Assembly: GCF_002260525.1 (NCBI RefSeq)
Contig: NZ_MRYI01000003.1
Location: forward strand, 434,001-498,000
Direction: 5' to 3'
DNA: 64,000 nt
Source of the DNA: Hahella sp. CCB-MM4
GTDB taxonomy: Bacteria; Pseudomonadota; Gammaproteobacteria; Pseudomonadales; Oleiphilaceae
Part shown: positions 1 to 64,000 of the stretch, one piece after another
Layout of the letters: each line of letters starts with the position of its first letter
Position numbering within the stretch: position 1 is the first letter of the stretch
Translations under genes and position numbers: made by a program
Notes under the pieces: generated by a model
The model's input: only the letters and a program-made list of their open reading frames with translations
The model's database searches: none
What the model was told of the DNA's origin: nothing

Positions 1-863
1 AACTGGCGGGCAGCCGTCCTGGCCTGCTCCCAGGAGGGAAACACCACCACATAAAAATCTTCATGATCAGCCAGCGGCGTTACCCGCACCTTCACCTCTG
101 TAATCACGCCCATGCGGCCTTCAGAGCCCATGAACATTTCCCTCAAATCCGGCCCGGCAGAGCTGGCAGGAATCGTTGGAATTTCCATGGTTCCCATTGG
201 CGTTTCTATACGACCACCGGCAAACATCTGCTCAATTCGCCCGTAGCGCAGGGATTGCTGCCCACTGGAACGGCTCGCGACCCAGCCCCCCACCGTGGAA
301 AGTTCAAATGACTGGGGGAAATGACCAAGCGTATAGCCATTGGCCCGCAACTGTGATTCCAGCAAAGGACCAGGGGTTCCGGCCCCAAAAGTGGCTATCT
401 GACTGGTTTCATCCAGTTCCAGCAGTTGATTCATGCGTCCCATGTCGAGAGTCAGAATGGGCTTATCCGAGTGGAAGGGATTAATATGCCCTGCAACACT
501 GGTTCCCCCACCATAAGGGATCAGGATGACGTCGTGATCAATGCAGAAATCCATCAGTTCCCGAACCTGCTCTGTCGTTTCAGGAAACGCAACACCATCC
601 GGGAAAACGCCAAAATCACCGCTACGCATCGCCAACCAGTCCGGAAGACTCTGCCCCCGCGCATGACGCACGCGAACTTCCGAAGAGGTATCAACCAACA
701 GATGACGCGGCAATCGGGATTCAGGAACCTTATCAATCACCTCCTGCAGAGATGCGTCAGGCAAAGCATTGGCTCTGCCGACTCGTTCAGCCAGAAAATC
801 CACACCGTTACCAGGCAGTTCCATGCTGTTCTTTTCATCTCCCCAACCGTTCCAGCGTCTCAT
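1..863 (-). CDS. FAD-binding oxidase, GlcD/alkylglycerone-phosphate-synthase-like (partial, C-terminus beyond left edge)
   Basis: The minus-strand reading frame opens with ATG at 863 and runs off the left edge, giving about 287 residues. The N-terminus MRRWNGWGDE and the following LPRHLL and HARGQSLPDW segments are typical of the family annotated as FAD-linked oxidases close to alkyldihydroxyacetone-phosphate synthase. The FAD-binding (PCMH-type) core is visible in PYGGGTSVAGH, GAGTPGPLLE and STVGGWVASRSSGQQS, followed by GSEGRMGVITEVKVRV. The C-terminal substrate domain lies outside the window, so the substrate cannot be judged. It is divergent from the AraC-type regulator at 1120, which is a plausible controller. 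The family assignment is strong and the exact reaction unknown. Confidence 0.85.
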   Translation of the reverse strand, partial: MRRWNGWGDEKNSMELPGNGVDFLAERVGRANALPDASLQEVIDKVPESRLPRHLLVDTSSEVRVRHARGQSLPDWLAMRSGDFGVFPDGVAFPETTEQVRELMDFCIDHDVILIPYGGGTSVAGHINPFHSDKPILTLDMGRMNQLLELDETSQIATFGAGTPGPLLESQLRANGYTLGHFPQSFELSTVGGWVASRSSGQQSLRYGRIEQMFAGGRIETPMGTMEIPTIPASSAGPDLREMFMGSEGRMGVITEVKVRVTPLADHEDFYVVVFPSWEQARTAARQ

Positions 864-1040
864 CTCACTCTCCGAATAATTAACTGATAATGTCGTGCAC
901 CAAGGTACATATTTGATTTCTTGTTTGATGTCTTATTTATCCATTGTTCTTTACATCGGGGTTCAGGGATTAAACTCCAGGTTTCCACTGATGCAAAAGA
1001 TCACTATCCTTACAAGGTTAATAATATTGACGGGAAATAC

Positions 1041-1059
1041 ACTGTCAGATTCGGACAGT
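1041..1059. promoter_or_regulatory. Inverted repeat between divergent oxidase and AraC genes
   Basis: ACTGTC and GACAGT form perfect 6-bp arms around a 7-nt spacer, in the 256-bp region between the two divergent starts. It is a candidate operator for the adjacent AraC-type regulator. This is inference only, and AraC-family sites are more often direct repeats. Confidence 0.35.
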
Positions 1060-1119
1060 CCGGGTAGCAAATCGCGACAACGGACGACGAATGAGATATA
1101 CCACAAACTCTGAGACATC

Positions 1120-2160
1120 ATGAAAAATCTGGGATTTGCCTCCGTTGCCGCCGTCAATCAATACCTCCGGTTTGCCGAAGATCATGGCCTGGACTGCGAT
1201 CAGGCACTAAAAGCGGCCTCGGTTGAAAGAGCCCGGCTGGCAGAAGGCTCAAGCGGTATCACAGGTATACAGTTTCAGGCTATCCTGAAAAATCTCATAC
1301 AACAATCCAATGATCCTCTGCTCGGCCTGAACAGTGGGGATTATGTGCAGCCAGGGTCCTACAATGTCCTGGGCTACATTGTCATGAGTTGTGCCACCCT
1401 GGGCGAAGCCATCGAGCGCATAGCACCGTTTGAAAAGCTGGTGGGTGATATGGGGGTGACCACCCTGGAGCCTTGGGAAACCGATCCGGACATGGTGTTG
1501 ATTCGCTGGCACTGCGCTTATCCCGATCCGGAAGTTCGTCCGCATATGGTCGACAATGTCTTTGCCTCCTGGGTGAACTTCAGCCGCTGGCTGGCCAACA
1601 ATGATTCGGCAGCACCTGAACAGCTATTGCTGCAGAAATCTTCCCCCACTGCCGATCAACTTCCCACTTATAAACAGCGTTACCAAGAGATATTTCATTG
1701 CCCGGTGCTTTACGATCAGAAGATAGATGCGTTGGTTTTCAGGCGGGCATTGCTGGATATCCCTCTGCGACAGCCGGATCAACTATTAAGAAAGACGCTG
1801 GAGGGGCATGCCACCCAGCAGATCAAGTCATTGGAGATGGATGACACACCAGACATCATCCGGGAAATCAAGCAACGACTTCAGCAGCAACTATCGGAAG
1901 GCATTACGCGTCAGGATATGGTGGCAGAGTCGATGAATATAACATCCAGAACCCTGCAACGACGCCTGAATGAGCACGGATACACCTACCAGCAACTCTT
2001 GGATGAAGTTCGCTTGGAAAGCGCACGACAATTGCTAAAGCACAGCCAAATGGCTATTACAGATATTGCCTATCAACTGGGCTTTGCCGAACCCAGATCA
2101 TTTCATCGCTGGTTTAAATCCTGTGAGGGGACAACCCCTGGGGAGTTTCGCGATAGTTGA
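1120..2160 (+). CDS. AraC family transcriptional regulator (arabinose-binding-like N-terminal domain)
   Basis: 346 residues. The N-terminal ~200 residues match the 'Arabinose_bd' sensor type found in OruR-like regulators (FAEDHGLD, PGSYNVLGYIVMSCATLGEAI). The C-terminal ~100 residues hold two helix-turn-helices of the AraC type: MVAESMNITSRTLQRRLNEHG, then ITDIAYQLGFAEPRSFHRWFK and GTTPGEFR. Its position head to head with the FAD oxidase suggests that it activates that gene. The last 58 bp overlap, on the opposite strand, the end of the sugar transferase gene. The ligand is unknown. Confidence 0.9.
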   Translation: MKNLGFASVAAVNQYLRFAEDHGLDCDQALKAASVERARLAEGSSGITGIQFQAILKNLIQQSNDPLLGLNSGDYVQPGSYNVLGYIVMSCATLGEAIERIAPFEKLVGDMGVTTLEPWETDPDMVLIRWHCAYPDPEVRPHMVDNVFASWVNFSRWLANNDSAAPEQLLLQKSSPTADQLPTYKQRYQEIFHCPVLYDQKIDALVFRRALLDIPLRQPDQLLRKTLEGHATQQIKSLEMDDTPDIIREIKQRLQQQLSEGITRQDMVAESMNITSRTLQRRLNEHGYTYQQLLDEVRLESARQLLKHSQMAITDIAYQLGFAEPRSFHRWFKSCEGTTPGEFRDS

Positions 2161-2762
2161 GAGCGGATAAATCCCGATAAGCCTGCCTGGGTATGTCGTC
2201 GATTGTTTCGAATCATCGTCTGCACGCGCTTCTTTCCAACCAGGGTAACCATAAAAGATAGACAGATAATGCTGACATCCAGAATCAACGATTGTCGGCG
2301 GAGATAATAGCGGTCAAAGTATAATGAAACCCGTGCACCACGACCACTGAATAGCTGGGCCATACCAGTGATGCCGGGAGAAATCTTCCAGCGGTCAGCA
2401 TGCTTTTCGCCGCCCCATCCTATTCTATGTATATCAGCCTCCGTGAGCGGCCGGGGCCCCACAATGCTCATGGTTCCAGCCAGAACAGGTAGAAATTGCA
2501 AACTCTCATCCAAACCGGTGGATCTGAGCCATTTCCCAATACGGGTAACTTTGCCTGCTCTCATAGTCCGCAATTTGATGACAGTTATGGGGTGCTTGTC
2601 TTTTCCGAGCCTTGTCTGCAGAAAGATTACCGGTGATCCGTCTTCCAACAATATTAATAGCCCAACAAGAAGCCATAGGGGTAAAAACATCGTAACGGCC
2701 ACAATGGCCAATACCACGTCAGTCATGCGTTTAACCTGCCCCCGTGAAAGCCTTCTCATCAT
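2103..2762 (-). CDS. Bacterial sugar transferase (polyprenyl-phosphate phosphoglycosyltransferase type)
   Basis: About 219 residues. An N-terminal membrane segment (VVLAIVAVTMFLPLWLLVGLLI) precedes the family signatures KLRTMR, GKWLRSTGLDE, MSIVGPRPL and SPGITGMAQL, ending with FDRYYLRRQSLILD. These enzymes move a sugar-1-phosphate onto undecaprenyl phosphate at the start of exopolysaccharide or O-antigen synthesis. ATG at 2762 was preferred because GGGAGGGG lies about 6 nt upstream and because ATGA overlaps the stop of the radical SAM gene, implying coupled translation. A GTG 15 nt further upstream is the alternative. The distal end overlaps the convergent AraC gene. Confidence 0.85.
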   Translation of the reverse strand: MMRRLSRGQVKRMTDVVLAIVAVTMFLPLWLLVGLLILLEDGSPVIFLQTRLGKDKHPITVIKLRTMRAGKVTRIGKWLRSTGLDESLQFLPVLAGTMSIVGPRPLTEADIHRIGWGGEKHADRWKISPGITGMAQLFSGRGARVSLYFDRYYLRRQSLILDVSIICLSFMVTLVGKKRVQTMIRNNRRHTQAGLSGFIRSQLSRNSPGVVPSQDLNQR

Positions 2763-4219
2763 GAAAGCCCCTCCCACTCCAATACGTCGATTTTCTTGCC
2801 GGGTTGTTCTATCTTATTTCCTTCTGTGTTCCCCCCACCTAGTTCTCTTTCCTCCCCTGCCTTCGATACTTTTGACAGGATTGCTTCGAGAAGGGGCGTC
2901 ATCATTCCAAGACGCCTACCATTGATCAGCAAAGTCCATAGCGACTCAAACTTTTTCCAACCTGCCGTGTAAAAGAAATGCTTTAACATGTGCTTGCTGT
3001 TACTGTGAGCTGAAGCACTTCTGACGATATTCTTCCACCGGTAAAACTCACGATAGGACCAGTCATACCCCTGCTTGAGTTGTTCCGTACTCATCCCTTT
3101 AGGTTGAAAAACAACTTGTCGGGTATCGTAACGATCCCACTGAGAATGCAGAATGCGCCGCTGCTGTTGCATTTCCTGATAGTAAGCAGTTCCAGGATAA
3201 GGGGTGGCGATGTGGAAGGTGGCAGTGGTGATTCCTTGACGTAAAGCCCAGTCTACCGTCCGTCGAAAAACATCGGGACCATCATGATCCAGACCAAAGA
3301 CAAAACTTCCATTTATCATGATACCCAGGTCGTTCAATCGCCGGCATACTTCCTCGTACTCATAGTGAATGTTCTGATATTTATTGGTCGAAGCCATATT
3401 TTCATCATTTACACTCTCAAATCCGACAAATATGCTCCTCAAACCAGCCTTGGCAGCCTTCTCAATAAGATCACCTTTCAGTATTGAGTTGACCGTCGCA
3501 GCCCCCTGAAAGACCCGGTTCATGCCGTACATGCCATCAAATAACGCTGATGCAAACCTGCGATCTCCCAGCAAGTGATCATCAAGAAAATACAAATGGC
3601 GGCCAGGCAACCTTTCAATCTCTCTCAATGCGTCATCCACCTTTTGGGTATAGAACGACTTTTTACTTCCGAAGAAGGCATCCTTGTAACAAAAGCTACA
3701 GTGAAACGGGCAACCTCGACTGACGACAATTGAATTTGGCACCAGGTACAGATGCCTCTTGATGAGGTCACGCCTGACGGGAGGCAGGTGATCCAGACTG
3801 CGCTCTATTGAGCGATAAACAGGTTTGGCTTTTCCGGCCCGAAAATCTTTTAGGAATTCAGGAAAGGTGTCTTCACCTGGACCGATAAAAACACTGTCTG
3901 CATGTTGTTTGGCCTCGTCCGGCAACGAGGTCACATGCAAGCCCCCCAATATCACGTAGCAACCTTTACTACGATAGGTGTCCGCAATCTGGTAAGCACG
4001 GTACGCATTGGTGATATAAACCTGAATGACAACGAGATCCGGGCAATCATCCGTCGAGAGCTTCTCGACGTGCTGGTCTACAAGATCTATTTCATCACAT
4101 TCATGACAATAGGCAGCCAGAGTGGCTAACCCCAGTGGCGGAAATAGTGAGTACTTAACGGGTCGATTATATGGGCTTTCGGCTTCCGTCAATGACGGCA
4201 GGATCATTTTAATTTTCAC
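2759..4219 (-). CDS. B12-binding domain radical SAM protein
   Basis: 486 residues with a GTG start. The first ~140 residues form a cobalamin-binding-like fold (FPPLGLATLAAY, VIQVYITNAYRAYQIAD, VILGGLHVTSLPDEA, GPGEDTFPEFL). The radical SAM cluster motif is C170-PFH-C174-SF-C177, followed by YFLDDHLLGDRR and AGLRSIFVGFES. The architecture is that of class B radical SAM enzymes such as methyltransferases and ring-forming enzymes; the substrate is not predictable. Its stop overlaps the start of the sugar transferase, so the two are probably one transcript, which hints at modification of a lipid or glycan. The start codon is uncertain because no clear ribosome site is visible. Confidence 0.85.
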   Translation of the reverse strand: MKIKMILPSLTEAESPYNRPVKYSLFPPLGLATLAAYCHECDEIDLVDQHVEKLSTDDCPDLVVIQVYITNAYRAYQIADTYRSKGCYVILGGLHVTSLPDEAKQHADSVFIGPGEDTFPEFLKDFRAGKAKPVYRSIERSLDHLPPVRRDLIKRHLYLVPNSIVVSRGCPFHCSFCYKDAFFGSKKSFYTQKVDDALREIERLPGRHLYFLDDHLLGDRRFASALFDGMYGMNRVFQGAATVNSILKGDLIEKAAKAGLRSIFVGFESVNDENMASTNKYQNIHYEYEEVCRRLNDLGIMINGSFVFGLDHDGPDVFRRTVDWALRQGITTATFHIATPYPGTAYYQEMQQQRRILHSQWDRYDTRQVVFQPKGMSTEQLKQGYDWSYREFYRWKNIVRSASAHSNSKHMLKHFFYTAGWKKFESLWTLLINGRRLGMMTPLLEAILSKVSKAGEERELGGGNTEGNKIEQPGKKIDVLEWEGLS

Positions 4220-4414
4220 TTCAAGTCTACCGATCAGGGTGTTTGTTTCACTCTAATCAACAAAGCTGGCGAAAGTGCGTAGCAAATGAGGTGAAATGTG
4301 GCAGCGGTCGGTGGATGGGTCGGTGGGTGAATGGATCGGTGATCGATGGTGTGAAAGCTTCGATATCCAGGGAGCTGACATTTTAATTCCAGCTCCATGA
4401 ATATAAGATTTTAC

Positions 4415-4726
4415 CTAGTGCTCATTAATGACCTTGCAGTACTTTTTCGTCACTATCAGCATGGCGATATTTTCACGTGGTACATTCACTTTTAAGACGC
4501 CTTCCATCCCGGGCTTTAATGGCTCAATCGTATACTCTACCCGCTCAGCCTTTAGTTTTTCTTCCATTTCTTCAGGAGTCTTAGTGCCCTTGAAAACATA
4601 TATGTGGTCATTCATGTCGGCCAGGCGGTAACAATCACCATGGCGCTCCATGGCAAACCATTCCTCTGCCTGGGCCAAAGAGCTAGCCAAAGCGATCAAA
4701 AGAATGACGAGTGTCCTTAAATACAT
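4415..4726 (-). CDS. Small exported hypothetical protein
   Basis: 103 residues. A clear Sec signal peptide (MYLRTLVILLIALASSLAQA) is followed by EEWFAMERHGDCYRLADM and a compact domain with two cysteines (GDCYRL and KKYCKVI) that could form a disulfide in the periplasm. It reads alone between the radical SAM gene and a 500-bp region with little coding content. I do not recognise the family. Signal peptide and composition support a real gene. Confidence 0.65.
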   Translation of the reverse strand: MYLRTLVILLIALASSLAQAEEWFAMERHGDCYRLADMNDHIYVFKGTKTPEEMEEKLKAERVEYTIEPLKPGMEGVLKVNVPRENIAMLIVTKKYCKVINEH

Positions 4727-4871
4727 TAATGCTCTCCGAATCTGTTTATAACGCCTATCTAACCGGCGATGCGAATACTACCCGGTTCAGAATCTGAATA
4801 CAGTGATATTCGAAATATCTGTGACCGGGTACAACACTTTAGGGGCAAAATACTGGTGGCCCAAAGATAAA

Positions 4872-5039
4872 TCAGAAATCCTGCAGAATAAGATTCATAA
4901 CATTCAGCCACTCTTCGAAACAAAACCGCTCATACTCAAGAGTTTCTGTATCGTTCTCATCCAGTCTGTTCATTTTTTCAGCATTTTTGTAACCGGCGAC
5001 TAGCCTGAAATCACACACACCAAGGTGACACTTCCTCAT
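4872..5039 (-). CDS. Candidate small protein, 55 aa
   Basis: ATG at 5039 opens a 55-residue frame beginning MRKCHLGVCDFRLVAGYKN and ending WLNVMNLILQDF. It has a balanced charged and hydrophobic composition, but no clear Shine-Dalgarno sequence precedes the start. It is the best candidate for coding content in the 507-bp gap 4727-5233. It could equally be chance. Confidence 0.3.
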   Translation of the reverse strand: MRKCHLGVCDFRLVAGYKNAEKMNRLDENDTETLEYERFCFEEWLNVMNLILQDF

Positions 5040-5101
5040 TAAATCAATAAATTGAGATCATCTTGAGCCCTCAAAAAGGTGACATATTCGCCCCTCTGCC
5101 C

Positions 5102-5131
5102 CATTTTGGGGTATCTGGTTTTCCCAAAATG
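5102..5131. promoter_or_regulatory. Inverted repeat upstream of the diiron-type enzyme gene
   Basis: CATTTTGGG and CCCAAAATG form perfect 9-bp arms separated by 12 nt, about 100 bp before the start at 5234. It could be an operator or a structured leader. No regulator is encoded next to it. Confidence 0.35.
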
Positions 5132-5233
5132 ATTCGCCTAGGATAATTCATACCAAGGATCCTTAGGTGCAATGGACATCGCATCAAACCGGGCACTTCT
5201 GAGGATGGAGGAATCAATGGAAGGAGTACAGTC

Positions 5234-6040
5234 ATGCAGTCGAACCAATCCCCCTATGAAACCGTAGATCAGGCAAAGATTAGCGCTCTCAGGCATCAGC
5301 ATGCCTGGCTGGTTGACCCTTTGTACAAAGCCAGCGAAGCAGTGACGACCATGCCCTTTTTCAACTGGGTACGAAATATTGAAGATGTCCGGGAATTCAA
5401 ACCCGTTGCTGAACAGCTTTACTACCATTCGGCGACCTTCCCGAAGGTGTTAGGTCTAATGTTAGGACTCACCTCATTACGCGAAAATCCGATGATGCCG
5501 TTCTATTCCAAACATGCCTTCGGTGAAGCCGACCATCATATGCTGTTAAGAGACTGGATGTTGAAACATGGCTTGATCGAATCCCCCCTCGAACTGAGCC
5601 AGGTCATTACCTCGGTCTACACCAATTCCTGCGTCAATCTTGCCTATCAGCTTGCTGTTGAGCAGGATCGGGAAAAATGGCTGGTCACAATCAACAGCGG
5701 TATCGAACGTTGTTCTAACGATTTCTTTAAAGTTGTTGCGCCTAAAATGTATGAACTGGATGCCGGGGATATCTACTTCGATATTCACGTCGAGGCGGAT
5801 GAACATCACTCCATTATGGGATTGGAATATCTGGCCTCCCCTGACGGTTTAGCTTTCGACCCTGAGTCTCATCGGGCTAAGGTGCTATTACGCAAAGCCC
5901 TCGAAGGGGTGTCGTTATGGGGAGCCATGTTGCACTCGTGGATTGGAATCAATTACCTGCCGTTGTTCGATGATAAGGGGCAATTGACCAACCCAGTTGA
6001 CGAAGTGACTGGATCTCATAGGCGGGTAAAAATTCACTGA
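5234..6040 (+). CDS. Heme-oxygenase-like fold putative diiron (HDO-type) enzyme
   Basis: 268 residues. The start has GGAG 8 nt upstream. The all-helical sequence resembles TenA/PqqC/HDO proteins. Candidate metal ligands are E98 and H101 (GEADHH), E158 (SGIERC) and H185-x3-D189-x2-H192 (HVEADEHH); the last pattern matches the H-x3-D-x2-H set of CADD-like and UndA-like diiron oxygenases. Members of this superfamily cleave or oxidise amino-acid-derived substrates. The gene faces the aminotransferase and Ham1-like pair, so a shared small-molecule pathway is possible but not shown. An annotation as 'iron-containing redox enzyme' would be equivalent. Confidence 0.7.
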   Translation: MQSNQSPYETVDQAKISALRHQHAWLVDPLYKASEAVTTMPFFNWVRNIEDVREFKPVAEQLYYHSATFPKVLGLMLGLTSLRENPMMPFYSKHAFGEADHHMLLRDWMLKHGLIESPLELSQVITSVYTNSCVNLAYQLAVEQDREKWLVTINSGIERCSNDFFKVVAPKMYELDAGDIYFDIHVEADEHHSIMGLEYLASPDGLAFDPESHRAKVLLRKALEGVSLWGAMLHSWIGINYLPLFDDKGQLTNPVDEVTGSHRRVKIH

Positions 6041-6260
6041 TCAAGAATGGAATTCGCATCTCTTTACAGTCGCTTCAATAGCCAAAAAACCACCTTCACG
6101 TAACTTACTTTACTGTTAAGGAAGCGTATTAATTGGGTGATCAATAAAGAGAATCCGGGCAGACCTTGAATCTACATTTGCTTCATAAAGGGTCTGCCCA
6201 ACTATGGGCTATTGAACCTGTTACGACAGCAATAAAGATCAGAATTTACCGGATGGAGTA

Positions 6261-7073
6261 TCAGTACGAATTAAGTAAAACTTCTCGTGCCTTTATGACT
6301 GATTTATATTCAGCCGTGCTCTGAAGGTAATCGTTATAAGGAAGGTTGGCATTTGTAGTAGCAAAACCGGGCAGTTGTGTCGCCATCGCCATACCATAGC
6401 CTGATGGGCCTTTTATGGGGGGATAGATAAATTTGCCCTTTTGCTCTCCCTTGAACTGAAAAAACTGTTTGTCTGCAGCCCTTGCCAAAGTCAGGACATT
6501 ACAATAGGCAATACTTTCCTGATGTTTGTTCTCCAGCATTTCACCAATATAGTAGATCGCCCTTTCATGAAGTAGAGTGTCGTATTCACCATCACTCAAC
6601 CCTATCCGTCCCTGTTCACTAGCCACTCGAAAGGAATCTACAAATTGGCGAATATCCAATCCTGGAAACGGAAAAGTGTCATACTCACCACCAACATGAC
6701 TCTTCAAGAAAATGCCTTTTTCTTGAGTTTGGCGATCTACCCCCCAAACCAGCGATTCCAGATAGCAAATATAGTCATCACTAATGACGGTAGCATTTAA
6801 AAAATCGCCAATATTCAACCTTCTGATTTGCTCTATGATGTTTAAAGCTTTCCGCAGGGAGTTACCATAAGCCGTGCCGTCTGAGCCGACCATTTTTTCT
6901 GCTTCCACATGAAATTTAAAGCGTTCTGCCCCGGTTGAATTCCTGACAATGGCTTCGACATCATTCATTGATATTATTTTTACAAGGGGAACGACCCTGT
7001 CGAATATTGACCGGTAATGACGAAGTTTATTCTCATTACGGGTCGCAAAAATCACCTGGCGTTCAAAGTCCAT
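6261..7073 (-). CDS. Ham1/RdgB-like non-canonical nucleotide pyrophosphatase-family protein (divergent)
   Basis: 270 residues, longer than the usual ~200 of RdgB. The N-terminus VIFATRNENKLRHYRSIFD parallels the Ham1 ATGNxGK substrate loop. VISDDYICYLESL parallels the DDSG metal site but lacks the Ser-Gly, and GPSGYGMAM parallels the GFGYDP loop without the Asp-Pro. The changed catalytic motifs suggest an altered substrate or a non-hydrolytic role. The start lies 3 bp after the aminotransferase stop, so the two are translationally coupled. Housekeeping dITPase is unlikely given the context. Confidence 0.6.
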   Translation of the reverse strand: MDFERQVIFATRNENKLRHYRSIFDRVVPLVKIISMNDVEAIVRNSTGAERFKFHVEAEKMVGSDGTAYGNSLRKALNIIEQIRRLNIGDFLNATVISDDYICYLESLVWGVDRQTQEKGIFLKSHVGGEYDTFPFPGLDIRQFVDSFRVASEQGRIGLSDGEYDTLLHERAIYYIGEMLENKHQESIAYCNVLTLARAADKQFFQFKGEQKGKFIYPPIKGPSGYGMAMATQLPGFATTNANLPYNDYLQSTAEYKSVIKAREVLLNSY

Positions 7074-7076
7074 GAC

Positions 7077-8504
7077 TCAAGTTCTCAAGCCATGAGATAA
7101 CTGCTTCCCTATTTCATAAACGCGTTTCAAACCGATAATAATATTTGATCTGGGAGGAATACCGGACTCATCAAGAGACTCTGGAACAAGAGACATTCTG
7201 ACAACCCAATCATTATTGGGCCACATCATGGCACTACCAGGAAGCACCAACACTCTGGCGGCCTGAGCCAGAACATCTATGATCAGGTCATGACATGTTT
7301 CTATTTTCTTTCCAGCAAAGTACAACCCCTTCCACCCCGCAAAGCTTACAGGCAGGAAGAAACCCGAACTTGGAATGATCTCCACTTCCACCCCGTTGAT
7401 TCCCGATAGAATTTCAACGGACAGTCTCATTCCCAGGATTGCGGTGACTTCGTTAACAACCCGCTGCCGATATCGATGATCAATATGCTCAACCCCGTCA
7501 ATCATAGCCACCATCAAAGCGGTTCTATATTGATACTCTTCTGCATTTTTCGATAAGAACTGAATTCGAGCCCTACTGATATTGAAGTCTACCGCAAAGG
7601 TTGCTGCCAGAGCTTCCTGCTGGGGAATGGGGACCGAGTCGACGCTTTTGGATAACTCAGTTTTGATAATCTGAATATTTTCTTCACTGGAAATTGCAAT
7701 TGCAGCTCTGATGGCTGCCATTCCGTATGCCTTGGACAACGACAGCAGGGTTATTGTCTGGTCGAAAAGCTCAGGGCAGTAAAGGCAGATAGGTTTGACT
7801 GATTGTCCTTGATCAAACTCAGTCCCCATGTATGCCATATCCTCAATGATCAATATATGTTTTTCTTTCAAGACTCTGCCGATCTCAATCAGCTCATCTT
7901 CACGGCTATATACATTTCCGGTGGGGTTATGAGGGTTCATAAATAGAAATGCTTTGACCTTCCTTCCCGAACCGTTGATTTCCTCAATGGCCATACGGAG
8001 TTCAGTGGGTAGAAATCGATAACGATTACTCTTCTTCAATAAGAGTGAATATGTGCAGGCACCTCCTTCCTCAGAAATATACGAAAATATTCCATACCCC
8101 GGGGCTGTCACCAAACAAACCTCGCCTTCATTCAGAAATGCTCGCGCAATTGAAAAGTACAAATGCGTCGTTCCGATTCCGGGTATGACATTGTTTCTTG
8201 AGAGGATTCTTGCCCCGTTAAACAGTTCTTGGGTGGCATATTGAGAAACGGTATCCCTTATCCTGTCGATACCTCTTGATCGTGGATAACTGCGTGTGTT
8301 CAGGTAAAACGCTCTGGCACCAGCCTTGGCGGCAGGAGGGAAACAATCACAGATGGGATTGCCAAATGAAAAATCGATATGGACCAGGCTTTCCTTCAGC
8401 CTGGATATTTCCTGAAGGGTTTCAGACTCATGATTCAGATGTCTGGTTACAAACTCATCATATAAATTCCCTATTCTGCTTCCTACAGACTTTAAAGTTT
8501 CCAT
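7077..8504 (-). CDS. Aminotransferase class I/II-fold PLP-dependent enzyme
   Basis: 475 residues. Fold-type I landmarks are present: PGIGTTHLYFSIARAFL in the cofactor region, NPHNPTGNVYS for substrate and PLP binding, EDMAYMG with the Asp near the pyridine N, and SLSKAYGMAAIRAA carrying the Schiff-base lysine. The usual Arg-x-Gly after the lysine is Arg-Ala-Ala here. It is about 60-70 residues longer than AspC-type enzymes. Members include true aminotransferases and C-C or C-S lyases; the substrate is unknown. The tight coupling to a Ham1-like gene is unusual and points to a dedicated pathway. Confidence 0.85.
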   Translation of the reverse strand: METLKSVGSRIGNLYDEFVTRHLNHESETLQEISRLKESLVHIDFSFGNPICDCFPPAAKAGARAFYLNTRSYPRSRGIDRIRDTVSQYATQELFNGARILSRNNVIPGIGTTHLYFSIARAFLNEGEVCLVTAPGYGIFSYISEEGGACTYSLLLKKSNRYRFLPTELRMAIEEINGSGRKVKAFLFMNPHNPTGNVYSREDELIEIGRVLKEKHILIIEDMAYMGTEFDQGQSVKPICLYCPELFDQTITLLSLSKAYGMAAIRAAIAISSEENIQIIKTELSKSVDSVPIPQQEALAATFAVDFNISRARIQFLSKNAEEYQYRTALMVAMIDGVEHIDHRYRQRVVNEVTAILGMRLSVEILSGINGVEVEIIPSSGFFLPVSFAGWKGLYFAGKKIETCHDLIIDVLAQAARVLVLPGSAMMWPNNDWVVRMSLVPESLDESGIPPRSNIIIGLKRVYEIGKQLSHGLRT

Positions 8505-8703
8505 TTACTGGCCCATCCCTAGAAGCTTTCGAAATAACGTTAGATCTTCATAGATTGATCAGCACTTTTCCCGAACAGATGGAACGAAACATCCCTTAGT
8601 GTTTTCTTTAAAAGTTAGTCGGCCTAATTGGGCTTTTCAAGCTGTAACCCGCGATGCAAGTATTTGGTACTATTTTTCGGGGAAAGGTCATAATCGTTCT
8701 TGA

Positions 8704-9123
8704 CTAATACGATACACATGTAGAATTTTTTACTCTAAGAACGGCTTCCTGCTGAAATTGGGTTTTATATTCATTCGATATTTCAGTGATCGCAAGCTCG
8801 TTTTCCTCAGTATCAGCATGAATCAAAGTGAGAACATAGCTTGCTTCTTTGACGATCTCACCGCTACTGCTTTGCCATTGTCCCGATGCAGACACGACGG
8901 TAAGACCTTCCGGGAAATGTGGTGTCACTATGGTGTCTAGAAATTGATTCCATTCTTCAGCTGTGACAACGCCATCCGGCTTGCCCGTGCCAAAGTAGAG
9001 TGACTCTTGAAACTCCAATTTCTCACCCGGTAAACAGTGAGACACAGGTAAAGAGGAGCAAGCAGTCATACCTAGGCATAATGATGGGATCAATAGTGCA
9101 GAGATGGTTAACTGTATTTTCAC
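8704..9123 (-). CDS. DUF3574-type lipoprotein
   Basis: About 139 residues from GTG at 9123, which has GGAAGG 6 nt upstream. An ATG at 9156 is the alternative but lacks a ribosome site. A lipoprotein signal ends in GMTAC-SS, so the mature protein is anchored at a lipidated cysteine. The mature part LYFGTGKPDGVVTAEEWNQFL, TPHFPEGLTVVSASGQW and the SYVLTLIHA strand match DUF3574 proteins of unknown function. It lies between the CAT-like gene and the aminotransferase on the same strand, but with 200-bp spacing to the latter. Confidence 0.75.
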   Translation of the reverse strand: MKIQLTISALLIPSLCLGMTACSSLPVSHCLPGEKLEFQESLYFGTGKPDGVVTAEEWNQFLDTIVTPHFPEGLTVVSASGQWQSSSGEIVKEASYVLTLIHADTEENELAITEISNEYKTQFQQEAVLRVKNSTCVSY

Positions 9124-9193
9124 GAGAATCCTTCCATTTTTGTATGTATCGCCCATGTACCAGGGTTAGGGCTATGGATATGCGACACCGATA

Positions 9194-9874
9194 CTATTGA
9201 AATTCTCTCTGAAATTCCTCCAACAGAAGATCAATGATATGCGGGTCAACGGTAGAATGATGAAACTTGATACTCAGGCTGACAAATAACTTTTCGTTGA
9301 GTCGGTAACGTTTTCCAAAATAGAAATACGGCTGTGCACTGAAACGATCATTCACGTGCAAAGTTAGACCCGTCACCTGGAGATTAGGCAGATTGCCGAT
9401 AAATAGCGAGTAGACGAACAAGTGACTGCCAAGCAGCCTGGGATGTTGCTTACTATTCTCGACCTCTATCTGATATGCCTTGGAAAACTCAGGCCACGTA
9501 AGCTGAAAGATATTCGGAATAAAAGCTTCATAGAATCTATTTTTTCTTTCATTTCGGGCGATAGGAAAAAAAAGGGCCGGATTTGAAACCTGTAGCCATT
9601 GTCCATCAATATACCGGTAGAAAAATTCAGGGTATTTCTTTAAAGCCTGGATGAGGTAATAGTACAAAAAGGCCGTAAAGGTACCTTCATTTTGAGCATC
9701 ATAACGGCTTCGGGCATTAGTGATATCCAGATGTAGAGTGATATCAAGATAAGGATTCAGAATATACCTGGGATCATTAAAAAATGATCTGGCCCATGAT
9801 ACATATGTATTCGGGTTGTCACTATCAAGGGGAATAAGATGAAGGTCACTCAGTGTTGCCGCATAGTGTCCCAT
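9194..9874 (-). CDS. Chloramphenicol acetyltransferase-like (CatA-fold) acyltransferase
   Basis: 226 residues, start preceded by GGAGGA. Family traits: LDITLHLDITN, TFTAFLYYYLIQAL, FFYRYIDGQW in the FRYR-like position, and FHHSTVDPHIIDLLLEEF, which carries the catalytic-type HHxxxD. The canonical tail is HHxxxDG, and the Gly is replaced by Pro here. Many genomic CatA-like proteins acylate other hydroxyl substrates and do not confer drug resistance, so resistance should not be assumed. Confidence 0.8.
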   Translation of the reverse strand: MGHYAATLSDLHLIPLDSDNPNTYVSWARSFFNDPRYILNPYLDITLHLDITNARSRYDAQNEGTFTAFLYYYLIQALKKYPEFFYRYIDGQWLQVSNPALFFPIARNERKNRFYEAFIPNIFQLTWPEFSKAYQIEVENSKQHPRLLGSHLFVYSLFIGNLPNLQVTGLTLHVNDRFSAQPYFYFGKRYRLNEKLFVSLSIKFHHSTVDPHIIDLLLEEFQREFQ

Positions 9875-10481
9875 AGCATGTCCTCCGTGATCTTTTAGGG
9901 GCCAGACTCTGAACTTCTACATCTGAACAACGCCGCTGAAGAACAACTACTAAGAGTTCAGATTTTTATTCCTGCTGCGACTGGCTAACAAATGTAGCTG
10001 ATGTGTACCTGATGAATGATTTTATATTAGCCCAGTTTCCGTTCTGTTTCAGACAGCTTTTGCTCATCCTCTTTCCCACAATGACAAATTCTACGCCCTC
10101 CAGGCTCACTTGTTGGCGTCAGGAACCTGGTCTATAACTAAATTCGTAGTATAGGAAATACCGTCAATAACAATCACTAATACTGGGGTGATATCCGCAT
10201 GGAGTGCGGTGCTCAGCTTCGACTCTCGGTAATATTCTACCGTTGGCTTCCCGCCAAATATTCGCTCGTCACTCAATCCGTCGAAGACAGCTCATTTCGT
10301 TGTAACCGCCTTTGTCCCAACATGCTCCAACGCATCGCAGCGGGCGATGCAGCCTTCACCTTCCACTCTTTTTCTCTAAGCACTGCCTGCTTCCCATCTA
10401 CGAAACATCAAGGGTATTCGCCTTTGATGATGGAACAGGCACAAGAAACCTAACCCTGTTTACAACATCAGGAGTCAGAAG
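9875..10481. other. 607-bp intergenic region, no convincing gene
   Basis: An 84-codon open frame at 10199-10453 has no ribosome site and an atypical Ser/Cys-rich composition, so I do not call it. TCTGAACT and AGTTCAGA arms occur at 9908-9915 and 9955-9962, too far apart for a standard terminator. The 3' end presumably holds the promoter of the gene at 10482. Confidence 0.4.
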
Positions 10482-11090
10482 ATGAATGATAAATTAACCG
10501 AGACCGAGGCAAAGGCCTTCGCAGAAGTGAATCAACGTCTGGGCATGGGACCCACTGATACAACCTTTACCCAAGAACATATGCTGGCGAAAGGAAGCGG
10601 TCCGGTCCATATGTCCTCCGACCCATTGGCTTCACATATTCCACCCAAAATCATTCCGGTAGCCTCCATTGCGGAGATGAACAAACTCGTTGGCATACCC
10701 GATTATTATAATGACTCACATGTCGACTACCCGCCACCACTCCCTCAAGAACATCTCAATCAACTCACTGCAGCAAACTCCACCGAAGAGTTCCGTCAGT
10801 CTGTCTCGCCTGAGATGCATGAAAATATCAAAAAGGCAGCTGTCGCATACGTGCAGGGTAACTCGAACAAGGTCAAAGACTACGAGCCTCTTATCAATGC
10901 CGCAATGTTTCCCGGAAAGGTCGCTGCCTTTGTTGCCGAAAATATCACTGTTACCGCAGAGAATCCTTTAATCATCATGCCCGGCGACCCTCAGGTGCAC
11001 AATTACGGCACTATCACGGTTGAGCCCGGCGGCCGTATTCAGGTTTCTGAACATGTCACCCTGACCTGTCAGCAGTTTATTATGGAGTAA
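10482..11090 (+). CDS. Hypothetical protein with beta-strand-rich C-terminus
   Basis: 202 residues; the start has AGGAGTCAGA upstream. No signal peptide or membrane segment is visible. The first ~140 residues are hydrophilic and helix-prone, with FRQSVSPEMHENIKKAAVAYVQG in the middle. The last ~55 alternate as in a beta-solenoid turn set (ENITVTAENPLIIMPGD, NYGTITVEPGGRIQV, VTLTCQQFIM). I do not recognise the family. It sits alone between opposite-strand genes, and its stop codon falls in a degenerate tandem repeat. Confidence 0.65.
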   Translation: MNDKLTETEAKAFAEVNQRLGMGPTDTTFTQEHMLAKGSGPVHMSSDPLASHIPPKIIPVASIAEMNKLVGIPDYYNDSHVDYPPPLPQEHLNQLTAANSTEEFRQSVSPEMHENIKKAAVAYVQGNSNKVKDYEPLINAAMFPGKVAAFVAENITVTAENPLIIMPGDPQVHNYGTITVEPGGRIQVSEHVTLTCQQFIME

Positions 11091-11141
11091 CCGTATTATT
11101 GAGTAACCCCATTTTGGAGTAACACTTCTATGGTGTAATCG
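11078..11141. repeat. Degenerate ~16-bp tandem repeat over the stop codon
   Basis: Four imperfect units of the type ATTATGGAGTAACCC follow one another: TTATGGAGTAACCG, TATTGAGTAACCCC, TTTTGGAGTAACAC and CTATGGTGTAATCG. The first unit supplies the gene's own GAG-TAA end. The array looks like a duplicated gene terminus. Confidence 0.5.
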
Positions 11142-11255
11142 AATAGTATGAGATTGAACTGACAGCCTTGGAAGGCCTTACAATTGTCACCGAAACTTTG
11201 CTGAAAGTTTTGATGAGAGTAAGGCCTTCGCTCACATAGCCAATTAGCCCACTCG

Positions 11256-12704
11256 CTATTCAGACAGTTCACACCCACACACGGACCCGGCGCTGGTATT
11301 GATATTCGTCCACTGGCCATTCCATTTCAGATAGCTGGCCGTTTCCGCACAAGTTCCCTTGGTACCACTACAGATCCCAGAAGCACTGGCATTACTCCCG
11401 ATGACCGTTGAAGCGGTAACATCAATCGCCTGCCCCTGCCCCACTTTAATATCCTTGAATGTATGGCTAAGGGCCTGGCTGGTAATGTTGTTGCTAACTT
11501 GCTGGCCAGTCCCTATGTAGTTGTGGCAACCGAAGCAATTACTGGCAAAATCGGAAGTAATATCGACTTCTTGGTAATCGGTTTCAGCCACAGAATTCGC
11601 AAGGCGCAGCGAACCGCGCTCATTCGGTACCCCAATTCCACCAGAACTCTGCTGGATGTTGCTGACCCATAATGCCCCAACATTAAAATAGTTTGTCAGC
11701 ACCTTCATGGCTGAGGAGGTGGTGGATTGATTCAGCAGATCATAGAGATCGGCATTCTGTTCAGTGATATCAGAGATATTCTCGCCGGCCTTCAAATCGC
11801 CGCTGGCTGTACCATAAGGGTGCACGCGACAGATATTTGTCGGTGTGCCTGTCGGTGATGTCTGATTCTTGGGAGGTTGATTGAACTTACACGAATTGCT
11901 CTCTTCGGCAGAATCCGGCAGCTCTGCAGTACAGTTACTATCAGCAAAGGTCCAATTCGTATTGGTTTGTATACCGGACGGTAGACAATCGGGAGTATTT
12001 ACTTTGTGTTCATAGGTCGCCCAAACAAATTCAGGATGGTTTTTGGTCGCTACAATGACATGCATACCCAATAAGCCAAGAGTAACCGTGGTGCCCCCAA
12101 TGGACTGTTTTTGGGTAACAAAAGAGTTCGATGAAATTTCACTTGAGGACAACTTTTTCCAGGCAAACTTTAATTCCATGGTGCCTGAGGGAAAGTTGAT
12201 CAGATTCTGTTTTTGCATTTCAACAGCGCTGGCCGTCAGGCCACAGAGGGATTTGTTAAATCTCACGTCGTAATAGACAACATTGCCGTCCTGGGCATAG
12301 ATTGTTGCCCCGCCCCCAGCCTGTCCTGTTGAGATGCTGGAAGTCTTATCCAGACTCATCCGCAATGTCGGTCCATCAATGGTGCTATCGCAAGAATTTG
12401 CGGGTGTACCATCGTCATTGAATTCCAGTAGCGGATAATCAGCCTGTACCTGAAAGTTACGCATATTCCCGGAGCTGACCGGGGACATCAGATACAGGAA
12501 TGTTTGGGTAGAAAACTGATAGAAGTCGCAAAAAGTCGAAGAACCATCTGAACCACTTTGCTTTACTTCCGTCGGCAAAGATGGACTCGTCAACCACTCT
12601 GAATTTACCGGGCAGCCTGAAGTACCAGCAAAAGCGGACACGGGCAGCAGAGAAATCGATAATAGCAATAAACCACTTTTTAAATGCCGTTTTATAGTCT
12701 TCAT
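11256..12704 (-). CDS. Secreted protein with one CxxCH heme-type motif and a mannan-binding-lectin-like C-terminus
   Basis: 482 residues, AGGAATAGAAG before the ATG. A Sec signal peptide ends ...LLPVSAFA. The body is Ser/Thr/Asn-rich and contains many cysteines. Near residue 390 SNCFGCHNYIG is a single cytochrome-c-like heme site. The last 35 residues (GTCAETASYLKWNGQW and SVCGCEL) resemble the C-terminal repeat of MVL-type mannan-binding proteins, with a Cys pair likely bridged. It is probably periplasmic or extracellular. The combination of a heme-type motif and a lectin-like tail is unusual. The heme assignment rests on one motif only. Confidence 0.65.
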   Translation of the reverse strand: MKTIKRHLKSGLLLLSISLLPVSAFAGTSGCPVNSEWLTSPSLPTEVKQSGSDGSSTFCDFYQFSTQTFLYLMSPVSSGNMRNFQVQADYPLLEFNDDGTPANSCDSTIDGPTLRMSLDKTSSISTGQAGGGATIYAQDGNVVYYDVRFNKSLCGLTASAVEMQKQNLINFPSGTMELKFAWKKLSSSEISSNSFVTQKQSIGGTTVTLGLLGMHVIVATKNHPEFVWATYEHKVNTPDCLPSGIQTNTNWTFADSNCTAELPDSAEESNSCKFNQPPKNQTSPTGTPTNICRVHPYGTASGDLKAGENISDITEQNADLYDLLNQSTTSSAMKVLTNYFNVGALWVSNIQQSSGGIGVPNERGSLRLANSVAETDYQEVDITSDFASNCFGCHNYIGTGQQVSNNITSQALSHTFKDIKVGQGQAIDVTASTVIGSNASASGICSGTKGTCAETASYLKWNGQWTNINTSAGSVCGCELSE

Positions 12705-12721
12705 CTTCTATTCCTTTAAAT

Positions 12722-13153
12722 TTAGGCAGTACTATCTGCCGGGGTATGCCAATCCGGTTTCTCCAACGTTCGGAATGACAATTCTTGCGATACTGATTTC
12801 AAGCGGTTAACCGCCGCCGAGAGAAATAAATGAAAAGCACTAGCTGGCATCAGCCTGATAGCTGTACTTTGGAGGAAAGCTGAAACGCAATCAGGACGAT
12901 GGTCAAAAGGACAGGAACAGTTAAAAGGATAGTTGGGGAAGCTTTCAGGAAAATAGCATTGACGGTCATGGCCCCAACCTTCAGCAGGCGGTCCCATCTC
13001 ATTCGTCACCAGTGCAGGTTGCGTCTGTTGCCGGATGCCAGGGAGAGCATTGTCCGTAAAGCGATGATGATCAACGTCCATATCATCCATCCATCTTTTA
13101 GCTGTATAAAATATAGGCGATAACGAGAAAGTGTCAAAATCAGAAAATGACAT
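12722..13153 (-). CDS. Doubtful ORF, 143 aa
   Basis: An open frame 18 bp upstream of the secreted-protein gene on the same strand. It has no signal peptide, no recognisable motif, an odd Pro/Phe/Ser/Asp composition and only a weak AGCAGG directly before ATG. It fills most of the otherwise gene-free 12705-13294 region. It may be a leader region and not protein-coding. Confidence 0.2.
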   Translation of the reverse strand: MSFSDFDTFSLSPIFYTAKRWMDDMDVDHHRFTDNALPGIRQQTQPALVTNEMGPPAEGWGHDRQCYFPESFPNYPFNCSCPFDHRPDCVSAFLQSTAIRLMPASAFHLFLSAAVNRLKSVSQELSFRTLEKPDWHTPADSTA

Positions 13154-13294
13154 CCTGCTCTTGAATTGCCAGTCACAAAGCTTTTACGTTATGAGTTCTA
13201 TGCTATGTTGCACACTGATATGTAACATTGAGAGTTAGGGGTTTAGATATGGACCCGTATACAAACTGCAGGTTAACTACAAAGGGCTATCGCT

Positions 13295-13879
13295 ATGACA
13301 CTACCTGCCATCCATCGTGTCGTCACCGGTCATGATGAAGAAGGCAATGCCATTATCTCACTCAACGGCCCCTTGCCTACGAGTGTGGAATTAACCGCCA
13401 TTCCCGGTGTCGTCTTTCATGAGGTTTGGAATACGGATTCTACTCCCGCGGTGATTAACAATGGCCAGGATCCAACACTCGGTGCGCTCAGCCTGCCACC
13501 TCCCAAGAATGGTACCCGAATTCGCTTTGTTGACATTCCTCCAGACAGTGACGAGTTGACGACACGCAGTGCTTCCGAGTTAAAGGAGGCTTTTTCAGAG
13601 ATTGGTGATGCGAAAGCATCAACTGCCAGTCATAGCGCGCCTCATCCCCTGATGCACCGTACCGAATCGATAGACTACGGTATCGTGATCGAAGGTGAAC
13701 TGACGTTGATTCTTGACGACTCGGAAGTCGTGGTAAAGCCCGGCAGTGTGGTCGTCCAGCGAGGAACCAATCATGCCTGGGCTAACCGCTCCGGCAAAAC
13801 CTGTCGAATTCTGTTTGTTCTGGTGGATGGTGTTTACAATCCAGAGATTGCAGAAGCAATCTCGTCTTGTGATGACTAG
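13295..13879 (+). CDS. Cupin-domain protein
   Basis: 194 residues. A C-terminal single cupin barrel is clear from ~120 on: HRTESIDYGIVIEGELTLILDD, then VVKPGSVVVQRGTNHAWANRS. Metal-site residues H (HRTESIDYG) and H (NHAW) are kept. The N-terminal half is a beta-rich lead-in (GVVFHEVWNTD). Members of this type are small oxygenase- or isomerase-like proteins in catabolic settings; the substrate is unknown here. It stands alone, divergent from the lectin-like gene. Confidence 0.8.
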   Translation: MTLPAIHRVVTGHDEEGNAIISLNGPLPTSVELTAIPGVVFHEVWNTDSTPAVINNGQDPTLGALSLPPPKNGTRIRFVDIPPDSDELTTRSASELKEAFSEIGDAKASTASHSAPHPLMHRTESIDYGIVIEGELTLILDDSEVVVKPGSVVVQRGTNHAWANRSGKTCRILFVLVDGVYNPEIAEAISSCDD

Positions 13880-13945
13880 CTGCTAGGCCGCAAATATTGC
13901 GCTGTAAAAAGGTAACCCGGATAGATGTACACCACTATCAATCAT

Positions 13946-13972
13946 AGGAGTTGGCTATCCCCCCCAACTCCT
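13946..13972. terminator. Hairpin between convergent cupin and FG-GAP genes
   Basis: AGGAGTTGG and CCAACTCCT pair over 9 bp with a C-rich 9-nt loop. No T-run follows on either strand, so termination is only suggested by its position between two converging genes. Confidence 0.35.
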
Positions 13973-14008
13973 CATACAGATTCACTTATATTCCTAGGTG
14001 GAAGTCTA

Positions 14009-17000
14009 TTACTGGAATAAATACATCGTATTGTAAGCCCCCATCATTAACCTCGGTCCGCCATCTGCTTCGGCTGCGCTCCGGAATTTAAAAAAGGTGC
14101 TATCTGTTCGCCCAGCTATAGAAGGACTTGACCACAAGGTTTCGCCAGTAATCAATGAATCTATAAAGACATTACTATGGAAGTGAATAAGATCCCGATC
14201 ATAGTACTGCGCACCTATAGCAATAGCGCCGGGATAATCAGGGACACTGCTGATGCCGACTATCGCCTGATCATAATCCTTGCCAATTAATTCATACCAC
14301 CCAGTCGATGACAAATCATAGATTGTCAATTTTGAAGGCCCGAATATTATGTTTCCAGTCACACACCCTATTTCCATAAGGGGATCAGCATCAACATTGA
14401 CAGGCACGATCTTGCGACAAGATAAACCAAGCGAACTCGTCTTCTGATAATGTCCATCGACGGACTCCCAGACCTCAACATCTTCAGTGGTTGCGATCAA
14501 GAATTCTTTAACCGAATCACCAGTGATATCCGTCACATAAAAGTCAGCAATATAAGCCACTGGATCTATTTCTATAGAAAGCTCGGAACGATGATATATA
14601 TCAACGGCCTTAATTTTATTTATATTTGCGTATAGTGCATCAGGATGATCATCTCCGTTGATATCTGCTGTTCGTATGAGACGAGCAAAAAAGTTCTCCT
14701 CAACCTCTGACGACCATATGCTTCCATAGTCATTTAAATCGAGTAGCGTTAGCCCTCCATAGTTTGCATCATGCGAAGTAACTAATAGCTCTGAGTCTCC
14801 ATTGCTGTCTGAATCAACAATAATTCCACGGTAACCAATTGATTGATCGGGACTGAACTCTCCTGACACGGAGAAGCTTCCTGAGTGATCCAATTGTACA
14901 AACCGTGGTCCCTTCGTATCATCAACAATTGGTGAAGCTGTAAACACTGCCTTCTCTTTCCCTCCAACGGAGGCCCAACCATTTCCAACAAGTCTGTCCA
15001 TTTGTGTCGTGTTCTGGCTTATCTCTACGTGGGTATTTCCGTTTACTTCAGCAACTACAAGTTGATTCGGGGTGCTTTCAGTTTTCCCTGTTCCCCATAG
15101 AAGCTCAGAGTCCCCATCATTATCTATATCCCCCAAAACGAGGCTGTATACTCTCTGCCCTATGCTGGAATATTGCCAATCAACTAAGGGCACCCCTGTG
15201 CCGGTATCATAGGCAGTAATGCTACTTGACTCGCAGTCCCCTAAAATAATCTCTTCCAAGCTGTCAGCATCAATATTGGCCACCAATACTGAGCAATTCG
15301 ATGCTCTGTCCAGATCCCATAATTTCTGCTTTTTGATTAGACTGAAAGCTGCAACACCAGTATCCCTATTAGCACCTACAATCTCATCAGAAGCACCATC
15401 CTCGATATTTCCCAAGGCTATATAGTCGCCAAAACCTTCAGTGTATTCCCATTGAGTTTCATAGCTCCTGCCATCAAAAACCCAACCATTGTTTATCGCA
15501 ATTTCAAGATTCTCGTCGTCATCCAGGTTCCCTGCTACCACTTCCGTCGCTCTTTCCCCGATACTCGTATGAAACAGCCTATTCCCTGTGTGGGCATCAA
15601 TGATTTCAAGATAGCAGTTCGAATCAGAGGATCTGCTTTCGCTATAAATAACAGCGATTTGCGGGGTACCAGAGCTATTGAAATCACCAACTTCAATAGC
15701 TTTGGGAATATAACTTCCATAGTCTTTTACGGTTCTCGCAATATCAGCAGGTTTGGCCATATAAACCACACTATGCGCAGTCGCCATATAAATTTCTGGA
15801 GAGCCATCCAGATCATTGTCATATAATGCTGTTTGATTAATTATCCCTAAATCACTCATTCCATAGGGATACATCCACGAAGGTTTGTAATTGCCCTCTT
15901 CTTCTTTAATCAACATCAAATGTCCAGCGCTATCACTGGTAAGGACTTCATTACCTGGAATTTGATCAAAGTTACCAACGAATAGGGAGTGATTACGGAT
16001 GGGTACAACAATATCGCCCGCTACAATTGTTTTTGCTGACGCGGAGCCTTGGACAACGATAGTCTTTTCAACCTGTATACGTACTCCATCTATGGTTTCA
16101 ATCTTAAGTCGAAAACGGGAAATATCACCAAATGCCGGTTCAGGTACGGTCCAGTTCAGGATTCCATCTGAGTCTATAGCCATCCCTTCCGGAGGAGATA
16201 TCAGAACCGCTGGATAGGGTCCTGCGATATTGTCTGGATCTGTTACTCTCGCCGGAAAGGAAATAGTTTGCCCAGCTTCAACAATTTCTGGGAACTCTCC
16301 TATTTCAACTATGAAAGGCGCGTCACCTACCGATACGGTCACCTTTTGCGACGTGGTGGTGCTCTTACCATCAGTAGCTACAACTTCAAGAGAGATAGTA
16401 TCCCCGAATGCCGCTTTGTATGGTGGAAACTGATGACTGATAGAAGCCTGCATAAGCTCATCGTTTACATACCATCGATACTCTAAAATAGTAATATCAT
16501 CGCCATCGTAATCGACTATACTCCCCACTTCTGCAGACCAGGTATCTAGGGTAGAACCACTGCCATCAGACGTAATACCAACTGTCTCAAAGACGGGAGG
16601 AAAGTTTAGCTCCTGATTCCAATTAAGATCCTCTGGGGCAATATCTCCGGAAAAGACCGCATTGAAACCATCGTTTAGACCCAATACCTTTTCATAGCTA
16701 TCATCATTGTCTTCATCAAGATAGATACCTACTTTCCTATCACCATAAAAGGCCACTTTACCGCTGGAAGCTTCACTAGCGAACTCAACTTCTCCTCCCT
16801 GATACCCCACGGTTTGGTCCAGCACGAGTCCGTTACTGTTAACAGCAATGGATCCAAGAGTATCGATCATCATCTCACCGGAAAAATTGATCTCCCCAAC
16901 TGAGTCACTATCAATTATGAAGTTTCGATATGCCAACTGTTCACCAGACTCAAAGTCAGTAACAGTGAGGAAGTAGATTTCACGTGTGTTGGAGGTAGGT

Positions 17001-17680
17001 CCAGGATTTTCAGTTGTGATGTATCCACTCAAAGTGGCCCCGCCATTTTCGTCAGAAAACGTGACCGCGTCATAATAAAGAGTAAGTCTATTCGTTACAT
17101 CCGACTCAATAGATTGGTGACCTTTTCCGTTTATAACCAAGCCATTGTTGCGGACACATGCATGATAACTAACTTCTAGCACCCCGGTTCCGGAATTGGT
17201 CAGATTACCTAGATAGCGAACATATCCACCACCTGCACATGAATAAGTCTCGTTCACAGTCTGACTTGCGGTAACGGCTTTAGCGGCCTCTGATGATGAA
17301 GTCTGGCGACTCTCGCTTACAGGGCCTAGTAGTAAAAGTTGTCGTGTTTGCGTCGAAAAGGAGCGCACTTCAGGCAGGTTATCGTACTGTCCCGGGCTGT
17401 TAAGCTCTGCTCCTGAAGATATCACATCAACCTGGTTGTCTTCCGGATCAAACAAATAGTCCATGAATTTAACAAGACTGGATGCGTCCAACCGAGCAGG
17501 ATCAGACTTCCCGATATAAGAGGATTCAGCTAACGACTGATAGTATAGTTTTGTGGCTTCTGGGCTTTTAACCAGTGCTGTGGCATCCTCTACAGTTCCC
17601 CCTCCAGAGCCTCCGCCTCCACAAGCTGTCAATGAAATTAAAACGATAACGAATAGACAAGAACGAACTAGCACAAACAT
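14009..17680 (-). CDS. Large FG-GAP/VCBS-type beta-propeller lipoprotein
   Basis: 1223 residues. The lipobox LTA-C20 is followed by GGGGSGGG, giving an anchored protein with a flexible stalk. Residues ~30-360 are a unique domain. At ~360-550 there are two Ig-like/cadherin-like modules (DYDGDDITILEYRWYVND; DDSISLEV-type strands; IDSDGILNWTVPEP). The remainder carries repeated calcium-site-like strands typical of FG-GAP repeats (VGDFNSSGTPQIAV, GNLDDDENLEIAIN, GDIDNDGDSELLW, DSNGDSELLVTSH). It is likely exposed on the cell surface in adhesion or substrate binding. It lies in a minus-strand group with a solute-binding protein and another FG-GAP exoprotein. Confidence 0.8.
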   Translation of the reverse strand: MFVLVRSCLFVIVLISLTACGGGGSGGGTVEDATALVKSPEATKLYYQSLAESSYIGKSDPARLDASSLVKFMDYLFDPEDNQVDVISSGAELNSPGQYDNLPEVRSFSTQTRQLLLLGPVSESRQTSSSEAAKAVTASQTVNETYSCAGGGYVRYLGNLTNSGTGVLEVSYHACVRNNGLVINGKGHQSIESDVTNRLTLYYDAVTFSDENGGATLSGYITTENPGPTSNTREIYFLTVTDFESGEQLAYRNFIIDSDSVGEINFSGEMMIDTLGSIAVNSNGLVLDQTVGYQGGEVEFASEASSGKVAFYGDRKVGIYLDEDNDDSYEKVLGLNDGFNAVFSGDIAPEDLNWNQELNFPPVFETVGITSDGSGSTLDTWSAEVGSIVDYDGDDITILEYRWYVNDELMQASISHQFPPYKAAFGDTISLEVVATDGKSTTTSQKVTVSVGDAPFIVEIGEFPEIVEAGQTISFPARVTDPDNIAGPYPAVLISPPEGMAIDSDGILNWTVPEPAFGDISRFRLKIETIDGVRIQVEKTIVVQGSASAKTIVAGDIVVPIRNHSLFVGNFDQIPGNEVLTSDSAGHLMLIKEEEGNYKPSWMYPYGMSDLGIINQTALYDNDLDGSPEIYMATAHSVVYMAKPADIARTVKDYGSYIPKAIEVGDFNSSGTPQIAVIYSESRSSDSNCYLEIIDAHTGNRLFHTSIGERATEVVAGNLDDDENLEIAINNGWVFDGRSYETQWEYTEGFGDYIALGNIEDGASDEIVGANRDTGVAAFSLIKKQKLWDLDRASNCSVLVANIDADSLEEIILGDCESSSITAYDTGTGVPLVDWQYSSIGQRVYSLVLGDIDNDGDSELLWGTGKTESTPNQLVVAEVNGNTHVEISQNTTQMDRLVGNGWASVGGKEKAVFTASPIVDDTKGPRFVQLDHSGSFSVSGEFSPDQSIGYRGIIVDSDSNGDSELLVTSHDANYGGLTLLDLNDYGSIWSSEVEENFFARLIRTADINGDDHPDALYANINKIKAVDIYHRSELSIEIDPVAYIADFYVTDITGDSVKEFLIATTEDVEVWESVDGHYQKTSSLGLSCRKIVPVNVDADPLMEIGCVTGNIIFGPSKLTIYDLSSTGWYELIGKDYDQAIVGISSVPDYPGAIAIGAQYYDRDLIHFHSNVFIDSLITGETLWSSPSIAGRTDSTFFKFRSAAEADGGPRLMMGAYNTMYLFQ

Positions 17681-17884
17681 GGAAAATCCCTGTTCTCAAA
17701 CAACTGGTCAGCAAACCGGCAAATATAAAGCATCCACCCATTAGTTACAACTTATTACGTTTAAGCTTGACCGTATGGGTTTTTAGTGTGAAGAGAAATA
17801 ACACGGAAGATGATTTGAGGAACTCCCAGGGATTCCTTGGGGGAGATCCACAATGCTAATTGCATAAATAAACGCCGGATTAAT

Positions 17885-18721
17885 TCATAGATCAGATATT
17901 TCAGACTCGGACACCCCATGCCATTTTGAGTTAATCTGGTGGAAGATTCCCATCTCATTGATGTACTGCTTACCACGATCAAAGTCGTTGAGAAGCTGCT
18001 CTCCGTTGGGAAGCTGAATGGATACCACGGCAAATTCATCTGTGGAATCAAATATCGGCAATTTCTTGTATCGATTCTTCCAGCTCGCCTGTTTCAATGC
18101 ATAATCAAAACTAAGTTCATATCCTGCCAGCCCATCAATATAGCCTTTGTCCAACATGCCGAATCCCTGCAGGATTTCGCGAATATCATATTTAAGAATC
18201 TCTATCTGGCGCTTCCATTTGAGCCCATAGTTCCATCCGCTTAAAACGCCAATGGTTTTTCCATTCAGAGACTCCAGTCCTTCCCATTGCAGACTGGAAT
18301 CCAGATTGACATAAACCAAAAAATCGACGTGATTGATAGGTTCTTCGGAATAGCGGAAATACTCAGCACGCTCGGGGTTGAACCCCGTCGGAAAAAGAAC
18401 ATCCACCTTGCCCGCTTTAACTTGTTCGAACGCCCTGACCCAAGGGTATATATACAACTTGATGGTATATCCCATCGCATGAAAACTCTCCCGCAGGATA
18501 TCCCAGCTATATCCCTGGAGGCGTTCAGAATCCAGTCCCGGAGGGATAATTTCGTGCTGCAGGTCTTCTGCAAAAGACTTATCGAAGGTAAATGGAGGGT
18601 TATTGGTCAGAGTGGCGACAGTCACAAACTTTTCCGCTTCCAACCCGGTGGTTTCAGCCTGGGCTGCCTTTCCAAAGGTCAGGCAGATGACAATTAGAAT
18701 CCAAGATCCGACACGCTTCAT
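17885..18721 (-). CDS. Periplasmic solute-binding protein, family 3 type
   Basis: About 278 residues from ATG at 18721, chosen because it opens the signal peptide MKRVGSWILIVICLTFGKAAQA. The frame stays open 23 codons further upstream. SBP_bac_3 features: VTVATLTNNPPFTFDK, GYSWDILRESFHAMGY, PWVRAFEQVKAGKVDVLFPTG, FRYSEEPI and LNGKTIGVLSGWNYG. No permease or ATPase genes are adjacent, so it may serve as an orphan binding protein, like many PhnD/FliY-like proteins in this bacterial group. The ligand is unknown. Confidence 0.75.
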   Translation of the reverse strand: MKRVGSWILIVICLTFGKAAQAETTGLEAEKFVTVATLTNNPPFTFDKSFAEDLQHEIIPPGLDSERLQGYSWDILRESFHAMGYTIKLYIYPWVRAFEQVKAGKVDVLFPTGFNPERAEYFRYSEEPINHVDFLVYVNLDSSLQWEGLESLNGKTIGVLSGWNYGLKWKRQIEILKYDIREILQGFGMLDKGYIDGLAGYELSFDYALKQASWKNRYKKLPIFDSTDEFAVVSIQLPNGEQLLNDFDRGKQYINEMGIFHQINSKWHGVSESEISDL

Positions 18722-18942
18722 CGCTTGGTTACCACGCTTTGTTACCTGATCAGTACCAAATCCATGGCCAGCAGTTTGATGCTCATTCACAAGAAGCGGA
18801 TCAAACTACATGCTTAGTTTTCAGACTAATATATAGACCTTAATAATACAAAGCATGGTATACATGGTTAGTCCCACCAGTCGGAATCTACGAACGATTA
18901 TTCCAACTGGCAGGCCCTATTAAGCATCAGAAATTCAATCTC

Positions 18943-21900
18943 TTATCTATCACTGAGCAAATACACATTATCCCGGGAGCCCTTGGGTAGCTCCGTGGCT
19001 GTATGAACCAGAAAAGTCTGGAAATTATCGGCTCCGTTCAACACGTGTATCTCCGTACTGGCAACTCCCGTGCGCTTGAATCCCACCAAGTCAGGCACGC
19101 CATCGCGATTATAGTCAGCCGCCCGAAAACTCCAGTCTTCCGACGTAACATGTAATCCTGTCGCTGCATGCAACACAAAAGAATCATATCCGCCTGCACC
19201 GCCCAGGATATGTACCTCTGTTGTATTGGAAGCTCCCCTCTTCTGGATATACCAGAGATCCGGCCGGCCATCCCTGTCAAAATCACTTACCAGAAACTCA
19301 TCGCCGGTATTGGGTCGCAGCCCTAACGCTGTCGCATCGTGCAACAGGAACCTCTGTGGATCGTTTCCATCCATCACATGAATCTCGGTGCGATTGCTAC
19401 CGGTCTGATTATGAAGGACGGCCCAGATATCGGGTTTGCCGTCCCCGTTATAGTCTTTGAGAACCATATCATCATTAGGACTGATATAGCCCAGTGCGGT
19501 GCCGGATTGAAAAATAAACCGCTGCAGACCGCTTTTGCCGTCCATAACATGCAGTTCTGTTGTGCCGGTACCGGTGTTCTGCTTCTTAAACCCCGCCACA
19601 TCCATGTAGCCGTCATTGTTCCAATCCGACAAATCGAACTGCCAGCTATCGTTCACAGATGAGAGCACGCTGTTTTGCTCGGATGTGGATGCAAAACCTT
19701 TACTACGCAATAACTCCAGAAACGACATTCGTGAGCCTGGCCCTTGCTTATTCAGAGCGTAGATATTGGGAGGTAACGGCCTGTTCGCCCCCGGAACACA
19801 TTGGGGATTCAGGCAGACAAATAATGATCCGAGAGTGCCGGGATTACGGAAATCCGCACCCGCAGGGGCTTTAAAACGGATATGCATGCTTCCATTCGCG
19901 TAGGCCCAGGCATTGCCGTCAAAAGCGCGTAACGCTGCCACTGATCCAAGTGACCCCAACGGAATCAGATTTCCCGCATAACCATATTGTCCCGCTGCGG
20001 TACCGAGATAAACCGAAGCGTTGGCGGGTACTCCGGGTAACTCCAAAGTCACGTACTCATCATCACTCATGCTGTGATAATCAAATCTGGTAATGCTGGG
20101 AATCAGGTCATGAAAGATATAGCTGTATCGATAGGCTCCATCGACCATAGGCAACAGGCTGACGCCTTCTATCTCTTTACGGGTTTCGGTAACGCGGGCT
20201 CCATCGCTACGAAAAAAAGTACTTTCCTGTCGACGGCTACTCACTAAAGCGGGAGGCGGCAGCCAGATTTCATCAGATGGGCGAACCTCCACATAAGCGA
20301 AACGTCGTTGGCTTTCCATCCCGCTCAATCCCGCTTGTATACGTTGAGAATATCCATCCACCAGGATGGGATGATCTTGTGTAATGGCGGTCATCGGCTG
20401 GCCGGTGAAGGCGCCGTCGACGTCATAGATAGCCGCGTTAAACCACACCGGCCCGACGTAATCGTTGCGATAGCGGACCTGATAACTGTCTGGCGAAACC
20501 GTCGTATTGTGCAGAGAGTGGCCCGAATACTTGATATTGGCCCCCCACTGATCAAACAGAGTGAATTTCTCCCTTTCGAATCCGGTAAAGTGGGAATTCC
20601 AAATCCGCACGGGGCCGTCATAAAGGATATGCCCTGCAACCAATCCTTGAGCGCCACTGGAAGCAGATAATCCCAAGCCAGCGACTGATTCGTAGTTGCC
20701 CGAAGCGCCAACCCAAAGAACCCGGTTGTAATCGGTCACCCAGGTGCTTGCTTCTCCCTCATAGTTATCCGCCACAATCAGATTGTTATAGGTACTCTTC
20801 AGACCGTTGCCCCCTACCCGGGAGTACATTCCCAGATAGTTTTTGTAGACCGTCAGGCCGTTCACCACAGGCTCCTGCGTGGGCATATAGTCATTGTTAA
20901 GATTCGGACTCTGGGATATATCGCCCGGCATCGGCGCCATTCCCAGCAGCCAGCCGTGAAAACTGGAATGAGCTGTGTTGTTATCAATAGCTCCCGCAGG
21001 CAGGTTCAATACATTGGGATTCAGCCCCGGCTCTAACACCGGACTGTTGGGATTCTGATGAAACGCAAACCAGAATCCGGAACCATCAGAGCCTGCTGCA
21101 TGGTTATTTCTGACGATATTGTGCGGGTGCGTAATCCAGAAGGTCGCGGGTCCACTGGCATTTCTCAGCCTGCCGTTGGTGGTATCACTGGGCAATAATG
21201 CAAACTGGGCAGGTGGTTTCCGGGTCACCAATCCCAGGTTCCGGACAATGGTATTGCCGGTTTCATTGCCGTCTTCCATAAACACCGCGTGACCGGGATT
21301 GTCATAGAGCACATTGTCAGCCACCAGCGCATTGTCTGTGCCGTGAATGGTGATAGCCCGGTTATAGGTATGGTGAATACTCGAATTACGAATATATTGC
21401 CCGGACGCATTCCCAGCCAGGTGCCAATGGAAAGGATAACGCCCCAGTTTCTTTCGCTGCCCCATTCTGGTCAGCTCCACATTGGAGACATGACCAACCG
21501 CACCGTTCATCACCATGATATTGCCGCCATAGGCCAGGCGCTCACTGTCCTCATCCCCCTGTATCGTGAGATTACGGGAGAGCAAACCGACTTCGGCCCG
21601 TTCATCCAGCGTCCAGCTCTGGCCGTTATCACTGTATTGCTGAAGCTCACCATAGTGGCGATAGGACATCTGTTCATTCAGGGTCAGTGTGCGTTGATCA
21701 GAGCTGACTTTGATGATGGTAAATTCTTCTGCGTGATTCATATCGAAGTCGGTGGATGCGATGACAATTCGATCCCCGGCCTTCCAATTGACCGCTTCCT
21801 TCAACGTAATAGTGTTATCGCCGATTACGCCCGTTACTCCCAGCTGCGTCCAGGATTTCTGCGGAGAGCCATGCAGTTCTATCCGCCCACCGGACCTGCT

Positions 21901-22779
21901 GTGAATGAGCTTTGAATCTGCCGCAGGATTATCCCCCTGCAGGGTTACAGTTCCTTTCCCTAGGTATGGTGCATCGGCTCTGCCCAGCTCTAATAGCCCG
22001 CCACTCAGAATATGCACTTCGTTAGCATTGAGAGAAAAGTCCCTGTTCAATGGAGTTGTCAGGATGCCGCTGACTCTGATGACACTCGATGCATTGGCAT
22101 TATCCATCACCACGGTGGCGCCGGCCGGTATTACGACTTCACTTCCAAACTCGGGTGGTGTCCCTTCCATCCATGTTTCAGCGTCCGACCATAATGGAAG
22201 CCTTTCCAACTGCACATCGTCTATGAATGCCGTGTTATCTCCATCGCTATTCATGCCCTGCAGCTGAAGCGTGTATCGCCCCTTGGAAATCCATACAACG
22301 GCCGAGTGAAGCAGTTGGTAGGCCTGTCCCGCAGGTTTGATCGTTCCCCATGTTTTCCCTGCCACGGAAACGCGAACAGACTGACCTTGAGGCGTATTGA
22401 TACACCCTCTTTGTGCCCCACGGAAATTGATTCGATAGACTCCATCCTGCGGAATATCGACCTCTTTCTGAACCCGACCGGTCTGCTGAAGGAAAAGTAC
22501 CTGCTCCCCCTGCGGCGCTGCAGGGTTGCAGTTCGTGAAAGGAGAACCGTTGCCGGAGACACCCGCTCCGCCGGTATAGGTCCACTCCCCATCGTCAGGG
22601 GTATATTGAAAATCCTGTGCTCCTAAGTCCGGCAATTCAAACCCACTTCCATTGATAGGAACCTGAGTGGAAACACCCGACGCAGTCACAGCATACACTT
22701 GGCCCGCCAATACATTGCATGCCAGAAAAGCCAGAATTTTTCGAATAGATAATGCGATAGTTAGATCATTGTTATTCAA
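18943..22779 (-). CDS. G8-domain / right-handed beta-helix exoprotein with C-terminal FG-GAP repeats
   Basis: About 1278 residues from a TTG at 22779, chosen because AGAGGA lies 6-7 nt upstream and the frame then opens directly into a signal peptide (SIRKILAFLACNVLAGQVYA). The longer frame to 23037 has a cysteine-rich non-signal lead and crosses a hairpin. An N-terminal beta-sandwich comes first (GEWTYTGGAGVSG). A G8 domain follows (WMEGTPPEFGSEVVIPAGATVV...LLELG), then parallel beta-helix repeats (SSIHHTYNRAITIHGTDNALVADN), and three or four FG-GAP repeats at the C-terminus (DWNNDGYMDVAGF, DYNGDGKPDIWAV, DFDRDGRPDLWYI). G8 plus beta-helix occurs in CEMIP-like hyaluronan-degrading proteins, so polysaccharide binding or cleavage is plausible. 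Confidence 0.8.
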   Translation of the reverse strand: MNNNDLTIALSIRKILAFLACNVLAGQVYAVTASGVSTQVPINGSGFELPDLGAQDFQYTPDDGEWTYTGGAGVSGNGSPFTNCNPAAPQGEQVLFLQQTGRVQKEVDIPQDGVYRINFRGAQRGCINTPQGQSVRVSVAGKTWGTIKPAGQAYQLLHSAVVWISKGRYTLQLQGMNSDGDNTAFIDDVQLERLPLWSDAETWMEGTPPEFGSEVVIPAGATVVMDNANASSVIRVSGILTTPLNRDFSLNANEVHILSGGLLELGRADAPYLGKGTVTLQGDNPAADSKLIHSRSGGRIELHGSPQKSWTQLGVTGVIGDNTITLKEAVNWKAGDRIVIASTDFDMNHAEEFTIIKVSSDQRTLTLNEQMSYRHYGELQQYSDNGQSWTLDERAEVGLLSRNLTIQGDEDSERLAYGGNIMVMNGAVGHVSNVELTRMGQRKKLGRYPFHWHLAGNASGQYIRNSSIHHTYNRAITIHGTDNALVADNVLYDNPGHAVFMEDGNETGNTIVRNLGLVTRKPPAQFALLPSDTTNGRLRNASGPATFWITHPHNIVRNNHAAGSDGSGFWFAFHQNPNSPVLEPGLNPNVLNLPAGAIDNNTAHSSFHGWLLGMAPMPGDISQSPNLNNDYMPTQEPVVNGLTVYKNYLGMYSRVGGNGLKSTYNNLIVADNYEGEASTWVTDYNRVLWVGASGNYESVAGLGLSASSGAQGLVAGHILYDGPVRIWNSHFTGFEREKFTLFDQWGANIKYSGHSLHNTTVSPDSYQVRYRNDYVGPVWFNAAIYDVDGAFTGQPMTAITQDHPILVDGYSQRIQAGLSGMESQRRFAYVEVRPSDEIWLPPPALVSSRRQESTFFRSDGARVTETRKEIEGVSLLPMVDGAYRYSYIFHDLIPSITRFDYHSMSDDEYVTLELPGVPANASVYLGTAAGQYGYAGNLIPLGSLGSVAALRAFDGNAWAYANGSMHIRFKAPAGADFRNPGTLGSLFVCLNPQCVPGANRPLPPNIYALNKQGPGSRMSFLELLRSKGFASTSEQNSVLSSVNDSWQFDLSDWNNDGYMDVAGFKKQNTGTGTTELHVMDGKSGLQRFIFQSGTALGYISPNDDMVLKDYNGDGKPDIWAVLHNQTGSNRTEIHVMDGNDPQRFLLHDATALGLRPNTGDEFLVSDFDRDGRPDLWYIQKRGASNTTEVHILGGAGGYDSFVLHAATGLHVTSEDWSFRAADYNRDGVPDLVGFKRTGVASTEIHVLNGADNFQTFLVHTATELPKGSRDNVYLLSDR

Positions 22780-23067
22780 GTTGATGTCCTCTGGTACAAC
22801 ACTTCCACCAACAAGGAGGAAGCACAATTTCCCTGTGCAGCAGCGAAGGTCAACCCTCTGGGGGTCTGATCGAGTGCGAAAATAGCTCGGTCGTTCGATA
22901 GACTTTAGAGAAATGAAACGATGGAAAGAGACAGGAAAACATCGCCGCCAAGATACGGGATAGTCTGTCTTAAATGGACACCCAAATGAATCGGGAAAAC
23001 AGGAGAAGGTTGATATACCTTTCTGGCTAGTGTTCAAGGACTAGCCAGATTTTCTATTACATCCTAA

Positions 23068-23103
23068 ATATGTAGGGGCGAACCTGCGTGTCCGCCCCTA
23101 CAT
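23068..23103. repeat. Long-stem palindrome of the GTAGGGGCG type
   Basis: ATGTAGGGGCG and CGCCCCTACAT form an 11-bp stem around a short loop. Nearly the same GTAGGGGCGAACC...CGCCCCTAC palindrome is known from dispersed intergenic repeats in many environmental bacteria. A second hairpin (CTGGCTAGT / ACTAGCCAG) lies just before it, around 23025-23050. Both sit between the exoprotein start and the cyclase end and may end transcription or be a mobile repeat. Confidence 0.5.
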
Positions 23104-23173
23104 GAGAAGCTTCCTGGGTGTCTTTTGAGTAAGACCGGGATTCATTCACAAAGTGAACTCAGGACGACAATAT

Positions 23174-24550
23174 TTACTTTCCAAACACCTCGACCCGATT
23201 ACGCCCACTTCCCTTTGCCCGATAAAGCGCTACATCAGCTCTGGATACCATTTCGTTGATCGTATCGCCACTCTTATAAGTCGCAATACCAAAGCTCGCA
23301 GTCTTATGTGCTACAACGGGAAACTCGTGTTGTTCAATCACATTCCTAAGTTTCTCCGCCAAATTCACGGTGCCTCTCTGATTGGTTTCAGGGCAGACAA
23401 TCAGGAATTCCTCGCCTCCCCAGCGGCCAACCGTATCGATCTCCCGGACATTATCTTTTATCAGGTTCGCGATCTCGATTAACGTGCGGTCACCGGTCTG
23501 ATGGCCGTGGGTATCATTCACACTTTTGAAGTAATCGACATCCAGAAGAATAATACCAAACGTATGTTTTGAGCGTTTGGCCCGTTGCAATTCATGCTCA
23601 AGAGTTTCATCCAGTTTCAGCCGGTTATAGATGCCGGTAAGAGGATCGGTGATCGCCAGTCGCTCATGCTTCAGCCGCTTAATAATCTCTTCCTGAACCT
23701 GCTGTTCCAAACGGTTTCGCAGTATGGAAAGTTCAGTGATGTCAGTGGAAAAGCCAATAAAGCTGGAGACTTCTCCCTGGTCGTCCTTTAAAGGTATCTT
23801 GATTGACCAATAATACTTGGTTTCACCATTGGCCAGCTCCAGGGTTTCTTCCCCTTCCTGTTTCTCTCCAGTGAGAAACAGTTTTTCGTCCATCTCACGA
23901 AATTCGGATGTGCCCGCAGCTGAAACGGCTTCTTCATCGGTCTTACCAATAATCTCAGAAGGCTCCTTTCCAAACAGTGCGGCCGTCTTTTGATTCACAT
24001 ACAGAAACCGATATTCTCTGTCCTTCATATAAACGAAGGCATCGAGATTACTGAGAATACTGTCCAGCATCTCATTCTTTCTCCGGACCTCCATTTCCAT
24101 CCTTTTGCGATCGGTAATATCAGTGGAGACCCCGAACATACCGACAATCTTGCCATCCTTGTCTTTCAGTGGCTTTTTCACTGAGATGTAATAACGCGTC
24201 TCTCCGGTACTGGCAATGATGTTACGTTCAACGTTCTCGATGGTCCGGCCTTCTTCCAAAACCACCCTGTCGTTCTGTTTCAAATCATCGGAAATATCCA
24301 GAGAAAAGAATTTTGAATCATCCTGTCCAACAATCTCTTCCAGTGTGTGTTCGAATAGTTCACACACCAGCTTATTGGCAAAGGTATATCGTCCCTCGGT
24401 ATCTTTCATAAAGACATAAGCACCGATATGGTCAAGCGTTTCCTGAAGCGTTTGAACCTGCCCGGCCAGTCTTTTATTTTCTTCTTCTAGCTTTTTGCTC
24501 ATACCACCACCGCTCGAGGGGCTTTCGACGATTGAAGCGCATTGGCGCAT
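23174..24550 (-). CDS. Diguanylate cyclase with two PAS sensor domains
   Basis: Up to 458 residues; the real start may be the ATG at 24502 (MSKKLEEENKRL), as neither site has an ideal ribosome site. A short coiled coil is followed by PAS1 (~38-150, AYVFMKDTEGRYTFANK) and PAS2 (~165-280, AFVYMKDREYRFLYVNQ), each with a PAC-like tail. The GGDEF domain has GGEEF at 378-382 and the RxxD inhibitory site REID at 369-372. The active site is therefore intact, predicting c-di-GMP synthesis with product inhibition. No membrane segment is present, so it senses a cytoplasmic cue. It transcribes toward the exoprotein cluster. Confidence 0.9.
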   Translation of the reverse strand: MRQCASIVESPSSGGGMSKKLEEENKRLAGQVQTLQETLDHIGAYVFMKDTEGRYTFANKLVCELFEHTLEEIVGQDDSKFFSLDISDDLKQNDRVVLEEGRTIENVERNIIASTGETRYYISVKKPLKDKDGKIVGMFGVSTDITDRKRMEMEVRRKNEMLDSILSNLDAFVYMKDREYRFLYVNQKTAALFGKEPSEIIGKTDEEAVSAAGTSEFREMDEKLFLTGEKQEGEETLELANGETKYYWSIKIPLKDDQGEVSSFIGFSTDITELSILRNRLEQQVQEEIIKRLKHERLAITDPLTGIYNRLKLDETLEHELQRAKRSKHTFGIILLDVDYFKSVNDTHGHQTGDRTLIEIANLIKDNVREIDTVGRWGGEEFLIVCPETNQRGTVNLAEKLRNVIEQHEFPVVAHKTASFGIATYKSGDTINEMVSRADVALYRAKGSGRNRVEVFGK

Positions 24551-24748
24551 CCGTCAAAGATGATAACTCCTTATTAAGTCTATACCTATTCGGCAAATTA
24601 TGCGTTCAGCCCTCAACAATAGAGGTAATATTCCTTATATTTCATAGAATTAAACATTAATAAATGAACAATTGAAAGGCTTATATGTTTGAATAGACCT
24701 ACACCGGAGAGACACTTAAAGCGTTAAATTCAGGGGGAGGTTTCTATA

Positions 24749-24847
24749 TTGGATTCAGGAATTTTTCCAGAGACAACTCATGAATTAGAAGCAATCCCTC
24801 TTCTCGCATGCTTGAGACTCCTCAACGATTCCATTAAGTATGGTTAA
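24749..24847 (+). CDS. Candidate 32-aa small protein
   Basis: GGGGGAGG sits 8 nt before a TTG that opens a 32-codon frame ending at TAA 24847 (MDSGIFPETTHELEAIP...). The strong ribosome site in an otherwise empty 345-bp gap is the only support. It could be a leader peptide or chance. Confidence 0.25.
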   Translation: MDSGIFPETTHELEAIPLLACLRLLNDSIKYG

Positions 24848-24895
24848 CTGCATAAGCCGCCAGTGAAGAGTGTATCAATGCCATTTAGTATATTT

Positions 24896-25315
24896 TTAGT
24901 CGGTACAATCCCTTTTAGCGATGCTTATAATCCCCAGGAGATTAGCCCTATCTGCATCCGCTTTGTTCGTCCTTATAACAGCAGCATCACCGTCCGAACT
25001 CCAGTCGTAGATCAAATCAGTATCCTTAATCATCGACATGACTATAGATTCTTCACACTCACCACTAATGCGTACACTACTGGTTGACAATACTTTCTCG
25101 TTGGCTTTAGAGGCCAAAGGACGCATTCTTTCGATGTTATTTTTGTCTGAAAGAAAAAATCCATCAGGATTCTTTGAATACGGAATCCCAGCATCTTTCA
25201 GATATTGCTCAAAATAATTGTTCGCAAGAACATCATCAGAAGGCTTGAAGCCATATTCCTCATCTGAGCAACCCAGTAATAGCATTGAAAGCAAAGAATA
25301 TTTTAAGCGTTTCAT
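24896..25315 (-). CDS. Small lipoprotein, unknown function
   Basis: About 139 residues from ATG at 25315, chosen because it starts the lipoprotein signal MKRLKYSLLSMLLLGC-SDEE. The same frame is open much further upstream but without signal character. The mature part (EYGFKPSDDVLANNYFEQYLKDAGIPY) and DADRANLLGIISIAKRDC look like a small periplasmic domain with three cysteines. It is divergent from a small secreted-protein gene at 25404. The family is not recognised. Confidence 0.65.
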   Translation of the reverse strand: MKRLKYSLLSMLLLGCSDEEYGFKPSDDVLANNYFEQYLKDAGIPYSKNPDGFFLSDKNNIERMRPLASKANEKVLSTSSVRISGECEESIVMSMIKDTDLIYDWSSDGDAAVIRTNKADADRANLLGIISIAKRDCTD

Positions 25316-25403
25316 AGTACTTGGTTTTTTCAAAACATTGTCTTCTTGTCTGGTATTATGTTGAACTCTTTGGAATCGATTACGCGTTATTACATGTATT
25401 GGT

Positions 25404-25784
25404 ATGAAATATCTAGTTACCCTTTTACTGCTGTTTTCACAGGTATCACACTCTTCGGAGAATTGTATTGTAACGGATGAATACAATGCGATAAGAAAAG
25501 AAGCTCGTGAAATTGTGTACGGCAATGACAATTCATTTGCCCGCTGTAAGAAGTCTGTTGAGATGGCCGAATACTGGAGGGCGATGGCTAAATGTGAGTC
25601 ATATGGTGACGGCAGAGATATTGGCGGAGGATGTGCCCACTTGGTTGGCCGTGGCAGGTACCAAGAGCCTGTCGATATGAGCCACTGTGACGTATTCAAA
25701 TTTGAACCGAGCAGAGATCTTGTAAATGAGATTGTTGAAGAACAAGTTCAAGCTAGAGGTGTTCGAAGGTGCAAGAACATATAA
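25404..25784 (+). CDS. Small exported hypothetical protein
   Basis: 126 residues. The signal peptide MKYLVTLLLLFSQVSHS is followed by a charged domain with five cysteines (ENCIV, ARCKK, AKCESYG, GGGCAHL, SHCDVF) plus one near the end. Disulfide bonding is likely. No known family. The start-to-start distance to the divergent lipoprotein is 88 bp, so the two may share a promoter region. Confidence 0.6.
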   Translation: MKYLVTLLLLFSQVSHSSENCIVTDEYNAIRKEAREIVYGNDNSFARCKKSVEMAEYWRAMAKCESYGDGRDIGGGCAHLVGRGRYQEPVDMSHCDVFKFEPSRDLVNEIVEEQVQARGVRRCKNI

Positions 25785-25969
25785 CAAGCCAATCTACACT
25801 GCACCTTCAGCACCGGCCGTTCGTTCTCTTTGCGTCCGATAGCAAACCACAACCTCGAATATAGATTACTCTCCCCTACCCTTCGCTTAATTCTACCCGG
25901 CACCGCCTTTTCTTTATCATCCGCCCCGCTTCGGATACCATTACGCCACACTATAGGTATAAGAGCGTT

Positions 25970-26623
25970 ATGAGCGAAACCAATATTCTAAAAATGAAGC
26001 GCCTGGTACCGGGCGGGCGTGTGCGTCAGAAAAACGAGCCGGTGATTATTTCGGCGGCGGAACAAGAGTTTCTGGATTTCGGTTTCAAAGGCGCTTCCAT
26101 GAAGCGTATTGCTGAGCGTGCAGAGTTGCCTCGTGCGAATATCCATTACTACTTCAAGAACAAGCTGGACCTCTATGGGGCCGTTCTGAGCGATATTGTC
26201 GAGCTCTGGAACAACAGCTTTGACTTGATCAACGAAGACGATGACCCTTATACGGCGATGTCAGCGTATATTCGCGCTAAAGTCATGTTTTCCAAGACCA
26301 ATCCTACCGCATCGCGAATTTTTGCCAGTGAGATCATTCATGGCGCCCCTTATCTTATGGAATATCTCCAGACCGACTTTCGGGAATGGGTCAAACTGAA
26401 AACCCAGGTCATTCAAAGCTGGATCGATAAGGGGAAAATGGCAGCGATTGAGCCGATTCATTTGCTGTTTCTGATCTGGGGAGCTACCCAGCACTATGCG
26501 GACTTCGGCGTGCAGGTCCGGGCAGCCATGGATAAAGAAGATCTGTCGGATGAAGACTTTGAACACATTGCTGACAGCATGACTCAGATCATTCTGCGGG
26601 GCTGTGGAATATCACCTCAATAA
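25970..26623 (+). CDS. TetR family regulator, RutR/YcdC-like
   Basis: 217 residues. N-terminal helix-turn-helix FGFKGASMKRIAERAELPRANIHYYFKNKLDLYGAVL. The C-terminal domain (SRIFASEIIHGAPYLMEYL, WIDKGKMAAIEPIHLLFLIWGATQHYADFGVQV) closely follows E. coli RutR, which binds uracil and controls pyrimidine and purine catabolism. It sits beside, and convergent with, the purine permease/xdhC end of the glyoxylate operon, so nucleobase-responsive control of that operon is likely. The ligand is inferred, not seen. Confidence 0.85.
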   Translation: MSETNILKMKRLVPGGRVRQKNEPVIISAAEQEFLDFGFKGASMKRIAERAELPRANIHYYFKNKLDLYGAVLSDIVELWNNSFDLINEDDDPYTAMSAYIRAKVMFSKTNPTASRIFASEIIHGAPYLMEYLQTDFREWVKLKTQVIQSWIDKGKMAAIEPIHLLFLIWGATQHYADFGVQVRAAMDKEDLSDEDFEHIADSMTQIILRGCGISPQ

Positions 26624-26672
26624 TCGGCCCGCGAATATCTAAAACAAAATACATGGATCTAGAAAACGCATG

Positions 26673-26719
26673 AAAAAAAGCTGTCGAGGATTTGAGGACT
26701 AGGGGACCCTCGACAGCTT
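26673..26719 (-). terminator. Intrinsic terminator for the purine/glyoxylate operon
   Basis: On the minus strand a 12-bp stem (AAGCTGTCGAGG / CCTCGACAGCTT) is followed by seven T, about 55 nt after the xdhC stop. This is the best-formed terminator for a minus-strand gene in the window and marks the end of the gcl-to-xdhC transcript. Confidence 0.8.
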
Positions 26720-26773
26720 GAAAGTTTATTATGTGTATATCGACAGGTGTTTTTATTGGTGTATCAGTGTCTG

Positions 26774-27658
26774 TCAGAAATCTTTCGATAGAGTGACGGC
26801 TAACCCCTTCTGCCGGGCTCCCGGCTGAGTCCCAAGCTGGTTTTTCAGATGATTCCAGCTCAATCCTCTCCGAACCGGCGTCTCCGCCCCGGCGTTTTCA
26901 ATGGCTATCAGTTGTGCCGCAATGGAAACAGCCACTTCCATGGGAAGTTTGCCGGGCACATCCAAAGACCCCACCGGGCATACAATTCGCTCAATCTGCT
27001 CCTGACTGTATCCGGCTTTATCCAGGCGCATGGCAAACCGTTCCGCTTTGGTTTCGGAGCCGATTAATCCAATATGGCGCAAACCGCCATGATCCAGCGC
27101 AGCTTTGCATAGCTCGAAATCCAGTTGATGGTTATGGGTCAAAATCAACATATCACTGCCTATCGGCAGATCTTTCACTGAAGCCACTGGTGCCATGGAG
27201 ATCATCGGAGTCACATTGTCAGGATAGGTCTGAGGAAACTGATCAGATCGCTCATCAAACCAGGACACTTTACACGGCAAGCCACCCAGAATAGTCACTA
27301 ACGATTTTGCCACGTGGCCTGCACCATAGAGTGCGACCCGAAAACGGCACCCAGGAATATACTCCAGCAGTACCGTCGCCGATCCACCACAACACTGAGC
27401 CAGTGCTGCAGCCAGCGGGAAATGCTGGATGACCTGGGTCGCCTCAGTACCGGTCATTAATTCCCTGGATTTCTGGATGACCGAGAATTCCAGCTGTCCC
27501 CCTCCGATGGTGTCGTAGGACTTTTCTGCGGATACCACCATTTTGCTTCCCTGATCCCTGGGCGTAGAACCGGTACAGCCAAGAAGGGTCACCAGCACAT
27601 AGGGCTCACCTCTCTGCTGCATTACTTTGGCTGCATCAATCCAGTTAGTTGCTCTCAT
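26774..27658 (-). CDS. xdhC: Xanthine dehydrogenase accessory protein XdhC
   Basis: About 294 residues from ATG at 27658, with GAGGT 7-8 nt upstream; GTG at 27676 is less likely. XdhC_CoxI N-terminal domain: VTLLGCTGSTPRDQGSKMVV, IGGGQLE, AQCCGGSATVLLEY. C-terminal Rossmann-like domain: VALYGAGHVAKSL, WFDERSDQFPQ, ILTHNHQLDFEL, IGLIGSETKAERF. The protein sulfurates the molybdenum cofactor and inserts it into xanthine dehydrogenase. The xdhA and xdhB genes are absent from the window. It is the last gene of the operon, before a strong terminator. Confidence 0.92.
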   Translation of the reverse strand: MRATNWIDAAKVMQQRGEPYVLVTLLGCTGSTPRDQGSKMVVSAEKSYDTIGGGQLEFSVIQKSRELMTGTEATQVIQHFPLAAALAQCCGGSATVLLEYIPGCRFRVALYGAGHVAKSLVTILGGLPCKVSWFDERSDQFPQTYPDNVTPMISMAPVASVKDLPIGSDMLILTHNHQLDFELCKAALDHGGLRHIGLIGSETKAERFAMRLDKAGYSQEQIERIVCPVGSLDVPGKLPMEVAVSIAAQLIAIENAGAETPVRRGLSWNHLKNQLGTQPGARQKGLAVTLSKDF

Positions 27659-27780
27659 GACATTTACCTCAGACACCGTCCCCGACGATCAGAAATTTCC
27701 AATACATAACACTCGTATCCAGGTCTTCCCAGGTGGCAGCATCACCTGCCAGCACCCTGGGAACACGGAGTTTTACCAAA

Positions 27781-29133
27781 TCAAAGGAAAGCGAACTTAG
27801 CAACAAAGAGTGCACAGAGGACATAAACACTCGGAGACACATCTTTGATATGGCCACTTGCCACCTTGATGATCGTATAGGTGATGAAGCCAAGTGCGAT
27901 ACCGTTGGCAATCGAGAACGATAGCGGCATCATGATCGCCGCCACCACTGCCGGCGCAGCTTCGGTGATATCATCCCAGTCAATCTCCGCAAGGCCTTGG
28001 GTCATCAGTACCGCCACGAACAACAATGCTCCGGCAGTCGCAAAACCAGGCACCATACCTGCTATCGGAGCGAAGAACATGGCGACCAGGAAGAGCCCGG
28101 CACAGACCACTGCCGTCAGTCCGGTACGACCACCCGCGGCAATCCCTGCAGCACTTTCAACAAAACTGGTGGTTGTGGAAGATCCCAGCAATGAACCAAA
28201 GATACTGGCACTGCTGTCTGCCATCAGGGCACGCCCCATACGTGGCAGGTTACCGTCTTCATCAAGCAGCTTGGCGCGATGGGCAACACCGAGCAGGGTG
28301 CCGGCGGTATCAAACAGATCTACGAAGAGGAAGGCAAAGATGATACTGATCATACCAACCTCAAAAGCACCTGAGATATCCAGTTGTGCCAGGGTCGGCA
28401 TCAGGCTCGGCGGCGCGGACACCAGACCGTGATATTCGGTCAGCCCCAACATCAGACTGATGCCGGTAACCACCAGAATACCGATCATTACTGCACCTGG
28501 AACGTTGCGGTGGGACAGAACGGCAATAATCAGGAAACTGACAGCGGCCAGAATTGGGCCGGGAGATGTCAGATCCCCCAGGGTGACCAGTGTGGCAGGG
28601 CTATCTACAACAATGCCGGAAGTCTTTAAAGCGATAATGGCCAGAAACATACCGACACCGGCTGCCAGTGCACGGCGCAGTGAGAGCGGAATACTGTTGA
28701 TCACCCATTCGCGAATTCTGAAGATACTCAGCGCCAGGAAGATCATTCCAGAAAGGAAGACAGCCCCTAGAGCCACTTGCCATGTATAGCCCAGTTCGCC
28801 AACGACGGTGAAACTGAAAAATGCATTCAGGCCCATCCCAGGCGCCAGTGCAATGGGATAGTTGGCATATAACCCCATAATCAGACAGCCAATAGCTGCC
28901 GCCAGACAGGTGGCCACAAATACTGCCCCGTGATCCATGCCGGCGGCAGATAGAATATTCGGATTAACGAAAATAATGTATGCCATCGTCAGAAATGTCG
29001 TCACCCCGGCAACAACTTCCGTTTTGACATTGGTTTCACGTTCCGTCAGTTTAAAGACTCTTTCCAGGATGCCGGAGTCTCTCACATCGGACGTTATCTC
29101 CGTATCTAGTGTGTTTTCAGCTACGTTGCTCAT
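27781..29133 (-). CDS. NCS2 family purine (guanine/hypoxanthine-type) permease
   Basis: 450 residues. It is highly hydrophobic with 12-14 predicted membrane segments. Family marks: TEVVAGVTTFLTMAYIIFVNP, MGLYANYPIALAPGMGLNAFFSF, FLFVDLFDTAGTLLGVA, SSIFGSLLGSSTTTSFVESAAG and the AGGRTGLTAVV loop. This is the AzgA/GhxP/PbuG branch, which imports purine bases by proton symport across the inner membrane. Its place between the glycerate kinase gene and xdhC links purine uptake with the downstream glyoxylate route. The exact substrate cannot be told from sequence. Confidence 0.9.
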   Translation of the reverse strand: MSNVAENTLDTEITSDVRDSGILERVFKLTERETNVKTEVVAGVTTFLTMAYIIFVNPNILSAAGMDHGAVFVATCLAAAIGCLIMGLYANYPIALAPGMGLNAFFSFTVVGELGYTWQVALGAVFLSGMIFLALSIFRIREWVINSIPLSLRRALAAGVGMFLAIIALKTSGIVVDSPATLVTLGDLTSPGPILAAVSFLIIAVLSHRNVPGAVMIGILVVTGISLMLGLTEYHGLVSAPPSLMPTLAQLDISGAFEVGMISIIFAFLFVDLFDTAGTLLGVAHRAKLLDEDGNLPRMGRALMADSSASIFGSLLGSSTTTSFVESAAGIAAGGRTGLTAVVCAGLFLVAMFFAPIAGMVPGFATAGALLFVAVLMTQGLAEIDWDDITEAAPAVVAAIMMPLSFSIANGIALGFITYTIIKVASGHIKDVSPSVYVLCALFVAKFAFL

Positions 29134-29239
29134 AGACAGCCTCTACTTTTATTTTTGTTTAAGTCCGCCCCGTTGCCGGGGCGACGGCGAAATAAGTCTA
29201 TCGATCTTATTGGTACTTCAATCCCACATTCCCTATGAG

Positions 29240-30514
29240 CTATTGATCCTCGTTCAATATCAGAATGGCCCTGAAATCATTGACGTTGGTCCTGGTGGGA
29301 CCGGTCACGATCAGCTGGCCAAGGGCTTCAAAAAAACCAAAACCATCGTTGTCCTCCAAACTGGCTTCGGCATTGAGCCCCAGTTGCTCCGCACGACTCC
29401 AGGTATCTGGAGTCAGCCAGCAACCGGCATTGGTTTCTGAACCATCAATTCCATCTGTATCTGCTGCCAAAGCGTATATCCCCTGCTCTCCCTTCAGGGT
29501 ATTCGCAAGCGACAGCAGAAATTCTGCATTACGGCCACCACGTCCATTACCTTTCACCGTCACACTGGTTTCCCCACCCGAAATAATCACGCACGGGGTA
29601 CCGACAGGCTGCCGGTATTTGCGGGCATGAACGGCAATGGCCGCATGAACCTTAGCCACTTCCCGGGATTCCCCTTCGATGCTGTCACTCAGCACCATCG
29701 GAGTCAGTCCCTTACTACGTACCAGGGCAGCAGCGGCTTCCAATGACTGCTGAGGAGTCGCGATCAACGTAAAGTGACTGTTCTCCAGCACCGGATCATG
29801 AGGTTTTACGGTTTCTGAAGCAGGGTTATTCAACCACTCAGTGACGGAAGCAGGAGCATCAATCTGATACTTGCACAATATGCCCAAAGCATCTGATGAG
29901 GTTGTAGGGTCGGCCACCGTCGGGCCGGACGCGATGACGCTGGGGTCATCCCCCGGGACATCGGAAATGGCGAAGGTATGTAATTGCGCCGGCCAACAGG
30001 CCTTCGCAAGTCTCCCGCCTTTGATGGCAGAAAGATGTTTGCGGACACAATTCATTTCTGAGATGGCGGCTCCGGATTTTAACAAAGCCCGGTTGACCTG
30101 CTGCTTATCAGCCAGAGAAATTCCCTCAGCGGGCAAAGACAACAGTGACGATCCACCTCCTGACAATAGACAGAAGACCGTATCCTCAGCACTGAGGCTA
30201 CTCACCAGCCCCATAATACGCTCAGCGACTTCGCGTCCGGCGTCATCGGGCACCGGATGGGCAGCCTCCAGCACTTCAATGAGATCACACTGCAAACCAT
30301 GCTCATAACGAGTCACCACCAGGCCGGACAACGGTCCTTCCCAATGTTCCTCTAGCGCCTTCGCCATGGCCGCGGCGGCCTTTCCTGCGCCTATAACTAT
30401 CGCCCGGCCACTGCGGTCCTGTGGGAGATGTTCTGCTAATACCTGTGCCGGATGGGCAGCCTCGACAGCAGCATTAAACAATTCCAGCAGAAATTCTTTT
30501 GGGTGTTCCACCAC
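29240..30514 (-). CDS. Glycerate 2-kinase, MOFRL/TtuD type
   Basis: About 424 residues from GTG at 30514 (TGAGGG ahead); an upstream GTG at 30553 is the alternative. N-terminal DUF4147 region: VIGAGKAAAAMAKALE, HPVPDDAG, LLSGGGSSLLSLPAEGISL, KHLSAIKGGRLA, SDVPGDDPSVIASGPT. C-terminal MOFRL region: VIISGGETSVTVKGNGRGGRNAEF and ALAADTDGIDGSE. It phosphorylates glycerate to 2-phosphoglycerate, the exit of the glyoxylate carboligase pathway, and lies directly downstream of glxR as in many gcl operons. Confidence 0.92.
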   Translation of the reverse strand: MVEHPKEFLLELFNAAVEAAHPAQVLAEHLPQDRSGRAIVIGAGKAAAAMAKALEEHWEGPLSGLVVTRYEHGLQCDLIEVLEAAHPVPDDAGREVAERIMGLVSSLSAEDTVFCLLSGGGSSLLSLPAEGISLADKQQVNRALLKSGAAISEMNCVRKHLSAIKGGRLAKACWPAQLHTFAISDVPGDDPSVIASGPTVADPTTSSDALGILCKYQIDAPASVTEWLNNPASETVKPHDPVLENSHFTLIATPQQSLEAAAALVRSKGLTPMVLSDSIEGESREVAKVHAAIAVHARKYRQPVGTPCVIISGGETSVTVKGNGRGGRNAEFLLSLANTLKGEQGIYALAADTDGIDGSETNAGCWLTPDTWSRAEQLGLNAEASLEDNDGFGFFEALGQLIVTGPTRTNVNDFRAILILNEDQ

Positions 30515-30606
30515 GGTTATACCCTCAAGTGATTCAAGGTATCGCGGAGTCACGCAATGAGCGACAACTCCGCTCGCCTAAATGCGATGATGCTTCCGGT
30601 TAGGGA

Positions 30607-31503
30607 TCAACCCTCGGTAGAAGCAATTTCATGGTTCCCCATGATTTCCAGCGCCCTCACCATGGCGGAGTGATCCCAATTGATGCCCCCATGTGCGCTA
30701 CAGCTGTTAAACAGCTCTTGAGCTGTGGCCGTGTTGGGCAGACTGATACCTAACTGGCGTGCGCCGGTAAGGGCCAGATTGAGATCCTTCTGATGCAGAC
30801 CAATGCGGAAGCCCGGATCAAAGGTGCGTTTCACCATCCGCTCACCGTGGACTTCCAGTATTTTGGAAGAAGCGAATCCACCCATGAGAGCTTCCCTTAC
30901 CTTCGCGGGATCGGCGCCGGCTTTGGAGGCAAACAGCAGAGCTTCGCCAACCGCCTCGATATTCAAGGCAACTATGATCTGGTTAGCGACCTTACAGGTC
31001 TGGCCATCACCGTTACCGCCGACCCAGGTAATATTTTTCCCCATGGCCTCGAACAATGGCAGAGCCTTATCAAAGACTTCCTGCTTGCCTCCTACCATGA
31101 TGGTCAGGCTTGCCGCTTTGGCGCCCACCTCTCCACCGGACACCGGAGCATCCAGGTATTCGCAACCAAGGTTGTTGATGCGCTTGGCAAAGTCTTTGGT
31201 GGCCAGTGGTGAAATCGAGCTCATATCGATGACCACTTTCCCGGGAGCCAGGCCTGCGGCAACGCCTTCTTCAGAAAACAGAACGTCTTCTACTTGTGGG
31301 GTATCCGGCACCATGAGAATGATATATTCAGACGTTTCCGCCACACTTTTCGGCGTAGGACAAACATTGCCGTTAGGTCCCACCAATTCGGCCGGAACGC
31401 TCTGGAAGTGCTCGGAAAAATACAGTTGGTGATCCTGGTTCTGAAGATGTTTGGCCATGGGCAGACCCATAATGCCGGTACCGATAAATCCTATCTTGCT
31501 CAT
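30607..31503 (-). CDS. glxR: 2-hydroxy-3-oxopropionate (tartronate semialdehyde) reductase
   Basis: 298 residues, the normal size. NAD(P)-binding signature IGFIGTGIMGLPMAKHL; substrate loop DAPVSGGEVGAKAASLTIMVGG; catalytic Lys in GQTCKVANQIIVALNIEAV; tail GFRIGLHQKDLNLAL. It reduces tartronate semialdehyde to glycerate. Order gcl-hyi-glxR-kinase on one strand with short gaps supports one operon. Confidence 0.93.
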   Translation of the reverse strand: MSKIGFIGTGIMGLPMAKHLQNQDHQLYFSEHFQSVPAELVGPNGNVCPTPKSVAETSEYIILMVPDTPQVEDVLFSEEGVAAGLAPGKVVIDMSSISPLATKDFAKRINNLGCEYLDAPVSGGEVGAKAASLTIMVGGKQEVFDKALPLFEAMGKNITWVGGNGDGQTCKVANQIIVALNIEAVGEALLFASKAGADPAKVREALMGGFASSKILEVHGERMVKRTFDPGFRIGLHQKDLNLALTGARQLGISLPNTATAQELFNSCSAHGGINWDHSAMVRALEIMGNHEIASTEG

Positions 31504-31612
31504 GTGTGTTCTCCGCTTTTTTATTTGATTAGGAGTTTTGATCTGGATCTCTCATTGAGCTCTGGGTCTCTGATAGACGAGCGCTATAGACACAGAGGGT
31601 TCAGGCACTCAC

Positions 31613-32389
31613 CTACTGACCATAGGCAGTCAACCAACCTAATCCGGCTTCAGTGGTGGTAGCGGGTTTGTATTCACACCCGACCCAGCCTTGATAACCG
31701 ATCCGATCCAGGAATTTGAATAGATAGTGGTAATTGATCTCACCGGTACCCGGTTCATGGCGCCCGGGATTATCAGCGAGCTGAATGTGTTTGATAGAAG
31801 CGAGATTGTCTTCGATGGTTCTGGCCAGATCCCCTTCCATGATCTGCATATGATAAATGTCATACTGCAGGGCAATGTTTCCGCTTCCCACGGCTTCGAC
31901 AATTTCCAGGGCCTGCCTGGTGTTTTTCAGGAAGAAGCCAGGAATGTCGCGGGTATTGATCGCTTCAATGACCAGTTGAATGCCCGCCTGTTCCAGCTGG
32001 TTGGCCGCATAACGCAGGTTTTCAACGAAGGTTTCCTCGGCTCTGGAAAGAGCGCCCTGCGGGGCAATTCCCGCCAGACAGTTAATCTGTTTGCAGCCCA
32101 GTGCCTGAGCATAGTCAATAGCCTTGGAAACACCCTCACGGAATTCTCCGGTGCGGTCAGGAAGGCAAGCAATTCCCCGCTCTCCCGCAGCCCAGTCACC
32201 GGCCGGCAGATTGAACAACACTTGGGTCAGGTTGTTGTTTTTAAGCCGGGAGGCAATTTCCTCTGCAGGAAAATCATAGGGAAACAAATACTCGACACCG
32301 CGGAAACCGGCTTTGGCAGCAGCGTCAAATCGATCCAGAAATTCCAGCTCAGTGAACAGCATGGAAAGGTTGGCAGCTAAACGTGGCAT
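31613..32389 (-). CDS. hyi: Hydroxypyruvate isomerase
   Basis: 258 residues, a xylose-isomerase-like TIM barrel. Recognisable segments: RLAANLSMLFTELEFLDRFDAA, FRGVEYLFPYDFPAEE, FNLPAGDWAAGERGIACLP, VIEAINTRDIPGFFL, LQYDIYHMQIMEGDL, HIQLADNPGRHEPGTGEINY. The metal-ligand Glu, Asp and His residues expected for the family lie in these stretches. It interconverts hydroxypyruvate and tartronate semialdehyde. It follows gcl by 66 bp. Confidence 0.93.
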   Translation of the reverse strand: MPRLAANLSMLFTELEFLDRFDAAAKAGFRGVEYLFPYDFPAEEIASRLKNNNLTQVLFNLPAGDWAAGERGIACLPDRTGEFREGVSKAIDYAQALGCKQINCLAGIAPQGALSRAEETFVENLRYAANQLEQAGIQLVIEAINTRDIPGFFLKNTRQALEIVEAVGSGNIALQYDIYHMQIMEGDLARTIEDNLASIKHIQLADNPGRHEPGTGEINYHYLFKFLDRIGYQGWVGCEYKPATTTEAGLGWLTAYGQ

Positions 32390-32455
32390 GTCTTGCTCCT
32401 TAGCATAAATGTGTTGGCAATCAGTTCGTGCAACGCAGCCCTTCCGGGCTGCTGA

Positions 32456-34231
32456 TCAAGCCGGCAGGCTGATGGCAGTCGGTGCGTCACCCGCACTCTC
32501 CGCCAGGTCCTCGAACTCATTGATGGCATCAATGTCAGTACCCATAGAGATATTGGTAACCCGTTCAAGAATGACTTCCACAACCACGGGAACCTGGAAT
32601 TTCTCCATCAGTTCTTTGGCCCGTTCAAATGCCGCCGGCATTTCTTCAGGTTTGAGAACACGAATCGCCTTACATCCCAAGCCCTCGGCCACAGCAACAT
32701 GGTCCACGCCGTAGGCCCCTAATTCAGGCGCATTGGCGTTTTCAAAAGCCAGCTGTACACAGTAGTCCATATCAAAACCCCGCTGGGCCTGGCGAATCAG
32801 TCCAAGGTACGAGTTATTGACCACCACGTGGATGTAGGGCAGTTTGAATTGAGCCCCCACTGCCAGTTCCTCAATCATGAACTGGAAATCGTAGTCACCG
32901 GATAACGCCACCACTTTGCGGCCTGGATCTGCCTTACACACGCCGATGGCCGCAGGAATTGTCCACCCCAGAGGGCCCGCCTGACCGCAATTGATCCAGT
33001 GACGGGGCTTGTAGACATGCAGAAACTGGGCTGCCGCAATCTGTGATAAGCCGATAGTGCTGACGTAACAGGTGTCCCGGTCAAAGGCGCGGTTCATTTC
33101 TTCATAAACCCGCTGGGGTTTAACCGGCACCGAATCAAAGTGAGTCTTGCGCAACATTGAACGTTTACGTTCCTGGCATTCCTGTAACCAGTCCTGACGA
33201 TCCTTGAGCTTTCCTGCTTCCCGCCACTCCTGGGCAACGCTGATCAGTTCTTCCAGAGCCAACCCTGCGTCGGACACGATGCCGTAATCAGGGCCAAACA
33301 CGCGGCCGATCTGGGTAGGCTCAATATCTATATGAACGAATTTGCGCCCTTTGGTGAATACGTCCAGATTGCCGGTATGGCGATTAGCCCAGCGATTGCC
33401 AATGCCGAACACGAAATCTGAGGCCAGCATCGTGGCATTGCCATACCGGTGTGCGGTCTGCAGGCCGACCATTCCAACCATCAGAGGATGATCATCGGGA
33501 ATCGTTCCCCACCCCATTAAAGTGGGAATCACAGGTACACCGGTAATTTCTGCAAACTTGACCAGTAAATCAGAAGCGGCAGCATTAATGATTCCACCGC
33601 CGGCGACCAGCAAAGGCTTGTCTGCCTCATTCAGCATTGTCAGCGCTTTTTCTACCTGCGCCCGGGTAGCGCGAGGCTTAGCGACAGGAAGCGGTTCATA
33701 GGTGTCAGGATCAAATTCAATCTCAGCCATCTGAACATCGAACGGGAGATCGATTAACACAGGACCGGGGCGACCGGTACGCATCAGATAGAAAGCCTTT
33801 TGCACTGCGCCAGGAACCTGAGCCGGCTCTAACACCGTAGTGGCCCATTTGGTTACCGGTTGAACAATACTGGTGATATCTACGGCCTGAAAATCTTCCT
33901 TGTGAAGGCGGGCGCGAGGCGCCTGGCCTGTGATACAGAGAATGGGAATGGAATCAGCCTGGGCTGAGTAAAGTCCTGTCACCATATCGGTTCCGGCAGG
34001 GCCGGAAGTTCCGACACAAACACCAATGTTTCCATCTGCAGTTCGCGTATAGCCTTCGGCCATATGGGCCGCGCCCTCTACATGACGGGCCAGGACGTGA
34101 TCAATACCACCGATTTTTCTCATCGCGGCATAGAAGGGATTGATAGCAGCCCCCGGAACACCAAAGGCATTGGTTACCCCTTCTTTTTTGAGCACCTCTA
34201 CCAGCGCTTCTACGGCTTTCATCTTTGCCAT
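32456..34231 (-). CDS. gcl: Glyoxylate carboligase (tartronate-semialdehyde synthase)
   Basis: 591 residues, almost collinear with the 593-aa E. coli enzyme. It is a ThDP-dependent three-domain protein of the acetohydroxyacid synthase family: [69 protein letters not shown]...VVVNN for ThDP/Mg binding, and [13 protein letters not shown] near the end. V51 in ARHV51EG replaces the usual activating Glu of ThDP enzymes, a known hallmark of true Gcl. It joins two glyoxylates to tartronate semialdehyde plus CO2. First gene of the operon; the region before it holds palindromes and TGTCA half-sites. Confidence 0.96.
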
Positions 34232-34294
34232 AAAAAATTTCCCCTTGTTGTGAATTCTTGTTTTAAAGCGATACTAGTATTTTCTTGTCTTTTG

Positions 34295-34322
34295 TGTCAA
34301 CTTTTTATGAAAAGATTTTCCA
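34295..34322. promoter_or_regulatory. Candidate operators upstream of gcl
   Basis: TGTCAACTTT at 34295-34304 is repeated upstream of the Tsx-like gene. Next to it TGAAAAGATTTTCCA (34308-34322) is a near-palindrome of the TGRAAA-N3-TTTYCA kind bound by IclR-type repressors such as AllR. Both lie 60-90 bp before the gcl start. The 306-bp divergent region 34232-34537 is otherwise AT-rich and non-coding. Confidence 0.4.
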
Positions 34323-34537
34323 CATTATGAAAATCGATACATTTTTTATTTATATTCAATAGTTTATTGGATCTTTAAAAGGTGAGACATGAGCATTTCA
34401 GTACAAAAGGCGAACAAAAAATCTCCGTTTTACGGCAATTTTTTTGTTTATTTTTTGTACTTATCACGTTTCCCCACGCTGGCTGTACATGGGTGAAACC
34501 CGGTTAACACAACCCAAAATCAGAGAGGAAAATAACA

Positions 34538-34975
34538 ATGACAAGCAAATTGACCCTGCAACAATCTGACAGAATTATTGACGCCGCCTTGCGCAAAGGG
34601 CGCGAATTAAACGCCAAACCGTTGACGGTTGCCGTGCTCGATGACGGCGGACATCTCAAAGCCTTTCGCCGAGAGGACCAAACCAGTGTGCTAAGACCGG
34701 ATATCGCAATCGCCAAAGCCTGGGGGGCCATAGGATTAGGCATTTCCTCAAGGGAACTTGGCCAACTCAGTACTGACCGGCCAGCATTTTTTGCCTCGTT
34801 GGCTTCATTGACCCATGGCAAACTGATCCCCGCTCCTGGAGGAATCCTGATACTGAATCACCAGGACGAGATCATCGGTGCAGTGGGTATTACTGGAGAC
34901 GTTTCTGACGTCGATGAGTGCTGTGCAATTGCAGGAGTGGAAGCAGCGGAGCTGAAAACCCGGCTGCCGGAATAG
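34538..34975 (+). CDS. GlcG/HbpS-type heme-binding family protein
   Basis: 145 residues with GAGAGG before the ATG. Family PF03928 pattern: DAALRKGRELNAKPLTVAVLDDGGHLKAFRRED, KAWGAIGLGISSREL, LIPAPGGILILNHQDEIIGAVGITGD, and the Asp/Cys/Ala tail DVDECCAIAGVEA. GlcG-like genes commonly accompany glycolate or glyoxylate metabolism but their function is not settled. It is divergent from gcl and probably shares its control region. Confidence 0.85.
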   Translation: MTSKLTLQQSDRIIDAALRKGRELNAKPLTVAVLDDGGHLKAFRREDQTSVLRPDIAIAKAWGAIGLGISSRELGQLSTDRPAFFASLASLTHGKLIPAPGGILILNHQDEIIGAVGITGDVSDVDECCAIAGVEAAELKTRLPE

Positions 34976-35052
34976 TCGATTCAGTTCAATGTGCGGGTGT
35001 GCAGAGGTTCAAATCTGAATTTCTGCACATTAAAGAATTCGGCAGCAGCCCC

Positions 35053-35853
35053 TCAGGGCTGTTTGCCGCCGATGGCGAGTGTTATGGATTCAGCCTTGCT
35101 GCAGACCAGTTTTCCCAGTTCATCAATCCGGTCCACAGTGATCCTCTGCACCGGCCCTGAAATGGATATGGCGGCAACAACCTCACCATATTCGTTATAG
35201 ATATTGGCGGCGATACAACGCAATCCCATTGACTGCTCTTCATCATCCACCGCAAATCCCCGCTGACGAATACGGCCGAGCTCCTCAAGCATCTCCCCCG
35301 CAGCTGCAATCGTTTTTGGGGTAAGCACTTTAAGATCGTATTCATTCAGCAATTGTCTTATTTCATTATCACTCTCTTGCGCCAGCATGGATTTACCCAC
35401 CCCACTCGCATGCAGTGGTGCCCGGCTTCCCAGCTTTGCCACCATGCGCATCATTTCATCACATTCAATTTGGGCAACGAATACCGGCCCACCTTCCTGC
35501 ATGATAGCCAGGTTGCTGGTTTCACCGGATTCCAAAACCAGATCGCGCATGAATGGCCTTGCTGCAGAGATGTAGTCCCGGCTTTTCAAGTAGGCATTTC
35601 CTACGGAAAAGGCTTTAACTCCTACCGACCACTCACCACGTTCATGATCCTGAAATACATACCCCAGCTGCAATAACGTATTGAGTAAGCGGTGTGTGGT
35701 AGAGGTGGGCAATCGCACTTTCTCAGCCACCTCAGTGAGATTCAAGGCAACAGACGATGCAGCCAACTGCTCTAATACTTTTAACCCACGCACGAGGGAT
35801 TGGACCTGACCACCAACGGTCTGTGGAGATCTACTGGTAGATTTACTTTTCAT
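35053..35853 (-). CDS. IclR family transcriptional regulator
   Basis: About 266 residues from ATG at 35853; the longer frame to 35937 lacks a ribosome site and family similarity. N-terminal winged helix SLVRGLKVLEQLAASSVALNLTEVAEKVRLPTSTTHRLLNTL. The effector domain follows (SAARPFMRDLVLESGETSNLAIM, ALRAP-like SRAPLHASGVGKSML, RGFAVDDEEQSMGLRCIAANIYN, AAISISGP). Its start overlaps the TetR stop by 11 bp, so the two regulators are coupled. Control of the neighbouring gcl, glcG or flavoprotein genes is likely. Confidence 0.9.
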   Translation of the reverse strand: MKSKSTSRSPQTVGGQVQSLVRGLKVLEQLAASSVALNLTEVAEKVRLPTSTTHRLLNTLLQLGYVFQDHERGEWSVGVKAFSVGNAYLKSRDYISAARPFMRDLVLESGETSNLAIMQEGGPVFVAQIECDEMMRMVAKLGSRAPLHASGVGKSMLAQESDNEIRQLLNEYDLKVLTPKTIAAAGEMLEELGRIRQRGFAVDDEEQSMGLRCIAANIYNEYGEVVAAISISGPVQRITVDRIDELGKLVCSKAESITLAIGGKQP

Positions 35854-36529
35854 AGGGTTCCTGGGTGTAATTGTGGCGGGCGTAAAAGCGCAGCAAGTCG
35901 CGTTGCTCAGGGGATTTACCGGTAAATATCCGGACATACTCGGGTATCCGTTTCATACGAATCGCCAGATCTTCCCGGGATTTCATTGATATGTATCCGA
36001 TTTGCGTCAGGTAAACAGTTCTGGCCCGAACATCTGCAGCCTCACCTTCAAATCCAAATCGCAGGAACATACTTCTGAGAGCCGCCAACCTTATCTCATC
36101 AGCTTCTGAGATCTGTGCCTTAACATCATTCGATTGCAAAGCCCAACTTCGCACAGCGAACTCAAAATGGGTATCAAACAGATCCTGATCCAGCCAGCAA
36201 TCAAACACATTGAGCACCGACTCAATAATGCTTTCCCCATACCGCTCCGCCTGCTTCACCAGATTGCCGGTATTCTTCTCCCGCCATTGCGCCAGCAAGG
36301 CGGACAAAAGTTCTTCCCGGTCCTTGAAGAACCAGTAAAAACTGGTACGCGATAACTTCAGTTGCTTTGCCAGAGGCTGAATACGCACCGCATCCACTCC
36401 TGACTCAATCAGATTTTCATAGGCAGCTTGCAACCAAATATCTGCCGACCCTCGCCAGCCGCTGCTTTGCTGCATTTTCTCCTGTTCGGCTTCTTTGCCA
36501 GTAAGCCTGGAATTTTTAGAAATCTGCAA
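35843..36529 (-). CDS. TetR family transcriptional regulator
   Basis: 228 residues; ATG at 36475 is an alternative start. The helix-turn-helix is GVDAVRIQPLAKQLKLSRTSFYWFFKDREELLSALL. The C-terminal domain (DTHFEFAVRSWALQSNDVK, ARTVYLTQIGYISMKSRED) is of the type seen in regulators beside catabolic flavoenzymes. It is divergent from the OYE-type gene at 36771 with a 240-bp spacer that contains palindromic half-sites, and coupled to the IclR gene. The ligand is unknown. Confidence 0.85.
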   Translation of the reverse strand: MQISKNSRLTGKEAEQEKMQQSSGWRGSADIWLQAAYENLIESGVDAVRIQPLAKQLKLSRTSFYWFFKDREELLSALLAQWREKNTGNLVKQAERYGESIIESVLNVFDCWLDQDLFDTHFEFAVRSWALQSNDVKAQISEADEIRLAALRSMFLRFGFEGEAADVRARTVYLTQIGYISMKSREDLAIRMKRIPEYVRIFTGKSPEQRDLLRFYARHNYTQEPYEK

Positions 36530-36689
36530 ATTCTGGAATCTCTATGAATGAATGTCTTTGCCGGTGCTCTTTATCCACTATCACAAGTATCAACTCAAGC
36601 AAAAGTGTACAACCTTGTCCACCACGGAGACAGCAATGAACAGATTATCGACATACAATATTCCAAAATCGACATCTATGAACATTATA

Positions 36690-36705
36690 TTGACACTTGT
36701 GTACA
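36690..36705. promoter_or_regulatory. Near-palindromic operator candidate before the flavoprotein gene
   Basis: TTGACACTTGTGTACA pairs ACAC with GTGT around TT. It lies 66 bp before the start at 36771 and 160 bp before the TetR start. CACTTGTGT also occurs exactly at 41243-41251 upstream of the Tsx-like gene. AAAAGTGTACAA at 36601-36612 is a related half-site in the opposite orientation to TGTACATTTTT here. Confidence 0.4.
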
Positions 36706-36770
36706 TTTTTAATTAACGTGCCACTAAAGACACCCCATTCCACCGGTCAAATCCTTGGGAGTAAACCAGC

Positions 36771-38819
36771 ATGTCCAATGATCCTCTGCTTCAGCCCTAT
36801 CAACTCAAGCACCTGCGTTTGCGCAATAGAGTCATCATTACTTCCCATGAACCGGCCTACCCGGAAGACGGCATGCCGAAGGAGCGCTACCGTGCCTATC
36901 ATGTAGAAAGGGCCAAGTCCGGAGTTGCCCTGACCATGACCGCTGGCTCTGCTGCGGTTTCCAAAGACAGTCCGCCGGTATTCAACAATATCCTCGCCTA
37001 CAAGGATGAAGTCGTTCCCTGGTTGAAGGACTTGGCAGATGAATGTCACGAGCACGGTGCTGCGGTGATGATTCAATTAACCCACCTCGGTCGTCGTACC
37101 CGTTGGGATAAAGGTGACTGGCTACCCGCAGTATCCCCTTCTCATAAACGGGAAGCTGCCCACCGGGCATTTCCCAAACAACTGGAGGACTGGGACATTG
37201 CGCGGATTGTCAAAGACTACGCCGATGCCGCTGAACGCATGAAAGCGGCAGGTTTAGACGGCATTGAATTACAGGCCTACGGGCATCTCATGGACCAGTT
37301 TTGGTCGCCTTTAACCAACAGGTTACAAGATGACTTTGGCGGCTCTCTGGACAACCGTCTTCGATTTACTTTCGATACACTGCGGGCGATCCGCCAGCGC
37401 GTGGGTCCAGAGTTTATTGTAGGAATACGCTACGTCGCCGATGAGATGCTCGCAGGCGGATTCGGACCTAAAGAAGGTCTGGAAATTACTCATCGCTTGA
37501 AAAATAGCGGTATGATCGACTTTCTCAATGTCATCAGAGGGCATATCGATACCGATGCCGGGCTCACCGATGTGATCCCCATCCAGGGAATGCGCAACTC
37601 CCCTCACCTGGACTTTGCCGGAGAAATACGGGCAGAAACTGATTTCCCCACATTTCATGCAGCCAAAATTCCGGATGTGGCGACGGCCCGATATGCCATT
37701 GCCAGTGGCAAGGTGGACATGATCGGAATGACCCGTGCGCATATGACAGATCCCCATATCATTCGCAAAATCATGTCTGGACAGGAGGACAGCATACGCC
37801 CCTGTGTTGGCGCAAACTATTGCCTCGACCGTATCTATCAGGGAGGCGCAGCTTACTGTATTCATAATGCTGCGACTGGCCGTGAACTGACCATGCCCCA
37901 CGATATTCCTAAAGCTGAAGTCACTCGCAGAGTTGTTATTGTAGGTGCAGGACCGGCAGGGATGGAGGCGGCTAGAGTTGCTGCGGAAAGGGGCCACGAA
38001 GTAACTATCTTCGAAGCAGCAGACAAGCCAGGCGGTCAGGTGCGTTTAACCGCCCAGAGTCCACGACGTCATGAAATGATCAGTCTAATAGACTGGAGAA
38101 TGTCCCAATGTGAAGCCATGGGAGTTCGCTTCCAATTTAATACATGGGCCGAAGCCGATACCGTGATGGCGGAAAATCCGGACGTGGTGATTGTCGCCAC
38201 AGGAGGCTATCCGGACACCGACATTCTGGAATCCGGCAATGAATTGGTAGTTTCCGCCTGGGATATTATTTCAGGCGATGTAAAGCCCGGCCAGAATGTC
38301 CTGCTGTTCGACGATGCCGGCGATCACTCGGCGCTTCAGGCAGCTGAAGTGATTGCCAATACCGGTGCCAGACTGGAGATCATGACACCAGACCGCAGCT
38401 TCGCACCAGAGGTCATGGCGATGAATCTGGTCCCATACATGCGTACGCTACAGAAGCAGGATGTCACCTTCACCGTGACCTATCGCCTGCAATCAGTAAA
38501 ACGCCAGGGCAATCACCTGCAGGCCATCGTCGACAGTGACTACAATGACGGAAAACGGGACTTTCAGCAAAGCCGATTGGTGGACCAAGTCGTCATCAAT
38601 CACGGCACACTCCCTCTGGATGATCTCTACTTTGAACTCAAAAAGCACTCTACCAATAGCGGTGAAGTCAATTACGAACAACTCATTGCCGGACAACCAC
38701 AGATCGTTTCCAGCAATCCTGAAGGAAAGTTCCAGTTATTCAGAGTTGGCGATGCTGTATCGGCAAGAAACACCCATGCCGCCATTTACGACGCCCTGCG
38801 CCTGGTAAAGGATCTTTAG
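36771..38819 (+). CDS. NADH:flavin oxidoreductase, dimethylglycine/N-methylproline demethylase-like (OYE-FAD two-domain)
   Basis: 682 residues. The N-terminal TIM barrel (1-~350) of the Old Yellow Enzyme family binds FMN: HLRLRNRVIITSHEPAYP, HGAAVMIQLTHLGRR, GLDGIELQAYGHLMDQFWSPLTN, IGMTRAHMTDPHI. A cysteine-rich linker is next, with C-VGANY-C and a later C (PCVGANYCLDRIY...AAYCIHN). The C-terminal FAD/NAD(P) domains start at VVIVGAGPAGMEAARVAAERGHEV. The linker lacks one Cys of the C-x2-C-x3-C pattern of dienoyl-CoA reductases; to my recollection this PCVGAxYC form occurs in DgcA-like N-demethylases. The substrate is therefore probably an N-methylated amino acid or similar. Confidence 0.85.
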   Translation: MSNDPLLQPYQLKHLRLRNRVIITSHEPAYPEDGMPKERYRAYHVERAKSGVALTMTAGSAAVSKDSPPVFNNILAYKDEVVPWLKDLADECHEHGAAVMIQLTHLGRRTRWDKGDWLPAVSPSHKREAAHRAFPKQLEDWDIARIVKDYADAAERMKAAGLDGIELQAYGHLMDQFWSPLTNRLQDDFGGSLDNRLRFTFDTLRAIRQRVGPEFIVGIRYVADEMLAGGFGPKEGLEITHRLKNSGMIDFLNVIRGHIDTDAGLTDVIPIQGMRNSPHLDFAGEIRAETDFPTFHAAKIPDVATARYAIASGKVDMIGMTRAHMTDPHIIRKIMSGQEDSIRPCVGANYCLDRIYQGGAAYCIHNAATGRELTMPHDIPKAEVTRRVVIVGAGPAGMEAARVAAERGHEVTIFEAADKPGGQVRLTAQSPRRHEMISLIDWRMSQCEAMGVRFQFNTWAEADTVMAENPDVVIVATGGYPDTDILESGNELVVSAWDIISGDVKPGQNVLLFDDAGDHSALQAAEVIANTGARLEIMTPDRSFAPEVMAMNLVPYMRTLQKQDVTFTVTYRLQSVKRQGNHLQAIVDSDYNDGKRDFQQSRLVDQVVINHGTLPLDDLYFELKKHSTNSGEVNYEQLIAGQPQIVSSNPEGKFQLFRVGDAVSARNTHAAIYDALRLVKDL

Positions 38820-38876
38820 CGTTCAGGTCAAGGCAGAAGGTACTTAGTGGGATAAGGGCAAACAGAGAAAAAGTTG

Positions 38877-38940
38877 CCTCTATCCCTCTATCCCTCTATC
38901 CCTTAAACCTTTAAACCTTTAAACCTTTAAACCTTTAAAC
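38877..38940. repeat. 8-bp tandem repeats between convergent genes
   Basis: Three units of CTCTATCC are followed by one 7-bp and four perfect 8-bp units of CTTTAAAC, in the 143-bp gap between the flavoprotein and BMP genes. The two unit types share the 8-bp period. Such arrays change copy number by slippage. No coding frame is affected. Confidence 0.85.
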
Positions 38941-38962
38941 GACAAAGTACTGACATCAGTCG

Positions 38963-40027
38963 TTAGAGTGAAGGCATACGCCCATCGATGCCTTCGGCAT
39001 ACCAGGTCATTCCCTGTAATTCCTGATCGCTGGGAATGTTTCCTTCTTTGATCACCACCCATCCACGCTGGTTTTTAACGGGTCCCTGAAAGACATGATA
39101 TTCCCCGGAAGCAATCTGCTGGCGTCTGGCTTCAACCATATTCACAATATCAATGGGAATGTCTGCATTCAGATGACTCAGAGTCACTGCCCCTTCTGCC
39201 ACACCCTGCCATGTCGCTCTCTGTGAAAGCTTGCTGTTCAATGCATCGTTGAGAAAATCTTCATAGACCTTGCCCCATTCATACACCACAGAGGTCAGAT
39301 GATAACGGGGAGCATAACGTGACATATCCGAATAGAAGCCAAAGGTGTATACCCCTTTCTCTTCGGCCACTTCCAGAGTCGTGACGGAATCGACCTGACT
39401 GCTCAGAATATCAGCACCTTCCGCGATCAATTCATTCGCCAGTTTTTTCTCTGTTTCAGGATCAAACCAACTGTGGCTCCATTTCACTTTCACAACCGCT
39501 TTTGGATTGGCTTCCCGGACGCCCAGGGTAAATGCGTTAATTCCCCTGGTCACTTCCGGTACAGGAAAAGCCGCCACAAATCCGATCACATTGCTTTTGG
39601 TCATGCCTCCAGCAATCAACCCCGTCAGGTAACGGCCCTGATAGCCTCGAATCTGCACCTGACTTAAATTATCGGAACTCCGATAGCCACCGATATTAAT
39701 AAAGCGGGTCCCGGGAAACTCCTTGGCTGCCTGGGAAGTCTGCACACCGAAATCCTTGGAAGCGGTGATAACGAGGTCATAGCCTTGTTTCGCATAGCCC
39801 TGGATTGTCCCTCGTGATTCACTGCCGGTCGGCACCTTATCGCTAAATACCGTACTGATAGAATTCGGGTAATTTGTTTCCAGATACTTTCTTCCCTGAT
39901 CATGGGCAAAGGACCATCCCGCCTCACCGACTGGCGACGGATAAACAAACGCGACTTTGACTGCCTCTGCATGGACAGCACCACTCAAACCGATCAGGAC
40001 AATTAAAAGACTCTTGAAATAATCCAT
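38963..40027 (-). CDS. BMP family (PnrA/Med-type) nucleoside-binding periplasmic protein
   Basis: 354 residues. Signal peptide ending GLSGAVHA. Family features: VAFVYPSPVGEAGWSFAHDQGRKYLE, YDLVITASKDFGVQTSQAAKEFPGTRFINIGGY, GYQGRYLTGLIAGGMTKSNVIGFVAAFPVPEV, GADILSSQVDS, GFYSDMSRYAPRYHLTSVVYEWGKVYED. BMP proteins deliver purine nucleosides to ABC importers. The importer's ATPase and permease genes are not in the window. It lies 84 bp downstream of the Tsx-like gene, so outer-membrane entry and periplasmic capture are probably co-expressed. Confidence 0.9.
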   Translation of the reverse strand: MDYFKSLLIVLIGLSGAVHAEAVKVAFVYPSPVGEAGWSFAHDQGRKYLETNYPNSISTVFSDKVPTGSESRGTIQGYAKQGYDLVITASKDFGVQTSQAAKEFPGTRFINIGGYRSSDNLSQVQIRGYQGRYLTGLIAGGMTKSNVIGFVAAFPVPEVTRGINAFTLGVREANPKAVVKVKWSHSWFDPETEKKLANELIAEGADILSSQVDSVTTLEVAEEKGVYTFGFYSDMSRYAPRYHLTSVVYEWGKVYEDFLNDALNSKLSQRATWQGVAEGAVTLSHLNADIPIDIVNMVEARRQQIASGEYHVFQGPVKNQRGWVVIKEGNIPSDQELQGMTWYAEGIDGRMPSL

Positions 40028-40111
40028 ACGACAGACCTCTCGCTTTTTTGAGATGAAGAGACCGGCTCCCGGCTCCGATCAGAACCGAAATCCAGCCTCT
40101 TATTGGATTAA

Positions 40112-40894
40112 TCAGAAACGCCAGACTCCCAGCGCCTGCACCGTATTTTCATCGGTATTCTTGTCGCCCAGTTTGTTTTGCCAATACTGATACTCAATGC
40201 CAATAAACAAGGAATCAGGTTGGCTGAATAGCGACTTACCGATGTCGTAGCGGACTTGTGGTTGGGCCAGAATCCAGGATTCTCTTTCCCCTCCGGCATC
40301 ATTTTCAGCACCGTCGATATATTCCACATGCCCTTCCACACTAAAGGCGGCACTGCCGATACTGAAGGGGTAGGCCCAGTTAAAATCCACCATGAATGAA
40401 TCATCTTCCTTGGGCAGCATGTCCGAATCCTGGATATAGGCCGTCATATCCAGGTTGGCGAACGCAAATCCTGGCAGATCCAACGCCAGCCTGATGCCCG
40501 GCAGGTAATAAATCGTGTCTACTTCCGGTGCGAAGTTGAAACCGGCAATGACGCCAAGGTCCCGGACAAACGCAAACGAAAGGTCCTTACCGGAAATTTT
40601 TCCCAGGCTGAAGTTGGAATACCATTCACCATATAGCTCATCGCCATCACCGCCAGCTTCATTGCTGTAATTCAGGTGGTCAAAGAAGAAAAAGTTGTCA
40701 CCGTATGCCCATCCACTGGCATGCTGGAGGGTCAGTATGGTCGTGCTCCTATCTTCATTGACGAACGCCTGCTTCAGATCTCCATGCTGCATTTGCGCCT
40801 CGGTAACGCTCCAGTTGGCAGCACTTACAGAGAGTGCAGAGGCTGAAAGCAAAAAGACTGCTGCAGAGTTAAAAATTGCTTGGGTGGTTCTCAC
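40112..40894 (-). CDS. Tsx-like nucleoside-specific outer-membrane channel
   Basis: 260 residues from GTG at 40894 with CAGGAG upstream. Signal peptide ends ALSVSA. The mature protein shows the alternating strands of a 12-stranded barrel and ends in WRF with a C-terminal Phe (ALGVWRF), an outer-membrane insertion signal. Family segments: WAYGDNFFFFDHLNY, DELYGEWYSNFSLGK, FNFAPEVDTIYYLPGIRL, MVDFNWAYPF. It lets nucleosides across the outer membrane. It is upstream of the BMP gene on the same strand. Confidence 0.85.
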   Translation of the reverse strand: MRTTQAIFNSAAVFLLSASALSVSAANWSVTEAQMQHGDLKQAFVNEDRSTTILTLQHASGWAYGDNFFFFDHLNYSNEAGGDGDELYGEWYSNFSLGKISGKDLSFAFVRDLGVIAGFNFAPEVDTIYYLPGIRLALDLPGFAFANLDMTAYIQDSDMLPKEDDSFMVDFNWAYPFSIGSAAFSVEGHVEYIDGAENDAGGERESWILAQPQVRYDIGKSLFSQPDSLFIGIEYQYWQNKLGDKNTDENTVQALGVWRF

Positions 40895-41239
40895 GTTTAG
40901 TTCTCCTGATTTATTTTTGTTGAGGACAACTGCAATGACCGGTCAGCGGGACTAGTCAGGGGTTGTTGGGGGGAACAGGGAATATCAGGATGGAAGGCAA
41001 CGACGCCTAGCGAAGCAAATGACAGGAATGGATATATGCCAGAAAAAGCACCAGGAAAAGCGTGCCAGGCTTGAGAAGCGGATAAGTGTTTCCGGGCATT
41101 AATATCGCTCTGCCCTGATGTATACGACGACATATTTACTTCGACCATCTCATGTTGTTTTTGTTTTGAGTCAGTCCATTGCCTCCCGCATTTTCGCCGG
41201 ATAGGCAATGGTGAGAGTCAGAACAAATAATCATTTATC

Positions 41240-41277
41240 TGTCACTTGTGTCAAGTTTAATTTGACACATATGTCAA
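41240..41277. promoter_or_regulatory. Cluster of four TGTCA half-sites upstream of the Tsx-like gene
   Basis: TGTCA occurs at 41240, 41249 and 41272 and its complement TGACA at 41263. The core TTGACA-CATA-TGTCAA (41262-41277) is a perfect 6-bp-arm palindrome, and GTGTCAA/TTGACAC forms a second inverted pair. The cluster is about 350 bp from the Tsx-like start and 310 bp before the propeller gene. The 697-bp region 40895-41591 otherwise contains no gene I can support. Confidence 0.45.
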
Positions 41278-41591
41278 CTTTATAAAGATCCGTATCGCCG
41301 CTACCTGTCTCTTTATCTTTCTAAATCAGCTCTCTACGCCCCCCCTGATTGAAATGGAAAATTTGTGACAAATTGCAATCGTCAGCGATCCGTTGGTTGA
41401 AATCAGGTACTGGATTCAATGGCTATTAAGGAAATAAACGACAGGGATTTTCTTATGGTTAAGGGATGTTTTCATGATTGAGAAATAATCAAATCCGAAG
41501 AAGTCTGTCAGTATTCCGACATTCTTCCGCTAAGAAAGGGCGTTACGATTTCGGTGAGCAGTAAAATAATAACCAGGTAAGGAGACATAAA

Positions 41592-42866
41592 ATGCTCTCA
41601 CATTTTCAAAACCTTATTCCCTCCGGGAGTACTATTCGTTTGGCAGCAGCAATATCCGCAGGCTTATCTTTAAGCACTCTGTCGTTCACCACCTATGCAA
41701 CTGAATCCGATCAGGCATTTTCCTCAGACAGTACGCGCCCCGTCATTTTTGTGGGAAATAACTGGGAGGGGTCTATCGACGTTATAGATTCGGAAAACTA
41801 CGTCAAAATAGGTCGAATTAACGGTATCCCGGACAAACACACCCGCATGGCGGAAATCATTTTTAACCCCTTCAGGCTGCTGGCTTTCCAGGCGATCCGT
41901 CTCTTTATCGGTGAGGGACACGATCAACTGGTCGACGATATGTACAGCACACAAGACGGACGCTTACTGATCATTTCACGCCCGAGCTACGGCGACGTCG
42001 TTGGCATAGATATCGCCAGCAATGAGGTCGAATGGCGTTTCCGTGTTAAGGGAATCCGTTCAGACCATATGGCGATATCTCCGGACGGAACTCAGGTTGC
42101 CGTATCAGCCTCAACGGGAAATGTTGTTCATATTCTGGATGTGAATACCGGTGAGGAACTAGGGCAATTCCCCAGTGGCGACTCCCCTCACGAGAATGTT
42201 TACTCCAAAGACGGCAGCAAAATCTACCATGCCAGTATTGGCAAGGTGTATACACCGCTTGACGTGGATTTTCTGGATTTCACCAAGGGAAAACGCAGGT
42301 TTCAAGTGGTCGATACGCACTCCCTTGAGATCCTGAAACAGTTTGATATGGCCGACAAACTCAGCGAAGCCGGCCTGGATCATCTTAGCCCCGCAGTCCG
42401 TCCGATGGCTCACACACCGGATGAACGCATGTTCTACTTCCAGCTCTCCTTCCTCCACGGATTTGTCGAATATGATATGCAGGAAGATAAGATCACTCGT
42501 TTGGCACAACTTCCAAACCTCGTACCTGACATGCCGATTACCCAGTACGTTAATGACTCCGCACATCATGGTATTGCTATGAACGGTGATGGTGATACTT
42601 TGTGTGTCGCAGGCACCATGGACGACTATGTGGCACTGGTAGACCGGGAAACCTTTAACTATCAGATTCTCACTGATCTTGGCGAAAAACCGTATTGGGT
42701 GACCAGTGATAAAACCGGAGAGAACTGCTACATTTCCTGGAGTGGGACGGATCAAATGTCGGTCATTAATTACGAATCAGGAGAAGAAGTGGTCCGCATC
42801 GATGTTGGGGATCATCCACAACGGATTCGGGAAGGTTATGTACCGGTGAACTGGACAGCATACTGA
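41592..42866 (+). CDS. Secreted YVTN-type beta-propeller protein
   Basis: 424 residues; AAGGAG is 7-8 nt before ATG. A long signal region ends near STLSFTTYA. The mature part has repeated propeller blades: VGNNWEGSIDVIDSENYVKIGRI, MYSTQDGRLLIISRPSYGDVVGID, MAISPDGTQVAVSASTGNVVHILDVNTGEEL, KSKDGSKIYHAS-like VYSKDGSKIYHAS, and NYESGEEVVRIDVGDHPQRI. Probably periplasmic. Such proteins may bind cofactors or act with dehydrogenases; no partner is adjacent. A hairpin follows 10 nt after the stop. Confidence 0.8.
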   Translation: MLSHFQNLIPSGSTIRLAAAISAGLSLSTLSFTTYATESDQAFSSDSTRPVIFVGNNWEGSIDVIDSENYVKIGRINGIPDKHTRMAEIIFNPFRLLAFQAIRLFIGEGHDQLVDDMYSTQDGRLLIISRPSYGDVVGIDIASNEVEWRFRVKGIRSDHMAISPDGTQVAVSASTGNVVHILDVNTGEELGQFPSGDSPHENVYSKDGSKIYHASIGKVYTPLDVDFLDFTKGKRRFQVVDTHSLEILKQFDMADKLSEAGLDHLSPAVRPMAHTPDERMFYFQLSFLHGFVEYDMQEDKITRLAQLPNLVPDMPITQYVNDSAHHGIAMNGDGDTLCVAGTMDDYVALVDRETFNYQILTDLGEKPYWVTSDKTGENCYISWSGTDQMSVINYESGEEVVRIDVGDHPQRIREGYVPVNWTAY

Positions 42867-42876
42867 TTCGGTCACT

Positions 42877-42897
42877 GGAGGCGGTTCTACCGCCTCC
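42877..42897 (+). terminator. Hairpin after the propeller gene
   Basis: GGAGGCGGT and ACCGCCTCC pair over 9 bp with a 3-nt loop, 10 nt after the stop at 42866. A weak TT follows and no true T-run, so termination is likely but not certain. Confidence 0.55.
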
Positions 42898-42938
42898 TTG
42901 ACTACACCCCTTGAAGCTTATCAATTAATAGCCCCTGA

Positions 42939-44276
42939 CTATGGGCGCCACTCCACAGCTCCTAAATCACACCGGTCAACGCCATCATTGTCGCCGTCAA
43001 AACCGGTTTCCTGCCCAAGCTGATCATATCGAGGACAGGGCGATTCAGCTGCATCGATTGCAAGGCTTTCAGACCTAGGTCGATAGTAGACACCAAAACG
43101 CTCATGGCCCGTTACCGGCTCCAACAACTCTGTAAACGTCGTTGCGTCATTTATTTCAATATCCGCCATGCATCCGGCATTCCAGCCAGCGCCCAATAAA
43201 AGCCCCAGACTAGTCAACTTATCTCCATTTTGGCTGAAACAATTATGGGCGTTGTAATCATACTCCAGACCGTTGTGTGCCATCAGCGTATTCTTTATAT
43301 AGCTATCACCAAACAGAGCAACGCCAGCCCCCTCGTTGTTGACTATTGTGGAGTGGGTTATCCATAACTTACCTCGGGAGCTGATAGTCGCAATATCTAC
43401 CGGAAAATCATCCATCCATGGCGAATCCCCATAATTCTCTGCGAAGGTACTGCTTACGATCTTTAGCTGGCCGCCATAAGAGCTTTTAATTGCCGTGCCA
43501 TCTGCATCATCACTATGGGACCAAGTATGGTTCTGATAAAACATACTGCGCCGGATATCCGCGGAACCTCTATTGTAAATGGCAGCTCCCACACCATAAT
43601 ATCCACTTGTCTCGTTACTTTTAAATAGCGAATCCCGGACCATCAGGTTGCCATCATTATAAATTCCTCCACCAAACCCACCACTGTCACCACCACTTGA
43701 AGAATTCTCCAGAAATTGGGAGGAATAGACCCTAAGCGTTCCATTATTGGCAGCGCCTCCTCCCACAGGGTTATTAGTAAAAACGCGCTCATTAGCTGCG
43801 TTCGAATATAGCTTGCAACGATACAGGACCGTATCCCCACTATTTAAAAGCCCCCCACCCTTGTATGGGGTGTCACCATCGACAATGCTTAACCTTTCAA
43901 ACCAGACATTACCATTGACCACGTGAAATACCCAACCACGAGTGGTATTTTTCACGATGGTGTCCTCCATGGAAACCCCAATGATTTCGATATCATCAGT
44001 GATGTCAAAGTCATCCCTGACATTGTTGTTTTCGTCAATAAACTCCCAGTCATCGGGCTCGGGGGGAATTTCCAGCGTATAGCTTCCAGCATCCAGGTAA
44101 ATCCTGTCCAACCCAGGGGACTGATTCGCCAGGGTAATGGCTTCTCGCAACGAGCAGTCCTCATCACAGGTACCGTCGAATGTATCCGTAAACTTTGTTA
44201 CCTCAATAGTTTGGGCATATCCTGTGTCAGCAAAGAGTGATAGTAAAATGAAGACAGGCATTTTGAGATGTTTCAT
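42939..44276 (-). CDS. CSLREA-domain right-handed beta-helix surface protein
   Basis: 445 residues. Signal peptide ends LFADTGYA. Right after it, IEVTKFTDTFDGTCDEDCSLREAITLAN is the CSLREA module seen at the N-terminus of many exported beta-helix proteins. The rest carries parallel beta-helix repeats (GGGLLNSGDTVLYRCKLYSNAA, GGGIYNDGNLMVRDSLFKSN, GAAIYNRGSADIRRSMFYQN). The C-terminus GFDGDNDGVDRCDLGAVEWRP is the usual end motif. It is likely released or surface-attached; the function is unknown. Confidence 0.85.
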   Translation of the reverse strand: MKHLKMPVFILLSLFADTGYAQTIEVTKFTDTFDGTCDEDCSLREAITLANQSPGLDRIYLDAGSYTLEIPPEPDDWEFIDENNNVRDDFDITDDIEIIGVSMEDTIVKNTTRGWVFHVVNGNVWFERLSIVDGDTPYKGGGLLNSGDTVLYRCKLYSNAANERVFTNNPVGGGAANNGTLRVYSSQFLENSSSGGDSGGFGGGIYNDGNLMVRDSLFKSNETSGYYGVGAAIYNRGSADIRRSMFYQNHTWSHSDDADGTAIKSSYGGQLKIVSSTFAENYGDSPWMDDFPVDIATISSRGKLWITHSTIVNNEGAGVALFGDSYIKNTLMAHNGLEYDYNAHNCFSQNGDKLTSLGLLLGAGWNAGCMADIEINDATTFTELLEPVTGHERFGVYYRPRSESLAIDAAESPCPRYDQLGQETGFDGDNDGVDRCDLGAVEWRP

Positions 44277-44390
44277 ATCGACTTCCTTTTCTTTAAAGAA
44301 TCAATCCTTAAGTGCTCCATCAAATAGCTGGAGCTACACAATAGATATCCGAGTAACATTATTAAGTACCCGACCATTCCTCATACGTAT

Positions 44391-44567
44391 TTATATCAAA
44401 AGGAGTTTAATTTGGTCGGGCCAGCAGAATTTATGCTTAGAAAGTCCGACATTTGCCGTTAAATGCTTCCCATCAAACACAAAGGCTCTTTTGATCGGAT
44501 CGTTTTTTGTCGTTTCATCTGCTTCGAGTGATTCAACTATCTGATCGAGGTTTTTAAAGTACATCAC
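44391..44567 (-). CDS. Candidate small protein, 58 aa
   Basis: TCAGGAGGA lies 8 nt before a GTG-ATG pair at 44567, giving a strong ribosome site. The frame encodes MYFKNLDQIVESLEADE at the N-terminus and ends KFCWPDQIKLLLI. No signal or known motif. The ribosome site and the amphipathic N-terminal helix support coding. It lies between the CSLREA gene and the methyltransferase gene on the same strand. Confidence 0.45.
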   Translation of the reverse strand: MMYFKNLDQIVESLEADETTKNDPIKRAFVFDGKHLTANVGLSKHKFCWPDQIKLLLI

Positions 44568-44882
44568 TTTAGATTCCTCCTGAGACTGTTATTTGGGAGT
44601 CTTAGATAGGTATATCGCGCATGCTCTTTTGCCAGGCTAAGGTATCTGAAGATACCTCTTAGAGCTCCAGGATACCATTGAAAAAAGGGCCTGAAATCCG
44701 TTCTCCGGCCATCAGGAGAACCATGTGTCACAGCTACACCCTATATCCAGACCGACCACTTGAAATACTGTGTTTCTAATTTATTGAATTTTCTTGCTTT
44801 TCAAAGATAACAACGGGACAAACCAGATGCCTTCCGGGAGGCTGACATTCGATGGTGTACAGGGGCATAAGACAAGAGACTC
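44568..44882. other. Intergenic region with a short hairpin
   Basis: AGGTATC-TGAA-GATACCT (44640-44657) forms a 7-bp stem with a tetraloop. No T-run follows. I see no coding frame of interest in this 315-bp stretch. Confidence 0.4.
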
Positions 44883-45338
44883 TTACCAGAACCAACGCGG
44901 AACCCTCTGCGCATACTCAATCCATAGCCCCTCATATTTACGGGCAAGCCAGGGTTCTTCAAAAAGCACTACGCGCAAATGAAACACGGTGATTACAAGA
45001 ATTGTGTACACGTATAGCCCAGCCACCCCATACGAGACTGACCATCCCAATAGAATGAACGTGACGGCGACATACATGGGGTTGCGCGTAAATCTGTAGA
45101 GACCGACGACCACAAGATTCGCTGGTGGTGACCATGGCGCAAGCGTACCCTTACCTTGAATATAAAAATCTCGAACACACCATGCAAGACCAACACAACC
45201 TACAATCAATGGGATAAGCCCAAATGGCTGAACGACCTCACTGCGATCAGTGGCTAACAGACAGGAAATGGGGATGGCAAACGCCACAATGCCAGGCAAC
45301 ACGATGAAGGCCAGTAGAGCCTTTGCAAACAATGCCAC
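44883..45338 (-). CDS. Isoprenylcysteine carboxyl methyltransferase-family membrane protein
   Basis: 151 residues from GTG. Three to four hydrophobic segments (KALLAFIVLPGIVAFAIPISCLL, FGLIPLIVGCVGLAWCV, YVAVTFILLGWSVSYGVAGLYVYTILVITVF). The catalytic region of ICMT/PEMT-like enzymes is seen in LYRFTRNPMYVAV and FEEPWLARKYEGLWIEYAQRVPRWF. It is predicted to be an inner-membrane SAM-dependent methyltransferase with unknown substrate. No partner genes nearby. Confidence 0.8.
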   Translation of the reverse strand: MALFAKALLAFIVLPGIVAFAIPISCLLATDRSEVVQPFGLIPLIVGCVGLAWCVRDFYIQGKGTLAPWSPPANLVVVGLYRFTRNPMYVAVTFILLGWSVSYGVAGLYVYTILVITVFHLRVVLFEEPWLARKYEGLWIEYAQRVPRWFW

Positions 45339-45537
45339 GACCCCTAATACTCCGCTCTGGATAAATCGAATAGTAGTCTGGGAGGGCCCTCAGCAGTATT
45401 TTTGTATGTTCCATATTTCAATGCTGCCTCCTTTTTACCTTATCTATAATACTAAGGTATTTGAGCTCTATCACCTTCTGTTAGGATGCCCCAGTGTTTC
45501 GTCGATTCAGCGCCATTGATCCATAGACTTCCAGGGC

Positions 45538-45996
45538 TTCTACCCCGTTTCCATTGACGGTTTTAAACGACTGTTAACTTGCGATCCTGTCGATAATGCA
45601 AGGACCATCCAATCACCAGCTTGCGAAACAGGTCAATCACTACACATAGAAAGAGTTTGCCTTCCTGAGTCGACACTTTTGTGATATCCGTGACCCACTT
45701 TATATTTAGCTCCAGTGCAGTGACGTTCCGCTCCAGATAATTTTTGATCCCCGGTGGCCGATAAATTCGTGTGCCTTTTTGCAGCTCCGCCTCTGGATAC
45801 TATGCTTTGACATGAGTCGTGCAACTCGACAAGCGATTGGGGTTAAAGCCAATCTTCCAGGCAATCTGGCGAAAGCTAAAACCTAAGAAATTGCCTCTCA
45901 CTTGAACTCTGGTCTATATTTTTTAGGTTTGCTCATAAACACTCCTTTGGCACATTGTGCCTCTTTTTTAGAAGTGTCTGCAGTAACGGGGTAGAA
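45538..45996 (-). mobile_element. Internally deleted IS3-family element (459 bp)
   Basis: The 12-bp sequence TTCTACCCCGTT at 45538-45549 is repeated perfectly inverted at 45985-45996, giving terminal repeats. Between them, on the minus strand, are the first codons of an orfA-type gene and part of an IS3 orfB transposase core. The middle of a ~1.2-1.5 kb element is missing. No target duplication is obvious. It separates the methyltransferase region from the eCIS region. Confidence 0.7.
45563..45936 (-). pseudogene. IS3-type transposase remnant (orfA start plus orfB core fragment)
   Basis: AGGAG precedes ATG at 45936, which opens MSKPKKYRPEFK and then meets a stop at 45898. After a short out-of-frame piece, the fragment from 45784 to 45563 reads [10 protein letters not shown], then [11 protein letters not shown], then [20 protein letters not shown]. 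This contains the first catalytic Asp (TDIT) and the IDLF block of IS3 DDE transposases. The second Asp and the Glu are missing, so it is non-functional. Confidence 0.75.
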
Positions 45997-46073
45997 CCCG
46001 TACAAAATAACAAAAGGATGGAAGTAATCACGATATGTAGTTAACAAACACAGCAGGGAGGGTGGTGTGCGAT

Positions 46074-46766
46074 ATGTATGTTGCAATAATTGATGATAAC
46101 AATGCGTTATGTGAACAGATGGATGTTCTTAAGAATCAAGGGAGGTATAACGTTGTTCATCTACCAACCATTGATGATTACTATAACTATTACATCAGCA
46201 GACCCAAAATTGACATTCTGATTATCTATCTTGCCATTCATAACACAACGGGAGTGGAACTAATCAGGCAACTCCATCAAACCAAGGGAATTGGTATTCT
46301 GCTCTATACCAATAGCAACAATCCAGACGAGCGTATACAAGGGCTTTATGCCGGTGCTGATGCATGCCTGACACTCGATAGCAGCACCAGTGAGTTAATC
46401 GCGGTAATAGAGAGTCTGTTACGGAGAATACACACAGAGCCAGACACATCCGACACGAATGATAACTCCACCTGGTTTCTTTGCCCATCCAAACGCACCT
46501 TACGCGCTGAAACGGGAACGGAAATAAAACTCACAGCAACAGAGGGCATTATCCTAGATGCACTTGCCAAGATTGCGCCATTGCCGGCATCAAGAAAAAC
46601 CTTAATAGAATCACTTAACCAGGACTTCCGCCACTACGATGAGCGACGTCTGGAAGCCTCAGTCAGTCGTTTACGAAAGAAACTAAACGTCGCCATGGCG
46701 GGAACAGAGAGCATTAAGGCGGCAAGGGGCCTTGGCTATCAGCTTCTACTTAATCTCGCCACTTAA
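46074..46766 (+). CDS. OmpR-type response regulator with degenerate (pseudo-)receiver
   Basis: About 230 residues from ATG at 46074, with GGAGG 10 nt upstream; a GTG at 46062 would sit on the ribosome site. The receiver starts VAIIDDNNALC with the acidic pair D7-D8, but the phospho-acceptor Asp is Tyr52 (DILIIYLAIHN) and the conserved Lys near residue 101 is Leu (GADACLTLD). The C-terminal winged helix is intact (KLTATEGIILDALA, LEASVSRLRKKL, IKAARGLGYQLL). It should therefore act without phosphorylation. No kinase gene is adjacent. As the first complete gene before the injection system, it is a likely regulator of it. Confidence 0.75.
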   Translation: MYVAIIDDNNALCEQMDVLKNQGRYNVVHLPTIDDYYNYYISRPKIDILIIYLAIHNTTGVELIRQLHQTKGIGILLYTNSNNPDERIQGLYAGADACLTLDSSTSELIAVIESLLRRIHTEPDTSDTNDNSTWFLCPSKRTLRAETGTEIKLTATEGIILDALAKIAPLPASRKTLIESLNQDFRHYDERRLEASVSRLRKKLNVAMAGTESIKAARGLGYQLLLNLAT

Positions 46767-47233
46767 CAAGTACACCAAGTTGAATAATGGTAACCGGCCA
46801 GACTAAAAAATTGGTATTCCCGTGGGTACCTGGATTAAGGCCAAGCTGTTGCTCCCGGCCTCCATCGCAGAACGCGGATTAATTGAACTCGAGATTAAAG
46901 AGACCGTGTTTGGCCGCTTACAAATAATGTATATGGGAAGTTATATCAGCTATTTTGTGAATAGCATTTTTACTTTATATATTCTTACCTTATATAAAAC
47001 AACAATATCTGATAACAATTAAATATAAGTGTAAATAAATTCCAAAAATGTCAGCCTTTGTCAGCCTATATGAAAACTTATTTGCTAGATTTTTAAGCTC
47101 AACAAGGAGCGAAGCGATTGTTTAATGAACTCTTATATACAGTGTCCCTGAAGATGGATTCTAAAAAAGAGTGATTAAAGAATCTTCGTTGATAAATCGT
47201 TTATAACCTGTCTAATAAATAGGGAATTTGAAT
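46767..47233. other. 467-bp AT-rich upstream region of the first paralog gene
   Basis: Only a 66-codon frame (46822-47022) of unconvincing composition is present and I do not call it. The right part is AT-rich and should hold the promoter of the gene at 47234. I could not place a -35/-10 pair with confidence: a TTGATA/TAATAA pair at 47189 and 47213 would leave no room for the ribosome site. Confidence 0.35.
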
Positions 47234-47875
47234 ATGACTACACCTCTATCTCTGAATAACAGACCAGTTGGACTGCCAGCTACTCAATCTGCAGATACCA
47301 CTAACCCAACGTCCACAGCAGATAGCAGCTTCTTTGTTATCCAACCAACAAATCTGGAAGCAACCTATCGCGTACAGAGTGGCGCTACCACACTGCCGTC
47401 ATCTATAGCGCCACCAATTCCAGCTGGCCAGCCTATCCCTTATCCAATCTCCACTCAGTGGTCTAACAACCGTGTAACCATTACCAACACCAGTGGTGAT
47501 AACAGTGCCAACTTCGACGTTGGTTACTTTGGTATGCCGGCAGTACTGCCTTACTGCAACGGCTCAAGCGCTAACATCCAGCAGTACGGCGTTGTCAGCT
47601 TCAGAACTCCTGCACAAACCCGCACCCTGCAAATCAAAGCCCGTGATCCCGCACTGGTAGCCATTCTGCAAGGCGCTAATCCTCCCGCATTTGTTGCTTT
47701 GAACATTGACAAGGGTGCACTAAGCACTCCTTACAAAAACCTGATAGATTCCAACCAGCTCTCCGCAGAATCAGACAATACCTACTCGGTATCTGCAAAC
47801 TTCTTTGGTGCAACTCTGACAGTGGTCAACGTCTCAATCGGTGCAAACACTGATGTAGAAGTTTCACTGTTCTAA
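47234..47875 (+). CDS. Unknown beta-rich protein, first of three tandem paralogs before the eCIS (no signal peptide)
   Basis: About 213 residues from ATG at 47234 with AGGGA 8 nt ahead. The N-terminus MTTPLSLNNRPVGLPAT is polar and has no export signal. The body is strand-rich and Thr/Asn/Ser-rich. The segment IPAGQPIPYPISTQW, then NNRVTITNTS and FDVGYFG aligns with the two following genes (LPRGEP...WP...NNAIRIES...GIYG and LPIGDP...WP...GAAITVTN...NFYG). A strong terminator directly follows, so it is mainly its own transcript. Lack of a signal beside exported siblings makes it a candidate eCIS-associated structural or cargo protein. No known family recognised. Confidence 0.7.
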   Translation: MTTPLSLNNRPVGLPATQSADTTNPTSTADSSFFVIQPTNLEATYRVQSGATTLPSSIAPPIPAGQPIPYPISTQWSNNRVTITNTSGDNSANFDVGYFGMPAVLPYCNGSSANIQQYGVVSFRTPAQTRTLQIKARDPALVAILQGANPPAFVALNIDKGALSTPYKNLIDSNQLSAESDNTYSVSANFFGATLTVVNVSIGANTDVEVSLF

Positions 47876-47888
47876 GTTACTGTAAAGC

Positions 47889-47919
47889 GGGCGTGCCTTA
47901 AGGTACGCCCCCTTTTTTT
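47889..47919 (+). terminator. Strong intrinsic terminator after the first paralog gene
   Basis: GGGCGTGCC-TTAA-GGTACGCCC folds into a 9-bp stem with one G-T pair, followed by CC and seven T. It lies 13 nt after the stop at 47875 and 20 nt before the next gene. It should insulate, or strongly attenuate read-through into, the second paralog and the injection-system genes. Confidence 0.85.
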
Positions 47920-47939
47920 GAATCAAGTAGCAGGCTACA

Positions 47940-48635
47940 GTGAAAGCAATAGGGAGTATTTTTTTACTACTAATGTGTCGCTTATGGACTGTGCAAGCCC
48001 TGGCCTCACAACCCCCGGCAACAGCCATTGATCTCATAATGAATGACACAGTAGCACTGCAGCTTGGGGAAACTGCGCAAGCGCTACAATCAAGTCGATA
48101 CCAGATTATTACGCTACAAAGCGTAAACAATAATTCGAGCACTATATCAATCAGATATGGTAGTAATCGTGAGGTTATTTCTCTGCCTCGTGGTGAACCA
48201 GTCATATGGCCTTATAGCCAAGACTTTAATAATAACGCGATTCGTATAGAGAGCACTCCGCCGGGAGAGGGTGTGACAAAAGTTGGAATTTACGGCCTGT
48301 CAGCTGAGACAACCTACCAGTTTCCCGACGGAGGTGGAACAGTCACTCTATCGCAATATGAATCGGTGAGTGAACAAACTCTAGCTAAGCTGAAAAGTTA
48401 CTACATATATTGTGCAAGTCCAGCACTCATTGCGTACGTTAATGGAAATAATAGCCCTGAATTTTTTGCTATTAGCACCAGCGAATCATCACATCCAAGT
48501 GCTTACAAATACATATCAGAAGATATTCAATACATAGAGAATGATCAATATCAATTCTCAAATAACTGGCAAGGAGTCTATGTGGCGCTCTTCAACCTAT
48601 CAGTAACTCCGAGCACGTGTACGATAAGTAACTAA
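47940..48635 (+). CDS. Exported beta-rich protein, second of three tandem paralogs
   Basis: 231 residues from GTG. A signal peptide (MKAIGSIFLLLMCRLWTVQALAS) predicts export. The core VISLPRGEPVIWPYSQDF, then NNAIRIES and VGIYG shares the LPxGxPxxWP...NNxIxI...YG pattern with its neighbours. Near the end, YIYCASPALIAYVNGNNSPEFFAIS parallels RDPALVAI...NPPAFVAL of the first paralog. The function is unknown. It starts 20 nt after the terminator. Confidence 0.65.
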   Translation: MKAIGSIFLLLMCRLWTVQALASQPPATAIDLIMNDTVALQLGETAQALQSSRYQIITLQSVNNNSSTISIRYGSNREVISLPRGEPVIWPYSQDFNNNAIRIESTPPGEGVTKVGIYGLSAETTYQFPDGGGTVTLSQYESVSEQTLAKLKSYYIYCASPALIAYVNGNNSPEFFAISTSESSHPSAYKYISEDIQYIENDQYQFSNNWQGVYVALFNLSVTPSTCTISN

Positions 48636-48658
48636 CCACCCACCATAGAGTGTCGTTA

Positions 48659-49384
48659 ATGCTAAACAATAAGAATAACAGTATGAAATCACTAGTTAAA
48701 ATGGCCGCTTTCACACTGGTGTTAACCCTTTATTGCGTTATTTCTGCAGCCGCATCATTGGAAGCAAATGGTAAAGCCGTTGTATTGCAAAGAGGCAACC
48801 AAGTCTCAGCCGAAACACTTAAGAGCCCGATGTTGCTTCTTATCAGTAATGTTTCATCCGCACTGGCGGGATTTGAAGTCAAATACAGCTTTGCATTCGG
48901 TGGGGACAGTAGTATACGCACCCTTCCAATCGGTGATCCCACTCCACAGCTATGGCCAAACAACTGGAACGGTGCAGCGATAACCGTTACCAACCTAAGC
49001 ATCTCGGATGAGGCGTCATTGCAGCTTAATTTTTATGGGATAACCACGCCACCCAACCTGCCCCTTAAGGATGATTTTAGTCCAATACCACTCGCACAGT
49101 ATCAGACAGCAGGGGGCAACATTGCTGCCAGCAGCGCCTATTTACAACTCAACGCCCCTTTTGAAGAGGCTATATTTGTCGTGCTCATCGGCAATGAGCT
49201 AATAACGTATACCGTCAACGGCGAAGCTGAATTTGATAACAATACAAATATAAAAATGACCAAAAACAACTCCATTGATCTTTCCCTGAATGACAAGCTG
49301 GGAAAAAGCTTATTAATCGTCAATGCATCAAAAACACCGACAACACAAGCCAATGTTTCATATAGGCAATTGGTAGGTAACTGA
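48659..49384 (+). CDS. Exported beta-rich protein, third of three tandem paralogs
   Basis: About 241 residues from ATG at 48659; ATG at 48692 would give a tighter signal peptide (MKSLVKMAAFTLVLTLYCVISAAA). The body contains RTLPIGDPTPQLWPNNW, then AAITVTNLS and LNFYG, aligned with the two upstream paralogs, and a similar final strand LLIVNASKTPTTQANVSY. It lies 23 bp after the second paralog and 37 bp before the sheath gene, so it probably shares a transcript with the injection system. Unknown family. Confidence 0.65.
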   Translation: MLNNKNNSMKSLVKMAAFTLVLTLYCVISAAASLEANGKAVVLQRGNQVSAETLKSPMLLLISNVSSALAGFEVKYSFAFGGDSSIRTLPIGDPTPQLWPNNWNGAAITVTNLSISDEASLQLNFYGITTPPNLPLKDDFSPIPLAQYQTAGGNIAASSAYLQLNAPFEEAIFVVLIGNELITYTVNGEAEFDNNTNIKMTKNNSIDLSLNDKLGKSLLIVNASKTPTTQANVSYRQLVGN

Positions 49385-49421
49385 GCAACCCCAAAAACGC
49401 ACATGCAGGGAGTCTTCAATA

Positions 49422-51020
49422 ATGCCAACAACTTATAAAGCACCAGGAGTCTATATAGAAGAAGTACAAACTCCGCCAAGTATCGTCGGGGTCAGCACCT
49501 CTACTGCCGGTTTTGTGGGGTATTGCCAGACAACGAACTATACCAATGAGGCGAGACTTGTCACCAGTTTTACCGAATTCAGATCCAACTATGGAGGTTT
49601 TCTTCCCCCGACAACCAGCCTCCTAGCCTATTCCGTCTATGCATTCTTTCAACAAGGGGGGAGCCAATGCTATATCGTGAATATCAACGGTGCGACTCAA
49701 GGCGGTGGGACGCCTCCCCCTCAGCAGGGCGGCAACAGCCCAGGCACCAAGGCAACAAAGACATTCAACAACCAGATTGTCGTCACAGCAAAAGATGTGG
49801 GAACGAGCGGTAACAACATTACTGTTTCATATACCGGTACCACCTTCACCAAAAGCTTGAAGATAAACACCACGACTTATGGTGCAGGCCCATCAGTCAA
49901 TCTAAGCGACATCATGAACGAGGTAAATGGAAAATCTAAGCTGGTAACTATTGATTTGGCTAGTGGTGCACAAGGCAGTGATGAGTTAATAGAATTTGAT
50001 CAGGCAAATCTGGAAGGAGGTCAAGATCCCACAGGTGGCGGAGGTAGCGGTGGCAATACTCCACCACCGAGTGGTAACAATTTTACCTGGGCCACTCTTT
50101 ATGGTGGCTTGCAAAAATATGATGTTGTCGATGATGTTAATCTCATCCTCATACCCGATCTCACCCTAACCGACCTAACTGGGGAAAACCTGAAAACAGC
50201 TTTGACCCAAACATTCGACTACTGCAAAAACCGGGGAGACTGTTTCTTTATTGCAGATGTTCCCTCCGGCTATGCAAACTATAATACCCCTTCACAACTG
50301 CAAAGTTTTGTCGACGACATGACACTGCTTCCCTATGAGGGCTTTGGTGCGGTTTATTATCCCTATATCCAAATTTCCAATCCTGATCTCTATTATCCAC
50401 CGCTACCGGCAGGCAGCACACCACCAGCAAATCCTCCTGATCAATACATCTACCTTCCCCCCTCCGGTGCTGTGGCAGGTGCTTACGCCGCAACAGACAA
50501 CTCCGTGGGTGTTTTCAAACCGGCTGCGGGTGTCGTAGATGGGGTGTTGAACCTCGCATTAAACGAGCAGGTAAAGGTCACCCAAACCGACTTGGGCAAC
50601 CTGAACATGAACGGTATCAATGATATTCGTACGTTCAAGGGAGTTGGCGTCTGTATCTGGGGCGCACGGACAACAGCTGGTGATGCCAGCGAATGGAAAT
50701 ACCTCAATGTAAGGCGGCTGTTTATTTTTGTTGAGCAATCTATAAAGCAGAGCAGCAACTGGATTGTGTTTGAGCCCAACACCCCCAAACTATGGGGAAC
50801 AATTATCCGCAACATCACCGTATTTCTAACATCGCTATGGCGGGAAGGTGCATTTGCCGGTTCATCTGCTGAAGAGGCATTCTTTGTCAAAGTGGATGCT
50901 GAGAACAACCCACCGGAACAACGCAGAAATGGCGAGCTCGTTATAGAAATAGGAATCGCACCGGTATTTCCCGCTGAGTTCGTCATTATTCGCATCGGTC
51001 AAAAAACCCTGCCAGCCTAA
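49422..51020 (+). CDS. eCIS/phage-type contractile sheath protein (Afp2-4 homolog)
   Basis: 532 residues. The N-terminus YKAPGVYIEEVQTPPSIVGVSTSTAGFVG is diagnostic of eCIS sheath proteins. The C-terminal polymerising part is intact (NDIRTFKGVGVCIWGARTTA, WKYLNVRRLFIFVEQSIKQSSNWIVFEPN, LWREGAFAG, IGIAPVFPAEFVIIRIGQ). Residues ~109-200 form an inserted decoration domain bounded by Gly/Pro-rich linkers (GGGTPPPQQGG and GGGGSGGNTPPPSG). The sheath contracts around the tube to drive it through a target membrane. Only one sheath gene is present here, versus three in Afp. Confidence 0.95.
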   Translation: MPTTYKAPGVYIEEVQTPPSIVGVSTSTAGFVGYCQTTNYTNEARLVTSFTEFRSNYGGFLPPTTSLLAYSVYAFFQQGGSQCYIVNINGATQGGGTPPPQQGGNSPGTKATKTFNNQIVVTAKDVGTSGNNITVSYTGTTFTKSLKINTTTYGAGPSVNLSDIMNEVNGKSKLVTIDLASGAQGSDELIEFDQANLEGGQDPTGGGGSGGNTPPPSGNNFTWATLYGGLQKYDVVDDVNLILIPDLTLTDLTGENLKTALTQTFDYCKNRGDCFFIADVPSGYANYNTPSQLQSFVDDMTLLPYEGFGAVYYPYIQISNPDLYYPPLPAGSTPPANPPDQYIYLPPSGAVAGAYAATDNSVGVFKPAAGVVDGVLNLALNEQVKVTQTDLGNLNMNGINDIRTFKGVGVCIWGARTTAGDASEWKYLNVRRLFIFVEQSIKQSSNWIVFEPNTPKLWGTIIRNITVFLTSLWREGAFAGSSAEEAFFVKVDAENNPPEQRRNGELVIEIGIAPVFPAEFVIIRIGQKTLPA

Positions 51021-51033
51021 AAGGACTTAAATT

Positions 51034-51477
51034 ATGAGTACAGGAAAAAGAGTAGACCCGTATCAAAATTTTCGTTTCAGAGTGGAAATCGATGGTATTC
51101 AGATCGCTGGCTTTTCCGAAGTGACCATTCCGGATTCAACGACTGCGGATATCGAATATCGTGAAGGTACCTATCCACCCGGAACTCGCCACCTCTCCGG
51201 CCTTACCAGCTCGGGCTCGGTAAGCCTTAAACGAGGAATTACAGACAGCCTTGACCTTTATAAGTGGAAAAAGCAGGTAGAGACCACCGGTGCCGGCAGT
51301 GCCCGAAAAAATCTCTCGATTATCCTGATCGATGAGACCGGTGCGGATAAAAGCCGTTGGGACATCGTATACGCCTGGCCAACCAAATACGAAGCGGGCT
51401 CACTGGATGCCAAAGGCAATGATGTATTGATAGAGACCTTTGAGATTACTCACGAAGGTATCGAGCGGGTTAAATAA
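51034..51477 (+). CDS. eCIS inner tube protein (Afp1/Afp5-like), first copy
   Basis: 147 residues. Phage T4 gp19-type: DPYQNFRFRVEIDGIQIAGFSEVTIPDSTTADIEYREG, HLSGLTSSGSVSLKRGIT, WDIVYAWPTKYEAGSLDAKGNDVLIETFEITHEGI. It stacks as hexamers to form the conduit inside the sheath. It starts 13 bp after the sheath stop. Confidence 0.95.
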   Translation: MSTGKRVDPYQNFRFRVEIDGIQIAGFSEVTIPDSTTADIEYREGTYPPGTRHLSGLTSSGSVSLKRGITDSLDLYKWKKQVETTGAGSARKNLSIILIDETGADKSRWDIVYAWPTKYEAGSLDAKGNDVLIETFEITHEGIERVK

Positions 51478-51518
51478 CCCGCTCGCCTCTCCTATATAAG
51501 TTGAACAGGATAGATCTC

Positions 51519-51887
51519 ATGAGTGTTTTGCAAACCGAATATCAACTGACATTGCCCCGTGGATACATTGACAGCCACGGAAACCTTCACAAAGAGGTGA
51601 CCATGCGCCTGGCGACTGCTGGTGATGAGATACAGCCGATGAGGGATCCCCGGGTACAACAAAACCCCGGCTACCTTTCCGTCATTCTGTTATCCCGGGT
51701 TATCACCCGCCTCGGATCTCTTGATGCCATAAACACCCAGATCGTCGAGAACCTGTTCAGTGCTGATTTTGCCTTTTTACAGGACACCTATAACCGCATC
51801 AACCATAAGGATGGCATGGAGTTTTCAGCAGTCTGTCCACAATGCAAGCATGAGTTCGAGACGGAGATCAGCTTCTCGGGGGAATAG
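51519..51887 (+). CDS. Phage tail assembly chaperone-like protein (G-type), zero-frame product
   Basis: About 122 residues from ATG at 51519 (AGGA 9 nt ahead). Begins MSVLQTEYQLTLPRGYIDSH and has MRLATAGDEIQPMRDPRV, YLSVILLSRVITRLG, then a Cys4-like tail with CPQCKHEFE (one CxxC pair visible). The family is annotated as phage tail assembly protein in eCIS loci. The zero frame stops at TAG 51885, immediately after five G. A start-less ORF in the -1 frame continues for 67 codons, so a longer fused product of ~188 residues is predicted by ribosomal frameshifting. The tube-flanked position is where phages encode G/GT-type chaperones. Confidence 0.8.
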   Translation: MSVLQTEYQLTLPRGYIDSHGNLHKEVTMRLATAGDEIQPMRDPRVQQNPGYLSVILLSRVITRLGSLDAINTQIVENLFSADFAFLQDTYNRINHKDGMEFSAVCPQCKHEFETEISFSGE

Positions 51888-52084
51888 TATGCTATCCCCT
51901 TGAACGCCTGCACGAGGAGATAGCATTTTTAGGCTACTACCTGCATTGGAGCTACGAGAGCCTACTGGAAATGGAGCACACTGAACGACAGCAGTGGATA
52001 TCCCAAACCAGTGCGATAAATCGCAAGATCAATGAAGATCAGGATGCAACAAGCTCTTCAGCCTCCATACTTTCAATAACGTAA
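51854..52084 (+). CDS. Start-less -1 frame ORF, DUF6760-like, likely C-terminal extension of the chaperone (T part)
   Basis: In the -1 frame the reading is open from 51854 to TAA at 52084. It contains no ATG, GTG or TTG before the conserved-looking block YPLERLHEEIAFLGYYLHW and ...MEHTERQQWISQTSAINRKINE. This block resembles small helical proteins annotated DUF6760 in eCIS and related tail loci. An internal ATG comes only after that core. Expression is therefore most simply explained by frameshifting from the upstream gene. The ribosome site and start of the second tube gene follow directly. Confidence 0.65.
   Translation, partial: VRDGDQLLGGIVCYPLERLHEEIAFLGYYLHWSYESLLEMEHTERQQWISQTSAINRKINEDQDATSSSASILSIT
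51876..51887 (+). other. Predicted -1 ribosomal frameshift site
   Basis: Zero-frame codons are TCG-GGG-GAA-TAG with five consecutive G at 51878-51882. Slippage back by one base on GGG lets the ribosome read GGA-ATA-GTA-TGC-TAT and enter the downstream ORF, avoiding the TAG. The site is a single-codon slip, not a perfect X-XXY-YYZ heptamer. A downstream stimulatory structure was not established. Confidence 0.55.
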
Positions 52085-52097
52085 GCGGGGTACAGCT

Positions 52098-52562
52098 ATG
52101 TCAACGATTCAAGGGTTAATTAATCAGGGCTTATCCCACCTTATTGATCCTTTCCGTAACTTTAACTTTGTCGTTGAAGTGGATGGCATATTGGCAGCGG
52201 GTTACAGCGAGGTATCAGGACTGGGAATAGAGCTGGAGGTAGAGCGACGAAGGTTCGGTGGTGAAAATCATACGGAATATAAATTTATCAAGCAGGCCAC
52301 ATATACCGACCTGGTATTGAAGCAGGGCGTCTCACAATATGACTATATGTGGAATTGGTTTCAAAGCACTGTAGAAGGAAAGATACAGCCTCGCAGCGGC
52401 AGTATCTATCTTTATGATCTAGGGTCAAAAAACCTTAAATACTGGAGTTTTTATCAGGCCTACCCAATTCGCTGGGATGGTCCCAGCCTGGATGCTAAAG
52501 GCAACGATATCGCTACTCATAGCCTTACCCTGACCTACCGAGAGCTGAAAAAGGGTGTGTAA
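52098..52562 (+). CDS. eCIS inner tube protein, second copy (Afp5-like, TIGR02241 type)
   Basis: 154 residues. LIDPFRNFNFVVEVDGILAAGYSEVSGLGIELEVERRRFGGENHTEYKFIKQATYTDLVLKQGV is typical of the second tube paralog. The C-terminal KYWSFYQAYPIRWDGPSLDAKGNDIATHSLTLTYREL is shared with the first tube. This copy probably forms the adaptor ring to the baseplate, as known for Afp5/Pvc5. Its stop abuts the next ATG. Confidence 0.95.
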   Translation: MSTIQGLINQGLSHLIDPFRNFNFVVEVDGILAAGYSEVSGLGIELEVERRRFGGENHTEYKFIKQATYTDLVLKQGVSQYDYMWNWFQSTVEGKIQPRSGSIYLYDLGSKNLKYWSFYQAYPIRWDGPSLDAKGNDIATHSLTLTYRELKKGV

Positions 52563-54188
52563 ATGATCAGCGTGATTAAGCCCATGTCACCTGTTAGCTG
52601 CTTGCGCGGAGATTCGGCTGCTGGCTTGTCCACCGTCAGCAATGGGGCGCTACTCCCCTTGAAATGCCACTTGAAGGACATCCACACCTATTCAGATGCC
52701 ATTATCAACCGCTACCAGGGACGGCAACAGATTGTCTCCTCATACCCGGAGATGATCTTTCACTATCCACGCAAAATGATACTGAACAGCCTAACCCAAC
52801 GCCATACCTACATCGACAAACAGACCCACATTCACAACCTCATTTCCCCTCTGCATCAGGTCGTCAACAAACTTGTCTTGCTGCAAAGTGGTCGTACTCG
52901 TCTCCCGCTATCCAGCGGCAATCTATCGCTTGCAGAAAGCGGCACCAGAGCAATCCCTGGGCGCGTCTCGGTAAAATGGTTAGGTAAAGCGTTTCAACCG
53001 CCCGTCCCTCGCTCGTATCGACACGATTCGTTCCATAACCCGAAGTGGAACCAGGCACTACCGAGCACACTCATGAGGAAGAATCCGCCATCCTCTACCT
53101 CAATTCGCTTCACGCCTCTGCTACAACTGGCAAGTCGCATTGCGCTCAAACTTCTTTCTCAATACCGGGATAAAGTGGCAGGTAACCGCCATACCATAGA
53201 TTCAACTAGCGGCAGTCAATCCGCAAAGAGAGCCCCCAAAGCCCAGCAGCCAATAATCAGCCGCCCGTTGATACTCAATACCTTTAATAAGGATAGCCGG
53301 CATCACACTTCATATCTCTCAAGTTTGACTGACTACCTAAGCCGAAGAAACGAATCCCCTGGTGGGGATATTCTGGTTAAACAGTACGACAAGCAGTATC
53401 AGGACATTCGCCAATATCTGCCCTATACCCTATCCCGACATATGGACCCACACCTCCATGCACTCGTTGCGAAAAAGCATAGTATGGCGGACAAATATCT
53501 GCTAAAGAGCGATAGATCCGCCAACGAAGCCTCTTCGCAGGCAATCAGCACGCACATTGGGCAGATCCTGGACAAGCGCAACTTTCTAGCCACTAGTCAC
53601 TTTCTGGCCACAAATCACTTTCTGGCCACTAAAGGTACGATTCCCAACGTCCCCGAGCTCCAGCCTCCCACCGGGGAAAAAGGAAACTACCACTATTTAC
53701 GGAAGCACTTAACGCACCTGATACCACTTACAACCCGAAACAGCTCAACCACCATGACCGGAGGGGCGACCGCAGGAATATACTCCCCCCCGATGATCGT
53801 CCCACGAATGAGATTAGCGCTATCGCCGCAGCCACAATTGCCCGCAGGCAGCCAGTTGGAGACGACAGGCAAAAGCACCACGCCCACTATCCGCCTGCTT
53901 GATAAAACCAAGCAGGAGTTTATCTTCCGTAAAAAGGAGAGAGGCCCCGAGAGCAAGGCGCAGACACCCCGTGACAAACAGAGCGCGCTACGCACCCAAG
54001 AGTATAGCGGTGAAAAAGAGGCCAACATACCACCGCAGATAACACGCCAGGCGGCCCCACCTCAAGTGGTTAAGAGTCATCAGTTACCAGAGTTCACTCA
54101 GTTTCAGTTTCGTCAACTGGCAGATGAGGTATATAAGCTGATTAACCAGCGCCTGCGCTTTGAAAAACGCCGAAGAGGATTGCTCTGA
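52563..54188 (+). CDS. 541-aa basic eCIS protein of unknown function in the Afp6 position
   Basis: The start touches the tube stop (TAA-ATG) and the last base overlaps the LysM gene start, so the gene is embedded in the operon. The protein is Arg/Lys/His/Ser-rich, poor in acidic residues over most of its length, and low in regular hydrophobic core. Residues ~341-358 are three hexapeptide repeats of FLATxH type, encoded by three 18-bp repeats at 53583-53636. The last 30 residues form a helix, FRQLADEVYKLINQRLRFEKRRRG, a motif I recall at the ends of other eCIS proteins in this slot. In Afp and PVC this slot is filled by a very small protein. Its length and charge suggest a disordered scaffold. 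Confidence 0.75.
   Translation: MISVIKPMSPVSCLRGDSAAGLSTVSNGALLPLKCHLKDIHTYSDAIINRYQGRQQIVSSYPEMIFHYPRKMILNSLTQRHTYIDKQTHIHNLISPLHQVVNKLVLLQSGRTRLPLSSGNLSLAESGTRAIPGRVSVKWLGKAFQPPVPRSYRHDSFHNPKWNQALPSTLMRKNPPSSTSIRFTPLLQLASRIALKLLSQYRDKVAGNRHTIDSTSGSQSAKRAPKAQQPIISRPLILNTFNKDSRHHTSYLSSLTDYLSRRNESPGGDILVKQYDKQYQDIRQYLPYTLSRHMDPHLHALVAKKHSMADKYLLKSDRSANEASSQAISTHIGQILDKRNFLATSHFLATNHFLATKGTIPNVPELQPPTGEKGNYHYLRKHLTHLIPLTTRNSSTTMTGGATAGIYSPPMIVPRMRLALSPQPQLPAGSQLETTGKSTTPTIRLLDKTKQEFIFRKKERGPESKAQTPRDKQSALRTQEYSGEKEANIPPQITRQAAPPQVVKSHQLPEFTQFQFRQLADEVYKLINQRLRFEKRRRGLL
53583..53636 (+). repeat. Three 18-bp in-frame repeats within the 541-aa gene
   Basis: Three copies of the type TTTCTGGCCACTAATCAC run head to tail and encode FLATSH-FLATNH-FLATKG. 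Length is a multiple of three so copy-number change keeps the frame. Confidence 0.85.
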
Positions 54189-54820
54189 TGGTCAGTAAAG
54201 CCACTATCATCAATGTCGATAAAGGTAATGAAAAGCTCGAGGTGATGTTCAACCCAGAGGAGTATGAAGTCATTACCAGTGCTAAATACTCACAGAGCAA
54301 TGGCAACCTGCAATACAACCGTAGCGACCTGGAAGACTTTAGCGTTTCCCTGTTCTTTGATAGCTATGCCGAGGGCAGCGACATTCGTGATTACACCAAG
54401 AAAGTAGCTGATCTGGCGATTCCAACCATATCGGGAACGAATACTAAGCGTCCCCCGATATGCCTATTCAGTTGGGGCGGTTTCAGCTACCGGGGCGTTG
54501 TCAGCAAGGTTCAACAAAAGTTCACCATGTTTCTCTCTACCGGTGTACCGGTGAGAGCAGAGTTACAGGTGACGTTTACCTCCTGGCCCACAGACAAAGA
54601 GGAGAGTGACTACTCGGGCAAAGAGGCCTGCGTCAAATTCTGGGAGGTTAAATCCAGTGATAGACTCGATATTATCGCTAATGAAACCCTCAACAACCCT
54701 GCCCTATGGAGCCTGATAGCCGAGACCAATCGTATTGAGGACCCGTTAACGTTTCCCACAGCCAAGGACCTGGGAAGACAGTTATTGATCCCTGATATTG
54801 CCAATAAGGAGCCGCTGTAA
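54188..54820 (+). CDS. LysM-type baseplate/hub-associated protein (Afp7-like)
   Basis: 210 residues. N-terminal part MFNPEEYEVITSAKYSQSN and FDSYAEGSDIRDYTKKVADLA resembles T4 gp53-like eCIS proteins. The C-terminal LysM-like domain is WEVKSSDRLDIIANETLNNPALWSLIAETNRIEDPLTFPTAKDLGRQLLIP. It probably joins the tube to the baseplate hub. One-base overlap with the previous gene. Confidence 0.9.
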   Translation: MVSKATIINVDKGNEKLEVMFNPEEYEVITSAKYSQSNGNLQYNRSDLEDFSVSLFFDSYAEGSDIRDYTKKVADLAIPTISGTNTKRPPICLFSWGGFSYRGVVSKVQQKFTMFLSTGVPVRAELQVTFTSWPTDKEESDYSGKEACVKFWEVKSSDRLDIIANETLNNPALWSLIAETNRIEDPLTFPTAKDLGRQLLIPDIANKEPL

Positions 54821-54822
54821 CC

Positions 54823-55863
54823 ATGACGACACGTCAGATAGAAGTCCCAAATTTTGACATCTATCTCAACGGTAGCAAGCTGGCCAATGATGTCAAAAAA
54901 TACATTTCCTATGTGATGGTTAAGGATGACCTTGATATGCCCTCCTCCTTTAGCTTTCGCTATAGCACCGTCAATCTGTTGAAAGGGACATGGCAGGGAA
55001 TCGACCTGGATATGTTTGCCATTGGAGATCGTATCGACATATACCTGGGCATGGATAAAACCAAGGAGCTTATCTCCGGCTCAATCGACAGTTTAAACGT
55101 CACTTTCGGTGATGAATCCAGCGTGGAGATAAGCGGCTTCTCGTGGCTCCACAAGCTGACCTTCGGCACCATCACCAAGCAATATACGGAAAAGTCCGAT
55201 AGCGAAATCGCATCGGAAATCGCTACCCGTGAAAACCTTGCAGCAGAAGTGGACAGCACTGATACCCGATACGACAGCGTCATCCAGGATAACCAAAGTA
55301 ACTTCCAGTTCCTGCTGGAACGGGCGAAGCGTATCAGTTATGAGCTTGGCGCCACGGAAAAATCCCTTATTTTCAGACAATCACAGGAGAACAAATCTCC
55401 GGTTACAACGCTGAAATTCGGCATCAACCTATTTGACTTTTCCGTCACCGTTAACAATTTGAATCAGGGCAGCTCTGTCGAGGTGCGTGGTTGGGATATT
55501 TTCAAGAAAGAGGAGTTCTCAGGAAGTGCCAGTGAAGGAGATGAGGATAGCAAAATGGGTAAGTCTGAGAGCGGCTTCAAACTCTCCAGCGGCAAATCCC
55601 CCATCGTTTTACAAGCTTCCAATCCGGAAGATATCAGTAATGCCAAGAGTTTAGCCCGAGACAAATACAACGAGCTGCTACTTGATTTTATTACAGGCAA
55701 CGGGCAGTGCCTGGGCAATGTTGATATTCGAGCCGGAAAAACCATCGAAGTCCAGGGCATAGGAAAGAAGTTCAGCGGCATTTACTACATCAGTTCCGCT
55801 ACCCATACGCTTAACAGTGATTCTTATCAAACCCAGTTTGATGTGAAAAAGACAGCAATATAA
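54823..55863 (+). CDS. Baseplate hub protein, phage gpD-type (N-terminal half of Afp8)
   Basis: 346 residues. PNFDIYLNGSKLANDVKKYISYVMVKDDLDMPSSFSFRY, IGDRIDIYLGMDKTKELISGSI and FSWLHKLTFGTITKQYTEKSDSEIASEIA are typical of the late control gene D/VgrG N-terminal fold. RAGKTIEVQGIGKKFSGIYYISSATHTLNSDSYQTQFDVKKTAI closes the protein. In Afp and PVC the hub and spike are fused in one protein; here they are separate genes 10 bp apart. Confidence 0.92.
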   Translation: MTTRQIEVPNFDIYLNGSKLANDVKKYISYVMVKDDLDMPSSFSFRYSTVNLLKGTWQGIDLDMFAIGDRIDIYLGMDKTKELISGSIDSLNVTFGDESSVEISGFSWLHKLTFGTITKQYTEKSDSEIASEIATRENLAAEVDSTDTRYDSVIQDNQSNFQFLLERAKRISYELGATEKSLIFRQSQENKSPVTTLKFGINLFDFSVTVNNLNQGSSVEVRGWDIFKKEEFSGSASEGDEDSKMGKSESGFKLSSGKSPIVLQASNPEDISNAKSLARDKYNELLLDFITGNGQCLGNVDIRAGKTIEVQGIGKKFSGIYYISSATHTLNSDSYQTQFDVKKTAI

Positions 55864-55873
55864 GGCAAATAAG

Positions 55874-56551
55874 ATGGATGAACTTCTCAACTCGGAACTG
55901 ACAGATCAACCACTGATGCATGGCGTTATCAATGCACTGGTTACCGATAACAAAGATCCCAAAAATCTGGCCAGGGTAAAGGTACGCTACCCATTGCTGA
56001 ACAATACTCTGGAATCAGACTGGATACGCATTGCCTGCCTAATGTCAGGAAAAGACAGAGGCAGTTATTTTCTCCCAGAGGTAGGTGATGAAGTGTTGGT
56101 TGCCTTTCAGTTTGGTGATATCAACACCCCTTACATTATCGGTGCACTATATAACGGTGTGGATACCCCACCGCAAAACAATCAAGACGGTGAAAATAAT
56201 ATTCGTGAGATCAAATCCCGCAGCGGGCATGTTATACGCTTTGACGACAAATCCTCCGCGGAAAAGATTGAAATTATCGATAAAACAACCAACAACAAAA
56301 TAGTGATTACCAGCAACGACAACACCATTAGCATCAGCAGTGATAAGGATATTAAGCTCGAAGCACCAAAGGGAACCGCCTCCATCAATGCCAAAGATAT
56401 CGCGCTTAACGGCACCAGCTCCATTTCACTGAAGGGAGGACAAATCAAGCTAAACGCTGACACCTCACTCACTATGGAATCGGGAGCTACCACTGAAATG
56501 AAAGCAGGAGCAACAGTGACAATCAAGGGCGTTACTATCAACCTTAACTAA
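55874..56551 (+). CDS. Baseplate spike protein, gpV/gp5-type (C-terminal half of Afp8)
   Basis: 225 residues. An OB-fold domain (MHGVINALVTDNKDPKNLARVKVRYPLL, SDWIRIACLMSG, FLPEVGDEVLVAFQFGDINTPYIIGALYNG) is followed by EIKSRSGHVIRFDDKSSAEKIEI and a repetitive beta-helix needle (ISSDKDIKLEAPKGTASINAKDIALNG...). It forms the trimeric puncturing spike under the tube and carries the PAAR tip encoded next. Confidence 0.95.
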   Translation: MDELLNSELTDQPLMHGVINALVTDNKDPKNLARVKVRYPLLNNTLESDWIRIACLMSGKDRGSYFLPEVGDEVLVAFQFGDINTPYIIGALYNGVDTPPQNNQDGENNIREIKSRSGHVIRFDDKSSAEKIEIIDKTTNNKIVITSNDNTISISSDKDIKLEAPKGTASINAKDIALNGTSSISLKGGQIKLNADTSLTMESGATTEMKAGATVTIKGVTINLN

Positions 56552-56610
56552 GCACTAAATCAACCTTAACTAAGTGAGAGAACGCACTAACGATACTTAA
56601 GGAGAAGACA

Positions 56611-57006
56611 ATGGGGATGCCAGGTGCAAAGCAAGGAGATCAGGTGGTGGCAGTCGATACACATATCGTACTGATACCATCGCCAGGCGGGCCCATTCCG
56701 ACTCCGCTCCCCAATCCGTTCAATGGCATTATCAATGAAAGCCTGAGCAGCAATGTCAAAATTATGGGAATGCCGGCAGCTACTGTGGGCTCGGTCGCTA
56801 ATAACATCCCGCCACATATTCCTGTCGGAGGCCCCTTCCAGACACCACCCAGCAACCGTGGCAAGATCATCATGGGCAGCGCAACGGTCTTTATCAATAA
56901 CAAAATGGCCGCTCGTGCCGGTGACACCGCCCTGACCTGTAATGATCCCACAGAACTACCCATTGGCACGGTTATCGCGGTCAGTACAGTATTAATTGGT
57001 GGTTAA
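56611..57006 (+). CDS. PAAR-like spike tip protein (Afp10-like)
   Basis: 131 residues; AAGGAG 7 nt before ATG. MGMPGAKQGDQVVAVDTHIVLIPSPGGPIPTPLPNPFNGII, GMPAATVGSVANNIPPHIPVGGPFQTPPSNRGKIIMGSATVFINNKMAARAGDTALTCNDP show the short PAAR-type repeats and the metal-site His/Cys residues (DTHI, HIPV, TCND). It sharpens the spike tip and can carry effectors. Here no C-terminal effector extension is present. Confidence 0.92.
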   Translation: MGMPGAKQGDQVVAVDTHIVLIPSPGGPIPTPLPNPFNGIINESLSSNVKIMGMPAATVGSVANNIPPHIPVGGPFQTPPSNRGKIIMGSATVFINNKMAARAGDTALTCNDPTELPIGTVIAVSTVLIGG

Positions 57007-57008
57007 CG

Positions 57009-57404
57009 GTGGATAAAAACTTTCTAGGCAATGGTGTCAACTATCCCTTCAGCTTTAGCAAAGGGATAGTAAAAAGTTCCGAAGGCGATGATCTTATCGC
57101 CCAATCCATCATGCAGATACTAAGCACCCGCAAAGGCGAGCGGGTGATGCGCCCGGATTATGGCTGTGGCATAAACGAGTTGGTCTTTGAGGCCAATAAC
57201 ACCGCATTGGCGACACAATTTGAGTTCCTGGTGCAGGATGCCATCGGCAAGTTTGAGCCTCGGGTGGAGTTGACATCAGTCAGAGTGGAAAAGGATGCGC
57301 ACAACGGCAATCAGCTCAACATATGCCTGGAATATATTGTTAAAGCCGTTAACTCATCCAGAAACCTGGTTTATCCCTTCTACTTGCAAGGTACCTCGTC
57401 GTGA
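57009..57404 (+). CDS. Baseplate wedge protein, GPW/gp25 family (Afp9-like)
   Basis: 131 residues from GTG, 2 bp after the PAAR stop. LGNGVNYPFSFSKGIVKSSEGDDLIAQSIMQILSTRKGERVMRPDYGCGINELVFEANNTAL contains the family's GERxMRPDYGxxI motif. gp25-type proteins initiate sheath assembly on the baseplate. It overlaps the next gene by 4 bp (GTGA). Confidence 0.95.
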   Translation: MDKNFLGNGVNYPFSFSKGIVKSSEGDDLIAQSIMQILSTRKGERVMRPDYGCGINELVFEANNTALATQFEFLVQDAIGKFEPRVELTSVRVEKDAHNGNQLNICLEYIVKAVNSSRNLVYPFYLQGTSS

Positions 57405-60400
57405 ATCAGGACCCGGATCAGTGGCCGCTATCGCCAGGTAAAGTGGATCCGAGAAGCACTGCGGATATTTACCAGCAGGCGCTTGCCCTGGCGAAAATCT
57501 ACTGTCCACAATGGAGCAACATCAACCAGCTTGAGGTGGATGAAGAGGACATCGGTGTTGTCCTGTTAAAACTGTTTGCGCAGCTAAGCAATACCTTATC
57601 ACGGCGCTTCAACCTCATCCCCCATAAACAGCTATTAAGCTTTTATCAATTTCTTGGTCTGCAAGAGCAACTCCCCAAACCGGCACAGGTTCTTCTTTCC
57701 TATGAACTCTCGACCGATGTTACTCAGCCCGTAGTCATTCCCACGGGTTCGCAAGTTGCTTCCGCCAAAGACCAAAAGGTTATCTATGAAACCATAACCC
57801 CGCTTAATGCCACCAATATCCCGCTAATGGCAGCGTATACCATTTCCCCCGTTGATGATGGCTATATCGATTTGAGTGGCGTCGTCCTATCCAGGAATCA
57901 GTTGTTCAGCATTTTTGGCAGCAGCACCCAATACAAAGAAGAAATGCCGGAAAGCAGCATCGTGCCCTTCACCCATACACTCCATTTAAGCAGCAAATAT
58001 TTTGACTACCACACCCCTGCCGCCCTGGTATTGAATATTACCTTCGCAGCCCCTTTTGATGAGCAGATAGCGAGTGATATTGATACGCTTTTTCGCTGGT
58101 TTATCTATGACGACAAGGGAGAGCGCCAGTTCCTGAATCCGGCGCCGCTGACCACAGTATCCGGCTCACTTTTGTCCCTTAGCTTTACCAAGTTACTTAT
58201 TCCTGCAGCCATCGTAGAGGGACAACTCTGCAACTGGCTGGGTTGTCAGCTAAACCAAGATAAGATTCCCCTGCTTGATCAGCTGTCATCTCAACAGAGC
58301 AAGCAACAGAGCAGGCAACAGAGACATGCCAGCCTGGTAGGGCCGGAACAACCTCTGCTCGCACAAATCACGGATATAAAATTTGACCTTAGCGCCAGCA
58401 ATCTTGCCTGGGACAAATTGTTTGTCAATGACGGGGAGGTTAGTGCACAAAAAGGCTTCTACATCTTTGGAAATAATCCAGCGGTAATGGACACCTTCTA
58501 CTTCGGCAATAATGAAGCCTTCATCGAGGGATTTGAAGTCACCCTCTCCATGAACGTTAATCCGGGAAAAGGCAGTGATGACCTGAAGCTGGCATGGCAA
58601 TATTGGGACGGCGAAGAGTGGCTTGATCTGCAAAGCAATACCACCGTCGAAAAATATGATAATGGCGCATGGCAACCCATCCCAAACCAGCAGATGATCT
58701 CCTTTGAGAGCGACACCACCTCTGTGAGCGATAGTACCTCGGCAACAGAGATAACCATTCGTTTCATCTGCCCGGCAATTGAGCAAACGAAAATAAACGA
58801 AGTGGCAAGTCGCTGGATAAGAATAAGGATCTTACAAGGAGACTACGGTAGCCGCTATGTGCTAACCCCCATCAATCTGGATGAACAACAACAGTTGGGG
58901 AACGACCTGAATTCAGAGCTGGTCAAACTAAGCAACAACTGGCAATCAGATGTGATACCGGACCAGAGTAACTTTCTACTCTATGAGTTGATGAAGCTGG
59001 CGAATTTTGAGAACAAAAACGTATCCTTGGAGAAAGGCTTCTTCTCTGCGCTTACCGACCTCATTACCGGCGATCCCTTAAAAGCACTGGAAAATCTACT
59101 GAAGAAATCTTCTGTCGATGATCTCTTCAACTACGACAAGGTTGTCACGGTCAAGGGGGCAGAAAATATCCTCAATGACTCCGGACTGAACAAGGTTAAT
59201 CCCTCGCTGGACAGCAACATGGAGAAATACCTCTCCGAGAACATAACACTGGAGACCATTCTCAAATACCTTTCTGAACAAGGGTGGACCATCGCCAGCA
59301 AGAAAGACTGCGTCCCCCCGTACATGAATCAGATGACACTACAGTATAAAAAGAGCGCTGCAACGATCTCTGACACCATCACAAATAATAATTTTACGAT
59401 CAAGGTTAACCCACCATTGCCCTTCTATCCGTTTTACAAAATCTGTGGGACACCGCTTTTTTATCTCGGTTTTAGCGGCCTGCCGTGTGAACAATTCTGG
59501 ACAGCATACTTCTCTTTCTCCATTCCCAATCCGTCAAAACCGACCATTAATACCCAGAACTATGACGTACTCTATGAATACTATTCAAATCAGGGCTGGG
59601 AATCCCTGCCTGTCGACATCGACCAGACGGAAGGGTTAATAAAAAGCGGTATTATTACCTGGAAGCTACCAGACGCGGCCACTCCTCTCACCCTCTTTGC
59701 ACTGGATAAGCCGCTGTGGTGGGTTCGATTTACCTTAGTACTCAGGCCCTTGCCAAAAGTAGATGACAGTGTAGAAGAGGCTGGAGATAACAAAGATAAA
59801 AAGTCTCAGGCGGAAGCACCTATCGGCATTGAGATGAAAGGCATCTATCCCAACTCAGTGTGGGCGGAGGGCTATACAACAGAATACAACAAGGTTTTAG
59901 GGACCAGTAACAAGACCGCCAATCAACAATTTCAAATCACCCCCTATCTGGTTTACCCCGAACAAAAGATAGAGATCAGAGAGAGCACCTATCCCGAACC
60001 CGACCAAGCTAAAATCATCAAGCTGGAGGAAGGTGCTGATGCGATCCGTATCGTCGACAACGGAGGGGTGCAGGAGATATGGGTATGCTGGCATGCCGTA
60101 CCGAATCTAAGGCTCTCCACTCCTAAGTCAAGGCACTACACCATTGACTACGAAACCGGCACCATTCAGTTTGGCAACGGCGTACAGGGAATGATCCCCC
60201 CAGGATTGAAAAACAACATTGTCGCCGCAGAGTTTCGCCGTGGGAACAACAATGCGGATATGCCAAGTGCAAACCAGCTCACTAAGCTGCTTAAAAACAT
60301 CCCGAACGTAAAATCAGTCACAAATTATGAGGATGCCTACGGAAAACAGGGCCAGGAAACGATAGAGCAATTCCTGGAGCGCATTCCCAAAAACATAAAA

Positions 60401-61084
60401 ACCCGGGACCGGGCGGTAACATTAGAGGACTTTCAATTACTGGCGCTTCAGTCGACCAATCTGGTTGCCCGGGCCAGCTGTTATCAGAATAAAACCACCC
60501 CCCACTATATCGAGGTGATTATTGTTCCAAGTCACCAGTACGGCAGCTACTACCCAGGTGCCCAGCTAACGGAAAACGTACTCAATTATCTTCAGGATAG
60601 GGCCCTGCCGACACTCAAGCAGCAGATTATCATCCGTGCCCCCGACTACCAGAAGATAGATGTCCATGCCACCATCGTCATCCAAAGCGGATTTACCCAA
60701 ACATCGGTTTACTCTGACCTGCAAGCCGCGCTCAGCCAGTTTTTTGATCCGGTGGAAGGGCAATACGATAGCAAGGGATGGGACTTCGCCTCGACAATTT
60801 ACACCTCACAGGTAAACGGAGTAATCCTCAACGTACCAGGTGTTACCGGAGTCTATTCATTGAAAGTGCTCCCCTATTTGGCTGATAGCGGTACAACATC
60901 ACCGGTACCTGAGAATGGCCCAGGCCCTGCTAATGATCCGCAGATAGATGACGACAACAGCCACGGACAAACACTAAACTTTATCAAACTCAACAGCAAA
61001 ACTCTGCCGCTGCCTGGCAACTTCGACATCCAGTTTGAAGAGCCTGCTGCACCACCTGCACAGGGAGGTGGCAATGGCGATTGA
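57401..61084 (+). CDS. Large baseplate assembly protein (Afp11-like, TIGR02243-type)
   Basis: 1227 residues from GTG overlapping the gp25 stop. N-terminal ADIYQQALALAKIYCPQWSN and DIGVVLLKLFAQLSNTLSRRFNLIPHKQLLSFYQFLGLQ are typical. The middle has long beta-rich insertions with YWDGEEWLDL and YEYYSNQGWESLPVD repeats. The C-terminal baseplate-J-like part holds RDRAVTLEDFQLLALQST, VARASCYQNKTTPHYIEVIIVP and VNGVILNVPGVTGVYSLKVLPY. It forms the baseplate wedge. Its size is at the large end for the family, mainly by the central insertions. Confidence 0.92.
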   Translation: MNQDPDQWPLSPGKVDPRSTADIYQQALALAKIYCPQWSNINQLEVDEEDIGVVLLKLFAQLSNTLSRRFNLIPHKQLLSFYQFLGLQEQLPKPAQVLLSYELSTDVTQPVVIPTGSQVASAKDQKVIYETITPLNATNIPLMAAYTISPVDDGYIDLSGVVLSRNQLFSIFGSSTQYKEEMPESSIVPFTHTLHLSSKYFDYHTPAALVLNITFAAPFDEQIASDIDTLFRWFIYDDKGERQFLNPAPLTTVSGSLLSLSFTKLLIPAAIVEGQLCNWLGCQLNQDKIPLLDQLSSQQSKQQSRQQRHASLVGPEQPLLAQITDIKFDLSASNLAWDKLFVNDGEVSAQKGFYIFGNNPAVMDTFYFGNNEAFIEGFEVTLSMNVNPGKGSDDLKLAWQYWDGEEWLDLQSNTTVEKYDNGAWQPIPNQQMISFESDTTSVSDSTSATEITIRFICPAIEQTKINEVASRWIRIRILQGDYGSRYVLTPINLDEQQQLGNDLNSELVKLSNNWQSDVIPDQSNFLLYELMKLANFENKNVSLEKGFFSALTDLITGDPLKALENLLKKSSVDDLFNYDKVVTVKGAENILNDSGLNKVNPSLDSNMEKYLSENITLETILKYLSEQGWTIASKKDCVPPYMNQMTLQYKKSAATISDTITNNNFTIKVNPPLPFYPFYKICGTPLFYLGFSGLPCEQFWTAYFSFSIPNPSKPTINTQNYDVLYEYYSNQGWESLPVDIDQTEGLIKSGIITWKLPDAATPLTLFALDKPLWWVRFTLVLRPLPKVDDSVEEAGDNKDKKSQAEAPIGIEMKGIYPNSVWAEGYTTEYNKVLGTSNKTANQQFQITPYLVYPEQKIEIRESTYPEPDQAKIIKLEEGADAIRIVDNGGVQEIWVCWHAVPNLRLSTPKSRHYTIDYETGTIQFGNGVQGMIPPGLKNNIVAAEFRRGNNNADMPSANQLTKLLKNIPNVKSVTNYEDAYGKQGQETIEQFLERIPKNIKTRDRAVTLEDFQLLALQSTNLVARASCYQNKTTPHYIEVIIVPSHQYGSYYPGAQLTENVLNYLQDRALPTLKQQIIIRAPDYQKIDVHATIVIQSGFTQTSVYSDLQAALSQFFDPVEGQYDSKGWDFASTIYTSQVNGVILNVPGVTGVYSLKVLPYLADSGTTSPVPENGPGPANDPQIDDDNSHGQTLNFIKLNSKTLPLPGNFDIQFEEPAAPPAQGGGNGD

Positions 61085-62282
61085 AATACCGAATCTTGAT
61101 GATCTCAGCTATCAACAACTAGTAGATGAATTGGTTCGTTCAATCCCCCAATACTCAAGCGATTGGACGGACTTCAATCCATCAGATCCCGGTATCACAC
61201 TGCTGGAGCTATTAAGCTGGGTAAGCGAATCCCTGTTGTACCGGGCCAATACCATTACCGATCTGAGCTACTACAACTACCTGAAGCTGATTGTCGGCGA
61301 GCAATCCTATCCTCCAGAAGACAAATATCACACTGTTCTGCTGGATGCTGTAGAAAACTGGCCCATCCCCCAGACGGAAGAGGGTATTGCCGACGTCGCC
61401 TCCAAGGTCCAGGCATACTGGACATCCAGCAACAGAGCGATTGCGGAAGTGGACTATATGGCTCTCTCAGTAGATGCCTACTACACCGAAGAGGCTCGAC
61501 AAAAGGGCGTCCTTCCCGACAACAGCATTAACTATCGTCAACTGGATTTAGATCACCTTCAACAGCTCAGACGAATCTTTATCGATGCCGATGTCCAAGT
61601 CTGCAGTGCAGAGACGGTAAAGCGTATCGATATTATCGTCAACACCGCTCCTGATATCTCATATACCGAAAACGATTTTGGCCCCCCAGCTCAGCAGGAT
61701 AACCAGGATTTCCAGCTAAACGTACCACAGATGCTGATGGCGATTAAAAATTTCATTGTACCGAGAAGAGCGCTAGGCACCCTGCTTCAAGTACGGCAGG
61801 TGCACTACACCAATATCGACTTAATGGTCCATATCAAATTCAGCAGCTCTAGCAGGTCAGAACTGGTGATCAGTGCGATCAAGCGAAAAATAAACCAATA
61901 TGTCAGCCCCTTCTACGGGGGACGCAACAATAACGGCTGGCCGTTGGGAGACCCCTTGGTCAGCTTCGACCTTATTCGCCTGATTGGCGAAGTGGACGGC
62001 GTCGAAATGGTGGATCGCGTCCTTCTCCACAGTTACAAACCAGTTCCCACTAGCCCGGGACAATCCTCTGATCAGCAAAAGAGCGTTGAAATAGTGGATA
62101 ACAAAAAGGAGATGCAGAAACTGGTAAAGGTTGTGAGAGCTGAAGATATCCAGAATCCAGCGTTCTCATCGGTGATCGTTAAAGAACTTATCGGCACCGT
62201 TAACACTGAAGTGGTAGCACTGGCGCTGAATTCGCAAAGCGATCTTCAATCAAATAATCATCAAACAGGAGACGGGCTATGA
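61074..62282 (+). CDS. Baseplate J/gp47-like protein (Afp12-like)
   Basis: About 402 residues from ATG at 61074, with GGGAGG 5 nt ahead. The frame is open 13 codons upstream but without a ribosome site. IEIPNLDDLSYQQLVDELVRSIPQYSSDWTDFNPSDPGITLLELLSWVSESLLYRANTIT is diagnostic for these proteins. The C-terminal IRLIGEVDGVEMVDRVLLH matches baseplate J. It overlaps the previous gene by 11 bp and the next by 4 bp, indicating coupled translation. Confidence 0.92.
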   Translation: MAIEIPNLDDLSYQQLVDELVRSIPQYSSDWTDFNPSDPGITLLELLSWVSESLLYRANTITDLSYYNYLKLIVGEQSYPPEDKYHTVLLDAVENWPIPQTEEGIADVASKVQAYWTSSNRAIAEVDYMALSVDAYYTEEARQKGVLPDNSINYRQLDLDHLQQLRRIFIDADVQVCSAETVKRIDIIVNTAPDISYTENDFGPPAQQDNQDFQLNVPQMLMAIKNFIVPRRALGTLLQVRQVHYTNIDLMVHIKFSSSSRSELVISAIKRKINQYVSPFYGGRNNNGWPLGDPLVSFDLIRLIGEVDGVEMVDRVLLHSYKPVPTSPGQSSDQQKSVEIVDNKKEMQKLVKVVRAEDIQNPAFSSVIVKELIGTVNTEVVALALNSQSDLQSNNHQTGDGL

Positions 62283-63151
62283 GTGATAACCCTATCTCCA
62301 GCTATCTCGATCTTCTGCCAGTCAGCTTCACGTATCAGGATGATAATCTGAACCAGGACCTGGCAGGCTTTTTATCGATTTTTGAAGCACTACTGACACG
62401 AAAAGAGTCCCTTCCCCAAGAGTTCGGCATGGAGGGGTTGATCTCCTACGGACGTATTGTCGATAACGCATCACGCTACTCCGACCCGGATCAAATACCA
62501 CTATCACTATTTGATGACCTGGGCCCCTGGATGGCTCGCTGCCTGGGTGTTATGCCACAGCAAGATTGGAGCTACTTCCAGCTTAAGCAGATGATCAAGC
62601 AGATTATCCCAATCTACCGTATTCGCACCACCAAATCGGGAATGGAGGCGCTGTTCACCATATTGACCACCTATCCTGCCCAGGTCATTGAGATATTGGG
62701 CAGTTTCGGTATCGGCTTTTATCGCAAGCCGATTACAGACAATCCGAAAATCTTTTTTTGCTCAGGCCGTATTGGTGAAGTGGCCGGGCAGTCAAAAAAA
62801 GAGAACATGATTCCCGGCGGACGAATGTTCGGTTGTTTCTTTATTATCAACCTAACGATTTCCGTATCAGGCCCCTATCCAGAACGACAAAAATCGCTCT
62901 TCAAACGGGTCAGCAACATCATCAGCTGTATCAATGCGGAAAAACCGGTGCAAACCCAGTATCAACTTAATTACACCACGACCCCACTTGAAGTGGGTGC
63001 CAGAGGGAGCTGTACCGTAGGTGTCAATACATCTCTGACCCTGCAAAAGGAGACCCACACCATCAATAGCTGGTGTGAAGATATTCCCGCTGAACTGAGC
63101 AAACAGATCTATACCCAACAACCACAGCGTCTTCAGGAAAATCCATCATAG
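62279..63151 (+). CDS. Phage tail protein, gpI-like (TIGR02242 type)
   Basis: 290 residues, ATGA overlap with the preceding stop. SSYLDLLPVSFTYQDDNLNQDLAGFLSIFEALLTRKESLP, FDDLGPWMARCLGVMPQQDWSYFQLKQMIKQIIPIYRIRTTKSGMEALFTIL follow eCIS members placed between the large baseplate proteins and the fibre. It probably closes the wedge periphery and connects to fibres. Confidence 0.88.
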   Translation: MSDNPISSYLDLLPVSFTYQDDNLNQDLAGFLSIFEALLTRKESLPQEFGMEGLISYGRIVDNASRYSDPDQIPLSLFDDLGPWMARCLGVMPQQDWSYFQLKQMIKQIIPIYRIRTTKSGMEALFTILTTYPAQVIEILGSFGIGFYRKPITDNPKIFFCSGRIGEVAGQSKKENMIPGGRMFGCFFIINLTISVSGPYPERQKSLFKRVSNIISCINAEKPVQTQYQLNYTTTPLEVGARGSCTVGVNTSLTLQKETHTINSWCEDIPAELSKQIYTQQPQRLQENPS

Positions 63152-63159
63152 AGGTTATC

Positions 63160-64000
63160 ATGGGTGAAAATAGCTACCCGACCAGGCTAAATTATTACAA
63201 CGGCCTTTTTCTACAAGCCAGTGATTTTACCACTGAGCAGCAGTACGGCATGGATATGCTGGGCTATCATAATCAATATATCCATCAAGCGCTCGGAGTT
63301 GCCTCCGGCCTCACACTTAGCGTGAAGGAGAACAGTGTCACCAATAACGGCAACAACTCCAGCCAGTGGATTATCACCATCGCTGCCGGATTTGCTCAAT
63401 GCCAGGTTAACGAGGCAAATACACAACCCTATTGCACCGGACTGCTGCTGCCCGATGAACTCAGTACTACAGCCCCGGAGGCGTTTAACAACAGCAGTAG
63501 TTTCTATGTCACCCTCACCTACCAGACCATCAAACAGAATATGGATCAGGACAAAGGGCCTGACTATATTCACATTGTGGAACAACCCAAGGTGGGCTTC
63601 AGCAGCCAGTCACCCGGTTCAGATAAGAGTCTTGTGATACTGGGCAAGGTTACCGTTGCCCCGGGGCAAACGCCACAGATTGACTATCAGGAAAAGTCCT
63701 TTATCTATGACATAAATACTGTTTTCGGTATCACCTCTCCAGGCTATGACCAATACAATCTGGTACTGAATGGCAACCTCGCCGCAAATGGCTCCCTCTC
63801 TGTCGGCAACCCAGGTGCAATCAGTTCGATGCCACCCGGGAGCGCACTGAAAGTCAGCGGGGGAATCTATGCCGATAGCCTGACCGCGACAGCCCAGATC
63901 AACTGCAATGGTGCACTGACTGCAGAATCCGCCACCTTTACCGGTAGCAGTCTCGACATCAGCAATGGCAATATCACCGCCAAGAGCATCGTAGTAAATG
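63160..64000 (+). CDS. Tail-fibre/baseplate appendage-like protein (partial, runs off the right edge)
   Basis: ATG at 63160 with GAGGT upstream, open to the window end (at least 280 residues). RLNYYNGLFLQASDFTTEQQYGMDMLGYHNQYIHQALGVASGLTLS is a conserved start seen in eCIS proteins of this position. From ~215 on, short repeats (NLAANGSLSVGNPG, ALKVSGGIYADSLTATAQINCNGALTAESATFTG) look like a beta-helical or trimeric fibre shaft. It may determine target binding. The C-terminus is outside the window. Confidence 0.75.
   Translation, partial: MGENSYPTRLNYYNGLFLQASDFTTEQQYGMDMLGYHNQYIHQALGVASGLTLSVKENSVTNNGNNSSQWIITIAAGFAQCQVNEANTQPYCTGLLLPDELSTTAPEAFNNSSSFYVTLTYQTIKQNMDQDKGPDYIHIVEQPKVGFSSQSPGSDKSLVILGKVTVAPGQTPQIDYQEKSFIYDINTVFGITSPGYDQYNLVLNGNLAANGSLSVGNPGAISSMPPGSALKVSGGIYADSLTATAQINCNGALTAESATFTGSSLDISNGNITAKSIVVN

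Follow-up and report, generated by a model that had tools for sequence, protein, structure and literature searches.

The gene for a tail assembly chaperone (TAC) homologue and the DUF6760 open reading frame (ORF) that follows it very probably constitute one gene expressed by programmed -1 ribosomal frameshifting, as far as comparison of related sequences can tell. The first-pass annotation had predicted such an event in an eCIS, and this prediction is supported in silico by the phase of the two frames, by a slippery heptamer lying in that phase and by the missing start codons in related loci. The window (the whole stretch of 64,000 nucleotides that was analysed) holds genes for a sheath, two gp19-type tubes, CIS_tube, spike, PAAR, gp25 and baseplate J in one cluster, and we therefore identified the locus as a contractile injection system. 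The TAC/DUF6760 pair sits between the two tube genes, and the features are as follows.

49422..51020, + strand: eCIS sheath (Phage_sheath_1C, 1.9e-14)
51034..51477, + strand: first tube protein (Phage_T4_gp19, 2.6e-40)
51519..51887, + strand: zero-frame gene, TAC homologue of 122 aa (PHROG 508, Phage_TAC_7)
51854..52084, + strand: -1 frame ORF of 76 codons, no ATG/GTG/TTG before its core
51878..51884, + strand: slippery heptamer G_GGG_GAA in zero-frame phase (from the sequence)
51885..51887, + strand: UAG stop of the zero-frame gene, immediately 3' of the heptamer (from the sequence)
51889..51926, + strand: stem-loop after the site, proposed stimulator (folding against shuffles)
51893..52054, + strand: DUF6760 domain (PF20546, E 3e-11, 43.7 bits, cut-off 27)
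52098..52562, + strand: second tube protein (Phage_T4_gp19, 2.2e-36)
54188..54820, + strand: CIS_tube protein, tube initiator type (PF19266, 2.1e-25)
54823..55863, + strand: hub-like protein (YQBQ, 2.3e-7)
55874..56551, + strand: spike OB-domain protein (Phage_base_V, 1.9e-24)
56611..57006, + strand: PAAR spike tip (PAAR_motif, 6.7e-17)
57009..57404, + strand: gp25-like baseplate protein (GPW_gp25, 2.3e-25)
57401..61084, + strand: Baseplate J-like protein (Baseplate_J, 9.5e-13)

The end of the zero-frame gene, earlier read as TCG-GGG-GAA-TAG, is found in the window sequence as TTC TCG GGG GAA TAG. The five G that were said to stand directly before the stop occupy 51878-51882, and two A, which complete the GAA codon, intervene. 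As had been described, the -1 frame is open from 51854 to 52084, carries no ATG, GTG or TTG ahead of its core (the first in-frame ATG lies within the core, at 51971) and ends beside the second tube gene. The part translated after the shift would be 51884-52081, and its 66 residues added to the 122 of the zero frame give a predicted fusion of 188 residues, the length that had been estimated. The zero-frame protein matched PHROG 508, 'tail assembly chaperone', with an E value of 7.2e-10 and Pfam Phage_TAC_7 with an E value of 5.3e-5 (23.6 bits, slightly under the 25-bit cut-off), and on these profile matches we regard the first ORF as homologous to tail assembly chaperones. The -1 ORF matched DUF6760, which Pfam labels a domain of unknown function, above the Pfam cut-off.

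Related loci were collected through a tblastn search of plasmids for DUF6760 (34 records, 12 of them fetched), an alignment search of genome contigs (at least 588 matches, from which the 80 best were taken) and of viral contigs (21 loci), and a search with the Pfam model in two genome samples of 146 and 398 genomes. Among the 121 sequences collected, 118 had a DUF6760 domain match and 114 junctions were retained. L003, L006 and L008 were dropped for want of a domain match, L007 and L009 as weak matches without a credible chaperone, and L061 and L070 for apparent draft indels; in L082 the chaperone is truncated at the contig end and the frame was assigned by hand. Ten named phyla, one of them archaeal, are represented among the 114 junctions: Myxococcota (15), Cyanobacteriota (13), Chloroflexota (13), Bacillota (11), Actinomycetota (7), Pseudomonadota (5), Planctomycetota (3), the archaeal Methanobacteriota (3), Nitrospirota (2) and Thermomicrobiota (1). 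Another 4 are bacterial with no phylum given, and for 36 no origin is listed.

The first-pass annotation had proposed that the junction be aligned across eCIS loci for conservation of the G-run, the -1 phase and the lack of start codons. The phase stood up: DUF6760 lies in -1 phase relative to TAC in 113 of the 115 loci with a credible match to the TAC profile (which included one wrong seed, a spurious L075 ORF, omitted for the held-out set below), and the two others look like draft indels. The lack of starts held in part. No ATG, GTG or TTG precedes the core in 58 of 114 loci, the window included, and in 82 none occurs beyond a point 12 nt upstream of the TAC stop. The remaining 56 have some in-frame ATG, GTG or TTG before the core (ATG in 25), and coupled initiation may occur there.

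Slippery heptamers were defined as GGGGGNN or XXXYYYZ, in phase and no more than 45 nt from the chaperone stop. By this definition 110 of the 114 junctions contain one, compared with 31 and 18 for the two remaining phases, and synonymous recoding gave a mean of 15.4 and a maximum of 23 among 114 (200 replicates), which confirmed that the heptamer exceeds chance. The commonest were GGGGGAA (49), GGGGGAG (17), GGGGGGA (11), GGGGGGG (9), TTTTTTG (7) and TTTTTTA (7); rarer ones included GGGAAAG (L004), GGGCCCT (L042, L044) and CCCGGGG (L106), and no in-phase heptamer was found in L023, L071, L116 and L119. The type varies between lineages (G_GGG_GAR, G_GGG_GGN, T_TTT_TTA, T_TTT_TTG, G_GGA_AAG, G_GGC_CCT) with the phase kept. 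These swaps to other known heptamers, which the earlier prediction did not contain, preserve slipperiness and phase and not sequence, a pattern accounted for neither by a ribosome-binding site nor by constraint on the peptide. One property of the window's heptamer counts against frameshifting: the A-site slip from GAA to GGA leaves a G.U pair in the middle.

A second feature beyond the earlier prediction is a conserved stem-loop after the site. In the window it consists of 8 bp, one C.A mismatch and then 5 bp, with a minimum free energy (MFE) of -16.0 kcal/mol (z -4.75); none of 200 dinucleotide shuffles was as stable, and codon-preserving shuffles gave a z of -3.5 (p 0.01). The conserved core stem starts 6 nt past the heptamer, within the spacing of about 5-9 nt known for -1 frameshift structures, and the window's extended stem starts 4 nt past it. 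The stem-loop beat codon-preserving shuffles at p<=0.05 in 72 of 92 eCIS loci (56 of them at p 0.01) and was not significant in the other 20, including L004 and the Streptomyces and Embleya type. It was significant in 0/8 Oscillospiraceae, 0/3 Lachnospiraceae and 0/11 viral loci, whose slip regions are T-rich, the division into these groups having been made after the junctions were seen.

Codons NGC TAC CCC 3' of the site are kept as bases though the first amino acid varies: tyrosine is written TAC in 86 of 103 cases at the site against 391 of 670 tyrosine codons elsewhere in both ORFs, and proline CCC in 80 of 103 against 179 of 497. They pair with GAG GAG GTA GC of the E-E-V-A codons. Of the pairs in the resulting 12-pair structure 82.3% are standard; its covariation score is 0.213 versus 0.136 when shuffled (0/500), and slid versions of it scored lower; the conserved core domain adds to the sequence conservation around the stem-loop. 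The best covarying pair joins the third base of the tyrosine codon with the first base of a valine, isoleucine or methionine codon (C-G 76, T-A 15, C-A 9, C-T 2, A-A 1, T-G 0), the window being a T-A case; in the held-out set the same pair was C-G in 39, C-A in 9 and T-G in 3, with T-A absent. The covariation supports the stem, but a tree-corrected test, which is underpowered, gave only 3 and 4 supported independent pairs. Consensus folding of all 103 aligned sequences returned no pairs, and RNAalifold on 88 sequences returned no structure with default scoring and the stem-loop only with RIBOSUM scoring. An Rfam search of 51400-52200 found no known element up to an E value of 1.

In 64 of 103 non-viral loci the 3' arm of the stem-loop contains a perfect Shine-Dalgarno sequence, AGGAGGU; the window has AGGAGAU (51915-51921). 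Pairing of this arm with the ribosome may add to pausing.

The rules derived from the first set were then applied to held-out loci, obtained with the DUF6760 Pfam model from 244 cyanobacterial, 246 actinobacterial and 251 Chloroflexota genomes (phyla inferred from centre genomes). The search gave 64 loci, of which 4 had already been seen and 60 were new; clearing removed junctions identical to the first set (4/64), and close relatives may remain among the rest. A chaperone match was present in 59 of the 60, and in 57 of these 59 the second ORF was adjacent and in -1 phase. An in-phase heptamer was found in 53 of the 57 adjacent -1 junctions (15 and 12 of 57 in the other phases), and 23 were start-less. 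The stem-loop was significant in 47 of 54 loci, namely the 53 with a heptamer and the indel-bearing L153. The four without a heptamer (L169, L171, L174, L175) are all actinobacterial, and in each an ATG overlaps the stop; L172, likewise lacking a heptamer, has a GTG start of its own. The stem-loop is significant in just one of these five own-start loci. Since the five heptamer-less actinobacterial loci mostly lack the stem-loop as well, we take the signal to have been replaced in them rather than the rule to have been broken. The held-out loci follow the first-set rules, with the exceptions forming a coherent alternative, except for L170, which has no chaperone match, an in-phase G_GGG_GGC together with an ATG, and a stem-loop p of 0.57. 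The own-start actinobacterial loci are in themselves a natural experiment on the need for the fusion.

On the proposed mechanism, most ribosomes would translate the 122-residue chaperone and terminate at UAG. A minority would pause at the stem-loop and slip one base back on G_GGG_GAA, the P-site pairing going from GGG to GGG and the A-site pairing from GAA to GGA, to yield the 188-residue TAC-DUF6760 fusion as the minor product. By analogy with lambda gpG/gpGT, the TAC part might attach to the tape-measure or initiator complex, and tube subunits might be recruited by the DUF6760 part, both products acting as assembly chaperones that leave the finished particle. Slippage itself, the ratio of the products, the fusion product and the G/GT-like function are what we infer from the signals and the analogy.

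The function is where a competing reading retains some weight. DUF6760 could be structural, for example plug-like in the manner of Alg6/Afp6 in AlgoCIS, with a real frameshift but no T-like chaperone; such a role is compatible with frameshifting and competes with the proposed function only. The domain has no known function, and Alg6 of AlgoCIS is, according to the available part of PMC8894135, a small protein essential for assembly. We nevertheless consider a structural role unlikely: the locus lies between two tube genes, the order in the viral contig L121 is phage-like, and the DUF6760 profile matched no PDB chain at E<=1 save an antibody chain (E 0.49), taken as chance. The TAC profile likewise had no credible PDB match, the best (E 0.84) being an unrelated protein. 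The lack of PDB matches for either profile fits, as weak evidence, chaperones absent from the finished particle.

Frameshifting itself would be dispensable if ribosomes finishing TAC restarted on DUF6760 and made a separate protein. A -1 phase is the outcome of a stop-overlapping ATGA or GTGA start, ATGA occurs in the four held-out loci named above (L169, L171, L174, L175), and plasmid records of Nostoc, Rhodococcus and Streptomyces list DUF6760 as a separate gene. We judge termination-reinitiation to be very improbable as the general explanation, given that more than half of the first-set junctions, the window included, offer no start before the core, that the heptamers, needless for reinitiation, are swapped for other known ones in the same phase, and that most held-out loci that have their own start but lack a heptamer show no significant stem-loop. 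A second ORF with its own start had been named in the first-pass annotation as evidence against frameshifting; it does occur, in 4 of 57 adjacent held-out junctions, in L172 and in seven of eight Oscillospiraceae loci.

These Oscillospiraceae (L023, L048, L071, L074, L075, L082, L095, L099) may differ from the frameshift rule. An ATG or GTG stands at the DUF6760 core in seven of the eight, after GGGGG in six of these seven, which makes a separate start plausible there, and L099 has no start and the heptamer T_TTT_TTG. Some 150 nt separate their T-rich site from the core that follows, and in L023 the distance from stop to core is 113 nt. An in-frame fusion was tried as an explanation and rejected, as TAC lies in the zero frame and the -1 frame holds a linker of about 50 residues to the core; the coding test of this linker was weak (third-position excess, p 0.036 and 0.038 for two disjoint pairs).

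Less probable still is near-cognate initiation at AUA 51884, which aligns with the ATG of the ATGA loci, with the G-run serving as ribosome binding site. GGGGGA resembles a Shine-Dalgarno core and a single base change in the stop codon converts ATG to ATA, yet the spacing from GGGGGA to the codon is zero. GGGGG occurs within 60 nt before the core in 7/8 Oscillospiraceae and is absent from that interval in three Lachnospiraceae, L004, L042, L044, L106 and 11/11 first-set viral loci. We rejected this explanation because the codon after the site varies across loci (ATC, ATA, GTA, GTC, AGT, AGC and GCG among others). A sequencing error or decayed gene, in which one missing base splits a true single-frame gene, has practically no probability left, since the indel-like exceptions in a few draft genomes (L061, L070, L153) stand against the conserved -1 step in nearly all first-set and held-out loci, which refutes it.

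Frameshifting thus remains the preferred reading, and we consider it likely that the heptamer and stem-loop form one ancient recoding cassette, a conserved core feature in a large share of all cellular contractile injection systems (CIS) of bacteria and archaea, which would fix the ratio of two chaperones from one mRNA and which one actinobacterial lineage would have replaced with an overlapping ATG. If true, few frameshift stem-loops outside phage and transposon genes would be more widely conserved. Within the 244 cyanobacterial genomes, CIS_tube was present in 24/24 genomes with DUF6760, and DUF6760 in 24/31 genomes with CIS_tube. A covariance model of site and stem-loop, which also includes conserved coding sequence, gave one strong match in the window's genome, the junction itself (E 9e-14; next 0.6). 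In 398 Pseudomonadota genomes it gave two matches, the window junction and L125, which overlaps DUF6760 locus L005 of genome G392; G308 (L004, GGGAAAG), the third DUF6760-bearing genome above the cut-off among the 398, was missed.

Tail chaperone frameshifting in phages has long been established; the new elements here are its predicted occurrence in injection systems at large, DUF6760 as the partner, and a stem-loop that is conserved. The heptamer of lambda gpG/gpGT is G_GGA_AAG and the frameshift motif of P2-type E/E+E' is T_TTT_TTG. As in lambda, a chaperone ORF with a heptamer near its end is followed by a start-less -1 ORF in a tail gene cluster, and the relative L004 has the lambda heptamer in the same phase. 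Unlike lambda, the window system lies in a cellular injection-system locus, between two tube genes, has DUF6760 as the second part and combines G_GGG_GAA with a conserved stem-loop after the site. The available part of PMC5009743 describes G_GGA_AAG as highly shift-prone in E. coli, the first part of gpG/gpGT as binding the tape measure and the second as recruiting the tube protein, with neither in the virion. The contractile tail is shared with P2, whose motif is found in 6/8 Oscillospiraceae eCIS and some viral relatives, whereas the window and most of the eCIS loci compared use a G-type site and stem-loop. Closest in sequence are actinobacteriophage frameshifts: in the accessible portion of the PRFect paper (PMC10885494), every one of about a thousand SEA-PHAGES frameshift motifs in one class is GGGGGAA, identical to the window's, and the genes are nearly all tail assembly chaperones. 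Those are phages and the present systems are injection systems, the window DUF6760 having no tblastn match in 50,697 phage records.

Viral relatives are nonetheless present in the collection. In the viral contigs L112-L122, one ORF carries two chaperone domains and a DUF6760-like sequence lies in the -1 frame, with a slip site that is mostly T_TTT_TTA/G. The order in L121 is sheath, tube, TAC/DUF6760 and a weak tape-measure match (phrog_58, E 0.0027), as in phages. Its tandem TAC ORF (L121:5213-5995) also matches the T4 baseplate family PF12322, a likeness to T4, whose tail assembly chaperones are gp26/gp51; the title of a 2022 paper by Vladimirov attributes to T4-like phages a mechanism different from frameshifting. 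The window DUF6760 sought in viral contigs and the L117 sequence sought in phage records gave no match of use.

That eCIS had not been described as using frameshifting agrees with the literature searched, in which we found no description of a chaperone frameshift in eCIS; most subscription papers lay outside the search and the absence is thus unproven. The word 'frameshift' does not occur in the eCIS papers PMC8894136, PMC8213781, PMC10066040 and PMC8894135, the available parts of PMC13222765, PMC8718954 and PMC8528098 hold no such description, and a literature search for DUF6760 returned nothing. Injection systems of the eCIS kind are being engineered for protein delivery. If the frameshift is true, what is annotated as one gene plus a 'domain of unknown function' would be a single chaperone gene with two products, and any transplanted cluster or codon-optimised rebuild in which the site is disturbed would be short of a component. 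DUF6760 would gain a testable role, eCIS assembly would be tied to the lambda G/GT mechanism, and hundreds of natural variants would be available for comparing both parts of the signal, the heptamer and the stem-loop.

Several minor observations concern the neighbouring genes and the chaperone. The 541-aa ORF at 52563-54188, between the second tube gene and CIS_tube, had no NCBIfam or PHROG match and a best Pfam E value of 0.14; it is a candidate tape measure or cargo. The interval from a response regulator (46062-46766) to the sheath contains three ORFs (47228-49384); Pfam and PHROG gave no match for the first, and Pfam, NCBIfam and PHROG gave none for the second and third. TAC residues 106-109 form a near-invariant CPxC motif shortly upstream of the slip site; of a zinc site, if there is one, no second half is evident. 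More than one chaperone-matching ORF was present in 14 held-out loci, and in the cyanobacterial L147, L149, L145, L150, L155, L157 and L159 two chaperone ORFs stand in tandem, with only the second reading into DUF6760.
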